A program made the translations under genes and the position numbers. The notes beneath the pieces are model-generated. The model ran no database searches. It was not told the origin of the DNA and worked only from the letters and a program-made list of their open reading frames with translations. Positions 1 to 64,000 of a DNA stretch of 64,000 nucleotides are shown here, piece by piece (positions within the stretch are counted from its first letter, which is position 1; the number at the start of each line of letters is the position of its first letter). The DNA comes from Mycolicibacterium neworleansense (lineage in GTDB: Bacteria; Actinomycetota; Actinomycetes; Mycobacteriales; Mycobacteriaceae): the NCBI RefSeq assembly GCF_001245615.1, contig NZ_CWKH01000001.1, positions 1,674,001 to 1,738,000 of the forward strand, written 5' to 3'.

Positions 1-768
1 TCGTCGTACCTGTGGCGCAACGTGATGCCGCACCTGGAAGGCCTCGGCCGGCTGGTGGCGTGCGATCTGATCGGCATGGGCGGGTCGGACAAGCTCGACG
101 ATTCCGGGCCGGACCGCTACCACTATGCGGAGCAGCGCGACTATCTGTTCAAGCTCTGGGACTCACTGGATCTGGGAGACCGGGTGGTGCTCGTCCTGCA
201 CGACTGGGGATCTGCTCTTGGCTTCGACTGGGCCAATCAGCATCGCGACCGCGTAGCCGGCATCGCCTACATGGAGGCCATCGCATCGCCGATGACATGG
301 GAGGATTGGCCCGACCCGGTGCGGGAGGTCTTCCAGGGCTTCCGCTCCCCCAATGGCGAGTCGATGGTCTTGGAACAGAACATGTTTGTCGAAGCCGTCC
401 TTCCTGGAGCGATCCGGCGCACATTGACCGACGAGGAGATGGACTACTACCGCGGGCCGTTCCGCGAGCCGGGCGAGGGCCGCCGCCCCACGCTGTCGTG
501 GCCGCGGAGCATCCCGGTCGACGGCGAGCCCGCCGACGTCGTCGCGACAGTCGAGGACTACGGCAACTGGCTCAAGACCAGCGACGTCCCCAAACTCTTC
601 GTCAACGCCGAACCTGGCGCGATCGTCCGCGGGCGCATCCGTGAATTCGTTCGGACCTGGCCGAATCAGACCGAGGTGACGGTGGCCGGTTCGCATTTCA
701 TCCAGGAGGACAGCCCAGCCGAGATCGGTGCGGCCATCGCGGACTTCGTTCGCCGACTCGGCGACTGA
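1..768 (+). CDS. dhaA: Haloalkane dehalogenase, 5' end outside window
   Basis: Hydrolytic dehalogenase of the alpha/beta-hydrolase fold that converts haloalkanes to alcohols, halide and a proton in the cytoplasm. The window opens in frame just after the HGNPT region, so roughly the first 41 residues are missing; 255 residues remain of a family of about 300. The nucleophile aspartate sits in [14 protein letters not shown] (fragment residue 68), followed by the FMEAIA-type strand (here YMEAIA) and the C-terminal catalytic His in [10 protein letters not shown]. Sequence and position match the mycobacterial dhaA (Rv2579) type. It converges on the radical SAM gene with 17 bp between the stops and no hairpin visible there. 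Confidence 0.93.
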
Positions 769-785
769 ACGAACCGACCAACCGT

Positions 786-1808
786 TCAGAACAGCGTCGG
801 CTGCGCGACCGCCGGCTCCCCGACGATCGCCGGAGCGGGAGCCGGCGCCGGCGTCATCCGCGCGGTGCGAGCCAGGCCGTGCCGGGCGACCAAAGGCGCG
901 GCACGCGCCCGCAGCATGTCGCGGTAGTCCGCGGGCAGGTACGCCCCGCGCCGATACAGCCGCTGGTATTCACCGACCAGGTCAGGACGCGTGCGTGCCA
1001 GCCAATCCATGAACCAGCCGCGGGTGGAACCGCGCAGATGCAGACCGAACACGGTCACCCCGTTGGCACCGGCCGCCGCGATCCGGCCGAGCAGCGCATC
1101 GAGATGCTCGACGGAATCAGTCAGATGCGGCAACACCGGGGCGACCATGACATGACAGTCCAGGCCCGCGTCGCGAATCGCCGAGATCAGACCGAGGCGA
1201 GCCTGCGGCGACGGCGTTCCCGGTTCGACCTCGCGGTGCAGATCGTCGTCGCCGACCGCCAGTGACACCGCGACACTGACCGGTACCCGGCGGGACGCGT
1301 CGGCCACCAATCCGAGGTCCCGACGCAGCAGCGTGCCCTTGGTGAGAATGGAAAACGGGGTTCGGGAATCCGCCAGCGCCCCGATGATCCCGGGCATCAG
1401 CGCATACCGGCCCTCGGCCCGCTGATAGGGGTCGGTGTTGGTGCCCAGCGCGACCGCCTCCCGGGTCCAGGATGGGCGACGCAGTTCGCGGCGCAGCACC
1501 TCGGCGACGTTGGTCTTGACCACGACCTGGGTGTCGAAGTCCGACCCGCAGTCCAGGTCCAGGTACTCATGAGTGGGACGGGCGAAGCAGTAACGGCAGG
1601 CATGACTACAGCCGCGATAGCCGTTGACCGTGAAGCGAAACGGCAGCGCGGAGGCCGCAGGCACCTTGTTGAGGGCTGATTTGCACAGCACCTCATGGAA
1701 GGTCATCCCCTCGAACTGCGGCGAGCGGACGCTGCGTACGAATCCGACCCGCTGCAGGCCGGGCAATGCACCGTCGTCGACACCCACCGCCTGCCCATCC
1801 CAGCGCAC
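786..1808 (-). CDS. Radical SAM protein of the Rv2578c type, SOS-controlled
   Basis: A 340-residue radical SAM protein. The cluster-binding CX3CX2C motif is in GYRGCSHACRYCFAR (Cys67, Cys71, Cys74), and the body resembles spore photoproduct lyase-like/Rv2578c proteins. The reaction is unknown; SOS control suggests a role in DNA damage or nucleic acid metabolism (inference). The predicted start is a GTG at 1806-1808, only 8 nt from a perfect LexA box, so the transcript is probably leaderless. Its orthologue in M. tuberculosis belongs to the LexA regulon, as I recall. Confidence 0.88.
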   Translation of the reverse strand: MRWDGQAVGVDDGALPGLQRVGFVRSVRSPQFEGMTFHEVLCKSALNKVPAASALPFRFTVNGYRGCSHACRYCFARPTHEYLDLDCGSDFDTQVVVKTNVAEVLRRELRRPSWTREAVALGTNTDPYQRAEGRYALMPGIIGALADSRTPFSILTKGTLLRRDLGLVADASRRVPVSVAVSLAVGDDDLHREVEPGTPSPQARLGLISAIRDAGLDCHVMVAPVLPHLTDSVEHLDALLGRIAAAGANGVTVFGLHLRGSTRGWFMDWLARTRPDLVGEYQRLYRRGAYLPADYRDMLRARAAPLVARHGLARTARMTPAPAPAPAIVGEPAVAQPTLF

Positions 1809-1843
1809 CCATCAATCGAACATCCGTTCGATCTCGATGTCAA
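1806..1843 (-). promoter_or_regulatory. SOS promoter with perfect LexA box
   Basis: On the minus strand, TTGACA (1843-1838) is followed after 6 nt by the palindrome TCGAAC-ATCC-GTTCGA (read on the plus strand at 1816-1831), an exact match to the mycobacterial LexA consensus TCGAAC(N4)GTTCGA. A weak -10-like GATTGA follows, then the GTG start of the radical SAM gene. LexA bound here would cover the promoter. Confidence 0.9.
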
Positions 1844-1978
1844 GGTAATTCCACCCGTGTCGGGCTTCTGGTCAGGTCGAGGAACACCGCGCACCCCAGC
1901 CGGGTTCGTAGCAGTGTGCCGGCGAACCGTCGGCCACCCCCTCGCATCGCGACGACTCACGATTGGACCTGCGCCAGA

Positions 1979-2797
1979 ATGACATTCACGCCACCGCAAC
2001 CGGACACGGTCGAGTACGCCCGCGCCGGAACGACGCTGAGCCATCGGGTCCGGCCCGGTACCGGGACTCCACTGGTGCTCGTCCCCGGGGTCATGGCCGA
2101 CGCAGCGACGTGGCAACCGGTGGTGGACGCCGTCGAGCTACCCAATCCGGTGGTCACCCTGAACCGGCGCGGCCGTGCCCCCAGCGGTGCTCTCGGCGCC
2201 GACTATTCGGTGGGCGTCGAGGTCGCCGACCTACGGCACGTCCTCGACCGGCTCGGCCATGCCCACCTGTTCGGCTGGAGTTACGGCGCGCTGGTCGCGC
2301 TGGAAGCCGCGCTTGGCACCGCCCAGGTCCGTTCGGTGACCGCATACGAACCGGTCAGCCGCCCCTTCGCCCCAGACGTCGTCCCCCAGCTTCGCCGCGC
2401 CATCACCGCCGGGGATCTCGATCAGGCGGTCGCGCTGATCAATACCGAGGTGTCCGGATTCTCTGCCGAGTACGTCGCCGACCTACGCGGCGGCCCCGCG
2501 TGGCCGGTCCTACGGCGGCTCGCCGTCCCGCTGGGCGAAGAACTGGCCGCGATCAATGCGTATCAACCGGCTCTCGACCGCTACCGACAGCTCGGTATGC
2601 CGGTGACACTCATCCTCGGCGCCCTGAATGAGAACCGGGCGCCGTACGGTAGCGCCTTTGCGCCGTTCGCGGCCGCGTTACCTCAGGCACATGTCGCCCG
2701 ACTGCCAGGGCAAGGCCACCTGGCGCACGTCGAAGCACCGGCCGATCTCGCACGCGCGATCACGGCTGCAGTCCGCGAAGCCGAGGCCAATAGATGA
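1979..2797 (+). CDS. Alpha/beta hydrolase
   Basis: A 272-residue cytoplasmic alpha/beta hydrolase. The nucleophile elbow GWSYG is visible after the central strand, an oxyanion strand VLVPGVMAD lies near the N-terminus, and a late acidic residue and a His in GQGHLAHVE complete a plausible triad. The substrate cannot be read from sequence; the family includes esterases, lipases and C-C hydrolases. I chose the ATG at 1979 because the alignable domain starts there; the frame stays open upstream into the SOS promoter region but has no family sequence. The ribosome binding site is weak. A perfect hairpin follows the stop. Confidence 0.82.
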   Translation: MTFTPPQPDTVEYARAGTTLSHRVRPGTGTPLVLVPGVMADAATWQPVVDAVELPNPVVTLNRRGRAPSGALGADYSVGVEVADLRHVLDRLGHAHLFGWSYGALVALEAALGTAQVRSVTAYEPVSRPFAPDVVPQLRRAITAGDLDQAVALINTEVSGFSAEYVADLRGGPAWPVLRRLAVPLGEELAAINAYQPALDRYRQLGMPVTLILGALNENRAPYGSAFAPFAAALPQAHVARLPGQGHLAHVEAPADLARAITAAVREAEANR

Positions 2798-2804
2798 GAC
2801 TGGT

Positions 2805-2840
2805 GCGCCGATGCCGCGGTTTCGGGTACGGCATCGGCGC
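2805..2840. terminator. Perfect 12-bp hairpin, likely bidirectional terminator
   Basis: GCGCCGATGCCG (2805-2816) pairs exactly with CGGCATCGGCGC (2829-2840) around a 12-nt loop. It begins 7 nt after the hydrolase stop. No T-tract follows, which is common for mycobacterial terminators. It also lies about 60-100 nt downstream of the minus-strand SOS promoter at 2902-2939 and could end that transcript. Confidence 0.7.
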
Positions 2841-2904
2841 GCGCCGAGGGCGCTTGCCCAGTCGATCGCGCATCTAGACGGAAGCGGAACCGCCCGATGC
2901 GCAC
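2805..2904 (-). ncRNA. Candidate SOS-induced small RNA
   Basis: If the orphan SOS promoter at 2902-2939 is active, its transcript would start near 2904 and meet the hairpin at 2840-2805, giving an RNA of about 100 nt. No convincing protein is encoded: the GTG frame from 2904 runs 73 codons antisense into the hydrolase gene and its composition looks like a shadow frame. This call rests on promoter and hairpin geometry only. Confidence 0.3.
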
Positions 2905-2939
2905 TCGTTTATCGAACAACAGTTCGAGCGCGACGTCAA
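2902..2939 (-). promoter_or_regulatory. Orphan SOS promoter with perfect LexA box
   Basis: TTGACG on the minus strand (2939-2934), 6 nt, then TCGAAC-AACA-GTTCGA (plus-strand coordinates 2912-2927), then GATAAA and a GTG (2904-2902) 8 nt beyond the box. Spacing between elements is identical to the radical SAM gene promoter at 1806-1843, yet no recognisable gene follows. The palindrome is a full match to the mycobacterial LexA consensus. Confidence 0.82.
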
Positions 2940-2988
2940 GGCCGTTCCCAGTCCGTGGGAAGTCGGGTACCGACCTCCACACGGATCG

Positions 2989-3423
2989 CTACCACTGACC
3001 GAGCTGGCACCGCGGGCTGTACGGGTGATCGTTCTGGACGGCGATCTGACCGTCGACCGAGATCTCGCAATGCGCGTTGGGCTCGGCCCGGCCGCCGTGC
3101 GTGGTGCTCGCGACGGTGAAGATGGCCCACTGCGGATCGGCGAGCGTGGTTTCGAACACCCACGGCGCGTCCGGACCGACGTTGACCGTCGCCTTCTGCA
3201 GGTACTTGTACGCGTCGGCGTTGTAGGCGTCTTTACTCGCCGGCTGAGCCGTCAGGTAGTAGAGGTCGAACTCGTAAGGTGCTCCGGAGGTCAGCGTGTA
3301 CTTGACCTTGTGGCCCTGGGCGTCCGGCTCCGCATACGACGTTGCGTTGGAGACCGCCATACCCGCAGCCGCCAGAACCAGCGCTGCACCGACCGTGGTT
3401 GTCGCTTTTCGCATGTTCCTCAT
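2989..3423 (-). CDS. MmpS-like small secreted protein
   Basis: About 144 residues with an N-terminal signal sequence (RKATTTVGAALVLAAAGMA) ending near an Ala-rich cleavage site. The mature part, with paired cysteines late in the chain (CEISVDGQ and SPRCQLGQW), resembles the beta-sandwich of MmpS and related mycobacterial secreted proteins. I infer an extracytoplasmic location and no enzymatic role; MmpS proteins assist MmpL lipid transporters, but no mmpL gene is adjacent. Start ambiguous: ATG at 3423 or 3414. It is divergent from the urt operon. Confidence 0.7.
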   Translation of the reverse strand: MRNMRKATTTVGAALVLAAAGMAVSNATSYAEPDAQGHKVKYTLTSGAPYEFDLYYLTAQPASKDAYNADAYKYLQKATVNVGPDAPWVFETTLADPQWAIFTVASTTHGGRAEPNAHCEISVDGQIAVQNDHPYSPRCQLGQW

Positions 3424-3511
3424 ATCGACGCAGGCTACCGCCTTGTTACAGGTGCGACTAACGGGTCTGGTGGCACTGCGCCAACGGCAAACCAACTCGG
3501 TCTAGCTTGAG

Positions 3512-3549
3512 GTTAATTTGTTTGTCACACACAGACATTTCCCAGTAAC
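3512..3549 (+). promoter_or_regulatory. GlnR-like periodic repeat before urtA (tentative)
   Basis: Four 5-mers spaced by exactly 6 nt: GTTAA (3512), TGTCA (3523), GACAT (3534), GTAAC (3545). The 11-bp period and the outer two sites resemble the actinobacterial GlnR arrangement of GTnAC and GnAAC half-sites, but the inner two match poorly. GlnR control of urea uptake would be expected from biology. Confidence 0.25.
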
Positions 3550-3658
3550 AGCTGCGCTCTAACGTCCCGATTCGACACCCGCACCGGGCGTCAGCCTCTT
3601 GCTCCGCTGCCGATCGTGATCGGCCGAGAAGCGCTGCCATTCAAGGGAAAGGTCGCCC

Positions 3659-4927
3659 ATGCGAGTTCCAGGACGTGTCCCGTTGCGTCGGTCAACGTTA
3701 GCCGCAGGGAGTGTGATCGCAGCTGCCAGCCTGCTATTGGCCGGCTGCGGCAGTCGGGCGAGCGAAACCGACTCAGCAAACGCGGCATCCTGTGTGGACA
3801 CATCCGGCCCCAAGATCAAAGTCGGATCGTTGAACTCGCTGTCGGGCACGATGGCCATTTCCGAGGTGACGGTGCGCGACGCGATCAAGCTCGCGGTCGA
3901 GGAGATCAACACCAAGGGCGGCGTCTTGGGCAAACAGATCGAGCTGATCGGCGAGGACGGAGCCTCCGAGCCCACGGTGTTCGCTGAAAAGGCCGAGAAG
4001 CTGATCAGCAGCGATTGTGTGGCGGCGGTGTTCGGCGGCTGGACCTCCTCGAGCCGCAAGGCCATGCTCCCGGTGTTCGAGAGCGCCAACGCCCTGCTGT
4101 ACTACCCGGTGCAGTACGAGGGGCTGGAGTCGAGCAAGAACATCTTCTACACCGGCGCCACCACCAACCAGCAGATCGTCCCGGCGCTGGACTATCTGAA
4201 GGAGAAGGGCGTCAAGTCGCTCTATCTCGTGGGCAGCGACTACGTCTTCCCGCAGACGGCAAACCGGATCATCAAGGCCTACGCCAAGGACAACGGCATC
4301 GAGATCAAGGGCGAGGACTACACGCCACTGGGCTCGACCGACTTCTCCACCATCGTCAACAAGGTCCGCAGTGCCGACGCCGACGCCGTGTTCAACACCC
4401 TCAACGGTGACTCCAACGTGGCGTTCTTCCGCGAGTACAAGAACGTGGGCCTGACCCCGCAGGAAATGCCCGTCGTCTCGGTCTCCATCGCCGAGGAAGA
4501 GGTCGGCGGTATCGGCGTGCAGAACGTCACCGGCCAGCTGACCGCGTGGAACTACTACCAGACCATCGACACCCCGGTGAACAACGCCTTCGTCAAGGCC
4601 TACAAGGACTTCGTCAAGGATCCGAAGAAGCCCACCTCAGATCCGATGGAAGCCGCCTACGTATCGGTGTACTTGTGGAAGAACACCGTCGAGAAGGCCA
4701 AGTCGTTCGACGTCACGGCGATTCAGGACAACGCCGACGGCGTCAGCTTCGACGCCCCGGAGGGCAAGGTCACGATCGACGGCGAGAACCACCACATCAC
4801 CAAGACCGCGCGGATCGGCGAAATCCGGCCCGACGGACTGATTTACACGATCTGGGAGTCCAAGGGACCGATCGAGCCCGACCCGTACCTGAAGTCCTAC
4901 CCGTGGGCCGCGGGGCTGTCCGGCTAG
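3659..4927 (+). CDS. urtA: Urea ABC transporter, substrate-binding lipoprotein
   Basis: A 422-residue periplasmic-type binding protein for urea (UrtA family, related to amide and branched amino acid receptors). The first 29 residues are a lipoprotein signal with lipobox LLAGC, acylated Cys30. The mature protein begins its receptor fold with KIKVGSLNSLSGTMAISE, and keeps family blocks such as GGWTSSSRKAMLP and QYEGLESSKN. It would be anchored outside the membrane and deliver urea to UrtB/UrtC. First gene of a five-gene operon; the stop TAG abuts the ATG of urtB. Nitrogen control is likely from biology, with only a weak operator candidate upstream. Confidence 0.95.
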   Translation: MRVPGRVPLRRSTLAAGSVIAAASLLLAGCGSRASETDSANAASCVDTSGPKIKVGSLNSLSGTMAISEVTVRDAIKLAVEEINTKGGVLGKQIELIGEDGASEPTVFAEKAEKLISSDCVAAVFGGWTSSSRKAMLPVFESANALLYYPVQYEGLESSKNIFYTGATTNQQIVPALDYLKEKGVKSLYLVGSDYVFPQTANRIIKAYAKDNGIEIKGEDYTPLGSTDFSTIVNKVRSADADAVFNTLNGDSNVAFFREYKNVGLTPQEMPVVSVSIAEEEVGGIGVQNVTGQLTAWNYYQTIDTPVNNAFVKAYKDFVKDPKKPTSDPMEAAYVSVYLWKNTVEKAKSFDVTAIQDNADGVSFDAPEGKVTIDGENHHITKTARIGEIRPDGLIYTIWESKGPIEPDPYLKSYPWAAGLSG

Positions 4928-5812
4928 ATGGACATCCTGATCGGCCAGCTGGCAACAGGATTGAGCCTCGGCTCAATCCTGTTGCTGGCCGCGCTCGGAC
5001 TCTCCCTGACCTTCGGCCAGATGGGCGTCATCAACATGGCGCACGGCGAATTCATCATGGCCGGCTGCTACACCGCCTATGTGGTGCAGCAGGTCATCAC
5101 CAACGCCGGTGCCTCACTGTTGATTTCGCTACTGGTCGGGTTCCTCGTCGGCGGCGCCATGGGCGCCCTGTTGGAGGTGACGCTGATCCGGCGGATGTAT
5201 CACCGTCCACTGGACACGCTGCTGGTCACCTTCGGTGTCGGGCTGATCCTGCAGCAGGTGGCCCGTGACATCTTCGGCGCGCCTGCGGTCAACGTGGTTG
5301 CCCCGGAATGGCTCTCGGGCGGGGTCGAGATTCTGGGCGCCGTGGTGCCCAAGACCCGCATCTTCATCCTGGTGCTGGCCGTCGTGTGTGTGGCGGTGCT
5401 CGCCACGGTGCTCAAGACCAGTCCGATGGGCCGGCGGATCCGGGCAGTGGTGCAGAACCGCGATCTGGCCGAGACCAGCGGTATCTCGTCACGCAGAACC
5501 GACATCACCACCTTCTTCATCGGATCCGGGCTGGCCGCGGTGGCCGGTGTGGCGCTCACGCTGATCGGCTCGACCAGTCCGACCATCGGCCAGAGCTTCC
5601 TGATCGACGCCTTCCTGGTGGTGGTGGTCGGTGGGCTGGGCCAGATCAAGGGCACCGTGATCGCGGCATTGGCCCTCGGTTTCCTGAACTCGTTCATCGA
5701 ATACAGCACCACAGCGTCGCTGGCCAAGGTGATCGTGTTCGCCATCATCGTGATCTTCCTGCAGGTACGCCCGCAGGGGTTGTTCACGGTCCGGACCAGG
5801 AGTCTCGTGTGA
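4928..5812 (+). CDS. urtB: Urea ABC transporter permease UrtB
   Basis: A 294-residue integral membrane permease of the LivH type, with about eight hydrophobic segments and the family block GLSLTFGQMGVINMAHGEF near residue 30. Length is usual for short UrtB proteins without the extended N-terminal domain found in some bacteria. It pairs with UrtC to form the urea channel. The ATG follows the urtA stop directly, and the stop overlaps the GTG of urtC (GTGA), indicating translational coupling. Confidence 0.95.
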   Translation: MDILIGQLATGLSLGSILLLAALGLSLTFGQMGVINMAHGEFIMAGCYTAYVVQQVITNAGASLLISLLVGFLVGGAMGALLEVTLIRRMYHRPLDTLLVTFGVGLILQQVARDIFGAPAVNVVAPEWLSGGVEILGAVVPKTRIFILVLAVVCVAVLATVLKTSPMGRRIRAVVQNRDLAETSGISSRRTDITTFFIGSGLAAVAGVALTLIGSTSPTIGQSFLIDAFLVVVVGGLGQIKGTVIAALALGFLNSFIEYSTTASLAKVIVFAIIVIFLQVRPQGLFTVRTRSLV

Positions 5813-6936
5813 GAACCATCATCGGCCGCTGGCAGACCTGGGCCGGGTTCGGTGTCGCGGCAGTGTTGCTGTTCGGGGTGGCGCCGGCAGTGCTGTCGGA
5901 TTTCCGGCTCAGCCTGCTCGGCAAGTTCCTGTGTTTCGCGATCGTGGCTGTGGGCATCGGATTGGCTTGGGGCCGTGGCGGAATGCTCGTCCTGGGCCAG
6001 GGGGTGTTCTTCGGCCTCGGCGGCTACATGATGGGCATGCACCTCAAGATCGCCGATGCCCAGATCCGCGGGCACGACGTGCCCGACTTCATGCAAATCG
6101 CCGGGGTGCGCCACCTGCCCGGTTACTGGGAGCCGTTCGCCTCCCCCGCGTTCACGTTGGCGGCAATCCTGCTATTGCCGGCCGGGGTCGCGGCCCTGCT
6201 CGGTTTCGGTGTGTTCAAGCGCCGCGTCAAGGGCGCCTACTTCGCGATCCTGTCGCAGGCACTGGCCGCGGCGCTGGCGATCCTGCTCGTCGGCCAGACC
6301 AGCCTGGGCGGCAGCAACGGGTTGACCAACTTCCGAACCTTCTTCGGGTTCAACCTCAATGACCCCGCCAACAAGCGGATGGTGTACTTCATCGCGGCGG
6401 CCACACTGCTGATCGTGGTCGTCGTGGTCCGTCAGCTGATGTACAGCCGCTACGGCGAGCTGTTGGTCGCCGTGCGCGACGGCGAGGAACGCGTGCGGTT
6501 CCTCGGCTACGACCCGGCCAACATCAAGGTGGTGGCGTACACGCTGGCCGCGCTGTTCGCCAGCATCGCCGGCGCCTTGTTCGTGCCGATCGTCGGCTTC
6601 ATCGCACCGTCCCAGGTCGGCATCGTGCCGTCCATCGCGTTCCTGATCGGAGTCGCGATCGGCGGGCGCACCACCCTGCTGGGCCCGGTCCTCGGCGCCA
6701 TCGGCGTGGCCTGGGCGCAAACCCTGTTCTCCGAACGGTTTCCGTCGGGCTGGATCTATGCCCAAGGCCTGTTGTTCATCGTCGTCGTCGGCTTCTTCCC
6801 CGCCGGCCTGGCCGGGCTCGGGGTGCTGGTCACCCGGTGGCGTCGCAACCGGTCCGCCAAACCCGGCGAGCAGAGCACGCCCGAGACGGCACCGGACACC
6901 GACTCCGATACCGAGAAAGTAGGTGCCGCATCGTGA
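5809..6936 (+). CDS. urtC: Urea ABC transporter permease UrtC
   Basis: A 375-residue LivM-type permease, the partner of UrtB. It starts with GTG at 5809, overlapping the urtB stop by 4 nt; the frame is open further upstream but only as a shadow of urtB. Family blocks include the N-terminal GLAWGRGGMLVLGQGVFFGLGG and a long series of hydrophobic helices; the C-terminal tail after VTRWRRN is charged and cytoplasmic. The end overlaps the GTG start of urtD by 4 nt. Confidence 0.95.
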   Translation: MRTIIGRWQTWAGFGVAAVLLFGVAPAVLSDFRLSLLGKFLCFAIVAVGIGLAWGRGGMLVLGQGVFFGLGGYMMGMHLKIADAQIRGHDVPDFMQIAGVRHLPGYWEPFASPAFTLAAILLLPAGVAALLGFGVFKRRVKGAYFAILSQALAAALAILLVGQTSLGGSNGLTNFRTFFGFNLNDPANKRMVYFIAAATLLIVVVVVRQLMYSRYGELLVAVRDGEERVRFLGYDPANIKVVAYTLAALFASIAGALFVPIVGFIAPSQVGIVPSIAFLIGVAIGGRTTLLGPVLGAIGVAWAQTLFSERFPSGWIYAQGLLFIVVVGFFPAGLAGLGVLVTRWRRNRSAKPGEQSTPETAPDTDSDTEKVGAAS

Positions 6937-7748
6937 CCGGAACCGAACAGGCAAGCGAGGCGCCGGAGCCGGTGGCGGGCGGCAACGCGGGCATGGGCGC
7001 CGAGTACCTGGAAGTCCGGGGCCTCACCGTCGATTTCGACGGGTTCAAGGCGGTCAGCGACGTCGATCTCACCTTGTTCCAGGGGGATCTGCGCTTCCTG
7101 ATCGGACCCAACGGTGCGGGAAAGACGACCGTCATCGACGCCATCACCGGGCTGGTGGGGGCCACCGGTTCGGTGAACAAGTCGGGCGTCGAGTTGCTCG
7201 GCAAGAAAGTGCACCAGATCGCCCGACTGGGCGTGGGCCGCACCTTCCAGACCGCGAGCGTGTTCGAACAACTGACGGTGCTGCAGAACCTCGACATCGC
7301 GGCGGGCGCCGGCCGTTCGCCGTGGACCCTGCTGCGCCGGCGGCGGGGTGTGCTGCCCGCGATCGAGGAGGCATTGGAAACCACCGGCCTGGCGGATCTG
7401 GCCGACAAGCCGGCCGGCGTGCTGGCCCACGGCCAGAAACAGTGGCTCGAGATCGGCATGCTGCTGGTGCAGAACGCCGACGTCCTGTTGCTCGATGAAC
7501 CGGTGGCCGGGATGAGCCACGAGGAACGCGAGGAGACCGGGAACCTGTTGCGCCGCATCGGCGGAACCCGCACGGTGGTCGTCGTCGAGCACGACATGGA
7601 CTTCATGCGGGCGTTCGCGACCTCGGTGACGGTGCTGGCCCGCGGCCAGGTGATCGCGGAGGGTTCGGTGGCCGAGGTCCAGGCCAACCCGAAGGTCCAA
7701 GAGGTCTACCTCGGCACCGCCGCGGCCGGCGTGGAAGGAATCGTCTGA
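6933..7748 (+). CDS. urtD: Urea ABC transporter ATPase UrtD
   Basis: A 271-residue ABC ATPase of the LivG type. Walker A is GPNGAGKTT, Walker B is VLLLDEPVAGM, and the signature helix is the UrtD form AHGQKQWLEIGMLL in place of LSGGQ, normal for this family. It hydrolyses ATP on the inner face with UrtE. GTG start at 6933 chosen by overlap with the urtC stop; the stop overlaps the urtE ATG by one base (TGATG). Confidence 0.95.
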   Translation: MTGTEQASEAPEPVAGGNAGMGAEYLEVRGLTVDFDGFKAVSDVDLTLFQGDLRFLIGPNGAGKTTVIDAITGLVGATGSVNKSGVELLGKKVHQIARLGVGRTFQTASVFEQLTVLQNLDIAAGAGRSPWTLLRRRRGVLPAIEEALETTGLADLADKPAGVLAHGQKQWLEIGMLLVQNADVLLLDEPVAGMSHEEREETGNLLRRIGGTRTVVVVEHDMDFMRAFATSVTVLARGQVIAEGSVAEVQANPKVQEVYLGTAAAGVEGIV

Positions 7749-8440
7749 TGCTCGAAATGCTCGATGTCCGAACCGGTTACGGCCGTTCCGAAGTGATCCA
7801 CGGGGCGAGCATCGCGGTGCCCGCCGATGGTGTCGCGGCGGTGATGGGCCACAACGGTGCGGGTAAGACCACCCTGCTGCGGGCTGCCGTCGGACTGCTC
7901 AAATGCAGTGCGGGCAAGGTGCTTTTCGGCGGGGAGGACATCACCAAACTGCGTCCGAGTGCGCGGGTGGCCCGCGGCCTGGCGTACGTGCCCCAGGGAC
8001 AGCAATCGTTCGGCCAGCTGACCACCGCGGAGAATCTCCAGGTGGTGGCCGACGGCCGTAAGAACGGCAAGGCGCTGATCGACGAGCAACTGGACCTGTT
8101 CCCCGCCCTCAAAGAACTGCTCAACCGGCGGGCTGGTCTCCTGTCGGGCGGGCAGCGCCAACAGCTCGCCATCGCGCGGGCGTTGATCACCAGTCCCAAA
8201 TGTCTGATCCTCGACGAGCCCACCGAAGGCATCCAGCCCTCGGTGGTGGCCGAGATCGAATCGGCGATCACCTCGCTGACCGCCCGCGGCGATCTGGGTG
8301 TGTTGCTGGTGGAGCAGCACATCGGGTTCGCACTGGAATCCGCTCAGCGCTACTACATCCTGGAGGCCGGGCGCATCACCTCGAACGGCACCGGCGGCTC
8401 GACATCCGAAGCCGACGTTCGCGCCGCCATGGCCATCTGA
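7748..8440 (+). CDS. urtE: Urea ABC transporter ATPase UrtE
   Basis: A 230-residue ABC ATPase of the LivF type, with Walker A GHNGAGKTT at residues 34-42, Q-loop YVPQGQQSFGQLT, signature LLSGGQRQQLAIARAL and Walker B CLILDEPTEGIQPS. Last gene of the urt operon; a palindromic repeat just after the stop (8448-8514) may serve as its transcription end. No urease genes are in the window, so the transporter must feed a urease or urea amidolyase encoded elsewhere. Confidence 0.95.
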   Translation: MLEMLDVRTGYGRSEVIHGASIAVPADGVAAVMGHNGAGKTTLLRAAVGLLKCSAGKVLFGGEDITKLRPSARVARGLAYVPQGQQSFGQLTTAENLQVVADGRKNGKALIDEQLDLFPALKELLNRRAGLLSGGQRQQLAIARALITSPKCLILDEPTEGIQPSVVAEIESAITSLTARGDLGVLLVEQHIGFALESAQRYYILEAGRITSNGTGGSTSEADVRAAMAI

Positions 8441-8447
8441 TCCCCAG

Positions 8448-8514
8448 CACCGCGAGCGTGCGCGTCTGCCGCCCGACACGCCGCCGATCGTCGGCATTTC
8501 CCGCACGCTCGCGG
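8448..8514. repeat. Palindromic intergenic repeat, copy A
   Basis: Ends are a perfect 12-bp inverted repeat, CGCGAGCGTGCG (8451-8462) and CGCACGCTCGCG (8502-8513), with a smaller inner hairpin (GCCGATCGTCGGC, 8482-8494). A 37-nt stretch (8448-8484) recurs in inverse orientation at 9125-9161 with two mismatches. It is REP/MITE-like and could act as a terminator after urtE. Confidence 0.8.
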
Positions 8515-8538
8515 CCCGCCACAGGCACACTTTCGACC

Positions 8539-9090
8539 ATGACCCAACCGGCGCAGCCCCGGGTTCTGGCCGATACCGGCGGAACGGTGGTGGCCGAGCA
8601 CGGGCCGCTCGTCGTCGTCATCGATCGGGGCAACGGCCCCTTGACGACCGCGGCGTTCGTCCTCGGTGTGTTGGCGGTCGTGTTCGGCGGGTTCGGCGCC
8701 GTCACACTCGCACTCGCGGCCTCGGCCGGGCGCGGGGCTGACATACCCCCGGTGGTGAGTGCGGTATTTCTCGCGGCCGGGCTGGCCTTCGCCGCCGCGA
8801 CAATCGCCGCGGTGCGACGGATCAAGGCGAAGAACCGGCGGCCGCTGACCGGCTACCGGGCGGTGGCGGTGTTCGACCGGGCCCGCGGAGTGCTCACCGA
8901 CGCCGACGGCGTGGTGCTGGCCCCACTGTCGCAGGTGCAGCTCGCCCGGCGGATGCAGCTGGGGTCCAGCTCACCCAAACTCGTCGCGATGACCCCGAGC
9001 GGCGATCGGGTCCTGAAGCGGGGCAACCCTTTCAACGGCGGCATCGGCAACCTGGACGAGGTACTCACCGCGGCGGTGTATGGCCGCTGA
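8539..9090 (+). CDS. Small membrane protein of unknown function
   Basis: 183 residues with two adjacent membrane segments (about residues 35-60 and 72-97) and a basic linker RRIKAKNRR after the second, then a soluble C-terminal domain of about 80 residues. I do not recognise the family. ATG at 8539 is the first codon of the hydrophobic-domain frame free of the upstream repeat. The gene is bracketed by inverted copies of a palindromic repeat 24 bp upstream and 3 bp downstream, which makes it look like a cassette between urtE and hisS. Confidence 0.75.
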   Translation: MTQPAQPRVLADTGGTVVAEHGPLVVVIDRGNGPLTTAAFVLGVLAVVFGGFGAVTLALAASAGRGADIPPVVSAVFLAAGLAFAAATIAAVRRIKAKNRRPLTGYRAVAVFDRARGVLTDADGVVLAPLSQVQLARRMQLGSSSPKLVAMTPSGDRVLKRGNPFNGGIGNLDEVLTAAVYGR

Positions 9091-9093
9091 GCC

Positions 9094-9161
9094 CGCGTGA
9101 GCGTGCACAGAATGCTGCCGGAATGCGGCGTGTCGGGGGGCAGACACGCACGCTCGCGGTG
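9094..9161. repeat. Palindromic intergenic repeat, copy B (inverted)
   Basis: Inverse-oriented copy of the repeat at 8448-8514. The outer arm CGCACGCTCGCG is intact at 9147-9158; its partner at 9096-9107 has one or two mismatches (GTGAGCGTGC core). It fills the 78-bp gap between the membrane-protein gene and the 3' end of hisS, a good position for a bidirectional terminator. Confidence 0.8.
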
Positions 9162-9168
9162 CAGGAGA

Positions 9169-10431
9169 TCAGGCCAGGCGGGAAAGTACCTCGGCGACAA
9201 CGGAATCGGCGGCGACATCGACCTGCTCGCCGGTCGAGAGATCCTTGAGCCCGACGGTGCCGGCCTCGATGTCGCGGTCGCCCGCGACGAGTGCGTACTT
9301 GGCGCCCGAACGGTCGGCCGCCTTCATCGCACCCTTGAGCCCGCGGTCGCCGTAGGCCAGGTCCACACGGACCCCGCCGGCCCGCAGCCGCGCGGCCAGC
9401 TTGGCCAGTTCCAGCTTGGCGGCCTCACCCAACGGCACACCGAACACCTCGACGCCGCCGGCACCGGCCACCGTCTTGCCCTCGGCCTGCAGTGCCAGCA
9501 GGGTCCGGTCGACGCCGAGCCCGAAGCCGATGCCCGACACATCCTGCCCGCCGAGCTGACTCATCAAACCGTCGTAGCGGCCACCGCCACCGATGCCGGA
9601 CTGCGCGCCCAGCCCGTCGTGGACGAACTCGAACGTGGTCTTGGTGTAGTAATCCAGCCCGCGCACCATCCGCGGATTGATCACGTACGGTACGCCGAGC
9701 GCGTCGAGGTGCGCCTGCACCACCTCGAAGTGGGCCTTGGCGCTGTCGGACAGGTGGTCGAGCATCAGCGGCGCATCGGCGGTCATCTCACGCACGTGCG
9801 GCCGCTTGTCATCGAGCACCCGCAGCGGGTTGATCTCGGCGCGTCGCCGGGTTTCCTCGTCGAGGTCGAGCTTGAACAGGAAGTCCTGCAGCAGCTCCCG
9901 GTACGCCGGGCGGCACGTGTCGTCGCCCAGCGAGGTGATCTCCAGGCGGAACCCGTCCAGACCGAGGGACCGGAAACCGGCGTCGGCCACCGCGATCACC
10001 TCGGCGTCCAGCGCGGGGTCGTCGATCCCGATGGCCTCCACGCCGACCTGCTGCAGCTGGCGGTAGCGCCCGGCCTGCGGGCGTTCATACCGGAAGAACG
10101 GGCCCGAGTAGCAGAGCTTCACCGGCAACGCGCCCCGGTCCAGGCGGTGCTGGATCACCGCACGGATCACGCCGGCGGTCCCCTCGGGACGCAGCGTCAC
10201 CGAGCGGTCACCCCGGTCGGCGAACGTGTACATCTCCTTGGACACCACATCGGTGGACTCGCCCACACCGCGGGCGAACAGCGCGGTGTCCTCGAAGATC
10301 GGCAGCTCGATGTCGCCGTAACCGGCGCGCCGCGCCGCGCCCAGCAGGCCGTCCCGGACCGCCACGAACTGCGCCGACTCCGGCGGGAGGTAGTCGGGCA
10401 CGCCCTTGGGCGCCTGGAATGCAGATGTCAC
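9169..10431 (-). CDS. hisS: Histidine-tRNA ligase
   Basis: A 420-residue class II aminoacyl-tRNA synthetase charging tRNA-His in the cytoplasm. It opens with the family start [15 protein letters not shown], has motif 2 [19 protein letters not shown] and the histidine-specific blocks [12 protein letters not shown] and [14 protein letters not shown] start at 10431 overlaps the stop of the upstream metallohydrolase gene by 4 nt, so the two are probably co-translated. Length is normal. Confidence 0.97.
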
Positions 10432-11093
10432 AGAGTCAAACCTTCGAGAAACGGGTTGGTGCGGCGTTCGTGCCCGATGGTCGTGCCAGGGCCGTGCCCT
10501 GGTAATACCACGGTGTCGTCGTCGAGTACCAACAGCTTTGTCACGATCGAGATGAGTAGGTCACGTCCGCTGCCACCGGGCAGGTCGGTGCGTCCCACCG
10601 AGGACCGGAACAGCGTATCGCCCGTGAACACCGTCTGGCCCACCCGGAACACCACCGAACCCCTCGTGTGTCCCGGCGTGTGGTCGACAGCGACCGAGAC
10701 GCCGCCGAAATCGAGGATCTGACCGTCGCGGTCCAGCTCGACCAGCTGTTTGGGCTCGGAGAACAGCACCCCGAAGGCCAGACGGGACAGGCGTCCCAAG
10801 ACCGCAGGCCCGAACCCCTTGATCGGGTCGGTCAGCATGAACCGGTCCTCCGGGTGGATGTAGGCCGGGCAGCCATAGGTGTCGGCCACCTTCTGGGCTG
10901 ACCAGATGTGATCGAGGTGACCGTGCGTCAGCAGGACCGCGGCCGGGGTCAGGCGGTTCTCGTCGAGGATCCGGCGAAGCCGGTCCATCGCGCGCTGGCC
11001 CGGGTCGACGACGATCGCGTCGGCCCCTGGCCGCGCGGCCAGGACGTAGCAGTTGCACGCCAGCATCCCGGCCGGAAATCCGGTAACGAACAC
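10428..11093 (-). CDS. Metallo-beta-lactamase fold hydrolase, glyoxalase II-like (Rv2581c type)
   Basis: About 221 residues of the metallo-beta-lactamase superfamily. The zinc ligands are visible in THGHLDHIW, in [10 protein letters not shown], in FTGDTLF and in a late LPGHGPGT histidine. This pattern fits hydroxyacylglutathione hydrolase-like enzymes; mycobacteria lack glutathione, so the natural thioester may involve another thiol (inference). The frame is open far upstream, but family similarity begins at [16 protein letters not shown], so I take the GTG at 11093. It forms an overlapping pair with hisS, as in M. tuberculosis. Confidence 0.88.
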
Positions 11094-11213
11094 GGCTTCA
11101 GTTTCCCATGACCGCGCCGTCACCTGCGGTTCCCGCGGGTCGCGGCCCCGGCACCCGGGTTCGCCTGGCAGACTCGTCACCGATCCCAACCGCTCACAAG
11201 GAGGACTGCTGCG

Positions 11214-12089
<876 letters not shown>

Positions 12090-12100
12090 ATCGGCAGCCA

Positions 12101-13102
12101 TTGACTGTCCCGCCCCCTTACGGCGGTTACCAGCCGGACGATCCCAGTTCCGCGCCGGGTTACCCGGCGGGATATCCGGCTGGTTATCCCCCGCCCGCCC
12201 ACACCAACGGCATGGCGGTCGCATCACTGGTGTGTGCGGTGCTGTTCGCGCCGCTGGGCATCGTGCTGGGACACCTCTCGCTCTCGCAGCTGAAACGCAG
12301 CGGTGAACAGGGCCGCGGCATCGCGATCGCGGGCCTGGTGATCGGATACGTGATGACGGCGCTGGCGATCGTGCTGGTGGTGTTGGGGCTGGTGTTCGCG
12401 TTCATCGCCGTCAAAGTCGCCGAGGACATGCCCGCGCAGGACCGCTACACCGCGTCCCCTGGGGCGGGCCAGGAACTGCCCGCATTCGCCCCGCCGAAGA
12501 ATCTCGGGGCCAACTGCCAGTACCCGGCCACCACCGAACCGGCCGCCAGGCCGGCCTCTCCGCCGCGCACCGGCACGGTGCCGACCGAACCGGCCACGGT
12601 GGAAGCCGGCATCGTCACCGATCGCGGCAGCATCGGCCTGCAGCTGGCCAACGGCAAGGCGCCGTGCACGGTGAACAACTTCGCCAGCCTGGCCGCTCAG
12701 GGGTTCTTCGACGGCACCCAATGCCATCGGCTGACCACCGGCACCCTGGCGGCACTGCAATGCGGTGATCCCTCGGGCAGTGGCACCGGCGGGCCCGGAT
12801 ACCGATTCCCCAACGAGTACCCGACCAACCAGTACCGGCTCTCGGATCCCGCGGTGGAGCGGCCGGTGCTCTATCCGCGCGGCACGGTGGCCATGGCCAA
12901 CGCCGGGCCGGGCACCAACGGCAGCCAGTTCTTCCTGGTGTACGAGGATTCCATGCTGCCGCCGACCTACACGGTGTTCGGCACCGTCGACAAGACCGGA
13001 CTGGCCACCCTCGACGCGATCGCCGCGGGTGGGGTTGCCGACGGCAGCGACGACGGCAGGCCCGCAACACCGGTGACCATCGAATCGGCGAACGTGGGCT
13101 GA
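12101..13102 (+). CDS. Second cyclophilin, fused to a DUF4190-like two-helix membrane region
   Basis: 333 residues. The N-terminus is Pro/Gly/Tyr-rich (PGYPAGYPAGYPPP), followed by two membrane helices of the DUF4190 type (LGHLSLSQLKRSG between them) at about residues 38-60 and 75-105, then a cyclophilin domain very close to the upstream ppiB: shared blocks LGANCQYPA, NGKAPCTVN, CHRLTTG, GSQFFLVYEDS. The catalytic Arg is kept. Different anchor, same domain: a tandem duplication with domain replacement. The apparent start is TTG at 12101; no closer ATG precedes the repeats. It ends 17 bp before the SecD-like gene. Confidence 0.88.
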   Translation: MTVPPPYGGYQPDDPSSAPGYPAGYPAGYPPPAHTNGMAVASLVCAVLFAPLGIVLGHLSLSQLKRSGEQGRGIAIAGLVIGYVMTALAIVLVVLGLVFAFIAVKVAEDMPAQDRYTASPGAGQELPAFAPPKNLGANCQYPATTEPAARPASPPRTGTVPTEPATVEAGIVTDRGSIGLQLANGKAPCTVNNFASLAAQGFFDGTQCHRLTTGTLAALQCGDPSGSGTGGPGYRFPNEYPTNQYRLSDPAVERPVLYPRGTVAMANAGPGTNGSQFFLVYEDSMLPPTYTVFGTVDKTGLATLDAIAAGGVADGSDDGRPATPVTIESANVG

Positions 13103-13119
13103 GCTGCGAGGAGATTGCG

Positions 13120-14232
13120 GTGTCCGATCCAATACCGTTCCAATATCCCCCACCGCAATTCCCGCCGCCCGGGCACAGCGGAACCACCGCGTTGACGCGC
13201 ATTCTCGGCGCGCTGTTCCTGGTGGTACCCGTCGGCGGCTACGCGGCAGCGGTGTTCTGGACCGGGCACATCTGGCAGAACCGGGAAGCCACCCGCATGA
13301 CGTATTCGACCGCGACCTCGAACGGCTCACCGCCGCCACCTGATGCCCTGGCGAAGACGCGCGAGGTCGTCGAGAACCGCTTGCACGGGATGGGGTTCTC
13401 CGGATCCGAGGTGGCCACCGACGGGAGCACCTTGGTGGTCACGATCCCGAGTCGCGATCCGGACGCGGTACGGGACATCACCATGCCGGGCCAACTGGCG
13501 ATCCGTCCGGTGGTCCACGCGATGCCCGCCAAACCCGGATCGTCGCCCGCACCCACGTCGACACCCGCGCCCCGTGCAACGAAACCCGATCAGGCGCAAC
13601 GGATTTCCGATGAGAAGCAACTTCGGCAGGCCACCAACCCGTCGATGCAGATCCTGGCGCTGCAGTTCCAGGCCACCCGCTGTGGCGACGATGACGTGCT
13701 CGCCGGACACGATGACCCGAACCTGCCGCTGGTCACCTGCTCCGACGACGGGGAAACGGTCTACCTGCTGGACCGGTCGGTCATGAGCGGCGCGGAGATC
13801 ACCGATGCCGACTCGGGGTACAGCGAGGACGCGGGCCGATATGTCGTCGACGTGGCGTTCACCGGCGCCGGAACCAAGACCTGGGCGGATTTCACCACGG
13901 CCAACATCGGCACCCAGACCGCGTTCACCCTCGACACCCGTGTGGTCAGCGCTCCGGAGATCCGTGAGGCCATCACCGGTGGGCGCGTCCAGATCACCGG
14001 CGACTTCACTGCCGATTCGGCGCGCGCGCTCGCCGGCGTCCTGGAATCGGGGTCGCTGCCCTTCTCGTTGTCCCCGGAGTCCTCCGAGGACGCGACGCTG
14101 CCCCCGACGATGCTCTCCAAACTGCTGCGCGGGCTGATCATCGCGGTGGGGATCGGCGTTCTGGCGATCACGATCGCCGGTGTGGTGTACCTCGCCTGGC
14201 GCAGGCCCGGCCCCGCTGTGCAGATGTACTGA
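13120..14232 (+). CDS. SecD paralogue reduced to the extracytoplasmic P1 domain between two membrane anchors
   Basis: 370 residues. After a Pro-rich start there is one helix (about 26-48), then a domain closely matching the first extracytoplasmic domain of the SecD encoded at 22863-24701: shared blocks include [56 protein letters not shown] and [11 protein letters not shown]. It ends with a single helix (LLRGLIIAVGIGVLAITIAGVVYLAW) and a short tail. The five C-terminal RND-type helices carrying SecD's proton-relay residues are absent. GTG start at 13120 after GAGGAG. I infer a passive periplasmic chaperone or decoy, not a translocase motor. Confidence 0.87.
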   Translation: MSDPIPFQYPPPQFPPPGHSGTTALTRILGALFLVVPVGGYAAAVFWTGHIWQNREATRMTYSTATSNGSPPPPDALAKTREVVENRLHGMGFSGSEVATDGSTLVVTIPSRDPDAVRDITMPGQLAIRPVVHAMPAKPGSSPAPTSTPAPRATKPDQAQRISDEKQLRQATNPSMQILALQFQATRCGDDDVLAGHDDPNLPLVTCSDDGETVYLLDRSVMSGAEITDADSGYSEDAGRYVVDVAFTGAGTKTWADFTTANIGTQTAFTLDTRVVSAPEIREAITGGRVQITGDFTADSARALAGVLESGSLPFSLSPESSEDATLPPTMLSKLLRGLIIAVGIGVLAITIAGVVYLAWRRPGPAVQMY

Positions 14233-14252
14233 TCGGCTCGCCTGTTGGTCCT

Positions 14253-15839
14253 ATGCTCACCGGTATGGATCGCGGCAGCCGGGATTCGGGGATCTCCCTG
14301 GCCGAGCTGCTGAGCGCCTTCTCGTTCGCCATGGATCTCGGTCTGGGCCAGCCGATGGAACACGTGCTGCGCTCGTGGCGGCTGGCCGCTCGCCTGGGCG
14401 AGCGTGTCGGTCTGGTGGCCGAGCAACGGGCCGATCTCTACTACACGGCGGTGTTGGCCTGGGTGGGCTGCATCTCGGATGCCCCCGAGGTAGCGGCGTG
14501 GTTCGGCGACGACATCGCGTTTCGCTCGGACAGCTACCGCGTCGATCTGGGCGGGCTGCGCGGTGCGACATTCATGCTGTCGCATGCCGGTTCAGCCGGC
14601 CCGCTACTGAGCCGGGTACGTAAGACGGCGACGCTGATCGGCACCGGTGGCCGCGATGTCGAGCAGGGGCTGATGTCGCACTGCCTGAGCACCTCGACGA
14701 TGGCCGAGCGCCTCGGTCTGGATGCCGCCGTCGGAGACGCCCTGCGCCAGTTCTTCGCACGGTGGGACGGCAAAGGGGTGCCCGCCGGTCTGGGCGGCGA
14801 GGCGATCGCCTTGCCGATCAGACTCTTTCACCTCGCCGACGTGGCCGAGGTGGTGCACCGTGACGCCGGGGTGGCCGCCGCGGTCGACGTCGCCAGGTCG
14901 CGCCGGGGCACCCAGTTCGACCCCGCCGTGGTCGACGCATTCTGTGCTGCCGCAGCCGATCTGCTGTCCGAGGGCGACGACGAGGCGGACTGCCACGATC
15001 TGGTCGCCGCCGATCCGGCGCTGCAGCGCCGGCTCACCAACGGCCAACTCGACTCGGCGCTGGAGGTGTTCGCCGATTTCACCGACCTTCGCTCACCGCA
15101 CCGCGCCGGGCATTCTCGCGCCGTGGCCGAACTCGCGGCGAAGGCCGCGAACACCGCGGGGCTGACCGAAGACGACGTGACCCTGGTGCGGCGCGCCGCA
15201 CTGCTGCACGACATCGGCCTGCACGGCGTGCCGGCCACGGTCACGGACAAGCCCGGGAAGCTCAGCGCCGCCGACCATGAACGACTGCGGCTGAGTTCGT
15301 ATTACACCGAACGGGTGCTGGCCCGCCCGGCCGCGGTGGCGCGCATCGGTGCGGTCGCGTCGCTGGCCTATGAACGGATGGACGGCTCGGGAGCGCACCG
15401 CGGCTTGTCGGGGCCGTCGATTCCCGTCACCGGCCGCATCCTCGCCGCGGCGGACTGCTACCGGGCCATGACCGAACCGCGGCCGTACCGGCCGGCCTTG
15501 TCCGCCAAGGCCGCAAGTTCGGAACTACGGGCCGAGGCACGTCGCGGACGGCTGGACGGGGCGGCCGTCGATGCCGTTCTCGAAGCCGCCGGAGGACCCC
15601 GACCCCGACGCCGCGTGGGTCCGGACGGGCTGACACCGCGGGAGATCGAGGTGCTGGGGCTGATCGCCCGCGGCGCGTCCACCAGACAGGTGGCGACCGC
15701 CCTGGGGATCAGCCCGAAGACCGCCGGCACCCACATCGAGCGCATCTACACCAAGACCGGTTCCTCGACCCGCAGCACCGCCACCCTCTACGCCGTTACG
15801 CACGGCCTGCTGGACACGGTGGCCGACGCCGAAAAGTAG
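14253..15839 (+). CDS. Double HD-GYP-like protein with LuxR-type DNA-binding domain
   Basis: 528 residues. The first half resembles an HD-GYP domain that has lost its HD core but keeps FFARWDGKGVPAGLGGE and IRLFHLADVAEVV. The second half (about 270-450) is a fuller HD-GYP: HRAGHS, ALLHDIG, then AYERMDGSG where GYP enzymes have HHE and DGxGYP. The last 65 residues are a LuxR helix-turn-helix (LTPREIEVLGLIARGAST, ISPKTAGTHIERIYTKTG). It may sense a nucleotide and regulate transcription; hydrolase activity is uncertain because metal ligands differ. Start could be ATG 14253 or 14265. Confidence 0.85.
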   Translation: MLTGMDRGSRDSGISLAELLSAFSFAMDLGLGQPMEHVLRSWRLAARLGERVGLVAEQRADLYYTAVLAWVGCISDAPEVAAWFGDDIAFRSDSYRVDLGGLRGATFMLSHAGSAGPLLSRVRKTATLIGTGGRDVEQGLMSHCLSTSTMAERLGLDAAVGDALRQFFARWDGKGVPAGLGGEAIALPIRLFHLADVAEVVHRDAGVAAAVDVARSRRGTQFDPAVVDAFCAAAADLLSEGDDEADCHDLVAADPALQRRLTNGQLDSALEVFADFTDLRSPHRAGHSRAVAELAAKAANTAGLTEDDVTLVRRAALLHDIGLHGVPATVTDKPGKLSAADHERLRLSSYYTERVLARPAAVARIGAVASLAYERMDGSGAHRGLSGPSIPVTGRILAAADCYRAMTEPRPYRPALSAKAASSELRAEARRGRLDGAAVDAVLEAAGGPRPRRRVGPDGLTPREIEVLGLIARGASTRQVATALGISPKTAGTHIERIYTKTGSSTRSTATLYAVTHGLLDTVADAEK

Positions 15840-15921
15840 GGCAAATGCCCGACGACACGGGGTTTGCGGGCTCCTAGCGTTCACCTCACGACCCGCACAA
15901 ATGCAAAGTGAGGATCCCCCG

Positions 15922-16284
15922 ATGCCAAAAGCCGTCATCAGCCTGTCCACCGGGCTGGAAGACCCCGAGAAGGTCACCGTCGCCTACCTGGTCGCCGTCG
16001 GCGCTGCCGAGACCGGGCGGGACACCCTGATGTTCCTGACCAAAGAAGCCGTCCGGCTCGCGATCACCGGAACCGCGGTCGCCGTGGCCTGCCACGGGTG
16101 CCCGCCGTTGGCGGATCTGCTGCGCCGCTACGAGGCGGCCGGCGGCAGGTACTTCGTCTGCCCGATCTGCTTCGAGGCCAAGCAACTTGACAGCGAAGCC
16201 CTCATCGGCGGCGCGGAACTGCAGGGCACGATCCCGATGTGGCAGTGGATCGGCGACGAGCCAGCCACCACCTTCAGCTACTGA
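15922..16284 (+). CDS. DsrE/DsrF-like protein with two CxxC pairs
   Basis: 120 residues of the DsrE-like fold. After AVISLSTGLEDPEKVTVAYLVA it carries CHGCPPLADLL and VCPICFEAKQL, so two CxxC pairs that may bind metal or form a disulfide relay. The family is linked to sulfur transfer, but several actinobacterial members have unknown roles. Start at ATG 15922, preceded by GAGGA 8 nt away; an ATG 21 nt earlier lacks a ribosome binding site. The next gene starts 5 bp after this stop, suggesting an operon. A short hairpin GGGCA-AA-TGCCC lies at 15839-15850 in the leader. Confidence 0.78.
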   Translation: MPKAVISLSTGLEDPEKVTVAYLVAVGAAETGRDTLMFLTKEAVRLAITGTAVAVACHGCPPLADLLRRYEAAGGRYFVCPICFEAKQLDSEALIGGAELQGTIPMWQWIGDEPATTFSY

Positions 16285-16289
16285 CGACC

Positions 16290-17015
16290 ATGCTGAATCT
16301 GGCTTCGCACCTGTCGAATCTGCCCGAACACTGTGGGCAGGCCCCATGGCCCGGCCACGAATACGTCAAGGGCTGGGGCGTTTTCGGCCTGCCCTTCGAC
16401 AGCGGCCATGTGCTGGCGCTGCGGGTGTTCCCGGAGAACGACTTCGGGCCCTACCGCACCGTGTGGCACCGTGACCCGTCCGGCCGGTGGTCGATTTTCG
16501 TGCACGGCGACCGCCTCGACACCGCCTGCCCCCGCTACTACGGTCCCGCATGCACCTACACCGGATTTGCCGAGATCACCCTGGATTGGACCGGACCCGC
16601 ATCGCTGCGGGTCACGGTCGACCGTCCGGCACTGGACTGGACCCTGACCGCCACGGCTAATCCGTTGCTGCGCACCATGAATGCGGTCAGCCGACGTCTC
16701 CCCCTGAGCACCTGGCGGCCGCGGCCGCTGGTGCGGGCACGCGAGGCGCTGGCCGCCGGGCTGGGAATGGGCCAGGTACGCATGACGGGCGTCATGCCGA
16801 GCGGGCACGTCGGAACCCTCATGCCCCAACAGATGTACCTCATCACCGAGGCTTCGGCCACCCTCGGCGGCCACGGCTTGGGCCGGCCGGCACGGCTGGA
16901 CACCAACCCGATGATCGGTGAAGTGACACTGCCCGCCCGCGGCGTGCTGGCCATCGGCCAGGCGGTGTGGCAGATCCCGGTACCGGATCGGTTGGGTGTC
17001 AGGCCGCGGAGGTGA
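16290..17015 (+). CDS. Conserved protein of unknown function downstream of the DsrE-like gene
   Basis: 241 residues, soluble, with many Trp, Tyr and beta-prone stretches ([40 protein letters not shown]), reminiscent of a beta-barrel or calycin-like fold; I do not recognise a named family. A Cys-Tyr-rich section [13 protein letters not shown] may form a disulfide or bind metal. Start at ATG 16290, 5 bp after the DsrE-like stop. Its last 17 bp overlap the 3' end of rel on the other strand. Confidence 0.7.
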
Positions 17016-19350
17016 CGCGGTAGACGTCGTAGACGCCTTCCACGTTGCGCACCACGCTGAGCAGGTGGCCGAGATGTTTGGGGTCACCCATCTCGAAGGT
17101 GAACCGGCTGATCGCCACCCGGTCGTTGGAGGTGGTCACCGACGCCGAGAGGATGTTGACCTTCTCGTCGGCCAGCACCCGGGTGACGTCGGAGAGCAGA
17201 CGGTGCCGGTCCAGTGCCTCGACCTGGATGGCCACCAGGAACACCGATGACGGCGACGGCGCCCAGTTCACCTCGATGATGCGTTCCGACTGTTGTTGCA
17301 GAGACGCCGCATTGGTGCAGTCGGTACGGTGCACGCTGACCCCACCGCCGCGCGTCACGAAACCCATGATGGTGTCACCGGGTACCGGGGTGCAGCACTT
17401 GGCGAGCTTGGTCAGGGTCCCCGGCGCTCCCGGCACCGCGACGCCCGTGTCGTCGGTGCTGCGCTGGCGCACCGGCATGGTCAGCGGGGTGGACCGCTCG
17501 GCGAGTTCGTCCTCGGCCGCATCGTCGCCGCCGAACTGGGCCAGCAGACGCTGCACCACATGACGCGCCGAGACGTGGCCCTCGCCGACCGCGGTGTACA
17601 GCGCCGAGACGTCGGTGTAACGCAACTCCCGGGCCAGGGCACCCATGGTGTCGGCATTGATCAAGCGCTGCAACGGAAGTCCGCCACGGCGCACCTCGCG
17701 CGCGATGGCGTCCTTACCGGACTCCAGCGCCTCTTCGCGCCGTTCCTTGGCGAACCACTGCCGGATCTTGGCCTTCGCCCGCGGTGACACCACGAACGTC
17801 TGCCAGTCGCGCGACGGCCCGGCGTTGGGGGCCTTCGAGGTGAACACCTCGACCACCTCGCCGTTCTCCAGCTTGCGCTCCAGGGCGACGAGCCGGCCGT
17901 TGACCCGGGCGCCGATACAGCGGTGCCCCACCTCGGTGTGTACCGCGTAGGCGAAGTCGACCGGGGTCGATCCGGTGGGCAGGTTGATCACGTCACCCTT
18001 GGGGGTGAAGACGAAGATCTCTTGTACCGCAAGGTCATAACGCAACGACTCGAGGAACTCGCCGGGGTCGGCGGCCTCCCGCTGCCAGTCGAGCAGCTGG
18101 CGCATCCAGGCCATGTCGTCGATCTCGGTCGCGGCGTGGCTCTGCGGAACGCCGTTGCGGCCCTTGGCTTCCTTGTAGCGCCAGTGCGCGGCGATGCCGT
18201 ACTCGGCGGTGCGGTGCATGTCGCGGGTACGGATCTGCACCTCCAGCGGCTTGCCCTCGGGGCCGACCACGGTGGTGTGCAGCGACTGGTAGACGCCGTA
18301 GCGCGGCTGGGCGATGTAGTCCTTGAACCGGCCCGCCATCGGTTGCCAGAGTGAGTGCACGACGCCGACGGCCGCGTAACAGTCGCGGATCTCGTCGCAC
18401 AGGATCCGGACACCGACGAGGTCGTGGATGTCGTCGAAGTCGCGGCCCTTGACGATCATCTTCTGGTAGATCGACCAGTAATGCTTGGGCCGGCCCTCGA
18501 CGACCGCGTTGATCTTCATCGCGCTCAGCGCCACGCCGATCTCGGCGCGCACCTTGGCCAGATAGGTGTCGCGTGACGGTGCCCGGTCGGCGACCAGCCG
18601 CACGATCTCCTCGTACTTCTTCGGGTGCAGGATCGCGAACGACAGGTCCTCGAGCTCCCACTTGACCGTTGCCATGCCGAGCCGATGAGCCAGCGGCGCA
18701 ATCACTTCCAGTGTCTCGCGGGCCTTGCGCGCCTGCTTCTCCGGTGGCAGGAACCGCATGGTGCGCATGTTGTGCAGCCGGTCGGCCACCTTGATGACCA
18801 GCACCCGCGGGTCGCGGGCCATGGCGATGATCATCTTGCGGATCGTCTCGCCCTCGGCAGCCGAGCCGAGCACCACCTTGTCCAGCTTGGTGACGCCGTC
18901 GACGAGGTGGCCCACCTCGGACCCGAACTCGGCGGTCAGGGCCTCCAGCGTGTACCCGGTGTCCTCCACTGTGTCGTGCAACAGGGCGGCCACCAGCGTG
19001 GTGGTGTCCATTCCGAGCTCGGCCAGGATGTTGGCCACCGCCAGCGGATGGGTGATGTAGGGATCGCCGGACTTGCGGAGCTGGTCGGCATGACGCTGCT
19101 CGGCGACGTCGTAGGCACGCTGCAGCAACTGCAGGTCGGCCTTCGGGTAGATCTCGCGGTGTACCGCGACGAGCGGCTCCAGGACCGGGTTGACGGCACT
19201 GCGCTGCGCCGTCATCCGGCGGGCCAGCCGAGCGCGCACCCGGCGGGAGGCGCTGGTCTTGGCGGCGTCGGGCCCGGTGGCGGCGGGCAACGCCGGCGAT
19301 GACTGCACCGCCTGGCCCGCACCCGTGTCCGTACCCGTATCGCTGGCCAT
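16999..19350 (-). CDS. rel: Bifunctional (p)ppGpp synthetase/hydrolase Rel
   Basis: 783 residues: HD hydrolase domain with [13 protein letters not shown], synthetase domain with [19 protein letters not shown] (the RXKD form typical of bifunctional enzymes), TGS domain ([19 protein letters not shown]), a zinc-finger-like [10 protein letters not shown], and a C-terminal ACT domain. It makes and destroys the stringent-response alarmone. I prefer ATG 19350, placed 7 nt after GGGAGG, over the GTG at 19356 that lies within that site. Very close to M. tuberculosis Rel along its length. Upstream gene is apt, same strand, 39 bp away. Confidence 0.97.
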
Positions 19351-19389
19351 CGTCACCTCCCGGTGTTGCTCAGAATCCGAGGATATCCC

Positions 19390-19923
19390 TCATACCGTGT
19401 GCAGGCTGCTGACCCGCAACGGTGCCACCACATCCCGGCCACCCAGGGCCGTCAATTCCAGCACCACGGCTGCGCTGACCACATTGGCACCGCCGGCCTC
19501 GAGCAGCCGGGTCGCCGCTGCCAGGGTTCCGCCGGTAGCCAGGACGTCGTCGATGATCACAACGTTGAGTCCGGTGATATCAATTCCGTCGGCCGGAATC
19601 TCCAGCGTCGCGCTGCCGTATTCGAGCTGATAGGTGACGCTGTGCACCGGTGGCGGCAACTTCCCGCCCTTGCGGACGGCCAGCACACCGGTGCCGAGCC
19701 GCGTCGCCACCGCCGCACCCAACAGGAAACCCCGGGCGTCCAGGCCCGCGACCAGATCCGCACCCGCCGCGGTGGCGGCCAGCGCATCGGTCACCGCCGA
19801 CAGGCCGTCGGCGTCGGCCAGCAATGGGGTGAGGTCCTTGAACTGCACGCCCGGCTCCGGGAAGTCCGGAACCTCCCGGATCATCGTCTTGACGAGCTGC
19901 GAGATATCGCCGGGTGTGCTCAT
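19390..19923 (-). CDS. apt: Adenine phosphoribosyltransferase
   Basis: 177 residues. Converts adenine and PRPP to AMP, a purine salvage step in the cytoplasm. The PRPP-binding loop is [18 protein letters not shown], and [15 protein letters not shown] and [13 protein letters not shown] are the usual family blocks. ATG at 19923 overlaps the stop of the lipoprotein gene by 4 nt. Neighbour to rel as in other mycobacteria. Confidence 0.95.
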
Positions 19924-21587
19924 GTGGACAGCTTCCAGCGGTCCATGTTCCAGCCTGCCCCCCATCGGGTCGGGTTGCTGCTCACGGCGTACATCTTGGT
20001 CGAGGTCAGCACGGTGCGCTGCTGCCGGTACAGCGGCAGGGTCGGCATGTCGTTCCACAGGATGGGTGCGCCCTCCCCTGCCAGCCGGGCCAGTTCCTTC
20101 GGGTCGGTCGTGACGGCCTGGGCGTCGATGATGCCGTCGACCCGCTCGTTGAAATAGGCGGGCAGGTTGTTGCCGTTGCCGGAGTGGAACGCATAGGCGT
20201 CGATCGCCGAGGACCCCGAGGAGCCGCTGCCCGCGGCCCCGCCGGTGCTCGCCAGCAGTCCGTCGATCTCGTTGTTGCGCAATGCCACCGGCCCGGCTGT
20301 CGCCGATCCCGCGTCCTGGACGGTGATACCCGCGGCGGCACACGATTTCGCGATCGCCCCGACCGTGGCCGCCAGCCTGGCGTTGGGTGTCTGATACCCG
20401 ATGCGCACCGTCAGCGGCTTGTTGTTCAGCGCGGCGCGGGCCGCATCCGGGTTGGCGACGCCGAATTGCGCTGCTTCACCGACGTTTTCGGCCGCACTGA
20501 ACGCGTCGTCGGCGACGGGACTGAGCCGGGAGTTGATGATGGGTGTCGCGGCGTTGCGGGCGATGACGTCACGCGGCGTGCACAGCGCGACGGCGCGCCG
20601 CGCCGGCGGGCCGGCCAGCGGACCGCCCGGCGCGAAGATCAACTGCTCGATGCCGGCCGACGGGCTTTCCATGCTGACGTAGTCGTCGGGGAGGTTGAGC
20701 AGGCCCGAGGATCCGGATTCGATGTCGACGACGTCGAAGGATCCCTCGTTGACCCGCTCCTGGATGTCGGCGCCACGGGGCCACACCGCGATGCGGTTGG
20801 TGACCGGCGGGGTGCCCCACCATTTGTCGTTGGCGACCAGCACCACCACGCCGTCCTTTGTCACCGAGTCGATCCGGTAGGGGCCCGACGACGGGAACCG
20901 CTTGAGGTCGAGGTCTGGCTTGAGATCCCAGACGGTGTTCCACGCCTTGGCGATGCGGTCGATGGTCGGCTGGTCACCGTTTTGCAGCGCGGTGGCCACA
21001 TCCCCGTCGCCCAGGTCGAGTTCGTCGGCGATGACGTGGGCGGGCATCAGCGAGGTGGCCGCGAACAGATGGGCGTAGTCGAGGAACCCGCGGTCCTGGG
21101 CGAACGAGACCCTGGCCCGCTTCTGGCCGGGTGCGCAGTCAACGGACGCGATATCGCGGTATCCGGCCTGGCTGGCGGCGTCGAACACGGGGAACCGGCC
21201 GGACTGCGCGCCCCAGGCCAGGACCATGTCGTCACAGGTGATCGGCTTGCCGTCGGAGTAGACCGCCTTGTCGCTGATCACGTAGTCGAGGACCAGCGGG
21301 GCGCGCCCCACGACCGACACCGAACCGAAGTCGTTGTCGGCGACCATCTGGCCCTCGGGGCCGTGATAGGCGAACCCGGTCAACGCCCGGGCGAATGCCT
21401 GGGGTCCGGCGGACGCGGCGCCGGCCACGGTGTTGGTGTTGTAGGTGGTCAAGGTGCCGTCGACGGCGTAGTCGATCTCGTCGGCCGCACTGTCCGAACA
21501 CGCCGCGAGTCCCATCGCGGTGACCACGGACAGCGTCGCCGCCGTCACCGCTGTCCGTGCCCGGGCGACGGCCCGCCACTGAACCAT
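19920..21587 (-). CDS. Peptide-type ABC transporter solute-binding lipoprotein (Rv2585c type)
   Basis: 555 residues, family 5 extracellular solute-binding protein. Signal with lipobox GLAAC, acylated Cys30, then [20 protein letters not shown]. The fold would bind a peptide or other oligomeric ligand outside the membrane; no permease or ATPase genes accompany it, so it may share a transporter or act differently. Start ATG 21587 gives a proper signal peptide; upstream open frame is a shadow of secF. It sits 5 bp after secF and overlaps apt by 4 nt. Confidence 0.88.
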
Positions 21588-21592
21588 GCGGT

Positions 21593-22858
21593 TTACCGCC
21601 GGGTGTTCCGCTTGCCCGACGGACGTCCGGTCCGCGAGGCCGGACGCGAACCCGGCGCCGGCTTGGCCGGTGCGGGCTCGGCCGCGACCGACGCCGATAC
21701 CGTCTCGGCGCCGGTGGCGGAGGCTTCTGCGTCGGCGGTCTCGGCGGTGTCCTTGGTGGCCGTCGACGCCTTGGCGCCCTTCTCCCGGCGGTTCAGCACC
21801 CGCTTGGTGTGCTTGCGCACCAGTTCGGTGCGTTCGCGCAACGACACGAGCAACGGCGTGGCGAAGTAGATCGACGAATAGGTGCCGACGATGACGCCGA
21901 CCAGCTGCACCAGGGCCAGATCCATCAGGGTTCCGACGCCGAGCAGCCACACCGCGATCACCATCAGCGCCACGATCGGCAACACCGAGATCAAGCTGGT
22001 GTTGATCGAGCGCATGAAGGTCTGGTTGATCGCGAGGTTGGCCTGTTCGGCGAAGGTCCGCCGGGTGGTGTGCTCGAAGCCGTTGGTGTTCTCCTCGACC
22101 TTGTCGAACACGATGACTGTGTCGTAGAGCGAGAAGCCCAGGATCGTCAGTAGACCGATCACGGTGGCCGGGGTGACCTCGAAGCCGACCAACGAGTACA
22201 CCCCGGCGGTCACGATCAGGTCGAACGCCAGCGTGGCCATTGCGGCGATCGCCATGTAGCGCTCATAGCGCCACGCGATGTAGATCGACGCCAGAACGAC
22301 GAAGACCACGAGTGCGATCAACGCCTTCTGGGTGATCTGGCCGCCCCAGGTCTCGGAGACCGCGGAGTCGCTGATCACCTGCTTGCTGGGCTGACCGTCG
22401 CCGCCCTTGGGGTGGAACGCGTCGAACAGTGCGGTGCGCAGCTTTTCGGTCTCGTCGTTGGACAACGTCTCCGAACGGATCTGCACGGTCGCCGAGGCGC
22501 CGCTGCCGACGAGCACCACCGATTCGGGCGCCCGGTTCAGCGTCTTGTTGAAGACGTCCTCGACCTGTTGGACCGAGACGACCCCGTCGGAACCGGCCGA
22601 GGGCATCGACACCTTGGTGCCGCCCTCGAAGTCGATGCCGAAGGTGAACCCGCGCAGCACCATGCTGGCGATCGCGATCGCGACGATGACGCCGCTGACC
22701 AGGTACCAGAACTTGCGGCGCCCGACCACCTCGAAGGCGCCGGTGCCGGTGTAGAGCCGGACGAAGAATCCGTGCTTGGGTGCGCCCGAAGCGGATTCGA
22801 GGCCGGGTGCCTCGACGGCTTCGGTGGTGTCGATGTCTGTTGTGTCCTTGGCAGCCAT
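21593..22858 (-). CDS. secF: Protein translocase subunit SecF
   Basis: 421 residues, six membrane helices with one large extracytoplasmic loop. Family blocks: GFTFGIDFEGGTKV after helix 1, LLTILGFSLYDTVIVFDKVEEN in helix 4-5 and NTSLISVLPIVALM. The Ser/Ala/Glu-rich C-terminal tail (over 80 residues) is cytoplasmic and of low complexity. With SecD it uses the proton gradient to help export. ATG at 22858, 4 bp after secD. Confidence 0.96.
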   Translation of the reverse strand: MAAKDTTDIDTTEAVEAPGLESASGAPKHGFFVRLYTGTGAFEVVGRRKFWYLVSGVIVAIAIASMVLRGFTFGIDFEGGTKVSMPSAGSDGVVSVQQVEDVFNKTLNRAPESVVLVGSGASATVQIRSETLSNDETEKLRTALFDAFHPKGGDGQPSKQVISDSAVSETWGGQITQKALIALVVFVVLASIYIAWRYERYMAIAAMATLAFDLIVTAGVYSLVGFEVTPATVIGLLTILGFSLYDTVIVFDKVEENTNGFEHTTRRTFAEQANLAINQTFMRSINTSLISVLPIVALMVIAVWLLGVGTLMDLALVQLVGVIVGTYSSIYFATPLLVSLRERTELVRKHTKRVLNRREKGAKASTATKDTAETADAEASATGAETVSASVAAEPAPAKPAPGSRPASRTGRPSGKRNTRR

Positions 22859-22862
22859 CTGA

Positions 22863-24701
22863 CTATCCCCGTCCCGCGGTTGCATGAGAAGCCTCCCGGC
22901 GTTCCCGGGCGATCTGCTGGACCGCGCCGAGGCCGTTGAGGGAAGGTTTGGCCATCGTCGGGGACTTGGACGCCAGGTACACCAGCGGCCAGGTCACCAG
23001 GAACACCACCACGAGGTCGAGGATGGTGGTCAGTCCCGTGGTGAACGCGAAGCCCTTGACCTGTCCGATCGCCAGGAAGTACAGCACCGCGGCGGCCAGG
23101 AAGGTCACGGCGTTGCCGGACACGATGGTCTTGCGGGCGCGGGCCCAGCCTCGCGGAACCGCCGACCGGAACGACCGGCCCTCGCGGATCTCGTCCTTGA
23201 TGCGTTCGAAGAACACCACGAAGGAGTCCGCGGTCGTTCCGATACCAATGATCAAACCGGCGATACCGGCCAGGTCCAGCGTGTAACCGATGTACCTACC
23301 GAGCAGCACGAGAATGGCGAAAACCATTGCGCCGGAAGCAACCAGCGACAAAGCCACCAGCAGACCCAGCACTCGGTAGTACAGCAGTGAGTACAACAGC
23401 ACCGCCGCCAGGCCGACCGCGCCGGCGATCAGGCCGGCCCGCATCGAGGACAGGCCCAGGGTGGCCGAAACGGTCTCGGCCTCAGACGATTCGAACGACA
23501 GTGGCAGCGAACCGTACTTGAGCACGTTGGCCAGTTCCTTGGCCGTGTCTGAGGTGAACTGGCCGGTGATCTGGGTGTTCCCGCCCGGGATGGCCTCCCG
23601 GATCTCGGGTGCGCTGACCACCTGCGAGTCCAAGGTGAAGGCGGTCTGGGTGCCCACATTCGCCGCCGTGAAGTCGGCCCAGGTCTTGGCTCCCCCGCTC
23701 TTGAAGGTCACGTCGACGACGTACTGGCCCTGCTGCTGGTTCAGGCCGGAGGTGGCGTCGGCGATCTCCTCGCCGCTCATGATCGACTTGCTCAGCAGGT
23801 AGACCGTCTGGCCGTCCTGCGAGCAGGTGATCAGCGGCAGGTTCGGGTCGTCGTTGCCGGCCAGCACGTCTTCGTCACCGCAACGGGTCGCCTGGTACTG
23901 CAACGCCAGGATCTGGATCGACGGATTGGTGCTCTGCCGCAGTTCCTTCTCGTCGGCAATCCGCTGGGCCAGCGCGGCCTTGGCATCGCCGGGCTTGGGC
24001 GGCGCAGGTGGCGCCGGTGCGGGTGCGGGAGCCGGGGCGGGCTCACCCGGAACCGGGGCCGGGGTGGGTTCGCCCGGAGTGGGCGCCGGGTCCAGTGGGT
24101 AAGGCCGTGGCTGAGGTGCCGGCACAGGCTCGCCTGCCGGTGGCGCCACCGGTGCCTCACCGGCCGGCGGCGCAACCGGTGCCTCGCCCGGCGCCAGGCC
24201 CGGAATCGCGCCCGGGAGACCGGGCACCGCCGGTGCCGCAGGAGCACCGGGGACACCGGGAGCCGCGGGGGCGCCCGGGGCACCGGCACCCGGCTGCGCA
24301 CCCTGTTCGGCGGGCGGCTTGGCGGGCATCGCGTGCACGACGGGCCGGATGTACAGGCGGGCGGTCTGGCCCAGGTTGCGGGCCTCGCTGCCGTCGTTGC
24401 CGGGAACGGTGATCACCAGGTTGTCGCCGTCGATGACGACCTCGGAGCCCGAGACGCCGAGACCGTCGACGCGGGCACTGATGATTTGTTGGGCCTGGTT
24501 GAGTGCCTCTCTGGTCGGCGTCGAGCCGTCCGGGGTGCGCGCGGTCAGCGTCACCCGGGTACCGCCCTGCAGGTCAATGCCGAGTTTGGGCTTGGCCTGC
24601 TTGTCGCCGGTGAGGAACACCAGCAGATATACGCCGATCAGAAGGACCAGGAAAAGTGTCAGGTAGCGCGCAGGATGCACCGGCGCCGAAGACGATGCCA
24701 C
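22863..24701 (-). CDS. secD: Protein translocase subunit SecD
   Basis: 612 residues. Helix 1, then a large extracytoplasmic domain interrupted by a long Pro/Ala/Gly insert (roughly residues 135-235) typical of mycobacterial SecD, then five helices with [19 protein letters not shown] and [12 protein letters not shown]. It works with SecF and YajC on late steps of Sec export. GTG start at 24701. Its P1 domain has a close copy in the stand-alone gene at 13120-14232. Confidence 0.96.
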
Positions 24702-24773
24702 GTTTCTAGGGTCTCCTCGAGATCAGTTCGTCAGCACCGCAAAGGGTACGTGCTTGTCCTGGGTGCTCTGCGG

Positions 24774-25127
24774 TCAGTCTTTCTTGAGGCCGTCGGTGTC
24801 GGTGACACCGGTGCTCTCGGTCAGCTCGGTCGCCGCCGTCGGGACGTCGGTACCGGCCTCTTCGTCGGTGTCGTCCTCGATACGGTCGCGCACCGCGAGC
24901 TTCATCCAGGTGGTGACGACGCCCGGGGCGATCTCCAGGTCGACGTTGTCGTCGGTAATACCGGTGATCGTGCCCTGCAGGCCCGACGTGGTGTGCACGC
25001 GATCGCCGATCTGCAGCGAGTTGTGCAGGTCGATGGTCGCCTGCATCGCCTTGCGCTGACGACGCGACGCGAAGAACATGAACGCGCCCATGACGATCAG
25101 CAGGGGCAGGAAAATGACGAGATCCAT
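24774..25127 (-). CDS. yajC: Preprotein translocase accessory subunit YajC
   Basis: 117 residues: one N-terminal membrane helix (LVIFLPLLIVMGAFMFFASR), then a soluble domain with the family block GDRVHTTSGLQGTITGI and an acidic, Thr-rich tail. First gene of the yajC-secD-secF-lipoprotein-apt-rel run. The 72 bp to secD contain no obvious hairpin. Confidence 0.94.
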   Translation of the reverse strand: MDLVIFLPLLIVMGAFMFFASRRQRKAMQATIDLHNSLQIGDRVHTTSGLQGTITGITDDNVDLEIAPGVVTTWMKLAVRDRIEDDTDEEAGTDVPTAATELTESTGVTDTDGLKKD

Positions 25128-25288
25128 GTCGACTATGTCTTTCGTGTTGTGTCGGATGTCAGGGCGACCGAGGCCACGATACCGCCGCCGACCCGGACCA
25201 CCGCATTCGCCGCCGACGGGCGGGCTGCGCGGCTAGGCTCAGTACGCGTTCCTTCCGACGCCGCCGCTGATGTATTCAGGAGGCAGAG

Positions 25289-26629
25289 TTGAGCCATCCC
25301 GAGCAGAGCCGCCAGCTGGCCACAACGATCCCGGGCCCCAAATCTGAGGCATTGATCGGCCGGAAGGCGGCCGCCGTCGCCCGGGGTGTCGGGAACACCA
25401 TGCCGGTTTATGCCGCCCGCGCCGGAGGCGGCATCGTCGAGGACGTCGACGGCAATCGCCTCATCGACCTCGGCTCGGGCATCGCCGTCACCACCATCGG
25501 CAACTCGTCGCCCCGCGTGGTCGAGGCGGTTGCCGCGCAAGCCGGCGAGTTCACCCACACGTGCTTCATGGTGACGCCGTACGAGGGGTACGTCGCGGTG
25601 TGCGAACAGCTCAACGAGCTGACCCCGGTGCGCGGCGAGAAGCGTTCGGCCTTGTTCAACTCGGGCTCCGAGGCGGTCGAGAACGCCGTCAAGATCGCCC
25701 GGTCCTACACCCACAAGCCTGCCGTCGTGGCCTTCGACCACGCCTATCACGGGCGCACCAACCTCACGATGGCGTTGACCGCCAAGTCCATGCCCTACAA
25801 GCACGGTTTCGGCCCGTTCGCACCCGAGATCTATCGGGCGCCGTTGTCCTACCCGTACCGCGACGCCGAGTTCGGCAAGGAGCTGGCCACCGACGGTCTC
25901 CTTGCGGCCAGGCGCGCGATCGACGTGATGGAAAAGCAGATCGGCGCCGACAACCTGGCCGCCGTCATCATCGAACCCATCCAGGGTGAGGGCGGGTTCA
26001 TCGTCCCGGCCGACGGATTCCTGCCGGCGCTTTTGGGCTGGTGCCGCGACAACAACGTGGTGTTCATCGCCGACGAGGTGCAAACCGGGTTCGCCCGGAC
26101 CGGGGCGATGTTCGCGTGTGAACACGAGGGCATCGATCCCGATCTCATCGTCACCGCCAAAGGCATCGCCGACGGGCTGCCGCTGTCCGCGGTCACCGGG
26201 CGGGCCGAGATCATGGACTCGCCGCACGTGTCCGGACTCGGCGGCACCTACGGCGGCAACCCGATCGCGTGCGCCGCGGCGCTGGCCACCATCGAAACCA
26301 TCGAGGCCGACGGACTGATCGAACGCGCGGCCCGCATCGAGGCGTTGATGAAGGACCGGCTGGGCCGGTTGCAGGCCGAGGACGACCGGATCGGCGACGT
26401 GCGCGGCCGCGGCGCGATGATCGCCGTCGAACTGGTCAAGGCCGGCACGACCACACCCGACCCCGAGCTGACCAAGGCGCTGTGCGCCGGTGCTCATGCG
26501 GCCGGGGTGATCGTGCTGTCCTGCGGCACCTACGGCAACGTACTGCGCTTCCTGCCGCCGCTGACGATCAGCGACGAACTGCTCATCGAGGGACTCGATG
26601 TGCTCGAGCTGATCCTGCGCGACCTCTGA
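25289..26629 (+). CDS. gabT: 4-aminobutyrate aminotransferase
   Basis: 446 residues, class III PLP-dependent aminotransferase that moves the amino group of GABA to 2-oxoglutarate, giving succinate semialdehyde. The PLP lysine is in IVTAKGIADGLPLSA, the aspartate in FIADEVQTGFARTG and the phosphate-binding GSEAVENAVKIAR near residue 125. TTG start at 25289 with a strong AGGAGG 6-7 nt upstream. Divergent from yajC. Next to the car gene as in M. tuberculosis. Confidence 0.94.
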   Translation: MSHPEQSRQLATTIPGPKSEALIGRKAAAVARGVGNTMPVYAARAGGGIVEDVDGNRLIDLGSGIAVTTIGNSSPRVVEAVAAQAGEFTHTCFMVTPYEGYVAVCEQLNELTPVRGEKRSALFNSGSEAVENAVKIARSYTHKPAVVAFDHAYHGRTNLTMALTAKSMPYKHGFGPFAPEIYRAPLSYPYRDAEFGKELATDGLLAARRAIDVMEKQIGADNLAAVIIEPIQGEGGFIVPADGFLPALLGWCRDNNVVFIADEVQTGFARTGAMFACEHEGIDPDLIVTAKGIADGLPLSAVTGRAEIMDSPHVSGLGGTYGGNPIACAAALATIETIEADGLIERAARIEALMKDRLGRLQAEDDRIGDVRGRGAMIAVELVKAGTTTPDPELTKALCAGAHAAGVIVLSCGTYGNVLRFLPPLTISDELLIEGLDVLELILRDL

Positions 26630-26633
26630 GGCG

Positions 26634-27254
26634 CTAGTGCGCCGGGGTGTGGCGTCCACCGAACAGTCCGCCCCAGCCCCGATGCTTCGGCGCGGTGACG
26701 GTTTCGGTCGGCGGCGCATCGGCCACCGCGACGGGTTCGGCCGCTGCCGTCGTCGCGACGGGGCGTTGGGCGTACTCGACGTCACGCACACTGCGAACCG
26801 ACAACCGGCCCACCGCCATGGCACCGAGGAACACGATCAACGCACCGAGGCCCGAGAAGTAGGCCAGCTCCAGCGTGATCCGCTTGGCGTCGGTCACCGC
26901 GATCGGCATCCCGACATCGCCGATGCCCAACGGCCCGGCGAGCGCCCGGCCGATCACGAACCACGCTCCGCCCAAAACGGCCAGCCATGCACCGAAGTGC
27001 GCCGTCGCCCGGTTACCCGAGCCCATGAGAAGCAAGCCGCCCAGCGCCGTCACGGCACCCGGAAGCACCTCCAACCAGCCGCGCGCCGACGTCCACACCC
27101 AGGCTTGATCCGGGGTGAAGGCGAAGTCGAAGTACGGTCCGATGAACGGGATCAGCGCACCCCAGATTCCCAGTAGAACCAGCAAAAGGCCGCTGGCGGC
27201 GCCTCGGCTGCGCCTCATGCGTAGCCGGCCACCGCGGGTATCGAATTCGGTCAT
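26634..27254 (-). CDS. Four-helix membrane protein of unknown function
   Basis: 206 residues with four hydrophobic segments between about residues 18 and 155 (GLLLVLLGIWGALIPFIGPYF first), a basic N-terminus RRSRGA and a hydrophilic Ala/Thr/Val tail. The blocks LLLVLLGIWGALIPFIGPYFDFAF and WEVLPG-type loops suggest a conserved actinobacterial membrane family that I cannot name. Start ATG 27254 has an excellent AAAGGAGG. Convergent with gabT, 4 bp between stops. Confidence 0.82.
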   Translation of the reverse strand: MTEFDTRGGRLRMRRSRGAASGLLLVLLGIWGALIPFIGPYFDFAFTPDQAWVWTSARGWLEVLPGAVTALGGLLLMGSGNRATAHFGAWLAVLGGAWFVIGRALAGPLGIGDVGMPIAVTDAKRITLELAYFSGLGALIVFLGAMAVGRLSVRSVRDVEYAQRPVATTAAAEPVAVADAPPTETVTAPKHRGWGGLFGGRHTPAH

Positions 27255-27322
27255 GATGCCTCCTTTGACACCCCGGTGGGTACCCCGAACTCAAGCGGGA
27301 CTAACTCTCCTACCCCGAGGGC

Positions 27323-27463
27323 ATGCGTCTCGTCGGGAGCGCCCTGCGCGATGAACTGGCCGTCGCCTGGGAACGATGGCGGCGTTGGCCGCCACCCGCG
27401 ACGGCGGTGGAGGCGCTTGCCGGACGGTCGCCCGCACGGGCGGCCGTCCCGGCGATCCGTTGA
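27323..27463 (+). CDS. Possible 46-residue protein (marginal)
   Basis: ATG at 27323 to TGA at 27461-27463, encoding a basic, Arg/Ala/Pro-rich peptide beginning MRLVGSALRDELAVAWERW. No ribosome binding site of note (CCCCGAGGGC, with GAGGG 2-3 nt from the ATG, is too close). The N-terminal part is amphipathic and could be a remnant of a longer protein. Could equally be chance in GC-rich DNA. Confidence 0.2.
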   Translation: MRLVGSALRDELAVAWERWRRWPPPATAVEALAGRSPARAAVPAIR

Positions 27464-27555
27464 TTCCCGGTTATCAGGCCTTCTCCGGGCCGTACGCCGG
27501 AACGGTCAGACTCACAGGACATTGACAGCTGAGAAGCTGGTTTTCCGGAAATAAG

Positions 27556-27581
27556 TTTAGTTTCACTAACGTAGTAGTTCG
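27556..27581 (+). promoter_or_regulatory. Operator-like motif of car1
   Basis: TTAGT-TTC-ACTAA (27557-27569), a 5-3-5 inverted repeat, is followed by CGTAGTAGTT. The same 23-nt string, with one change, lies before car2 (31220-31242). In both cases its end is 56 nt from the ATG. This looks like a TetR-family or similar dimer site overlapping a promoter. Confidence 0.6.
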
Positions 27582-27635
27582 ATAGCGCAACGTCGCGCCG
27601 GTGATTGATTCAGCTATCTGTAAAGAGGGTTTTTG

Positions 27636-30600
27636 ATGTCGTTTGATACTCGTGATGAGCAACTGGCCAGCCGTATCTCCGATCTGACCGCAACCGATCC
27701 ACAGTTCGCCGCCGCGATTCCCAGCGACACCGTCACCGCCGCCGTCGACGTCCCCGGCCTACTCCTTCCCGAGATCGTCCGGACCGTGTTGCAGGGCTAC
27801 GCCGAGCGGCCCGCGCTCGGAGAACGCGCCCTGGAATTCGTCGCCGACCCGGCGACCGGGCGCACCACCGCACACCTACTCCCCCGCTTCGACACAATCA
27901 GCTACGGCCAGCTCTGGGACCGGGTTCGCGCCCTGGCCGCCACCCTGCACACCTCAGGGGTCGCGGCCGGCGACCGGGTCGCCATCCTCGGTTTCACCAG
28001 CGCTGACTACACCGTGATCGACACCGCGCTCAGCCAGATCGGCGCGGTGTCAGTGCCTCTGCAGACCAGCTCCTCGCCCGAGGCGCTGGCGCCGATCGTT
28101 ACCGAGACCGAACCCCGGGTGATCGCCGCGAGTGTCGACCACCTCGCCGACGCCGTCGAGCTGGCGCTCACCGCCCACGCTCCGGCCCAGCTGGTGGTCT
28201 TCGACCATCACCGCGAGATCGATGACCACCGCGACGCGGTGGCATCGGCCATCGAGCGGCTTTCAGCGGCGGGCAGTACCGCCACCGTCGACACCTTGGC
28301 CGATCTGCTCGACCTCGGCAGTGAGCTTCCGACGCCTCCGGCCCCGGAAACCGACGGCACCGATCCCCTCGCATTGCTGATCTACACCTCCGGCAGCACC
28401 GGCGCCCCCAAGGGCGCGACGTACCTGCAGAGCTCGGTCGCCAAATTCTGGCGGCGCAACAGCAAGGCCTGGCTCGGACCGGTGAGCTCGGCGATCAATC
28501 TGAGCTTCATGCCGATGAGCCACGTGATGGGCCGCGGCATCCTCTACGCCTCGCTCGCCGCCGGCGGCACCTGCTATTTCGCGGCCCGCAGCGACCTGTC
28601 GACGCTTCTGGAGGACCTCGCCCTGACCCGGCCCACCGAGCTGAATTTCGTTCCGCGCGTGTGGGAGATGATCCACAGCGAGTACCAGAGCCGCGTCGAC
28701 CACCGCCTGACCGAGGCCGACAAGGACCGCGAGGCGGTCGAGGCCGAGGTGCTGGCCGAGGTGCGGGACAAGGTTCTCGGCGGCCGCTTCGTCGCGGCGA
28801 TGACCGGCTCGGCACCCATCTCAGCCGAGCTGAAGGCCTGGACCCAGGACATGCTCGGCATCCACCTGCTCGAGGGCTACGGCTCCACCGAGGCCGGAAT
28901 GGCGCTGTTCGACGGCGTCGTCCAGCGCCCGCCGGTGATCGACTACAAGCTCGTCGACGTGCCGGACCTGGGCTACTTCGGCACCGACCAGCCGCACCCG
29001 CGCGGCGAGTTGCTGATCAAGACGGAGAACCTGTTCCCCGGCTACTACAAGCGTCCCGAGGTCACGGCTTCGGTGTTCGACGAGGACGGCTTCTACCGGA
29101 CCGGCGACGTGGTCGCGGAGATCGGCCCGGACCAGCTGCGCTACGTCGACCGGCGCAACAACGTGCTCAAGCTGGCCCAGGGCGAGTTCGTCACGCTGGC
29201 CAAGCTGGAGGCGGTGTTCGGCAACAGCCCTCTGGTGCAGCAGATCTACGTCTACGGCAACAGCTCGCAGCCCTATCTGCTGGCCGTGGTGGTGCCCACC
29301 GACGCAGGCGTTTCGAAAGAGGCGATCAGCGAATCCCTGCAGGAGGTGGCCCGCGAGGCCGATCTGCAGTCCTATGAGATCCCGCGCGATTTCATCGTGG
29401 AGACAACGCCTTTCAGCCTGGAGAACGGTCTGCTGACGGGCATTCGCAAGCTGGCGTGGCCGAAGTTGAAGGCGCACTACGGTGAGCGGCTCGAGCAGCT
29501 GTACACCGATCTGGCCGAGACGCAGGCCGCTGAACTTCGGGAGCTGCGTTCGGCGAGTGCCGACACCCCCGTGCTGGAGACCGTGAGCCGGGCCGCGGGC
29601 GCCCTGCTGGGCGCCGCGGCATCAGATCTGGGACCTGACGCCCACTTCACCGATCTGGGTGGAGATTCCTTGTCGGCGTTGACCTTCGGCAATCTGCTGC
29701 GGGAGATCTTCGATGTGGACGTGCCGGTGGGCGTGATCGTCAGCCCGGCCACCGACCTGGCCGGCATCGCCGAGTACATCGAATCCCAGCGCAGCGGATC
29801 CAAGCGTCCGACCTTCGCGTCGGTGCACGGCAGGCACGCCGCTGAAGTCAGTGCCGCCGACCTCACGCTGGACAAGTTCCTCGATGCGGACACCCTGGCC
29901 GCAGCTCCGAGCCTGCCCAAGGCTCCTGCAGAGGTCCGCACCGTTCTGCTGACCGGCGCCACCGGCTTCCTCGGCCGCTACCTGGCGCTGGAATGGCTGG
30001 AGCGCATGGACCTGGTCGACGGCAAGGTCATCGCCCTGGTGCGCGCCAAGTCCGACGACGAGGCCCGGGCCCGGCTCGACGCCACCTTCGACAGCGGTGA
30101 TGCGAAACTTCTTGCGCACTACCAGAATCTGGCCGCCGACCACCTCGAAGTCATCGCCGGCGACAAGGGCGAGGAGAACCTGGGCCTGGATCAGCAGACC
30201 TGGCAGCGGCTGGCCGACGAGGTCGACCTGATCGTCGACCCGGCCGCACTGGTCAACCACGTGCTGCCCTACAGCGAGCTGTTCGGGCCCAACGCCCTGG
30301 GTACCGCCGAGCTGATCAAGATCGCCCTGACCACCAAGATCAAGCCCTACACCTATGTGTCGACCATCGGCGTGGGCGATCAGATCGAGCCCGGGAAGTT
30401 CGTCGAGAACGTCGACGTCCGCCAGATGAGCGCGGTCCGCCAGATCAACGACGGATACGCCAACGGCTACGGCAACAGCAAATGGGCCGGTGAGGTGCTG
30501 CTGCGCGAGGCCAACGACCTGTGCGGGCTGCCGGTCGCGGTGTTCCGCTGCGACATGATCCTGGCCGACACCAGCTACTCGGGCCAGCTGAACCTGCCGG

Positions 30601-31127
30601 ACATGTTCACCCGGATGATGCTGAGCCTCGTCGCCAGCGGTATCGCGCCGAAATCCTTCTACGAGCTGGATGCCGACGGGAACCGGCAACGGTCGCACTA
30701 CGACGGGCTTCCGGTGGAGTTCATCGCCGAGTCGATCTCGACGCTGGGCGGACAGTCCGTCGAGAGCTTCGAGACCTACCACGTGATGAACCCTTACGAC
30801 GACGGTCTCGGCATGGACGAGTTCGTCGACTGGCTGATCGAGGCCGGCTACCCGATCGAGCGCATCGCGGACTACGGACAGTGGATCCAGCGCTTCGAGA
30901 GCACCCTGCGCGCCCTGCCGGACAAGCAGCGCCAGGCCTCGCTGCTGCCCCTGCTGCACAACTACCAGCAGCCCGAGCGGCCGATGCTGGGGGCCCTCGC
31001 TCCGACCGACCACTTCCGCGCCGCGGTGCAGGAAGCCAAGATCGGGCCCGACAAGGACATCCCGCATGTCAGCCCGGCAGTGATCGTCAAGTACATCACC
31101 AACCTGCAGCAGCTCGGCCTGCTCTAA
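27636..31127 (+). CDS. car: Carboxylic acid reductase, first copy (FadD9 type)
   Basis: 1163 residues in three domains: adenylation (1-about 640; [11 protein letters not shown] near residue 248), phosphopantetheine carrier (LGGDSLSAL near 675) and NADPH-dependent reductase ([15 protein letters not shown] near 772, YGNSK near 943). It activates a carboxylic acid with ATP, loads it on the carrier arm and releases the aldehyde in a two-electron reduction. The carrier Ser needs a phosphopantetheinyl transferase encoded elsewhere. ATG 27636 follows AGAGG. Same locus as fadD9 (Rv2590), next to gabT. A strong hairpin follows the stop. Confidence 0.96.
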
Positions 31128-31133
31128 CCCCCC

Positions 31134-31169
31134 GTGCGCCCGTCCCCCATCGCAGTGGGACGGGCGCAC
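31134..31169 (+). terminator. Perfect 13-bp hairpin after car1
   Basis: GTGCGCCCGTCCC (31134-31146) pairs with GGGACGGGCGCAC (31157-31169) around a 10-nt loop, starting 7 nt after the car1 stop. No T-tract. It separates car1 from the car2 promoter, so the two copies are likely separate transcripts. Confidence 0.72.
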
Positions 31170-31218
31170 GCCGGGCGTGACCAATCTCGCAGCCACCGGA
31201 CTGGGATCTCGAAATATA

Positions 31219-31245
31219 ATTAGTTTTACTAACGTAGTAGTTAGT
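31219..31245 (+). promoter_or_regulatory. Operator-like motif of car2
   Basis: TTAGT-TTT-ACTAA (31220-31232) overlaps a second, perfect inverted repeat ACTAAC-GTAGTA-GTTAGT (31228-31245). The 23-nt core TTAGTTTTACTAACGTAGTA plus GTT is shared with car1 and ends 56 nt before the ATG, exactly as in car1. car2 has the more symmetrical version. Confidence 0.6.
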
Positions 31246-31298
31246 AGGCGCGGCAAATGCGCCGACCATAGTTATTTTGATTTGCTCAGGGGACCGAT

Positions 31299-34200
31299 AT
31301 GACCACCGAAACACGCGAGGACCGGCTCCAACGCCGCATCGCACACCTGTATGACACCGACGCCCAGTTCGCCGATGCCCGCCCCAGCGACGCCGTCAAC
31401 GCCGCCGTCGCCCAGCCAGAACTGCGTTTGCCCGCCGTAGTCAAAGGCATCTTCACCGGGTACGCAGACCGGCCCGCCCTCGGGCAGCGCGCGGTCGAGT
31501 ACGTCACCGACGCCGCCGGCCGCACGTCGGCCCAGCTGCTCCCCCGGTTTGAGACCATCACCTACCGCCAGTTGGGCGACCGCGTCCAAGCGGTGACCAA
31601 CGCCTGGCACAACCACCCCGTGAAGCCCGGCGACCGCGTCGCCATCCTCGGCTTCACCAGCGTGGACTACACCACCATCGACACCGCGCTCATCGAACTC
31701 GGCGCCGTGTCCGTGCCGCTGCAGACCAGCGCCCCGGTCACCACCCTGCGGCCCATCGTCGCCGAGACCGAACCGACCGTGATCGCAGCGAGCATCGACT
31801 TCCTCGACGACGCAGTCGAATTGGTGCGCTCCGGACCCGCACCCCGCCGCCTCGTCGTCTTCGACTACCGGCCCCGGGTAGACGCACAGCGCGAAGCCTT
31901 CGAGGCTGCCAAGTCCGCGCTCGCCGGCACCGACGTTGTCGTCGAGCCGCTGGCCGACGTCCTGGACCGCGGACGCTCACTGGCCGACGCGCCGCTCTAC
32001 ACCCCGGGTCAGGCCGACCCGCTGACCATGCTGATCTACACCTCCGGCAGCACCGGCACCCCCAAGGGCGCCATGTACCCGGAGAGCAAGGTCGCCAACA
32101 TGTGGCAGCTCGCGTCGAAGGCCACCTGGGACGAGAACCAGGCCGTACTGCCCGCGATCACCCTCAACTTCATGCCGATGAGCCACGTCATGGGCCGCGG
32201 CATCCTCATCGGCACGCTGAGCTCTGGCGGCACCGCATACTTCGCCGCGCGCAGCGACCTGTCGACCTTCCTCGACGATCTCGCCCTCGTGCGGCCGACG
32301 CAGCTGAGCTTCGTGCCGCGGATCTGGGACATGCTGTTCCAGGAGTACCAGAGCCGGCTCGACCGTTCCGGCGGCAGTGAGGACGCAGTGCTCGCCGAGG
32401 TCCGCGAGGACCTGCTGGGCGGACGATTCGTCTCCGCGATGACCGGTTCCGCGCCGATCTCGGCCGAGATGAAAACGTGGGTCGAGCGGTTGCTCGACAT
32501 GCACCTGCTGGAGGGCTACGGCTCGACCGAGGCCGGATCGGTCTTCGTCGACGGCCAGATCCAGCGCCCGCCGGTGATCGACTACAAGCTCGTCGACGTC
32601 CCGGATCTGGGCTACTTCCGCACCGACCAGCCCCACCCGCGCGGCGAGCTGCTGGTGAAGTCCGAGCAGATGTTCCCCGGGTACTACAAGCGTCCGGAGA
32701 TCACCGCCGAGATGTTCGACGAGGACGGCTATTACCGCACCGGTGACATCGTGGCCGAACTCGGCCCTGACCATGTCGAGTACCTCGACCGGCGCAACAA
32801 CGTCCTGAAGCTTTCGCAGGGCGAGTTCGTCACCGTCTCCAAGCTGGAGGCAGTCTTCGGGGACAGCCCGCTGGTGCGCCAGATCTTCATCTACGGCAAC
32901 AGCGCCCGCTCGTATCTGCTGGCCGTCGTGGTGCCCACCGATCCCACCGCCTCGAAGCAGGCGATCGGCGATTCACTTCAGGAAGCGGCCCGCACCGCCG
33001 GGTTGCAGTCGTACGAAGTTCCTCGTGACTTCCTCGTGGAGACGACGCCGTTCAGCCTGGAGAACGGTCTGCTGACCGGTATCCGCAAGCTGGCTCGTCC
33101 CAACCTGAAGAGTCACTACGGCGAGCGTTTGGAGGAGCTGTACACCGAACTGGCCGAGGGGCAGGCCAACGAACTGAGCGAGCTGCGGCGCAATGGCGCC
33201 CAGGCTCCCGTGCTCGACACCGTGAGCCGGGCCGCAGGCGCCCTGTTGGGTGCTGCGACAACCGATCTCGCACCCGAGGCCCACTTCACCGATCTGGGCG
33301 GGGATTCGCTGTCCGCGTTGACCTTCGGAAACCTGCTGCAGGAGATCTTCGACGTCGAGGTGCCCGTGTCGGCCATCGTCAGCCCGGCATCGGATCTTCG
33401 GACCATCGCCGAGTACATCGAGGCTCAGCGCTCCGGTACCAATTTGCGGCCGACCTTCACCTCGGTGCACGGTCGCAACGCGACCGAGGTCCATGCGTCC
33501 GATCTGACGTTGGACAAGTTCATCGACGCCGCGACGTTGGCCGCCGCACCGGGGCTGCCCGGTCCGGTCAGTGAGATCCGCACCGTACTACTCACCGGCG
33601 CAACCGGTTTCCTGGGTCGTTACCTGGCCCTGGAGTGGCTGGAGCGCATGGATCTGGTTGACGGCAAGGTCATCTGCCTCGTGCGCGCAAAGTCCGACGA
33701 GGAAGCCCGCGCACGGCTCGACAAGACCTTCGACAGCGGCGATCCCAAGCTGTTGGCGCACTATCGTGAACTGGCCGCCGACCATCTCGAAGTGATCGCC
33801 GGCGACAAGGGTGAGGCCGACCTGGGCCTCGACCAGCCCACCTGGCAGCGCCTGGCCGACACCGTCGACTTCATCGTCGACCCGGCCGCGCTGGTCAACC
33901 ACGTGCTGCCCTACAGCGAACTGTTCGGACCCAACGCGCTTGGCACTGCCGAGCTCATCCGTATCGCGCTCACCACGCGGATCAAGCCGTTCGCTTACGT
34001 GTCGACCATCGGCGTGGGCGGCGGTATCGAGCACGGAAAGTTCGTGGAGGACGCTGACATTCGAACCATCAGCCCCACTCGACGTGTCGACGACAGCTAC
34101 GCCAATGGATACGGCAACAGCAAGTGGGCCGGTGAGGTCCTGCTGCGTGAAGCCCACGATCTGGCCCGCCTGCCGGTGACGGTGTTCCGCTGCGACATGA

Positions 34201-34769
34201 TCCTGGCCGACACCACCTATGCCGGGCAGTTGAACCTGCCGGACATGTTCACCCGCATGATGTTCAGCCTCGTCGCCACCGGTGTCGCGCCGAAGTCCTT
34301 CAACCAGCTCGACGCGGACGGCAACCGCCAGCGCTCGCACTACGACGGTCTACCCGTCGAGTTCATCGCCGAGGCCATCTCCACCCTGGGCGCCCATGCC
34401 CAGGACGGCTTCGAGACCTACCACGTGATGAACCCGCACGATGACGGCCTCGGCATGGACGAATTCGTCGACTGGCTCGTCGAGGCCGGCTACCCGATCC
34501 AGCGCGTGGAGGACTACCAGGAGTGGTTGTCCCGCTTCGAGACCACGCTGCGGGCGTTGCCCGACAAGCAGCGTCAGGCCTCACTGCTGCCGCTGCTGCA
34601 CAACTACCAGCAGCCCGGCGTGCCGGTCAACGGCGCGATGGCGCCGACCGACGTTTTCCGTGCTGCGGTGCAGGACGCGAAGATCGGCCCCGACAAGGAC
34701 ATCCCGCATGTCACCCGCGAGATCATCGTCAAATACATCAGCGATCTGAAACTGCTCGGGTTGCTGTAA
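31299..34769 (+). CDS. Carboxylic acid reductase, second copy
   Basis: 1156 residues, same three-domain plan as the first copy: adenylation loop [11 protein letters not shown] near residue 244, carrier LGGDSLSAL near 664, reductase [15 protein letters not shown] near 765, YGNSK near 936. All key residues are intact, so it should be active. Long identical blocks run along both proteins, with more divergence in residues 1-240, where acid recognition is partly decided, so substrate range may differ (inference). ATG 31299 after CAGGGGA. Followed by a 12-bp perfect hairpin. Confidence 0.95.
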
Positions 34770-34802
34770 CAGACTTCCCCACAAGGGAAGAATCCCCTGA
34801 GC

Positions 34803-34831
34803 GGCCGCGGTCCTTATCCAGGACCGCGGCC
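34803..34831 (+). terminator. Perfect 12-bp hairpin after car2
   Basis: GGCCGCGGTCCT (34803-34814), loop TATCC, AGGACCGCGGCC (34820-34831). It begins 34 nt after the car2 stop and lies 34 nt before the 3' end of the convergent MerR gene, so it can end both transcripts. Confidence 0.8.
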
Positions 34832-34864
34832 AATCAGTATCTGGCGCAGCAAGCCGTTGTCCCG

Positions 34865-35644
34865 TCAGCGAGCAGCTCGGTCCGCGTTCGCATGAATCGC
34901 GTCGCGGCAGAACACCGCCAAGCCCGGAAGCGCGAAAGATTCGTCGTACCTTGCGACGTATGCCGGATCGCTCACGTACATGTCTCCCAGCTTGCGGTGG
35001 AATTCGCTCGGGCAGTCGTAGAACCAGCGGTTCACGTGGAGCCGGTGCCGTTCGGCGGCATCCATCGCCGCGTCGGAGTCAGCCGGAAGTCCACTGCGGA
35101 AAGCGTCGGACAGAGCCTGCTCGACGGCTTCTCCCTCGGTCTTGATCTGGATCCACTCGTCCTTGCCGTAGGCCTTCGTTCGACGCTGCGACTCCTTCCA
35201 CTCCGCGGTCTCGCCCCACTTCTGTTCGACCTCGGCCTGATAGTCGTCGAAGTCGTCGCCGAAGAGTTCGCGCATGTCGTCGTCGGTCATGGGGGTGTTC
35301 GTCATTGCCTTCTCCAATGCCTGATCGATGGCCTCGACGAGGTCCTTCATCTCGTCGAGACGGGTCATGACGCGTTCGCGCTGACGGACCAGGTGACTGA
35401 CCTCATCGCCCTCGTTCAGCAGGCTCGCGATCTCGTCAAGCGAGAACTCGAGCCGGCGGTACACGATGATCTGGGACAGCCGCGTGAGGTCGGCCGACGT
35501 GTAGACCCGGTATCCCGAGACGCCACGCCGGGACGGGGTCAACAACCCGATCTCGTCGTAGTGGTGAAGTGTCCGGACCGTGATGCGAAATCGCTCAGCC
35601 ACCTGGCCGACGGTGAGCTCATCCACCGGCAACTCCTGCGTCAT
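34865..35644 (-). CDS. MerR-family regulator with TipA-like C-terminal domain
   Basis: 259 residues. The N-terminal winged helix has TVGQVAERFRITVRTLHHYDEIGLL and GYRVYTSADLTRL, standard for MerR. A long dimerisation helix follows, then a TipAS-like antibiotic/ligand-binding domain (WGETAEWKESQRRTKAY, MYVSDPAYVARYDE). TipA-type proteins bind small hydrophobic molecules and activate their own promoter by untwisting a long spacer. Its own promoter carries such a spacer with a palindrome, so autoregulation is likely. Confidence 0.92.
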   Translation of the reverse strand: MTQELPVDELTVGQVAERFRITVRTLHHYDEIGLLTPSRRGVSGYRVYTSADLTRLSQIIVYRRLEFSLDEIASLLNEGDEVSHLVRQRERVMTRLDEMKDLVEAIDQALEKAMTNTPMTDDDMRELFGDDFDDYQAEVEQKWGETAEWKESQRRTKAYGKDEWIQIKTEGEAVEQALSDAFRSGLPADSDAAMDAAERHRLHVNRWFYDCPSEFHRKLGDMYVSDPAYVARYDESFALPGLAVFCRDAIHANADRAAR

Positions 35645-35682
35645 GTTGATCAGACTGGCGCCTCACGTCGCGTGAGGGTCAA
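35645..35682 (-). promoter_or_regulatory. MerR-type promoter with 7-3-7 palindrome, probably leaderless
   Basis: On the minus strand TTGACC (35682-35677), a 19-bp spacer, and CAGTCT (35657-35652). The spacer holds a perfect palindrome CCTCACG-CGA-CGTGAGG (35677-35661). The expected start point is next to the ATG at 35644, so the mRNA would have little or no leader. Confidence 0.75.
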
Positions 35683-35723
35683 GTGCTCATGCTCGAACCT
35701 ATGGGGCCGCGTCTGCGAACGGC

Positions 35724-36107
35724 CTAGAGCAGGCTGACCGCGAGCAAGACGACCGCGATCAGTGGGAACGCGCCCTGGGTGATGGCTGCCCGCGCCTTGT
35801 CCGGCGAACTGGTCAGCAGCACTGCGGCGGCGGCCAACATGGAACCCACCCCGGCGAACACCAGGGCAGCTCCAACTGCGTTATGCCCCATGCCAACCGC
35901 GACGATGCCGACCACGGTGACGATCGCCAGGAACAGGTTGTAGAAGCCCTGGTTGAACGCCAGCTCCTTGGTGGCCTGGGCTTCCTCCTCGCTGATACCG
36001 AAGGTCGCACGGGTCCGCGGTGAAGTCCAGGTCAGCGACTCCATGACGAAGATGTAGACATGCAGGGCCGCGGCGAGCGCGGCGAACACCAGACCGGCGA
36101 TAACCAT
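35724..36107 (-). CDS. DUF1304 membrane protein
   Basis: 127 residues, four membrane helices. The family pattern FVMESLTW after the first helix and NQGFYNLFLA in the second are present. Function unknown. Start ATG 36107, 5 bp after the ruvB stop, so it may ride on the ruvCAB transcript. Confidence 0.9.
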   Translation of the reverse strand: MVIAGLVFAALAAALHVYIFVMESLTWTSPRTRATFGISEEEAQATKELAFNQGFYNLFLAIVTVVGIVAVGMGHNAVGAALVFAGVGSMLAAAAVLLTSSPDKARAAITQGAFPLIAVVLLAVSLL

Positions 36108-36112
36108 GCCGC

Positions 36113-37168
36113 CTATTCAAACAGCCCCGGCTGTCCCAGTCCGGTAACCGGCGGTTGCATACCCAGATGAGTCCACGCCAGCGGCGTGGCCACCCGGCCC
36201 CGCGGTGTGCGGGCCACCATGCCGGCGCGCACCAGGAAGGGTTCGCAAACTTCCTCGACGGTGGAGGCCTCCTCGCCGACGGCCACCGCCAGCGTCGACA
36301 CCCCGACCGGTCCACCGCCGAAACTGCGGGTGAGGGCCGACAGCACTGCACGGTCCAGGCGATCGAGCCCGAGTTCGTCGACGTCGTAGACCTCGAGCGC
36401 GGCCTTGGCGATGTCGCGGGTGATCACCCCGTCGGCGCGAACCTCGGCGTAGTCCCGGACCCGGCGCAGCAGCCGGTTGGCGATACGCGGTGTACCGCGG
36501 GAGCGCCGGGCGATCTCGGTACCGGCCTCGCGACCCAACTCGATGCCGAGGATGCCTGCCGACCGGGCCAGCACCCGCTCGAGTTCGACCGGCTCGTAGA
36601 AATCCATGTGCGCGGTGAACCCGAAGCGGTCCCGCAGGGGGCCGGTCAGCGCACCGGACCGGGTGGTGGCCCCCACCAGCGTGAAGGGCGCGACCTCGAG
36701 CGGGATCGACGTGGCGCCAGGGCCTTTGCCGACCACCACGTCGACGCGGAAGTCCTCCATCGCCAGGTACAGCATTTCCTCGGCCGGCCGGGCGATGCGG
36801 TGGATCTCGTCGATGAACAGCACGTCGTGCTCGACGAGGTTGGACAGCATCGCCGCCAGGTCACCGGCGCGCTCGAGCGCGGGGCCCGAGGTGAGCCGCA
36901 GCGACGAGCCCAGCTCGGCCGCGATGATCATCGCCAGCGAGGTCTTGCCCAGCCCGGGCGGGCCGGACAGCAGGATGTGATCCGGTGTGCCACCGCGATT
37001 CTTGGCGCCCTCGAGGACCAGCTGTAGCTGTTCCCGTACCCGGGGCTGACCGATGAACTCTCCGAGGGAGCGCGGTCGCAGGCTGGCGTCGATGTCGCCC
37101 TCGCCGACCGTCAGCGCCGGCGAGACCTCCCGCTCGTCAGGTTCCTCGGTGTCGTCGAAACGGCCCAT
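36113..37168 (-). CDS. ruvB: Holliday junction helicase RuvB
   Basis: 351 residues, AAA+ motor for branch migration. Walker [12 protein letters not shown], Walker [11 protein letters not shown], sensor block [18 protein letters not shown] and a C-terminal winged helix. Forms hexamers around DNA guided by RuvA. ATG directly follows the ruvA stop. Controlled with ruvC from an SOS-type site upstream. Confidence 0.97.
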
Positions 37169-37756
37169 TTACTTCTTACCCAACATGGACAGCGCGGCCC
37201 GCAGCGCGGAAGACGTGGTGGCCTCGGGGTCGTTGGCCAGCACCTTGTCGGTGGCCTCCTCCGCCTGCTTGGCGGCAAAGCCAAGTCCGACAAGGGCTTC
37301 CACCACAGGAGCGCGCACCGCGTGGCCGATCGCCCCACCGATGGCCCCTGGGGTGACCGGACCGATCTTGTCCCGCAGCTCCAGCACCATGCGTTCGGCA
37401 CCGCGCTTGCCGATACCGGGAACCCGGGTCAGCGCGGTCACATCGCCGTCGGCCAGCGCCTGCCGCAGGGCCTGCGGGTCATAGACCGCCAATGTCGCCA
37501 AGGCGATCTTGGGGCCCACGCCGGAGACGCCGAGCAGTGTCAGGAACAGGTCGCGGGCGTCGCCGTCGGCGAACCCGTAGAGCGTCATCGAATCCTCGCG
37601 CACGATCATCGCGGTGATCAGCCGCGATTCGGTGCCACGGCGCAGGTTGGCCAGCGTCGAGGGCGTGGCCATCACCTTGTAGCCGACACCGGCGGCCTCG
37701 ATCACGGCATGGTCGAGCGCGATGTCGATGACCTCGCCGCGCACCGAGGCGATCAT
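37169..37756 (-). CDS. ruvA: Holliday junction complex subunit RuvA
   Basis: 195 residues: OB-fold ([28 protein letters not shown] region), two helix-hairpin-helix motifs ([32 protein letters not shown]), and a C-terminal RuvB-binding domain. Binds four-way junctions as tetramers. Its ATG overlaps the ruvC stop by 4 nt (ATGA). Confidence 0.97.
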
Positions 37757-38322
37757 GTCCGGGCCGCCTTCGCGGTGGCCTTCAGCCGGGCCTGGTACTT
37801 GCGGCGTTGTTCGGCCGCCATGGCCTCGGCGGCGGCCATGCGCTCGATCATCGGGGCGCGCCAGCAGTGGCAGATGGCAAGGGCCAGCGCGTCGGCGGCG
37901 TCCGCCGGAGACGGCTTGGCTTGCAGCGCAAGAATTCTGGTGATCATCTCGGTGACCTGAGCCTTGTCGGCACGACCGTTTCCGGTAACTGCCGCTTTGA
38001 CTTCCGAGGGGGTGTGGAAGTGCACCTCGATGTCGCGCCGAGCCGCTGCCAGGGCGATCACTCCGCCGGCCTGGGCGGTACCCATCACCGTCGACACGTT
38101 CTGTTGTGCGAAGACGCGCTCGATCGCGATCACGTCGGGCCGGTGGGTGTCCATCCAGTACTCGGCAACGTTGCTGATCTCCAGCAGCCGCTTCTGCAAC
38201 GGTGCGTCAGCCGGGGTGCGGACCACGTCCACATCGAGGGCGGTAACCTGCCGGCCCTTGCCGCTCTCCACCACGGACAGGCCGCAGCGCGTCAACCCGG
38301 GATCCACTCCCATCACCCGCAC
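37753..38322 (-). CDS. ruvC: Holliday junction resolvase RuvC
   Basis: 189 residues, nicks four-way junctions. Active-site acids are visible in [17 protein letters not shown] and [14 protein letters not shown] at 38322 gives the usual N-terminus; an ATG three codons later is also possible. First gene of ruvCAB, 14 nt from a near-consensus LexA box. Confidence 0.96.
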
Positions 38323-38336
38323 ACGAACCCCTTCGT

Positions 38337-38352
38337 CAGAACATCTGTTCGA
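38337..38352 (-). promoter_or_regulatory. Near-consensus SOS box before ruvC
   Basis: CAGAAC-ATCT-GTTCGA matches TCGAAC(N4)GTTCGA at 10 of 12 fixed positions; the half nearest the gene is the degenerate one. Fits known LexA control of ruvC in mycobacteria. Confidence 0.75.
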
Positions 38353-38416
38353 GAGCCTAGCGTGAGCCGGCAGCAGCCCGCCGCAGGGACACGCTCACAT
38401 CCGTAGGGTCGGAGCC

Positions 38417-39085
38417 ATGCGTGTAGTGATAGCCGGCGGCCACGGCAAGATCGCCCTGATCCTCGAGCAGTTGTTGTCCGACCGCGGCGACGAGGTGGCC
38501 GGGCTCATCCGCAATGCCGCCCAGGCCGACGACCTGCAGGCCGCCGGAGCCGAGGCCATAGTGCTCGATCTGGAGCAGGCGACGGTGCAACAGGTCGCCG
38601 ATGCGCTGCGCGGTGCCCACGCGGTGGTGTTCGCCGCCGGCGCGGGACCCGGCAGCGGCGCGGCCCGCAAGCAGACCGTGGACCGCGACGCCGCGATCCT
38701 GCTGGCCGATGCCGCCGAGGCCGCGGGGGTGAGCCGCTACGTGATGGTCTCGGCCCTGGCCGCCGATGACCGGTCGCTCGACGCCGACTACGACGAGGTG
38801 TTCCTGGCCTACATGCGGGCCAAATCGGAGGCCGACGCCGACGTGCGGGCCCGCAGCGGGCTGCGCACCACGATCGTGCGGCCCGGCGGGCTCACCGATG
38901 AACCCGGCACCGGGCACGTGAAGGTCGCCGAGTCGACCGGGCGCGGCACGATTCCGCGCGCGGATGTCGCGCGCGTGCTGCTGGCCGTCCTGCACGAGCC
39001 GGAGACCGCCGGACGGACCTTCGAGGTGGTCTCCGGCGACACGCCTATCGACGCAGCGCTGCGCCCGACGCAATCACCGTCTTGA
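38417..39085 (+). CDS. NAD(P)-binding atypical SDR protein
   Basis: 222 residues. The glycine-rich loop VVIAGGHGKIALILEQLL at the N-terminus and VSRYVMVSALAADDRS, IVRPGGLTDEPGTG mark the NAD(P)H-binding atypical SDR family (YwnB/SDR_a5 type). Likely binds NADPH and may be redox sensing; substrate unknown. Divergent from ruvC with 94 bp between. Its last 41 bp overlap the 3' end of the next gene on the other strand. Confidence 0.86.
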   Translation: MRVVIAGGHGKIALILEQLLSDRGDEVAGLIRNAAQADDLQAAGAEAIVLDLEQATVQQVADALRGAHAVVFAAGAGPGSGAARKQTVDRDAAILLADAAEAAGVSRYVMVSALAADDRSLDADYDEVFLAYMRAKSEADADVRARSGLRTTIVRPGGLTDEPGTGHVKVAESTGRGTIPRADVARVLLAVLHEPETAGRTFEVVSGDTPIDAALRPTQSPS

Positions 39086-39446
39086 GGTGATCGATGCGGG
39101 CGCTGGTCGCCGACCAACCGCGGACGGCCTCCTCGGCGACGATCTTGTGGTCACGGCGCACGACGATGATCCACGGCGTGCCGAACACCGAACGGGCCAG
39201 CACCCACAGCGGCAGCAGGAGCAGCAACAACAGGAACTCAGCGGCCACCAGCAGCGTGAGCAGCAGCACGGGGATCAACAGCACCAGCAGCGCGACGTTG
39301 AGCACGATGCCGATGATGTCGTCACCATCGGTGAACGACGCGTCGCCAAAACCCCAGTCGTCAGGCATCTTTCGGCGCGGACGCCACGGCAGCCAACGCC
39401 GGCGCACGGTCCATTTGACGCCCTCAGGGTCGAGGACGCTCGCCAC
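39045..39446 (-). CDS. Membrane protein of unknown function
   Basis: 133 residues. A basic N-terminus (RRRWLPWRPRRK), one very long hydrophobic stretch (about 43-88, probably two helices), then a basic soluble tail. No family recognised. GTG start overlaps the yebC stop by one base (TAGTG), so it is likely translated with yebC. Convergent 41-bp overlap with the SDR-like gene. Confidence 0.72.
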   Translation of the reverse strand: MASVLDPEGVKWTVRRRWLPWRPRRKMPDDWGFGDASFTDGDDIIGIVLNVALLVLLIPVLLLTLLVAAEFLLLLLLLPLWVLARSVFGTPWIIVVRRDHKIVAEEAVRGWSATSARIDHLKTVIASGAALRR

Positions 39447-40201
39447 TACTCCTCGTCGAGCTGCGCGGCGACATCGTCAGGGATGTCGATGTTGGTGTAG
39501 ACCTCTTGCACGTCGTCGCTGTCCTCCAGCGCGTCGACGAGCTTGAGGACCTTGCGCGCACCCTCCAGGTCGACCGGCACGCTGACCGAGGGCTGGAAGC
39601 TGGCCTCGGCCGAGTCGTAGTCGATGCCGGCCTCCTGCAGCGCGGTGCGCACCGCAACCAGGTCGGTGGGCTCGGAGATGATCTCGAAGGAGTCGCCGAG
39701 ATCGTTGACCTCCTCGGCACCGGCCTCCAGCACCGCCATCAGTACGTCGTCTTCGGTCAGGCCGTTCTTCTCCAGCGTCACCACACCCTTGCGGGAGAAC
39801 AGGTAGGCAACCGAGCCGGGATCGGCCATGTTGCCACCGTTGCGGGTCATCGCGACGCGAACTTCACCGGCTGCGCGGTTGCGGTTGTCGGTCAGGCATT
39901 CGATGAGGACCGCGACGCCGTTGGGGCCGTAGCCCTCGTAGGTGATGTTCTGCCAGTCGGCGCCGCCGGCCTCTTCACCGCCGCCGCGCTTGCGGGCGCG
40001 TTCGATGTTGTCGTTGGGTACCGAGCTCTTCTTGGCCTTCTGGATGGCGTCGTAGAGGGTGGGGTTACCGGCCGGGTCTCCCCCGCCGACACGCGCCGCG
40101 ACCTCGATGTTCTTGATCAACTTGGCGAACATCTTGCCGCGCTTGGCGTCGATGACGGCCTTCTTGTGCTTGGTGGTGGCCCACTTGGAATGGCCGCTCA
40201 T
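39446..40201 (-). CDS. yebC: YebC/PmpR-family protein
   Basis: 251 residues. N-terminal [20 protein letters not shown] and [21 protein letters not shown] are diagnostic; the C-terminal acidic domain ends in QLDEE. The family was named as transcription regulators and has newer evidence for helping ribosomes on proline stretches. Same gene as Rv2603c. Confidence 0.96.
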
Positions 40202-40278
40202 GCAGGTACGCCCCTTTTCCGGTTAAAACTCCGGCTCTCCAGTCTACGGGTCCGGTCCTGCCGCACCCGATACGACGC

Positions 40279-40623
40279 CTACAGTGCCTGCAGCAAGACC
40301 AACGTCGTAGCCGCCGCGGCGCCGCACAGCACCGGCCAGTACCAGATGTGCCAATGCCGCCAATGCCCGATCGCCATGCCGATCGGGGCGAGCACCACGG
40401 TCCCGAGGGTGAGCATTGCCCATCCCGCCACGGTCCCGGCCTCGTCGGCCTGTTCGGGCACCGCCCCACTGAAGCCCACGGGAAAGATCGCGGCGAACGC
40501 CAGCAACACGGCGATCAGGCCCACCAGGGCCCATACGGCCCAGCTCATCACCGACTCGACGACACCCGGCCGCCGAACCGACGTTGGCGACGACGCATAC
40601 ATGCACGGAGCGTACGCCGACAC
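40279..40623 (-). CDS. Small three-helix membrane protein
   Basis: Up to 114 residues with three hydrophobic segments (AVWALVGLIAVLLAFAAIF; WAMLTLGTVVLAPIGMAIG; WPVLCGAAAATTLVLLQ) and a Trp/His-rich loop HWRHWHIWYW. Unknown function. Start uncertain: GTG 40623, ATG 40602 or ATG 40548 just before the first helix. It lies between yebC and the acyl-CoA reductase remnant. Confidence 0.65.
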   Translation of the reverse strand: MSAYAPCMYASSPTSVRRPGVVESVMSWAVWALVGLIAVLLAFAAIFPVGFSGAVPEQADEAGTVAGWAMLTLGTVVLAPIGMAIGHWRHWHIWYWPVLCGAAAATTLVLLQAL

Positions 40624-40630
40624 AGCGGCA

Positions 40631-41533
40631 TTACCGGGTAGCTACCGGCAGCGCGGCGTTGGCGTCCGCGGTGAGGATGTCGTCATCCCCCATCCAGTGC
40701 ACGAATCGCGCCAGCGGGTACATGGCGTCGTGCGGCCCACCGGCGACATGTCCGTTGGCGGTGCCCACCCGGCACACCCGCTGAGCGCCCGCACCGGCCA
40801 GCGCGTCACGCAACTGGGGCTTGCGCGCATAGGGGTAGACGCCGATTGTCTGGGTCGCGACGTTCACGTGACGGACCGCGTCATCGAGAGACCCCACCAT
40901 CACCACGTTGGAGACCTTGTTCGACGGGTGGAACTCCACCGGTTCGTCCCACAGCAGCACGACGCCGCGGCCGTCGAAGCGCCCGAACACCTCAAGCTCG
41001 TCGCCCATCGCACCCATCACCTCGATCTCGTCGCGGATGTCGGTGGGCGGGAGCGGCGCCACCGCCGAGCCGAACAACCGCTCGGCCCCCAGGCGTGGCA
41101 ACAGGGCGGCGCAGAACCGGCGGGCCTCGGCGCGGTCGGTCGTTTCCAGGAACACGAAGCGGCTCGCCAGGCACGCCTCCTGGTTGAAGACGCAGGTGTC
41201 GGCCGCGACCCGCTCGGCCACGTCGGCGACGGTCTCGTCGGAGGCAAACACCTCGCGCCCGATCATCGAGATCGATGACTTGGGATCGAACGACACCAGT
41301 TGGATACCGGGGCCGAGGTATTTGATGACGTTGTTTATCGCCGGGCCGCCGCCCCAGGCCACGATCTTGTCGAAGTACTGCGGTCGGTAGAGCGTCCGTT
41401 CGATCGCCTCGTCACCGCCGGCCCAGTACACCGCCGACATCGACTGCACCACGGGGTGATCCGGGTCGATCGCGGCCATGGTGCGCAGCACCGCCACGGT
41501 CGTGAAGGGATCCGAGGACGGCATCTTGAACAT
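40631..41533 (-). CDS. LuxC-type acyl-CoA reductase, N-terminally truncated
   Basis: 300 residues matching the C-terminal two-thirds of LuxC-like acyl-CoA reductases (family about 470-490). The cofactor-region block YFDKIVAWGGGPAINNVIKY, the block SFDPKSSISMIGREVF and the likely catalytic Cys in FNQEACLASRF are present. The first residues, FKMPSSDPFTTVAVLR, are internal in full-length relatives, so 150 or more residues of the N-terminal part are missing. The frame is closed upstream by a stop. A better start signal (GAGGAG, ATG 41567-41565) lies 34 nt upstream in another frame, suggesting an internal deletion. Could be a pseudogene. Confidence 0.72.
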   Translation of the reverse strand: MFKMPSSDPFTTVAVLRTMAAIDPDHPVVQSMSAVYWAGGDEAIERTLYRPQYFDKIVAWGGGPAINNVIKYLGPGIQLVSFDPKSSISMIGREVFASDETVADVAERVAADTCVFNQEACLASRFVFLETTDRAEARRFCAALLPRLGAERLFGSAVAPLPPTDIRDEIEVMGAMGDELEVFGRFDGRGVVLLWDEPVEFHPSNKVSNVVMVGSLDDAVRHVNVATQTIGVYPYARKPQLRDALAGAGAQRVCRVGTANGHVAGGPHDAMYPLARFVHWMGDDDILTADANAALPVATR

Positions 41534-41633
41534 CGACTGCCTCGAGCTGCATTTCCAGCAGGTCCATGGCCTCTCCTCGGAAGAGTTCGGATTAATAGCA
41601 CCTAGTTCGTTTCATTACCGCTACTGTGGCCCC

Positions 41634-42272
41634 GTGGACCGACTTCGTCAAGTGGGCCGCCCCACCCGGGAGCAGGCCGCGCAGCGTCACATCGAGTTGC
41701 TCGACTGCGCGCTGGAGGTGTTCCTGTCCAACGGATTTGAGCGTTCTACCATCGACGGAATCGCCGCGGCCGCAGGCATGGCGAAGCGCACGATCTACGG
41801 GCTCTACCCCGACAAGGCCGCCCTGTTCGAAGCCGCCGTACAGCGCGCCGTTGACCGCTGGCTGGTGCCCTTGGAGACATTGCAGGCCGCCGAAACCGAC
41901 GATCTGGAAGAGACCCTGCTCGCCGTCGCCCGGATCAGGCTGGACAGCTACACCAGCGAGGCCGGCGTCGCGCTGCAGCGCATCCTGAATGCCGAGGGCT
42001 ACCGGTTCCCCAACCTCTACCGGCTGGCGTACGACCAGGGCACCGTGCCGGCGCTGCGGTTCATCGCCGACCTGCTGCGACGGCACGCCGCGGCCGGCGC
42101 CATCGAGGTCGAGGACCCCGAAGTCCTCGGCGGCGCCTTCCTGTCCATGACCGTAGGCGGACCGGCCACCGGGGCCCTGTGGGGCGTGGTCTGGGATGCC
42201 GACGTGCTCGACCAGCGCATGCGGACCTGCGTGCGCCTGTTCCTCGACGGAGTGAGGCCGCGAAATCCATGA
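41634..42272 (+). CDS. TetR-family transcription regulator
   Basis: 212 residues. The helix-turn-helix is in STIDGIAAAAGMAKRTIYGLYPDKAALFEAAV (residues about 38-70), and the C-terminal ligand domain follows. GTG at 41634; TACTGT at 41622-41627 is a possible -10 that would give a leaderless mRNA. It heads the aldehyde dehydrogenase operon (4-nt overlap with the next gene) and is divergent from the acyl-CoA reductase remnant, so it probably controls both. Confidence 0.88.
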   Translation: MDRLRQVGRPTREQAAQRHIELLDCALEVFLSNGFERSTIDGIAAAAGMAKRTIYGLYPDKAALFEAAVQRAVDRWLVPLETLQAAETDDLEETLLAVARIRLDSYTSEAGVALQRILNAEGYRFPNLYRLAYDQGTVPALRFIADLLRRHAAAGAIEVEDPEVLGGAFLSMTVGGPATGALWGVVWDADVLDQRMRTCVRLFLDGVRPRNP

Positions 42273-43690
42273 CTACCCAATCCTTCATCGACGGCGCCTC
42301 GGTGCCATCGCCGACGCAGTACGACAACATCGACCCCGCCACGGGCCGGTCCATCGGTGCGGTGGCGCGCGGTGGCGCCGACGAGGTCGACCAGGCGGTC
42401 GCCGCTGCGCGCCGCGCATACGCTCGATGGCGCAAGACGGCACCGGCTCAGCGGTCCGACGCGCTCGGTGCGATCGCCGATGTCATCGACGGGCACCGGG
42501 AACGGCTGGCACTGCTGGAGTGCGAGGACACCGGCAAGCCGTTGAGCCAGGCGCGCACCGACATCATCGTGGCCGCCCGGTATTTCCGGTTCTACGCCCA
42601 CGCCATCGACAGCTACTACGGCCAGTCCATTCCGTTGGGCGAAGACCTGCACGTCTACACCCGGCGTGAGCCGCTGGGCGTCACCGGTCACATCATCGCC
42701 TGGAACTACCCCATGCAGCTGCTGTCGCGGGCGGTGGCACCGGCCATCGCCGCGGGCAACACCGTGGTGGTCAAGCCGGCCGATGAAACACCGCGCACCG
42801 CAACCGAACTCGCACGGCTCGCGATCGAGGCCGGACTGCCGGCCGGCGTCGTCAACGTGGTGACCGGTATCGGCGCCGAGGCCGGTGCGGCCCTGGCCGC
42901 CAACCCGGGAGTGGACGCGCTCGGATTCATCGGATCCACCCGGATCGGCTCGGAGATCGCCCACGCCGCCGCGGAACGCGTGGTTCCCGTCGTGCTGGAG
43001 CTGGGCGGCAAGTCCCCGCAGATCGTCTTCGCCGATGCCGACCTGCCCCGCGCGGCCGACTTCATCACCAAGGCGATCCTGCAGAACGCCGGCCAGACCT
43101 GCTCGGCCGGATCACGATTACTCGTCGAGGCGGTCGTCCACGACGAACTGCTGGACCTCGTTCTCGAGCGGTTCCGGCGGGTCAGCATCGGCCCCGGGAT
43201 CGCCGATCGCGAACTGGGTCCGCTGATCTCCCGCAAGCAGCAGCAGCGCGTGACCGGCCTGGTGTCGGGCAACGCCACCGGTGAGATCCTGTGCGGTGGT
43301 GGGCCACCGGAGGACGACGAGCTCGGCGACGGCGCCTACTTCTCGCCCACCGTGATCGACGCCGTCGACCCGGCCTCGGAGATCGCCCAACAGGAGATCT
43401 TCGGACCGGTATTGACCGTCAACAGCTTTCACGACGAGCAGGAGGCGGTCGAGCTGGCCAACGGAACGGAATACGCACTGCTGGCAGCACTGTGGACGCG
43501 GGACCTGTCCCGGGCGCACCGGCTGGCCGCCGACGTCCTCGCCGGTCAGGTGTACGTCAACACCTACGGCGCCGGAGGCGGGGTCGAGCTGCCGTTCGGC
43601 GGATTCAAGAAGTCCGGGTACGGCCGCGAGAAAGGTTATGAGGCATTGGATGCCGTGACGGCCACCAAAACCGTCGTGGTCGCCCTGTGA
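42269..43690 (+). CDS. NAD(P)-dependent aldehyde dehydrogenase
   Basis: 473 residues, ALDH superfamily. Catalytic Cys in NAGQTCSAGSRL, general-base Glu in VLELGGKSPQ, oxyanion Asn in AWNYPMQLL, and C-terminal PFGGFKKSGYGREKG. Most like betaine-aldehyde or gamma-aminobutyraldehyde dehydrogenases, but substrate is not certain. ATG overlaps the tetR stop (ATGA). Confidence 0.93.
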   Translation: MTTQSFIDGASVPSPTQYDNIDPATGRSIGAVARGGADEVDQAVAAARRAYARWRKTAPAQRSDALGAIADVIDGHRERLALLECEDTGKPLSQARTDIIVAARYFRFYAHAIDSYYGQSIPLGEDLHVYTRREPLGVTGHIIAWNYPMQLLSRAVAPAIAAGNTVVVKPADETPRTATELARLAIEAGLPAGVVNVVTGIGAEAGAALAANPGVDALGFIGSTRIGSEIAHAAAERVVPVVLELGGKSPQIVFADADLPRAADFITKAILQNAGQTCSAGSRLLVEAVVHDELLDLVLERFRRVSIGPGIADRELGPLISRKQQQRVTGLVSGNATGEILCGGGPPEDDELGDGAYFSPTVIDAVDPASEIAQQEIFGPVLTVNSFHDEQEAVELANGTEYALLAALWTRDLSRAHRLAADVLAGQVYVNTYGAGGGVELPFGGFKKSGYGREKGYEALDAVTATKTVVVAL

Positions 43691-43714
43691 TCGACGAAAA
43701 ACCGAGAGGACGAG

Positions 43715-44101
43715 ATGGATCAGGACACGTACGACAAGGGATTGGCGATCCGCACCGCGGTACTCGGAGAGGAGTATGTCCGCAAGGCCGCCGGCAACGT
43801 CGACGCATTCTCCAAGCCGCTGCAGGATCTGGTCACCGAATACTGCTGGGGCGCAGTGTGGGGTCGTGACGGCCTGGAGCTGAAGACCCGCAGCATGTTG
43901 AATCTGGCGATGATCGCGGTGCTCAACCGTCCGACCGAGTTGGGCACACACATCCGCGGCGCGCTGACCAATGGCGTCACCCGCGAGGAGATCTGCGAGA
44001 TCTTCCTGCAGGTCGGCATCTACGCGGGCATCCCGGCCGCGGTCGACAGCAACCGGGCGGCCCGCGCCGTATTCACCGAAATCGACGAGGAGCGTCAGTG
44101 A
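43715..44101 (+). CDS. Carboxymuconolactone decarboxylase-family protein
   Basis: 128 residues of the CMD family, PcaC-like. It has LELKTRSMLNLAMIAVLNR and ELGTHIRGALTNGVTREEICE and no CxxC pair, so it is not an AhpD-type peroxidase. Decarboxylation of a lactone or beta-keto acid is possible. Strong GAGAGGACGAG before the ATG. The stop overlaps the next GTG. Confidence 0.9.
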   Translation: MDQDTYDKGLAIRTAVLGEEYVRKAAGNVDAFSKPLQDLVTEYCWGAVWGRDGLELKTRSMLNLAMIAVLNRPTELGTHIRGALTNGVTREEICEIFLQVGIYAGIPAAVDSNRAARAVFTEIDEERQ

Positions 44102-44988
44102 ACCCCGGGATCGGCTTCATCGGGCTGGGCAACATGGGGTGGCCGATGATGGATCGGCTGCTGACGGCGGGATTTCCGGTGGTGGCGTTCGACGTCCGCG
44201 ATGACGTGCTGGCAAAGGCGACGGCATTGGGAGCTCAACCGGCCGGGTCGGTGCGTGACGTGGCCGACCGCGCCGAGACGATACTGGCCAGTCTGCCCAC
44301 GCCACAGATCTCCGAGTCCGTCGTCGCCGACGTCGCGGCCGGATCCCGGGTCCGGCGATACGTCGACGTCTCGACGGTGGGCGGGCAGGCCGCACAGCGC
44401 AATCACGCGGCTCTCGGCGCCCGTGGCATCGCCGCGCTGGACGCCCCGGTAAGCGGCGGAATGCACGGTGCGCAGGCCGGCACCCTGGCGATCATGGTGT
44501 CGGGCCCGCGCGCTGAATTCGATTCGCTGGCCCCGATTTTCGAGGTGCTCGGCCGGGCGATCTTCGTCTCCGAACGGCCCGGCGCCGCACAGACCATGAA
44601 GCTGATCAACAACCTGATGGCCGCCACCACACTGGCCGCGACCGCCGAGGTGATGGTGATGGGCGTCAAGGCCGGGTTGAGCGCCGACGTGATGATCGAC
44701 GTGCTCAACGCCGGGTCCGGTGGCACGCATGCCAGCCGCGACAAGTTCCCGCGGGCGGTACTCCCCCGCACCTTCGACTACGGCTTCGCCACCGGGCTGA
44801 TGGCCAAAGACGTGCGGCTCTACCTGGAGGAGGCGAGCAGCCTGGGCCTGCCGGTGCAGATAGCCGAGACCGTGCAACGGATCTGGGAGGAGACGCTGCG
44901 TGTGGAGGGCCCCGAATCCGACTTCACCTCCGTGGTCAAGCCGATGGAGAAGGCCGCGGGCGTGGTCGTCGATGGAGAACACCGATGA
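44098..44988 (+). CDS. 3-hydroxyisobutyrate dehydrogenase-like NAD(P)-binding protein
   Basis: 296 residues, beta-hydroxyacid dehydrogenase family. Rossmann loop GFIGLGNMGWPM, substrate loop DAPVSGGMHGAQAGTL and catalytic Lys region AAQTMKLINNLM. Oxidises a beta-hydroxy acid or reduces a semialdehyde acid. GTG start at 44098 by overlap with the previous stop; the stop overlaps the next ATG. Confidence 0.92.
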   Translation: MNPGIGFIGLGNMGWPMMDRLLTAGFPVVAFDVRDDVLAKATALGAQPAGSVRDVADRAETILASLPTPQISESVVADVAAGSRVRRYVDVSTVGGQAAQRNHAALGARGIAALDAPVSGGMHGAQAGTLAIMVSGPRAEFDSLAPIFEVLGRAIFVSERPGAAQTMKLINNLMAATTLAATAEVMVMGVKAGLSADVMIDVLNAGSGGTHASRDKFPRAVLPRTFDYGFATGLMAKDVRLYLEEASSLGLPVQIAETVQRIWEETLRVEGPESDFTSVVKPMEKAAGVVVDGEHR

Positions 44989-45848
44989 GCATGCGGGGCA
45001 AGACCGCTGTGATCACCGGAGCCTCGTCAGGTTTGGGCCGCGAATCGGCCAGGGCGCTGGCGGCGATGGATGCTCACGTGGTGTTGGCGGCCCGCAATGC
45101 CGACGCCCTCGGACAGACCCGCGACTGGATACGTGCCGAGGTGCCAGGGGCACAGGTGTCCAGCGTGATCATCGATCTCGCCAGCCTGGCCAGTGTCCGC
45201 GCGGCCGCGCCGCAGATCGCCGCCCTGGCTCCGGCGATCGACGTGTTGCTCAACAATGCCGGGGTGATGTTCACCCCGTTCGGCCACACCCAGGACGGCT
45301 TCGAAACACAGTTCGGGACAAACCATCTGGGCCACTTCGCGCTGACCGAGCTGCTGGGACCGCAGTTCGGCGAGGGCACCCGCATCGTGAACCTGTCCTC
45401 GGACGGGCACCGTCTCGGTGACATCGACCTCGACGACCCCAACTGGCAGCGGCGCGACTATGACAAGTTCGCCGCGTACGGCGCGGCCAAGACCGCCAAC
45501 ATCCTCCACGTCGTCGCGCTCGATCGGCGGTTGCGCGACCGGGGTGTCCGTGCGTTCGCCGTGCATCCCGGCATGGTGGCCACCAACCTCGCCCGGCACA
45601 TGTCGCGCGAGGACGTGATCGCCGTCAGCGGGCAGGCGCGCGCGCGTTCCGTCGAGGTGCTGACCCCCGAGCAGGGCGCGGCCACCCAGGTATGGGCGGC
45701 GGTCAGCACCGAACTCGACGGCAGCGGTGGTCTGTACCTGGCGGACTGCGCGGTGCGCACGGACGTCGCGCCCTATGCCACAGATCCATACAGAGCCGAA
45801 AGGCTTTGGGAGATCTCACGATCCCTGTGTTTGGCGTTCATCTCCTGA
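44985..45848 (+). CDS. Short-chain dehydrogenase/reductase
   Basis: 287 residues, SDR superfamily close to retinol dehydrogenase/WWOX-type proteins. TGASSGLGRESARAL binds the cofactor, LLNNAGVM and catalytic YGAAKTAN (YxxxK) follow. Oxidoreduction of a hydrophobic alcohol or ketone is likely. Last gene of the tetR operon; its 3' end overlaps the GT-C gene by 11 bp. Confidence 0.9.
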   Translation: MSMRGKTAVITGASSGLGRESARALAAMDAHVVLAARNADALGQTRDWIRAEVPGAQVSSVIIDLASLASVRAAAPQIAALAPAIDVLLNNAGVMFTPFGHTQDGFETQFGTNHLGHFALTELLGPQFGEGTRIVNLSSDGHRLGDIDLDDPNWQRRDYDKFAAYGAAKTANILHVVALDRRLRDRGVRAFAVHPGMVATNLARHMSREDVIAVSGQARARSVEVLTPEQGAATQVWAAVSTELDGSGGLYLADCAVRTDVAPYATDPYRAERLWEISRSLCLAFIS

Positions 45849-47727
45849 GTGGCGCGCGCAGGTCGTACACCGTGTCCGGGCCCACCTTGGTCGAGGCGAA
45901 GTTCGCTTTCACCCAGTCGGTGATGTCGGTGTGGGAATTCCTGAAGAAGTCGCCGTGGGCGCCTCCTTTGGACTCCGGGAGGATGTAGTAGGTGATCTGG
46001 CGGTCGGCGACATAATTCTGGAACTGCTCCAGCGTCGGGGCCGGATCGGTTCCGGTGAAGCCGCCGATCGCCATTACCGCCGTGTCGGTGGACAATTCGA
46101 GGCCGGATGCCGCCCCGGACCGATTGATGGCGGCCGACCAGGTGGTGTCGGCCGCCCGCAGCATGGCATCCACTTCGGGGTTGTCGGAGTTCCAGCCGTG
46201 CCCGTGGTCGTCGTCGGGATCGGCCGGTCCGACCGTGGGGCCGCCCCCGGTGTGCGGCTGCCCCAACGTGGCCACGGTGTAGGCCGTCGTTCCGGCCAGG
46301 CCCCCGATCAGCGCGAGCGCCAGCGCGACCGTCGCCGTTGCGCGGTGTCCGTTCCGCAGCGCCCACAGCAGGGCGACGGCGGCCGCGACGGCCACCACCA
46401 GGATCGCCCAACGTAGCGGCGGAAACCACGACGCGTTGCGACCCAGGATCCAGAAGCTCCACCCCGCGGTGCCCACAAGCATGGTGGTCAAACCGATCTG
46501 GCCCAGCCGGTCGTCGCGCCGGCGCCACATCTCGGCGACACCGATCGCGAACATCGCCGCCAGCGCCGGCGCCAGCGACAGGCAGTAGTACGGGTGGACC
46601 ATGCTCTTCATGAAACTGAGCACCAGCCCGTCGATCAGCAGCCAACTGCCGAACAGGATGGCGCCGGCGCGGACGAGGTCGGTCCGCCGCCTGCGGCCGC
46701 GCGACACCAACACCAGCACCATGGCGAGCAGACCCGCCGGCAGCAGCCAGCCGATCTCGAAGCCGAACTCACCGGTGAACAACCGCGGCAGGCCGTGGGA
46801 CTGGTTGCCGAACACGCCGCCGTGCGGCGCGGACCCCGGAAGCCCGGCCACCTCGGCCGCGGTGACCGGACCCCGGTTCATCTGGTTGTGCCCGAGAACC
46901 CGGCCGAATCCGTTGTAGCCCAACACCAGATTCATGAAGTTGTTGTCGGTGGACCCGGCGAGATAGGGCCGCGAGGAGGCGGGCCACACCATGGTGAGGA
47001 CCACGAACCACCCGGCCGAGACGACAAATGCCGCCAGCGAGCCGGCCAGGTGCAGCAGGCGCCGGCCCATCGGGACGGCCGCGGCGATGAGATACACCAG
47101 GGCGATGGCCGGCATGGCCATCAGGCCTTCGAGCATCTTGGCCAGGAACGCGAAGCCCAGTGCCACCCCGGTCAGCATCAGCCAGCGGGCACCGGATCCC
47201 TGCAGGGCACGGACCGTGCAGTAGGCCGCGGCCGTCATGAGCAGCACCATCGCGGCGTCGGGATTGTTGAACCGGAACATCAACGCCGCCACCGGAGTCA
47301 GGGCCAGGACGGCGCCGGAGAGCAGGGCCGCCCGCGGACCGCTGATGCGGCGGACCGCACCGTAGAGCAGCGCGACCGAACCGACGGCCATCAGCGCTTC
47401 GGGAATGAGCATGCTGGCGCTGCTGAACCCGAACAGCTGACCGGACAGGCCCATCACCCATTGCGACACCGGCGGCTTGTCCACCGTGATGAAGTTGGCC
47501 GGATCCAGCGATCCGAAGAGCAACGCCTTCCAGTTCAGCGACCCGGACTGCACGGACGCCGCGTAGAACTGGTTGCCCATGCCGTTGGTGGTGATGTTCC
47601 ACAGGTAGGCCACGGCGGTGGCAGCCAGCAGAGTGGGCAGCGCCAGGCGCTCACGAGGGATCCGCGGAGTGCTTCCCGGGCCTTCGATGGCGGGCTCGGC
47701 GGAGGCGTCCTCCAACGTCGTCGTCAC
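45838..47727 (-). CDS. GT-C fold glycosyltransferase, family 39/ArnT-like
   Basis: 629 residues with about 11-13 membrane helices and an extracytoplasmic C-terminal domain (from about 490). The first loop has the acidic VDKPPVSQW motif (Asp83) typical of the ArnT/PMT superfamily, and MFRFNNPDAAMVLLM follows. It would use a polyprenyl-phosphate sugar donor to glycosylate a lipid, glycan or protein outside the membrane. Not near other cell-wall genes. Confidence 0.86.
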   Translation of the reverse strand: MTTTLEDASAEPAIEGPGSTPRIPRERLALPTLLAATAVAYLWNITTNGMGNQFYAASVQSGSLNWKALLFGSLDPANFITVDKPPVSQWVMGLSGQLFGFSSASMLIPEALMAVGSVALLYGAVRRISGPRAALLSGAVLALTPVAALMFRFNNPDAAMVLLMTAAAYCTVRALQGSGARWLMLTGVALGFAFLAKMLEGLMAMPAIALVYLIAAAVPMGRRLLHLAGSLAAFVVSAGWFVVLTMVWPASSRPYLAGSTDNNFMNLVLGYNGFGRVLGHNQMNRGPVTAAEVAGLPGSAPHGGVFGNQSHGLPRLFTGEFGFEIGWLLPAGLLAMVLVLVSRGRRRRTDLVRAGAILFGSWLLIDGLVLSFMKSMVHPYYCLSLAPALAAMFAIGVAEMWRRRDDRLGQIGLTTMLVGTAGWSFWILGRNASWFPPLRWAILVVAVAAAVALLWALRNGHRATATVALALALIGGLAGTTAYTVATLGQPHTGGGPTVGPADPDDDHGHGWNSDNPEVDAMLRAADTTWSAAINRSGAASGLELSTDTAVMAIGGFTGTDPAPTLEQFQNYVADRQITYYILPESKGGAHGDFFRNSHTDITDWVKANFASTKVGPDTVYDLRAPLRR

Positions 47728-47788
47728 ACGACCATTAAGTCGGCGCCGCCTTTGTCTGAGCTATGTATCCGCCGTGGGTTCGCTGGAC

Positions 47789-48370
47789 TCAGAGCGATTC
47801 GACGAACAACTTGTGGATGCGGCGGTCCCCGGTCATCTCCGGATGGAAGGACGTTGCCAGCATCGAGCCCTGGCGCACCGCGACGATGTGATCGGCGGCG
47901 CGGGCCAACACCTTGACACCGGCACCGACCCGCTCGACCCACGGTGCCCGGATGAACACGGCATGCACCGGGGTATTGAGGCCCTCGAAGTCGATGTCCC
48001 CCTCGAAGGAATCGACCTGGCGACCAAAGGCATTGCGCCGCACGGTCATATCGATGCCTTTCAACGGGACCGCCGCGCGCCCCTCAACGCCGGCATCTAC
48101 GATCTCGCCGGCCAGCAGGATCATGCCGGCGCACGAGCCGTAACACGGCAACCCCGCGGCGATGCGTGCCCGCAGCGGTTCGAGCAGGTCGAATTCGCGC
48201 AGCAGGTGACTCATCGCCGTGGATTCCCCGCCGGGGATCACCAGGGCATCGACCGCGTCGAGTTCGGACAGGCGCCGCACGGTGCCTGCCTCTGCCCCTG
48301 CCTCTCGCAGCGCAGCCAGATGCTCGCGGGTGTCGCCCTGCAGTGCGAGCACCCCGACCCGGGGACTCAC
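47789..48370 (-). CDS. pdxT: Pyridoxal 5'-phosphate synthase glutaminase subunit
   Basis: 193 residues, class I glutaminase that supplies ammonia to PdxS. Catalytic Cys in [12 protein letters not shown], His in [13 protein letters not shown] at 48370 starts VGVLALQGD; it overlaps the tesB stop by 4 nt. PdxS is one gene upstream on the same strand. Confidence 0.95.
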
Positions 48371-49215
48371 GAGCCCTCGGGCGGAGTGAAGTTGCGCTGA
48401 TAGCGCGTCAGGCCCTCCTGCATCACCGCGGCCACCATCTCGCCATAGCGGTTGAAGATCTTGCCCTGGGTCAGCGAACGCCCGCCGCAGGCCGAAGGCG
48501 AAGACTGGTCGTAGAGCAGCCATTCGTCGGCGCGGAACGGCCGCATGAACCACATCGCGTGGTCCAGCGACGCCACCATCAGATGCTTGCGCACGTCGAG
48601 GTGGTTGACCTGGGCCGAGCCGAGCAGGGTCAGATCGCTCATGTAGGCCAGCGCGCAGATGTGCAGCACGTGATCGTCGGGCAGCGGGTCCCGGTGGCGG
48701 AACCACACCTGTTGCTGAGAGGCCTTGCCGGGCAGCCGAGCCACCTTGCTCCGCGGCACGATCCGGACGTCCCACTCGTCGAACTGGGCGAACCCGGCGT
48801 CGTCGAACGCTCCCCCGGACCGGAACCCGGGCAGATCGTCGGGCCCGGGGGCGTCGGGCATGGCGTCCTGATGTTCGATGCCGGTCTGGTCGCTCTGGAA
48901 GGACGCCGACATCGTGAAGATCGTTTCGCCGTGCTGGATCGCGCTCACCCGGCGGGTGCAGAACGAGCCGCCGTCCCGGATGCGCTCGACGGTGTACACC
49001 GACGGCGCCCGGGCATCGCCCGGTCGCAGGAAGTAGCCGTGCAGCGAGTGCACCTGAAACGCCGGCTCCACGGTGCGCACCGCCGACACCAGCGACTGAC
49101 CGGCCACGTGGCCGCCGAAGGTCCGCTGCAGGAAACCCGACTCCGGGCTGAACACCCCACCGCGATAGATGTTGACCTCGAGCTGTTCCAGATCGAGGAT
49201 CTCTTCAATCGCCAT
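48367..49215 (-). CDS. tesB: Acyl-CoA thioesterase II
   Basis: 282 residues, double hot-dog thioesterase. Repeats of the fold are marked by [14 protein letters not shown] and [15 protein letters not shown]; the end [21 protein letters not shown] is the usual TesB signature. Cleaves medium- and long-chain acyl-CoA. Lies between pdxS and pdxT as in M. tuberculosis (tesB2), an odd partner for B6 genes. Confidence 0.94.
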
Positions 49216-49224
49216 TCGAGATGT

Positions 49225-50136
49225 TTACCAGCCGCGCTCGGCGAGCCGGTGCGGCTGGGCGATCTCCTCGACGTTGATGCCGACCATGGCCTCACCCAGA
49301 CCGCGCGACACCTTGGCCAACACGTCGGGATCGTCGTAGAACGTGGTGGCCTTGACGATGGCCGCGGCACGCTGCGCCGGGTTACCCGACTTGAAGATGC
49401 CCGAGCCCACGAACACACCCTCGGCGCCGAGCTGCATCATCATCGCCGCATCGGCCGGGGTGGCGATGCCGCCCGCGGTGAACAGCGTGACCGGCAGCTT
49501 GCCGGCCCGGGCCACCTCGACCACCAGGTCATACGGTGCCTGCAGCTCCTTGGCCGCGACGTACAACTCGTCCTCGCTCATCGAGGTGAGCCGGCGGATC
49601 TCGCCGCCGATCTTGCGCATGTGGGTGGTGGCGTTGGAGACGTCCCCGGTGCCGGCCTCACCCTTGGAGCGGATCATCGCCGCGCCCTCGGTGATGCGAC
49701 GCAGGGCCTCGCCCAGGTTGGTGGCACCACAGACGAAGGGCACCGTGAAGCGCCACTTGTCGATGTGGTTGGTGTAGTCGGCCGGGGTGAGCACCTCGGA
49801 CTCGTCGATGTAGTCCACGCCCAGGGACTGCAGGATCTGCGCCTCGACGAAGTGCCCGATGCGCGCCTTGGCCATGACCGGGATGGTGACCGCTTCGATG
49901 ATGCCCTCGATCATGTCGGGATCGCTCATCCGCGACACCCCGCCCTGGGCGCGGATGTCGGCCGGGACCCGCTCCAGGGCCATCACAGCAACCGCACCCG
50001 CACCTTCGGCGATCTTCGCCTGTTCGGGGGTGACGACGTCCATGATCACGCCGCCCTTGAGCATCTCGGCCATCCCGCGCTTCACGCGCGCGGTACCGGT
50101 CTGGTTGCTAGAGCCGTTCTGCGCCGCGGTATCCAC
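49225..50136 (-). CDS. pdxS: Pyridoxal 5'-phosphate synthase lyase subunit
   Basis: 303 residues, TIM barrel that builds PLP from ribose 5-phosphate, glyceraldehyde 3-phosphate and ammonia from PdxT. Near-universal blocks: [57 protein letters not shown] prefer GTG 50136, which has GGAGGAG 6-7 nt upstream; a TTG at 50151 would place the start inside that site. Confidence 0.96.
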
Positions 50137-50201
50137 TGCTATCTCCTCCAAATTGCTACTGATTCAGTGTAGTGGAGCCGCCAAATCCATTAAATCCGCA
50201 G

Positions 50202-51260
50202 TCAACGGATGGCTTGCAGCTCGCGATTCGCGGATCCCCGCGTATTCGCCAGCGTCGCTGACGGCTGTTCGGCCAGTTCATTGGCCTGAGCCAGCAGCTC
50301 ACCCAGTTGAAGCGGATACACGGCCTCCCCGCCGGCAACCAACTCGGCGATCATTGTCGCATCGCACCAACGATGCCCGTGAATGTAGTGCCGCTCCAGG
50401 GTGGTGCGCCCCGTCGCCGACGGCTCGAACCGGGCGGTGCGGTGGATGAAGAAGAACTCCTCGCTGCGAATCACCGAGGCGTTGAAGTCGATGACGGCGT
50501 CGCGCCGCCACACCGGCCCGACCAGCTCCGCCGGCGACGCCTGCAGTCCGGTCTCCTCGGCGAGTTCGCGGGCCGCGGCATCCGCCAGGTTCTCGCCGGG
50601 CTGGACCGCGCCTCCGACCGTGAACCACCATCGCGGCGCGGGCCTGTCCGGATCGTCGATCGCCGGGTCACTGCCGCGCAGCAGCAGCACCGCTCCGGTT
50701 TCGTCGAGCAGCACCACCCGCGCCGAGGTCCGACGGCTCACCGGGTTGGCCTCGGCCTGTGAGTCCGGGCGTTCGACGATCTCGAAATAGGTGGGCAGTG
50801 CGGCGGTCCCGCCGAGCCGCAGCGCCCGCACCGCTCGGCGTTCCCGCAGGGCCAGGGTGTCGCGCACGGCGTCGTTGTGGAAGCGCCGGGCCAGCAGCAC
50901 GCGGGCCTCGGCGTCGGCCAGCTCGGCGACGAGCGCCACCGGCAACCCGGACGGGTCGACCGCGGCCAGCGCGGCCGACAGATCGTTCTCGGCGGCTTCG
51001 CGCGCCGGACGCGGGGCCCGTTCGGCGGCATCGGCCAGCGCCGCGAGCCGCCTGCCCTCCGGAGCGCCGGCATAGGCGTCGACGGCGACGGCACGGGCCA
51101 CCACGGCCCGGCGGGCCAATGCACCGTCGAGCGCCTGCCACGACAGGTCGTAGCGGACGTGGAGCCGGTCGAGCCGGTTTGCCGTCTGGTAGGCCCATCC
51201 TGCGACGAGCAGCAGGACCATCAGCAGGCCCAGCGATGTGATCACCAACCAGGTCGGCAT
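50202..51260 (-). CDS. Membrane-anchored NUDIX hydrolase (Rv2609c type)
   Basis: 352 residues. One N-terminal helix (LVITSLGLLMVLLLVAGWAY), an Arg/Ala-rich helical region, then a NUDIX domain with a perfect box, G-x5-E-x7-REL-x-EE-x-GL, in GAVQPGENLADAAARELAEE (then TGL). It would hydrolyse a nucleoside diphosphate derivative; substrate unknown. Linked to the PIM genes (2 bp after pimA), a position kept across mycobacteria. Confidence 0.9.
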   Translation of the reverse strand: MPTWLVITSLGLLMVLLLVAGWAYQTANRLDRLHVRYDLSWQALDGALARRAVVARAVAVDAYAGAPEGRRLAALADAAERAPRPAREAAENDLSAALAAVDPSGLPVALVAELADAEARVLLARRFHNDAVRDTLALRERRAVRALRLGGTAALPTYFEIVERPDSQAEANPVSRRTSARVVLLDETGAVLLLRGSDPAIDDPDRPAPRWWFTVGGAVQPGENLADAAARELAEETGLQASPAELVGPVWRRDAVIDFNASVIRSEEFFFIHRTARFEPSATGRTTLERHYIHGHRWCDATMIAELVAGGEAVYPLQLGELLAQANELAEQPSATLANTRGSANRELQAIR

Positions 51261-51262
51261 GC

Positions 51263-52387
51263 CTAGTCACCCACCTGAACTTTGACCCCGGTGCTGGCCA
51301 CGGTCTCGTACACCCGCATGATCTGGCCGGCCACGACCGACCAGTCGTAGCGGACCACCCGCTCGGTCGCCTTGTCGATGTACCGCGCGCGCAAGTCGTC
51401 GTCGTCCAGCACCTCGATCAACGCATCGGCCAGCGCCTCGGCGTCACCGATCGGAACCAACCGCCCGGCCTGTCCCCCGTCGAGCACCCGATTGAAGGCG
51501 TCCAGTTCACTGGCCACCACGGGTGTCCCGGCCGCCATCGCCTCGACCAGCACGATGCCGAAGCTCTCGCCGCCGAGGTTGGGTGCGCAGTAGACGTCGG
51601 CGCTGCGCATGGCCGCGGCCTTGGCCTCGTCGTCGACCTGCCCCAGGAAACGCAGGTGCCCGGCGAGCTCGCCGGCCTCCTCCCGCAGCGCGTCCTCGTC
51701 GCCGCGGCCCACGATCAGGATCTCGATGTCGGCGAACCGCCGCACGAGTTTCGGGAGCGCACCCAGCAGCACCGGCATGCCCTTACGCGGCTCGTCGAAC
51801 CGTCCGAGGAACAGGACGCTGCGACCGGGCCGCGGATACCCGTCGAGGCGGGGCGCATTCGCGAACGACGGCACGTCGACCCCGTTCGGGATCTCGACCG
51901 CATCCGAGCCGAGCGCCTCCATCTGCCAGCGCCGGGCCAGGTCGGAGACCGCGATCCGGCCGACGATCTTCTCGTGGTACGGGCGCAGGATTCCCTGAAA
52001 GACGCTCAGCGTCAACGACTTTGTGGTCGAGGTGTGGAACGTCGCCACGATCGGCCCCTCGGCGGCCTGCAGCGCCAGCATGGACAGGCTGGGCGCGTTG
52101 GGCTCGTGCAGATGCAGTACGTCGAACTCGCCCTCGGCGATCCACTTCTTGACTTTGCGATGGGTGGCCGGCCCGAACCGAAGGCGCGCCACCGAGCCGT
52201 TGTAGGGAATCGGAACCGCCTTGCCACCCGAAACCACGTAATCGGGCAGTTTCACATGCGGCGACGATGGCGCCAGGACGCTGACGTGGTGCCCGCCGGC
52301 GCGCATCACCTCGGCCAGTTGCAGCACATGGGATTGCACACCGCCCGGCACATCGAACGAATACGGACAGACCATCCCGATACGCAT
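51263..52387 (-). CDS. pimA: Phosphatidylinositol alpha-mannosyltransferase PimA
   Basis: 374 residues, GT4 family, GT-B fold. Transfers the first mannose from GDP-mannose to phosphatidylinositol on the inner face of the membrane. N-terminal MRIGMVCPYSFDVPGGVQSH, acceptor-side FHTSTTKSLTL and the E-x7-E motif in ESFGIVLVEAMAAG. ATG 52387 gives the known N-terminus; nine upstream codons are not needed. Confidence 0.96.
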   Translation of the reverse strand: MRIGMVCPYSFDVPGGVQSHVLQLAEVMRAGGHHVSVLAPSSPHVKLPDYVVSGGKAVPIPYNGSVARLRFGPATHRKVKKWIAEGEFDVLHLHEPNAPSLSMLALQAAEGPIVATFHTSTTKSLTLSVFQGILRPYHEKIVGRIAVSDLARRWQMEALGSDAVEIPNGVDVPSFANAPRLDGYPRPGRSVLFLGRFDEPRKGMPVLLGALPKLVRRFADIEILIVGRGDEDALREEAGELAGHLRFLGQVDDEAKAAAMRSADVYCAPNLGGESFGIVLVEAMAAGTPVVASELDAFNRVLDGGQAGRLVPIGDAEALADALIEVLDDDDLRARYIDKATERVVRYDWSVVAGQIMRVYETVASTGVKVQVGD

Positions 52388-52421
52388 GGCTAGCTCCGTC
52401 GCCTCTTCGCGCAAGCACTCA

Positions 52422-53333
52422 TCAGGTGGTACCCAGTCGGGCGCGACGTTCGTCGGACAGATCGGCCAGCCACTGCGGCTGCAGCATGTGCCAATCAGCC
52501 GGATGCGCGGCGATGTTCTCGGCGAACCGGTCGGCCAACTGCTGGATCACCACGGACACATCCCCCGACGAGGTGTCGAGCGCGTCGAAGATCTCGACCA
52601 CGCAGTCCTCCCCGTCGTAGTGGACATGCGTCGGATGCAACGGGGCGCCGGTCTCGATCGCCAGCTTGGCCGGGCCGGCAGGCATCCGGGTGGCCTCACC
52701 GAAGAACTGGACCTCCACGCCGTTGCGGGTGAGGTCCCGGTCGGCCATCAGGCAGACGAACTTGTTGTCGCGCAACCGTTCCGAGAGCACCTCGAAGGGC
52801 GGACGCTCCCCACCCGACAGCGGGAACACCTCGAACCCCAGGCTCTCCCGGTAGTCGATGAAGCGCCGGTACAGCGATTCGGGTTTGAGCCGCTCGGCCA
52901 CGGTGGCGAAGGTTCCGAACTGCTGGGCCAGCCACACCCCGGCCATGTCCCAGTTACCGCTGTGCGGCAGCGCCAGCACCGCGCCACGGCCCGCCTCACG
53001 TGCGGCCCGCAGGTGGTCCGCGCCGACGAACACCTCGTCCAGGCGCTTGGCCACAGCGGTCAGATCCATCGACGGCAACCGGAACGCCTCCCGCCAGTAC
53101 CGGGCGTAGGAGGCCAGTGAAGCACGCATGAGGGCGTCGGGCACCTCGACCGGGGCCACCCCGGTCACCCGGGCCAGGTTCTTACGCAGCTGCTGCGGCC
53201 CACCGCCGCGCGACGCGTAGAACGCACCCGCGTCGAAAAGGTTGCGCGCCATGAGCTCCGGCATCGCACGAACCAGCTGCCAGCCTGCCGCATAACCCAG
53301 GTCGGTCACCTGCCCGGACAGCGGAATGTTCAC
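52422..53333 (-). CDS. patA: Phosphatidylinositol mannoside acyltransferase
   Basis: 303 residues, LpxL/HtrB-like acyltransferase (Rv2611c type). HX4D motif in LPHSGNWDMAG, then DRDLTRNGVEVQFFG and ETGAPLHPTHVHY. Adds palmitate to the mannose of PIM. GTG 53333 overlaps the pgsA stop by 4 nt. Between pgsA and pimA as expected. Confidence 0.94.
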   Translation of the reverse strand: MNIPLSGQVTDLGYAAGWQLVRAMPELMARNLFDAGAFYASRGGGPQQLRKNLARVTGVAPVEVPDALMRASLASYARYWREAFRLPSMDLTAVAKRLDEVFVGADHLRAAREAGRGAVLALPHSGNWDMAGVWLAQQFGTFATVAERLKPESLYRRFIDYRESLGFEVFPLSGGERPPFEVLSERLRDNKFVCLMADRDLTRNGVEVQFFGEATRMPAGPAKLAIETGAPLHPTHVHYDGEDCVVEIFDALDTSSGDVSVVIQQLADRFAENIAAHPADWHMLQPQWLADLSDERRARLGTT

Positions 53334-53977
53334 GAGGCTCCCGGGGGTTGGATCGGGTCCATGGCTCCCGGCGATGTGCGCACCGCGTGGATCCGCTGCG
53401 CCACGGTCACCACGCTGGCCACCGCCAGCAGCCAGGCCGCCAGATGCAGCAGCCACGGGATGTGCAGGAACGGCACACCCGAGAGCCCCGCGCCGACCAG
53501 CACGATCACCAGTCGTTCCGGGCGCTCGATGATGCCGCCGTCACCGCGCAGCCCGCTGGCCTCGGCGCGGGCCTTGATGTAGGAGATGACCTGTGAGGTG
53601 ACCAGACAGATCAGGATCGCGACCACGAGCGTCGGATCATGCAGGCCGAACGCCGCCCACCACAGCAGGCCGGCGAAGATCGCGCCGTCGGCGATCCGGT
53701 CGCATGCGGCGTCGAGCACGGCTCCGAAGCGGGTACCGCCGCCGCGTTCCCGGGCCATCGCCCCGTCGAGCATGTCGGCGAGCACGAAGACGAACACCGC
53801 GAACGCGCCCCACCACAACTGACCGATCGGGAAGAGGGTCAACGCGGCGGTGACTGTCCCGGCGGTGCCGACGATCGTGACGATGTCGGGAGTCAGGCCC
53901 GCGCGCAGCGCCGCCTTGGCCACCGGCCGCGACAACTTGGCGTAGGCCGCCCGGCTCATCAGGAAGAGGTTGCTCAC
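53330..53977 (-). CDS. pgsA: Phosphatidylinositol phosphate synthase
   Basis: 215 residues, CDP-alcohol phosphotransferase with six helices. The full family motif is in DGAMARERGGGTRFGAVLDA followed by ACD, with all three catalytic Asp. Makes PI-phosphate from CDP-diacylglycerol and inositol phosphate, first step of PIM synthesis. GTG 53977 overlaps the HIT gene stop. Confidence 0.95.
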   Translation of the reverse strand: MSNLFLMSRAAYAKLSRPVAKAALRAGLTPDIVTIVGTAGTVTAALTLFPIGQLWWGAFAVFVFVLADMLDGAMARERGGGTRFGAVLDAACDRIADGAIFAGLLWWAAFGLHDPTLVVAILICLVTSQVISYIKARAEASGLRGDGGIIERPERLVIVLVGAGLSGVPFLHIPWLLHLAAWLLAVASVVTVAQRIHAVRTSPGAMDPIQPPGAS

Positions 53978-54537
53978 GGCTGGCGGGCCCATTCCGCGGC
54001 CAGCAGCTCCCGGGTCTCGCTCAGCAGCTGAGGAATGACCTTGGCGCCACCGATGATGGTGATGAAGTTCGCGTCACCGCCCCAGCGCGGCACCACGTGC
54101 ATGTGCAGGTGCTCGGCGAGCGACCCCCCGGCCGAGGTGCCCAGATTCAGACCCACGTTGAAGCCGTGGGGACGAGAGACGGCCTTGATGACGCGGATCG
54201 CCTTCTGCGTGAACGCCATCAGCTCGGCACTCTCGGCCACGGTCAGGTCCTCCAGCTCGGACACCCGCCGGTAGGGCACGACCATGAGATGGCCCGGGTT
54301 GTACGGGTAGAGGTTGAGCACGGCGTACACCAGTTCGCCGCGGGCCACCATGAGCCCGTCCTCGTCGGACATCTCGGGGATGTCGGTGAACGGCTGTGAC
54401 GAACCGGCCGAGCCGATCTTGTTGTCGCTCTTGACCGCATCGACGATGTAGCTCATGCGGTGCGGTGTCCACAGCCGCTGCAGGTGGTCCGGCTCGCCCA
54501 CCCCGTGGTCGACGATCGACCGCTCGTCCCCGGTCAC
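53974..54537 (-). CDS. HIT-domain protein, Ap4A phosphorylase type (Rv2613c)
   Basis: 187 residues. The histidine triad is in [31 protein letters not shown] and [15 protein letters not shown] are conserved. The M. tuberculosis counterpart splits diadenosine tetraphosphate phosphorolytically, as I recall; thrS next door makes Ap4A as a side reaction, so the pairing makes sense. GTG 54537 overlaps the thrS stop. Confidence 0.93.
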
Positions 54538-56588
54538 GGCGCAGTGCCCACCTTGACCAGATCGGCCGTCGGGACCGCGTTGTTGCGGTCGGCGATCCAC
54601 TTCACGATCGCCTCCACGGCCTCGTCGAGCGGCACGCCGTTGATCTGGGTGCGGTCACCGAAGCGGAAGGAAATGGCCGATGCCTCAACATCGCGGTCCC
54701 CCGCCAGCAGCATGAACGGCACCTTCAGGTTGGTGTGGTTGACGATCTTCTTCGCCATCCGGTCGTCGCTGCCGTCGACCTCGACCCGGACACCGCGCGA
54801 CTTCAGTTTGGCGGCAACGTCATACAAGTAGTCCAGGTGGGCGTCGGCGACCGGGATACCGACCACCTGCACCGGGGCCAGCCAGGCCGGGAACGCGCCC
54901 GCGTAATGCTCGGTGAGCACCCCGAAGAACCGCTCGATCGAGCCGAACAGGGCGCGGTGGATCAACACTGGCCGTTGACGCGATCCGTCGGCGGCGGTGT
55001 ACTCCAGCTCGAAGCGGTCGGGCATGTTGAAGTCCAGCTGGATCGTCGACATCTGCCAGTTGCGGCCCAGCGCGTCCTTGACCTGGACGGAGATCTTGGG
55101 TCCGTAGAACGCCGCGCCGCCCGGATCAGGCACCAGATCCAGACCCGAGGCTTCGGCGACCGACCGCAGGGTCTCGGTGGCCTCATCCCACATCTCGTCG
55201 GAGCCCACGTACTTGTCGGGATCCTTGGTGGACAACTCCAGGTAGTAGTCGTCCAGGCCGTAGTCGGAGAGCAGGTCGAGCACGAACTGCAGCAGCGACG
55301 TCAGCTCGTCGCGCATCTGCTCCCGCGTGGTGTAGATGTGCGCGTCGTCCTGCGTCATGCCGCGCACCCGGGTCAGCCCGTGCACCACACCGGACTTCTC
55401 GTAGCGGTACACCGAGCCGAATTCGAAGAGCCGCAACGGAAGTTCGCGGTACGAGCGGCCCCGGGCCCGGTAGATCAGGTGATGCATCGGGCAGTTCATC
55501 GGCTTGAGGTAGTAGTCCTGGCCCGGCTTGCGCACCGTGCCGTCCTCGTTGTACTCGGCGTCGATGTGCATCGGCGGGTACATGCCGTCGGCGTACCACT
55601 CCAGGTGGCCCGAGGTGATGTAGAGGTGTTCCTTGGTGATGTGCGGGGTGTTGACGAACTCGTAGCCGGCTTCGGAGTGCTTGCGCCGCGAGTAGTCCTC
55701 GAGCTCTTTGCGGATGACACCGCCCTTGGGGTGGAACACCGGCAGGCCGGAGCCGAGCTCGTCGGGGAAGCTGAACAGGTCCAGCTCGACGCCGAGCTTG
55801 CGGTGGTCGCGGCGCTGCGCCTCCTCGATCAGCTCGAGGTGGCGGTCCAGGGCCTCCTGCGACTCCCAGGCGGTGCCATAGACGCGCTGCAGGCTGGCGT
55901 TGTTCTGGTCGCCGCGCCAGTAGGCCGCACTGCTTCGGGTCAGCTTGAACGCCGGGATGTACTTGGTGGTCGGGATGTGCGGACCGCGGCACAGGTCGCC
56001 CCAGACCCGCTCCTTGGTGCGGGCGTTGAGGTTGTCGTACGCGGTCAGTTCGTCGCCGCCAACCTCCATCACGTCGGGGTCACCGGATTTGTCGTCGACG
56101 AGCTCCAGCTTGTAGGGCTCGCCGGCCAGTTCCTCGCGGGCCTGGTCCTTGGAGTCGTAGACGCGCCGGGAGAACAGCTGCCCGTCCTTGACGATCTTCT
56201 GCATGCGCTTTTCGAGCTTCTCCAGGTCCTCTGGAGTGAACGGCTCGGCGACATCGAAGTCGTAGTAGAAGCCATCGGTGATCGGCGGGCCGATACCCAG
56301 CTTGGCCTGCGGGAACAGGTCCTGCACGGCTTGGGCCAGCACGTGGGCACAGGAGTGCCGGATCACGCTACGGCCGTCCTCGGTGTTGGCCGCCACCGGA
56401 GTCACCTCGACGTCGGTGTCCGGGGTCCACGACAGGTCGCGCAACCGGCCGTCGGCGTCGCGCACCACCACGATCGCGTCGGGGGTCCCGCGACTGGGTA
56501 GATCCGCCTCGCGCACCGCCGCGCCGGCGGTAGTCCCGGCCGCGACCCGGATCGGGGCAGCAGGGGCTGGACTGGGGGCGGCACTCAT
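54534..56588 (-). CDS. thrS: Threonine-tRNA ligase
   Basis: 684 residues: short TGS-like N-terminus, editing domain with [12 protein letters not shown], class II catalytic core with the zinc cysteine in [10 protein letters not shown], and an anticodon-binding C-terminus ([16 protein letters not shown]). ATG 56588 is 8 nt after GGAG and is preferred to ATG 56606. Heads a chain of 4-nt overlaps thrS-HIT-pgsA-patA followed by pimA and the NUDIX gene. Confidence 0.97.
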
Positions 56589-56649
56589 CGGGGAGTCTCC
56601 TACCATGCGAGGGCTAATGCGAACGCGACCATGCTATCGGTGGGCCTGA

Positions 56650-57081
56650 TCAGGACCCCATCCCGATGGGGCTCTTGAGCCAAGACTGCTCCAGCCCGAC
56701 CAGGCCCGCACTCCAGCCGATCACGCCGAACAGCCACAGCGTGCCGACCACCACCAGTCCGGTGAACACCGCGCTGAGCCCTTTGACCGCGATGTGCTGG
56801 CGGTCAAACCAGGCCATCACGGCGTCATAGCGGGCCCGGACGTACCGCAACGCCCGCTTGGCGAAGTCGAACTCGCTGGCCAGGATCGCCAACCCGAGGA
56901 ACACGATCGCCCAGCCCGGACCCGGATACGGGATGGCCACGATCCCGACCGCCAGCACGATCGTGCCGACGACGCCGATGGCGATCCGGTAGGCGAAGTC
57001 CGCCGCCGGGCGCGAGCGCAGCCGCTCCCGAGCGCTCGTCCAGCGCTGTTTCACCTCGGCGAGGTTGGCCGCCAGACTCAT
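56650..57081 (-). CDS. PGPGW-motif membrane protein (TIGR02611 type)
   Basis: 143 residues. Two membrane segments around the motif IPYPGPGWAIVFLGLAILASEF, then a basic loop and a third helix near the C-terminus. The family is common in actinobacteria with unknown role. ATG at 57081 overlaps the thioesterase stop (ATGA). Confidence 0.87.
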   Translation of the reverse strand: MSLAANLAEVKQRWTSARERLRSRPAADFAYRIAIGVVGTIVLAVGIVAIPYPGPGWAIVFLGLAILASEFDFAKRALRYVRARYDAVMAWFDRQHIAVKGLSAVFTGLVVVGTLWLFGVIGWSAGLVGLEQSWLKSPIGMGS

Positions 57082-57698
57082 GGCTGCCCCGGCTTGAGCC
57101 GGACGAACAACGCCTCGGCCTCGGTGAGCACGTCGTCGCCGTCGAGCAGCCGCCCTTCGACGAAGATCTTGCGGCCCTCGATGCGGTCGATGCCGGCCTG
57201 GACCTGCAGATCCTTCTCGATCGGGGCGATCTTGCGGTAGTTGACATGCAGATACGCGGTGCGCTGATACATGCTGCCGGTCAGTTTGGCCGCGGTGTAG
57301 CCGAGCAGCGAGTCGAACAGCAGGGCCAGCGAGCCGCCGTGCACCGCGCCGTTGCGGCCGAGGTGAAAGCGGCGAAAGCAGGCGGTCCCGGCGATCCGGT
57401 TGTCGGCAGTCCGTTCCAGGTGCACCGGCACGTTGTTGACGTTGCCACGGTTGGGCAGGTCCATGCGCCGACCGGACGGTGAATTCCATTCGTCGGCTTC
57501 GTACGGCGCCAGCAATGCCGACACCTTCTCGATCAGGTCGGCGGCCTCGGTGATCACCTCGTCCGGGGCGTCGGCGCTGCGGGCATGGTCCTGCAGGGTG
57601 CGCACCGCCTCGATGAACCGGCCGTAATCGGGGCCGCCGCGATCGGTGGGATCGGGCGGGTTGAACCCTCCGCCGGGGTGCGTTGTTTCTGGGGCCAC
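57078..57698 (-). CDS. PaaI-like hot-dog thioesterase
   Basis: 206 residues. The C-terminal hot-dog domain has GRNGAVHGGSLALLFDSLLG and YLHVNYRKIAPIEKDL, typical of PaaI/4HBT thioesterases; the first 85 residues are a helical extension. Cleaves an acyl-CoA. GTG 57698. Operon with the PGPGW gene. Confidence 0.86.
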   Translation of the reverse strand: MAPETTHPGGGFNPPDPTDRGGPDYGRFIEAVRTLQDHARSADAPDEVITEAADLIEKVSALLAPYEADEWNSPSGRRMDLPNRGNVNNVPVHLERTADNRIAGTACFRRFHLGRNGAVHGGSLALLFDSLLGYTAAKLTGSMYQRTAYLHVNYRKIAPIEKDLQVQAGIDRIEGRKIFVEGRLLDGDDVLTEAEALFVRLKPGQP

Positions 57699-57729
57699 GA
57701 AGCCACCGTATTAGTGCCATGGTGGTGAG

Positions 57730-58227
57730 GTGAAACTGCACGACCTGGAGCGGCTCTCGTTGACCTATCCCGAGGTGGGCGCCACGGCCGGCGAGCTGCC
57801 CGCCGGGTACCGCCACACCCGGGCCTCCGCGGTGATCGGCACGGGGCGCGACCGATTCGAACAGGCGGCTGCGGATGTGCTGCGCTGGGGTATGCAGCGC
57901 GGCGCCGGTCTGCGGGTGCAGGCCGGCACCGAGGCCGCAGCGGTGGGCACCCAACTGGTGGTCCGACTCGGCCCCGTTCCGGCGCCGTGCCGGGTGGTCT
58001 ACGTGCTCGACGAGGCCGACCGCCGGGGCTTCGCGTACGGCACGCTGGCCGGCCATCCCGAGTCGGGCGAGGAGTTGTTCTCGGTCCGCTACGACCCGGC
58101 CACCGACGAGGTGCACGCCGAGGTGGTCGCGTTCTCCCGGCCGGCCACCTGGTGGAGCCGGCTGGGCGGGCCGGTGACACGACTGCTGCAGAAGGTGGTG
58201 ACACGCCGGTATCTCAGCGGCATCTGA
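57730..58227 (+). CDS. DUF1990 protein
   Basis: 165 residues. GTG start at 57730, 31 bp from the divergent thioesterase start. Matches the DUF1990 pattern: WGMQRGAGLRV, VVYVLDEADRRGFAYGTLAGHPESGEELF and a late FSRPATWWSRLGGPV. Function unknown; a lipid- or ligand-binding fold is plausible. Confidence 0.88.
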   Translation: MKLHDLERLSLTYPEVGATAGELPAGYRHTRASAVIGTGRDRFEQAAADVLRWGMQRGAGLRVQAGTEAAAVGTQLVVRLGPVPAPCRVVYVLDEADRRGFAYGTLAGHPESGEELFSVRYDPATDEVHAEVVAFSRPATWWSRLGGPVTRLLQKVVTRRYLSGI

Positions 58228-58241
58228 GATTCAATACCGCT

Positions 58242-59309
58242 ATGGCATATCGGGTGATTCAGTGGGGCACCGGCGCGGTCGGTGTCGAGACACTGGCGGC
58301 GACGCTGGACGACCGGCCGGACCTTGAGCTCGTCGGGGTGCGGGTGTACTCGGACGCCAAGAATGGCGTCGACGTCGGTGAACTGCTGGGCCGGGCGCCG
58401 ATCGGCGTGCGGGCCACCACCGATGTGCAGGCCATCCTCGATCTGCAGGCCGACTGCGTCGTCTACACCCCGCGGGTCACGAACCTGGATGACGTGTGTG
58501 CACTGCTGGCCGGCGGCAAGAACGTGGTGACGACCGCGTTCCTGTTCCACCCGCAACGGATGCCGGAGCACGACCGAGACCGGCTGCTGGCCGCGTGCGC
58601 GGCGGGTGGGACGTCGGTGCACGGCAGCGGCCTGAACCCCGGGAACCTGTCCGGCGCGCTGCCGTTGGCGTTGTCGGGCATGAGCAGGCGGATCGACAAG
58701 ATCACGCTGCAGGAGCGTGCCGACTGGTCGGACTACGACAGCACCCACATCACCTTCGACAACATGTCGTTCGGCCGGCCCGTGAATGAGATCGGCGTGG
58801 GCACAACCGAATTCCTGGCGTTCAACAACGAATTGTTCACCGAGCAGGTGTGGCTGCTGGCCGATGCTCTGGGCGCCGACATCGACGAGGTCACCTCATC
58901 GGTGGAAGCGGTCGCCGCCCGGCACGACCACCAGATCTTCGACCATGTCCTGGAAGCCGGCACCACCGCCGGGCAGCGGTGGAACTGGGTCGGGGTGCGC
59001 GACGGCGAGCCGCTCGTCGAGATCGAGACCTTATGGACCGTCGGCAACGAGTACCCGGACCACTGGCCGCGGCCCAAGCACGGCTGGACGCTGACCATCG
59101 AGGGCGATCCGTCGATGCAGACTCACTTCTTCGCCCTGGCCAGCTTCACCCGCGAGGCCACCATGGCCGAGCATGTCCGGGCAGCGAACGTCGCCACGGC
59201 GATGCAGGTCCTCAACGCGGTGCCCGCGGTGTGCGAGGCCGAACCCGGGTTCGCCACGCTCGCGACGCTCCCGCTGATCCGCAGCCACACCGGGTTCCGG
59301 CGGCGGTGA
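58242..59309 (+). CDS. DapB-like NAD(P)H-dependent dehydrogenase/reductase
   Basis: 355 residues. N-terminal Rossmann fold MAYRVIQWGTGAVGVETLAA as in dihydrodipicolinate reductase-like proteins of mycobacteria; C-terminal half unlike DapB (FGRPVNEIGVGTTEFLAF). Probably an oxidoreductase, substrate not known; some relatives act as amine dehydrogenases. ATG 58242, 14 bp after the DUF1990 gene. Stops of this and the next gene are adjacent. Confidence 0.87.
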   Translation: MAYRVIQWGTGAVGVETLAATLDDRPDLELVGVRVYSDAKNGVDVGELLGRAPIGVRATTDVQAILDLQADCVVYTPRVTNLDDVCALLAGGKNVVTTAFLFHPQRMPEHDRDRLLAACAAGGTSVHGSGLNPGNLSGALPLALSGMSRRIDKITLQERADWSDYDSTHITFDNMSFGRPVNEIGVGTTEFLAFNNELFTEQVWLLADALGADIDEVTSSVEAVAARHDHQIFDHVLEAGTTAGQRWNWVGVRDGEPLVEIETLWTVGNEYPDHWPRPKHGWTLTIEGDPSMQTHFFALASFTREATMAEHVRAANVATAMQVLNAVPAVCEAEPGFATLATLPLIRSHTGFRRR

Positions 59310-60119
59310 CTACCTGACGACGGCCGAACTGGGTTCCCGCGGTGCCCCCAGCATGTCCCGATGCGACGGCGGCACCCGTCCGCCTTCGTCGGTGATGCCG
59401 TAGCGGGTCGCGAGTTCGGCACCGATGACCGTCTTTCCGGACAGCTGCGCCAAGTCCGGATCGCGATACAGTGCGTCGATGAGATGACCGGTGAATTCCG
59501 GAGTTTCGGCATGCTCGGCGGTCTTGGCGAGAGCCTCGGGGTGGCCGGCGAACGCGGCCTTGAACTTCTCGGTGAGCAGGATGCCCATCCAGATCGACAC
59601 CGTCGACACCCCGGTATCGGCGAAGTCCACCGCCATGTCGGCGGCCAGCTTGTCCACGCCCGCCTTCTGGGCTCCGTAGGCGGGGCCGTGCATGTAGCAG
59701 ACCGATCCGGGCGACGAGGTGAACGCGATCAGCCCACGGCCGGCGGCCAGCAGCAACGGCGCGGCGTGCCAGGACGCCACGTAGGCCGAGCGCAGCCCGA
59801 CGTCGAGCACGTCGGCCAACTCGATCGGCTTCTCCCAGAACGGTTTCGGGTTGACCAGATCGTCGTGGATCGCGGCGGCATTGTTGACCAGTAGGTCCAG
59901 CCGGCCCTCCTGCTCGCCGATCCGCTTGAACAGCGCAGCCACGGCCGCGTCGTCGGAATGGTCCAGCGGCACGGCGATGCCGCCGTCGGCCGGATCGGTC
60001 ACCGTCCGCCCGGTGACATACACCCGCCAACCCGAGGCGAGCAGGGCCGCGGCGATCCCGCGGCCCGCACCGCGGCTCGCCCCGGTGACGACAGCAATCG
60101 GGGTGTCCACAGGTATCAA
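59310..60119 (-). CDS. Short-chain dehydrogenase/reductase
   Basis: 269 residues. TGASRGAGRGIAAALL binds the cofactor, LLVNNAAA follows, catalytic YGAQKAG has the YxxxK pair and the preceding Ser in FTSSPGSVC. Similar to human DHRS1-type SDRs. Start TTG 60119 or GTG 60110; the latter starts right at the strand VDTPIAVVTGAS. Only 1 bp from the next gene's stop, so likely one transcript with it. Confidence 0.88.
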   Translation of the reverse strand: MIPVDTPIAVVTGASRGAGRGIAAALLASGWRVYVTGRTVTDPADGGIAVPLDHSDDAAVAALFKRIGEQEGRLDLLVNNAAAIHDDLVNPKPFWEKPIELADVLDVGLRSAYVASWHAAPLLLAAGRGLIAFTSSPGSVCYMHGPAYGAQKAGVDKLAADMAVDFADTGVSTVSIWMGILLTEKFKAAFAGHPEALAKTAEHAETPEFTGHLIDALYRDPDLAQLSGKTVIGAELATRYGITDEGGRVPPSHRDMLGAPREPSSAVVR

Positions 60120-60120
60120 C

Positions 60121-61053
60121 CTACGGGGCGGATTTCCCCGTGTGCGTGAAGGTCGTCATGTCGGTGCCGCGCTCGTATTCGGCCATCCAGGTACCGGCCC
60201 ACGCCGGCAGCGGCTGCTCGGCTGGATCGTGGTTGGGCAGCTGGGACAGCGCCAGCCGCCACACCATCTTGGCCAGGTCGCCCGTGGGCACCGTGTCGAA
60301 CAGTGTCGCAGGCCCGCCCCGCAGTGCCTTGCGCCGACGACCGCCCGGACCCCGGTACTTGAATTCGTCGACCAGCAGGCGCATCGACATCAGCTGTTCG
60401 GCCGATACGCCGCGCTGTTCGAATGGGACCACTTCGTCGACGACACGAGCGATCGCCGCCGCCACCTCACCGATGTGGCCGAACGTGGGGCGCACCTGGC
60501 GGACGCGGTACCACGGGTCGTCGCTGAGGTGGCGGTACAGCATGAGCCCGGAGCTGCGGTGCTCGATCTCCTCGACGAAATGCCACGTCATCAACGCGGC
60601 CACGCGGCCGTCCGCTCCGTCGAACAGCGAATCACGGTTGTCCAGAATGACTTTGAACAGCGGGGTGAAGGTGGCCTCTAGGTTGGCGATGTAGGCGGCG
60701 TGGAACTCGACGGGGTGGGCAGCAATGAGATCGTCGAACGACTGCGTCGCCGCGTCGTAGGCACGCTGCAGTCCCGGGTACTGCTCGATCAGTGCAGCCA
60801 TGTGCTTGCGATGCGCCGCAGCGTGCTGTCCCTCCTGGCGCAGGAATGCGTCAGCCTCCGTGGCGATCCCGGGCGACTCGTCGAACCTGTCCTGCGCAGT
60901 GCGCAGTGCCTTGATCAGGTACCGCTCGAACGGGACCGCGATGAACGTGAAGACATTGCAGAACATGCCGAAACTCGGGCTGGACGGTTGCCACAGGAAC
61001 GGCACCGTCGCATCGAACTCCCAGCGGAGCTTGCGCACTACCAGGTCGGTCAT
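60121..61053 (-). CDS. PF10118-family putative metal-dependent hydrolase
   Basis: 310 residues, all-helical and ferritin-like. Candidate metal ligands in FLRQEGQHAAAHRKHM and TWHFVEEIEHRSSG (ExxxH pairs). The family is annotated as metal-dependent hydrolase but the pattern also fits a di-iron oxygenase. Operon with the SDR downstream. An inverted repeat that may be an operator lies 5 nt upstream. Confidence 0.88.
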   Translation of the reverse strand: MTDLVVRKLRWEFDATVPFLWQPSSPSFGMFCNVFTFIAVPFERYLIKALRTAQDRFDESPGIATEADAFLRQEGQHAAAHRKHMAALIEQYPGLQRAYDAATQSFDDLIAAHPVEFHAAYIANLEATFTPLFKVILDNRDSLFDGADGRVAALMTWHFVEEIEHRSSGLMLYRHLSDDPWYRVRQVRPTFGHIGEVAAAIARVVDEVVPFEQRGVSAEQLMSMRLLVDEFKYRGPGGRRRKALRGGPATLFDTVPTGDLAKMVWRLALSQLPNHDPAEQPLPAWAGTWMAEYERGTDMTTFTHTGKSAP

Positions 61054-61058
61054 CGCTA

Positions 61059-61074
61059 GTCACGGTAGCGTGAC
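61059..61074 (-). promoter_or_regulatory. Inverted repeat near the PF10118 gene start
   Basis: GTCAC-GGTAGC-GTGAC, perfect 5-bp arms, in the 49-bp gap before the PF10118 gene. Position next to the start codon suggests a repressor site; no regulator is adjacent. Confidence 0.35.
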
Positions 61075-61102
61075 AAATCCGAGCCTGGGCGTAAACCGAC
61101 AA

Positions 61103-62413
61103 TTATGCGAGCCGGGCCCTGACCAGGGTCGGCACACCGCTGGAATGAGCACGGCCGGTGAATCTCTCACGCAACGTCGATTCGGCATACTCGGTGCGGA
61201 ACAGGCCGCGCTCCTGCAGCAATGGCACCACCTCGTCGACGAAGATCTCCAGGCCGTCGGGGAACACATCGGGCATCAGGTTGAATCCGTCCGCGGCGCC
61301 GGCCAGGAACCACCGCTCGATGGTGTCGGCCACATCGACCGGTGATCCGACGATGACTCGGTGTCCGGCGCCACTGAACTCTCGCACGGCCTGTCTGAGC
61401 GTGAGTTCACGGCTTTCGATCAACCGCACCACCGACTCCCGGAATCCAAGAGAGGCACCGAATTTCGCCGGATCGGCGACCTCTCCGAGCAGGTGGGCAG
61501 GCACCGGATCGTCGAGGGGATGATCGGACAGATCCTCGCCGAGTACCTGCGACAAGCGCTCGAGGTCGTGGCCCGGCGGCAGTAGGGCGTTCTGTTCGGA
61601 GAACCGGCGCTCGGCCTCGGCCTTGGTGCTGCCGATCGTGGTGATCAGCCCCGGCAGGATCTTGACGTCGCCCCGCCGGCGGCCGAACGCCACCGCCACG
61701 TCCTTCACGTAGCGGTAGTGGTCGATGCCGGCACCCAGGTCGAGTTCGGCGCTGAACACCGCATCGGCAACCCGGCCCGCCAGCTCGCGCCCCTGCGGTG
61801 ATCCACCGGCCTGCACCAGCAGCGGATAGCCCTGCCGCGAGGGCCCCTGCGGGAGTCCGCCGACCACCGTGAAGAACTCGCCGTGGTGATCGATCCCGCG
61901 CCCGCTGAGGTCGGCGGCATCGCGCCACAGCGCACGGACCACGTCGACGAATTCGGCAGCCCGCCGGTACCTGACATGTCGATCCGGATAATCGGCGAGG
62001 CCGAAGTTCGCGCCGGCAGGAACCGAGTACGTGGTGACGATGTTCCAGGCCAGACGCCCCCCGGAGAGGCGGTCGAGGGTGAGCAGACGATGAGCCAGCT
62101 CGACCGGGTCGTTGAAGGTGGAGGACAACGTTCCGATCAGGCCGAGGTGCTCGGTCTCGGCGGCCACCGATGCCAGGATGACGGTCGGCTCCAGCGCCTG
62201 CGACGGGCGCAGCGCGGGGTGCTCACGCAGCGCCGGTCCGTCGGCCAGGAACAACGCGTCCAGCTTTCCCCGCTCGGCGAGCTTCGCCATCCGCACGTAG
62301 TAACCGGGATCGGCGAACGCGGTCGGCGGCTCGCTGGTGCGCCGCCATGCACCGGTGTGGATGCCGAGGTTGAGCACGTTCACGTTCAGGATCAGTTGGC
62401 CTGCTTGGGTCAC
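61103..62413 (-). CDS. Flavin-dependent monooxygenase, NtaA/DszA-like LLM class
   Basis: 436 residues, bacterial luciferase-like TIM barrel. NVNVLNLGIHTGAWR at the start, [18 protein letters not shown], and SGGRLAWNIVTTYS are diagnostic of the NtaA/SnaA/DszA branch, which uses FMNH2 to cleave C-S or C-N bonds. GTG 62413 overlaps the stop of the partner gene. Divergent ABC transporter nearby points to use of an imported sulfur or nitrogen compound. Confidence 0.93.
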   Translation of the reverse strand: MTQAGQLILNVNVLNLGIHTGAWRRTSEPPTAFADPGYYVRMAKLAERGKLDALFLADGPALREHPALRPSQALEPTVILASVAAETEHLGLIGTLSSTFNDPVELAHRLLTLDRLSGGRLAWNIVTTYSVPAGANFGLADYPDRHVRYRRAAEFVDVVRALWRDAADLSGRGIDHHGEFFTVVGGLPQGPSRQGYPLLVQAGGSPQGRELAGRVADAVFSAELDLGAGIDHYRYVKDVAVAFGRRRGDVKILPGLITTIGSTKAEAERRFSEQNALLPPGHDLERLSQVLGEDLSDHPLDDPVPAHLLGEVADPAKFGASLGFRESVVRLIESRELTLRQAVREFSGAGHRVIVGSPVDVADTIERWFLAGAADGFNLMPDVFPDGLEIFVDEVVPLLQERGLFRTEYAESTLRERFTGRAHSSGVPTLVRARLA

Positions 62414-63372
62414 AGTCGTCCTCCTGGGTTGGGCACGGTCTCGAACACCGTCGGATTGCGGCTCAGGTCGGGCGCCGCGGGTGCGGGTACGCCGAGTTGG
62501 TCACGTAATGTGCCGGTCCCCCAGTCGCCCAGCAGGCCCCGTGCCCGCGCAGCGGGTAGGACCTCGCGCAATACGCGATCCAGCTCGGACGGGTGCATCC
62601 TCAGCAGCACCCCGGAAACCCTGGGGTGCCCGGCAATCCGCTCGAGTGCGGCGTCGAAAGAGACGGCGGATCTCAGCCGCACCACCACCTTGCCCGCCAA
62701 CGGGACCGGATCATCACCGTCCTCCACGATGAGATGGTCGGCGGCACCTGCGGCGCCGCCGCGACCGAATCCGGCCTGCCGCCACACCGGGAGATCACCC
62801 TGCACCGATCCGGGCACATTGAGCGGACCGGCGATGTCATATGCGTTGTGCACGTCGGCCCGCCGGATTCTCGACACATCGGAGAACACCCCGGTGTCCA
62901 GGTCGCCGACCACGGAATCCAGCGGCCAGGTACGCCACAGCGCCCGCACCGCGTCGACGGCGTCGTCGGTATGCGCCGCGTCGAGGTCGGCACCGGTCCA
63001 GGTGTCGGTACTGGCGTTGAGCGCGATGCTGTGGTCGAAGTCCAGCGCCAGCCAACCGACCCGGCCGTGCGCGGCATGATCCACCGAAACCAGCCTTCGG
63101 GCCAGGTTGTACGGATGATCGCGGTGCGCGGCAGCCGCGACAACCAGCCCCAGTCGGCTGGTATGTCGCGCGGCGATCGTGGCGAGCAGGGACGGATCGA
63201 GGCCCTCCACCGTGACGTCGTTGGTCTCACCACGGTCGGCACCGATCACCCAGTACGACACCCCGGCCGTCTCGAGGCTTCCGGCCAATCCGGCGATACC
63301 GGCTACCCCAGCATCGAGCCGACCGAGACCGTCGCCGGTCAGCTCAACTCCAACAGTGAGTGATGCCCCCAT
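62410..63372 (-). CDS. Second luciferase-like (LLM) protein
   Basis: 320 residues of the luciferase-like family, shorter and more divergent than its neighbour. TSRLGLVVAAAAHRDHPYNLARRLVSVDHAAHGR shows the usual barrel blocks. May be a second oxygenase or a helper subunit. ATG 63372. Translationally coupled (GTGA) to the monooxygenase. Confidence 0.86.
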   Translation of the reverse strand: MGASLTVGVELTGDGLGRLDAGVAGIAGLAGSLETAGVSYWVIGADRGETNDVTVEGLDPSLLATIAARHTSRLGLVVAAAAHRDHPYNLARRLVSVDHAAHGRVGWLALDFDHSIALNASTDTWTGADLDAAHTDDAVDAVRALWRTWPLDSVVGDLDTGVFSDVSRIRRADVHNAYDIAGPLNVPGSVQGDLPVWRQAGFGRGGAAGAADHLIVEDGDDPVPLAGKVVVRLRSAVSFDAALERIAGHPRVSGVLLRMHPSELDRVLREVLPAARARGLLGDWGTGTLRDQLGVPAPAAPDLSRNPTVFETVPNPGGRL

Positions 63373-63451
63373 GAGCACCACGGTGATGCACCGTTCCGCG
63401 CAGGACAACGGTTGCGATCACGGATACTCCAATTGCCCACGGAGGCAACAG

Positions 63452-63478
63452 TTAAGCTGAACTGAACGGTCGGCTTAA
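63452..63478. promoter_or_regulatory. Inverted repeat between LLM operon and ABC permease
   Basis: TTAAGC (63452-63457) and GCTTAA (63473-63478) flank 15 nt in the 163-bp divergent gap. Placed to affect both promoters; short arms, so weak evidence. Confidence 0.3.
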
Positions 63479-63535
63479 TGTTCCTAAAGGTACGAATGAT
63501 TGCCGCGCCCGCGCCGCCGCCCTAGCGTTCCAACG

Positions 63536-64000
63536 GTGTTGAACTTCACCCTGCGGCGGATTGGCCAGTCGATCATCGTGATCGTATTGGCCTACACTGC
63601 AGTGTTTTTCGTGCTCAACGTCTTGCCGGGCGACCCGATCGAGACGCAGATCTCCAATCCGGAGAACCCGATCTCCGATAAAGATGCGCAGGTCCTGCGC
63701 GACTATTACCGGCTCAGCGAACCGGCGATCGTCCAGTTCGGGGTATCGGTGCAGCGGTTGTTCACCGGGGATCTCGGATACTCGCTCAACAGCGGACAAT
63801 CCGTGGCCCGACTGATGGAGCACGCCCTGCCCTCGACGCTGGCGTTGGCCGGTGTGGCCTTCGTGCTGGCCGCACTGCTGGGCTTCGTCATCGCCTTGGC
63901 CGCGGTTTTCGCGCCATGGTCACCGGTGCGCGAGTTCGCGCGGGTTCTGCCGCCGGTGTTCCTTTCCATTCCGGTGTTCGTCACCGGACTCGTGGCGCTG
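63536..64000 (+). CDS. Peptide/nickel-type ABC transporter permease, 3' end outside window
   Basis: 155 codons open to the window edge. GTG 63536; first helix near residues 9-30 (LRRIGQSIIVIVLAYTAVFF), then VLNVLPGDPIE, the DppB/OppB signature, and GDLGYSLNSGQSV, a second family mark, before helices 2 and 3. First permease of a transporter for peptides or similar solutes; divergent from the two luciferase-like genes. Confidence 0.9.
   Translation, partial: MLNFTLRRIGQSIIVIVLAYTAVFFVLNVLPGDPIETQISNPENPISDKDAQVLRDYYRLSEPAIVQFGVSVQRLFTGDLGYSLNSGQSVARLMEHALPSTLALAGVAFVLAALLGFVIALAAVFAPWSPVREFARVLPPVFLSIPVFVTGLVAL

Follow-up and report, generated by a model that had tools for sequence, protein, structure and literature searches.

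What does the P1 domain of SecD do when it has a gene of its own, apart from the helices of the motor and next to two cyclophilin genes? The question is raised by an open frame of 370 codons in a 64,000-nucleotide stretch of the Mycolicibacterium neworleansense genome (contig NZ_CWKH01000001.1, positions 1,674,001 to 1,738,000 of the forward strand), which we call the window and in which position 1 is the first letter. A first-pass annotation, made from the letters and their open reading frames, had seen in this gene a possible post-export folding module, or else a competitor of SecDF. Relatives in NCBI and UniRef are named 'SecDF P1 head subdomain-containing protein' or 'preprotein translocase subunit SecD', the first of which gives the domain only, and among the open-licence PMC papers listed we found no description of stand-alone P1 proteins. 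The locus presents a known domain stripped of its motor, in surroundings that give a testable idea.

A SecD P1 protein with two anchors

The gene, its parts and the SecD of the window are as follows.

13120..14232, + strand: stand-alone SecD P1 protein with two anchors, 370 aa (open frame, GTG start)
13201..13257, + strand: N-terminal helix, residues 28-46, counterpart of SecD TM1 (hydropathy; SecD alignment)
13282..13536, + strand: P1 base, residues 55-139, GG motif missing, conservation relaxed (SecD alignment; column conservation)
13681..13740, + strand: Cys188-Cys207 loop (CGDDDVLAGHDDPNLPLVTC), common to mycobacterial SecD (alignment rows)
13741..14073, + strand: P1 head, residues 208-318 (PF22599, 106 bits; SecD alignment; 3aqo profile match)
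14131..14187, + strand: C-terminal helix, residues 338-356, in register with SecD TM2, with WRR behind it (hydropathy; SecD alignment)
22863..24701, - strand: true SecD, 612 aa, parent family of the stand-alone gene (TIGR01129, 462 bits; TM4 Asp at 492)

Of SecD, the P1 protein retains the P1 head with a helix on either side, as well as both cysteines; TM3-6 and the GG motif are gone. Its sole Pfam match was SecDF_P1_head (PF22599, residues 208-314, 106 bits against a cut-off of 27). In the window SecD, Pfam found SecD_SecF_C, SecD_1st and Sec_GG besides the P1 head; the P1 protein had no Pfam match to SecD_SecF_C (PF02355) or to the GG motif (PF07549), and hydropathy gave two helices only. 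It also scored below the SecD equivalog cut-off (TIGR01129, 155.2 against 244.4 bits). It is like SecD in TM1, in the base and head of P1, in the Cys loop of mycobacterial SecD and in having a helix at the place of TM2, but differs in the absence of TM3-6 and of the TM4 Asp, in the lost GG motif and in its score. The TM4 Asp of SecD, residue 492, aligns with an Asp of solved SecDF chains, and we take it to be the proton relay. When the profile of the stand-alone proteins was compared with the 229-residue P1 chain of 3aqo, the match (E 6e-22 overall) lay mainly in the head, at 3aqo residues 125-222, and the base part reached only 12 bits.

BLASTP aligned the protein with the window SecD at 63% identity over residues 155-357 (E 2e-86) and at 42% over 32-139, in agreement with the earlier claim that P1 was kept, with long blocks shared between the two proteins. 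By segment, identity was 45% in TM1 (22 aligned residues of 24-47), 41% in the P1 base (79 residues, 55-133), 79% in the Cys-loop stretch, 69% in the head (109 aligned residues) and 24% between the C-terminal anchor and SecD TM2 (29 aligned residues). By this alignment the last anchor is probably a remnant of TM2. The first-pass annotation was thus right about a single helix at each end, but its statement that all five RND helices are absent does not hold as worded: because the C-terminal anchor aligns with TM2, the missing part is TM3-TM6 and not clearly all five. The GG motif of SecD (LGIDLQGG, residues 40-47) is missing in the window protein; among the 37 rows of stand-alone proteins, 92-100% have gaps at its first four columns, and the GG pair is kept in some divergent rows (G040, G065). 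We rejected recent gene conversion from secD, because the longest identical DNA run is only 18 bp and third-position identity is 63% over 162 aligned codons.

A truncated SecD of this shape could pair with SecF or SecYEG and so lower or re-target the action of SecDF. TM1, P1 and the helix at the place of TM2 are all kept, and identity to the SecD of the same cell is high over residues 155-357, which speaks for a competitor or tuner. However, the parts near the membrane are among the least kept, since identity falls to 24% in the TM2 region and the protein lacks the GG motif, and we regard tuning of SecDF as distinctly improbable.

The ppiB locus and other homes

The neighbours of the P1 gene in the window are two cyclophilin genes and a regulator gene.

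11214..12089, + strand: PpiB1, one N-terminal helix (31-49) and a cyclophilin domain (PF00160; hydropathy)
12101..13102, + strand: PpiB2, a DUF4190 two-helix hairpin (38-56, 84-102) and a cyclophilin domain (PF13828, PF00160; hydropathy)
14253..15839, + strand: HD domain-LuxR regulator, 20 bp 3' of the P1 gene (domain search)

As had been proposed, the P1 gene adjoins two anchored prolyl isomerases, PpiB1 with one helix and PpiB2 with a hairpin, encoded by tandem cyclophilin genes, and 17 bp separate it from the cyclophilin frame 12101-13102. A promoter scan gave no site, and Rfam gave no match. The HD-LuxR gene also lies 3' of P1 in two other carriers (G546, G524; about 90% identical); it had no match in the examined stretches of the other 22 carriers with P1 at this locus. 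Here and below, the labels RelA, SecF, YajC, apt, TetR, rpsL, rpsG, fusA and tuf are presumed from inspection by eye or from M. tuberculosis synteny.

How widespread is the arrangement? The P1 gene was recognised in at least 10 of 118 genomes drawn evenly from the genus, and in at least 38 of 394 in a set that includes those 118; both counts are lower bounds. One search for relatives scored 8000 candidates, and another may leave out near kin. Among the matches listed, the gene was not recognised in 356 of the 394 genomes, which counts against the folding role proposed below. Two further candidates (G494, G654) were rejected as carriers because their matches were SecD; that of G654 (L206) is a second SecD, with an open frame of 512 aa, away from the usual one.

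The ppiB locus houses P1 in 25 of the 38 carriers, with two cyclophilin genes every time. The three-gene order of the window, which we sought in other mycobacteria as the first-pass annotation had proposed, is ppiB1-ppiB2-P1 and was found in 20 of the 38 carriers; the other five of the 25 (G106, G083, G437, G476, G458) have ppiB1-P1-ppiB2. The second cyclophilin is a shorter form in G065 and G603. Spacing was measured in 11 loci, nine from carriers and two named M. peregrinum loci outside the 38, with the nearest start codons chosen by script as gene starts. Where P1 comes last (nine loci), it starts 0-39 bp past the cyclophilin gene, except in G024, where the distance is 100 bp. In G106 and G083 it starts 4 and 7 bp after ppiB1 and overlaps ppiB2 by 4 bp. 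Two other arrangements were considered and rejected. Gaps between the cyclophilin genes of other genomes, taken at first for divergent P1 genes, hold kinase parts of kinase-cyclophilin genes when the loci are read, and the very long frames that resembled a PpiB2-P1 fusion (G401, G458) carry unrelated upstream sequence in the P1 frame.

Thirteen of the 38 copies are not beside cyclophilin genes, which also counts against joint work with cyclophilins. Ten of these lie before rpsL-rpsG, followed by fusA and tuf in stretches long enough to include them, and in nine a TetR-like gene precedes P1; two are at other places (G446, G040); and in one (G598) P1 is the ectodomain of a Ser/Thr kinase. The rpsL-rpsG site (L194, L195, L200, L203, L204, L214-L218) is a second conserved home of the two-anchor form. 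Conversely, PpiB2 of the window type occurs in 51 of the 118 genomes by hand count, with P1 at the locus in at least eight of those; G065 has P1 with the shorter second cyclophilin, and in G040 the locus holds a single PpiB gene, with P1 at another place. The second cyclophilin does not need P1, since it is much the commoner of the two. Linkage to cyclophilins is frequent, not obligate.

Origin of the gene

In a tree of 71 rows, with 12 SecDs from other genera as outgroup, 37 stand-alone rows (36 of the 38 carriers plus the record P0124, with the damaged copies of G577 and G656 left out) formed one clade (UFboot 100, SH-aLRT 99). This clade grouped with mycobacterial SecD at 100/100, while its exact place among the SecDs was weaker (86/91), and a 128-row tree concurred (SH-aLRT 99). 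As judged from these trees, the P1 gene derives from a mycobacterial-type SecD. Nine rpsL copies clustered in a single clade nested within it (100/99), and two kinase fusions branched next to them. Because the rpsL copies and the fusions nest among copies from the ppiB locus, the trees suggest that the ppiB place is ancestral, and P1 was probably born beside the cyclophilins; the inner branching order is unsure owing to several long branches.

The simplest history is that a partial copy of secD entered the ppiB locus, about 9 kb away, and that losses and a few moves followed; horizontal transfer is a possible alternative. Since secD lies so near, linkage to the cyclophilins may partly reflect birth by local duplication, which weakens linkage as an argument for shared function. 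Phage and plasmid origins were rejected. The matches of four unannotated phage records are confined to residues 208-305, at 31-39%; those of 36 plasmid records stay below 60% identity throughout, and among the ten of the 36 that were listed, both with a named gene name secD.

Conservation and selection

All 37 stand-alone rows and all 22 mycobacterial SecD rows have both Cys188 and Cys207. In a 51-row alignment Cys207 is invariant and Cys188 is kept at 90% or more, and the two may form a disulfide. We then took as reference the columns conserved in at least 95% of the 22 mycobacterial SecDs and asked how often the 37 stand-alone rows retain the SecD residue. It is the majority residue in 51 of 59 head columns (27 of them at 90% or more) and in 35 of 55 base columns (five of them at 90% or more), which makes the head the better conserved part.

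Selection was assessed in seven pairs of relatives. For P1, dN/dS was 0.08-0.26 by YN00 (five pairs with a value) and 0.18-0.48 by NG86 (seven pairs), compared to 0.02-0.09 for SecD (YN00, four pairs), 0.02-0.07 for PpiB1 (five pairs) and 0.04-0.10 for PpiB2 (six pairs). The P1 values exceed those of SecD and, in most pairs, those of the cyclophilins, a difference that speaks against a folding role shared with the cyclophilins. By these values the P1 gene is a real gene under purifying selection, with a constraint weaker than that of its neighbours in most pairs.

Could the gene be a relic under weak constraint, left close to where it arose by a partial duplication of secD and doing little? 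Its patchy occurrence (at least 38 of 394 genomes), its faster evolution than SecD and three damaged-looking copies are what a relic would show. These copies are G577, with a stop, G656, whose head by eye lacks about 25 residues, and G539, which ends before the last helix; they count against a folding role as well. However, dN/dS is below 0.5 in every pair with a value by both methods, both cysteines are retained in all rows, and the fusions to kinases described below are a separate re-use of the domain. The frame is open at full length in 35 of 38 copies, full length being judged solely from a stop-to-stop length of 352 aa or more. We therefore consider a relic very unlikely. The first-pass annotation would have given up its proposal for a gene that was decayed, or rare and never linked to cyclophilins; the gene is uncommon, has a full-length frame in most carriers, and is linked in 25.

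Kinase fusions

A form in which P1 is joined to a kinase was found in two records, G598 (L205:3045-4982, matched by P0123, which is named Mycolicibacterium komossense) and P0124. P0123 and P0124 share 63% identity in the searched P1 part, and in this form the P1 domain and the final helix make up the kinase ectodomain. The kinase domain of this form shares 64% identity with that of one kinase-cyclophilin protein from the G103 ppiB locus. Its best matches are such proteins of the ppiB locus, as the top two of 24 in G103 and the top one of ten in G041.

Receptor-like proteins of the form kinase-helix-cyclophilin lie between ppiB1 and relA in several loci (L101, L102, L108 with two, L116, L117). 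Four are confirmed by Pfam and the others were assigned by eye; L116 has one cyclophilin frame, with the kinase part in separate frames. Their host genomes have no recognised P1 gene. Related kinases in G000 and G598 carry ectodomains that by eye resemble solute-binding proteins.

These proteins bring in another explanation, in which P1 is an extracytoplasmic sensor or ligand-binding domain. It would read unfolded chains, or some other ligand in the envelope, and pass a signal to a partner while taking no part in folding. The fusion of the same P1 form to a Ser/Thr kinase, the closeness of that kinase to the kinase-cyclophilin proteins of G103 and G041, the solute-binding-like ectodomains of its relatives and the HD-LuxR gene 3' of P1 in the window, G546 and G524 would all suit a sensor. 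On the other hand, only one of the 38 carriers has the fusion, and the window protein extends only about 14 residues beyond its last helix, without an output domain. Moreover, because this type of kinase takes several ectodomains, its being shared by P1 and cyclophilin proves little, and the tie that it makes between the two domains is suggestive only. We consider a pure sensor rather improbable, but worth taking seriously.

A possible folding site at the Sec exit

Our leading reading, to which we give a little less than an even chance, is that the protein is a membrane-anchored, motor-free paralog of SecD P1 that holds emerging chains and docks the co-encoded cyclophilins at the Sec exit. The Arg residues after the last helix and the register with SecD suggest that both termini are cytoplasmic, so that P1 would face outward. 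Both cyclophilin domains can likewise be outside, given the one helix of PpiB1 and the hairpin of PpiB2 with its positively charged loop. P1 can presumably fold alone, since the structure 3aqo was solved for a 229-residue P1 chain from a SecDF. With no proton-driven strokes, it would work passively. The head would grip segments of chains as they leave SecYEG or once SecDF has let them go, and would dock PpiB1 and PpiB2, whose prolyl isomerisation and chaperoning would thereby take place at the exit site. Relocated relatives may have kept the binding function and acquired other outputs, such as that of a kinase ectodomain.

Precedents come from other bacteria. In one study (PMC7793623), the SecD P1 head is described as the substrate-binding part, and PpiD, a chaperone of a PPIase family, crosslinks to it at Asp-359. 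A second study (PMC9987972) presents a model in which the PPIase domains of E. coli SurA sit on the T. thermophilus SecDF P1 head. According to a third (PMC4794191), both PpiA and PpiB of M. tuberculosis can bind non-native proteins in vitro. The window locus resembles PpiD and SurA at the translocon exit in having a chaperone of a PPIase family beside a P1 head, but there P1 is SecD's own, whereas at this locus P1 has a protein to itself and the PPIases belong to the cyclophilins. Against a cyclophilin-assisted exit site, a curated M. tuberculosis secretion model places PpiB under Tat and T7SS, not Sec (PMC13122829).

The post-export folding module of the first-pass annotation therefore survives in part. 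It is favoured by a conserved, motor-free P1 that is linked to cyclophilins in 25 of 38 carriers, and opposed by the 13 unlinked copies and by the independence of PpiB2 from P1. A broader version, in which the P1 head is a free-standing passive binder of polypeptides, serving with cyclophilins as a folding station at the exit and on a kinase as a receptor for unfolded or newly exported proteins, with P1 and cyclophilin domains as interchangeable readers of envelope folding, seems to us unlikely.

If docking and chain holding at the exit are real, two jobs of SecDF, chain gripping and chain moving, are separated here, and the locus would encode a candidate exit-site folding complex for mycobacteria. 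A natural motor-free P1 would then also be a reagent for ligands of the P1 head and for the docking of PPIases, a question raised by the work on PpiD and SurA.

Short P1-head proteins and relatives outside the genus

In a set of 151 genomes of the family, 141 of them outside the genus, one separate stand-alone P1 outside the genus appeared among the matches listed (G250, L120). It is lipoprotein-like, belongs to another genus, lies outside the stand-alone clade in the 128-row tree and by this position represents an apparent second origin. In a set of 150 genomes of the order, short P1-head frames were found, among the matches listed, in six genomes of one genus and in G293. In the six-genome genus these open frames are 209-263 aa long, and the two that were read look like lipoproteins. 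Such short P1-head proteins (L172, L173, L174, L175, L177, L120) are about 200-290 aa long and start with a lipobox-like segment or a single helix. No cyclophilin gene was seen by eye beside the short genes in seven loci, six plus that of G250. The short Mycobacteriales proteins are thus like the window protein in having a P1 head without the motor, but differ in having one anchor, in the lack of an adjoining cyclophilin gene in these seven loci and in the place of G250 outside the clade. P1 forms of about 200 aa also occur in five mycobacteria (G003, G047, G086, G014, G055), and in G125 (L119), from another genus, a second SecD-like frame with an internal TAG lies directly beside secD.
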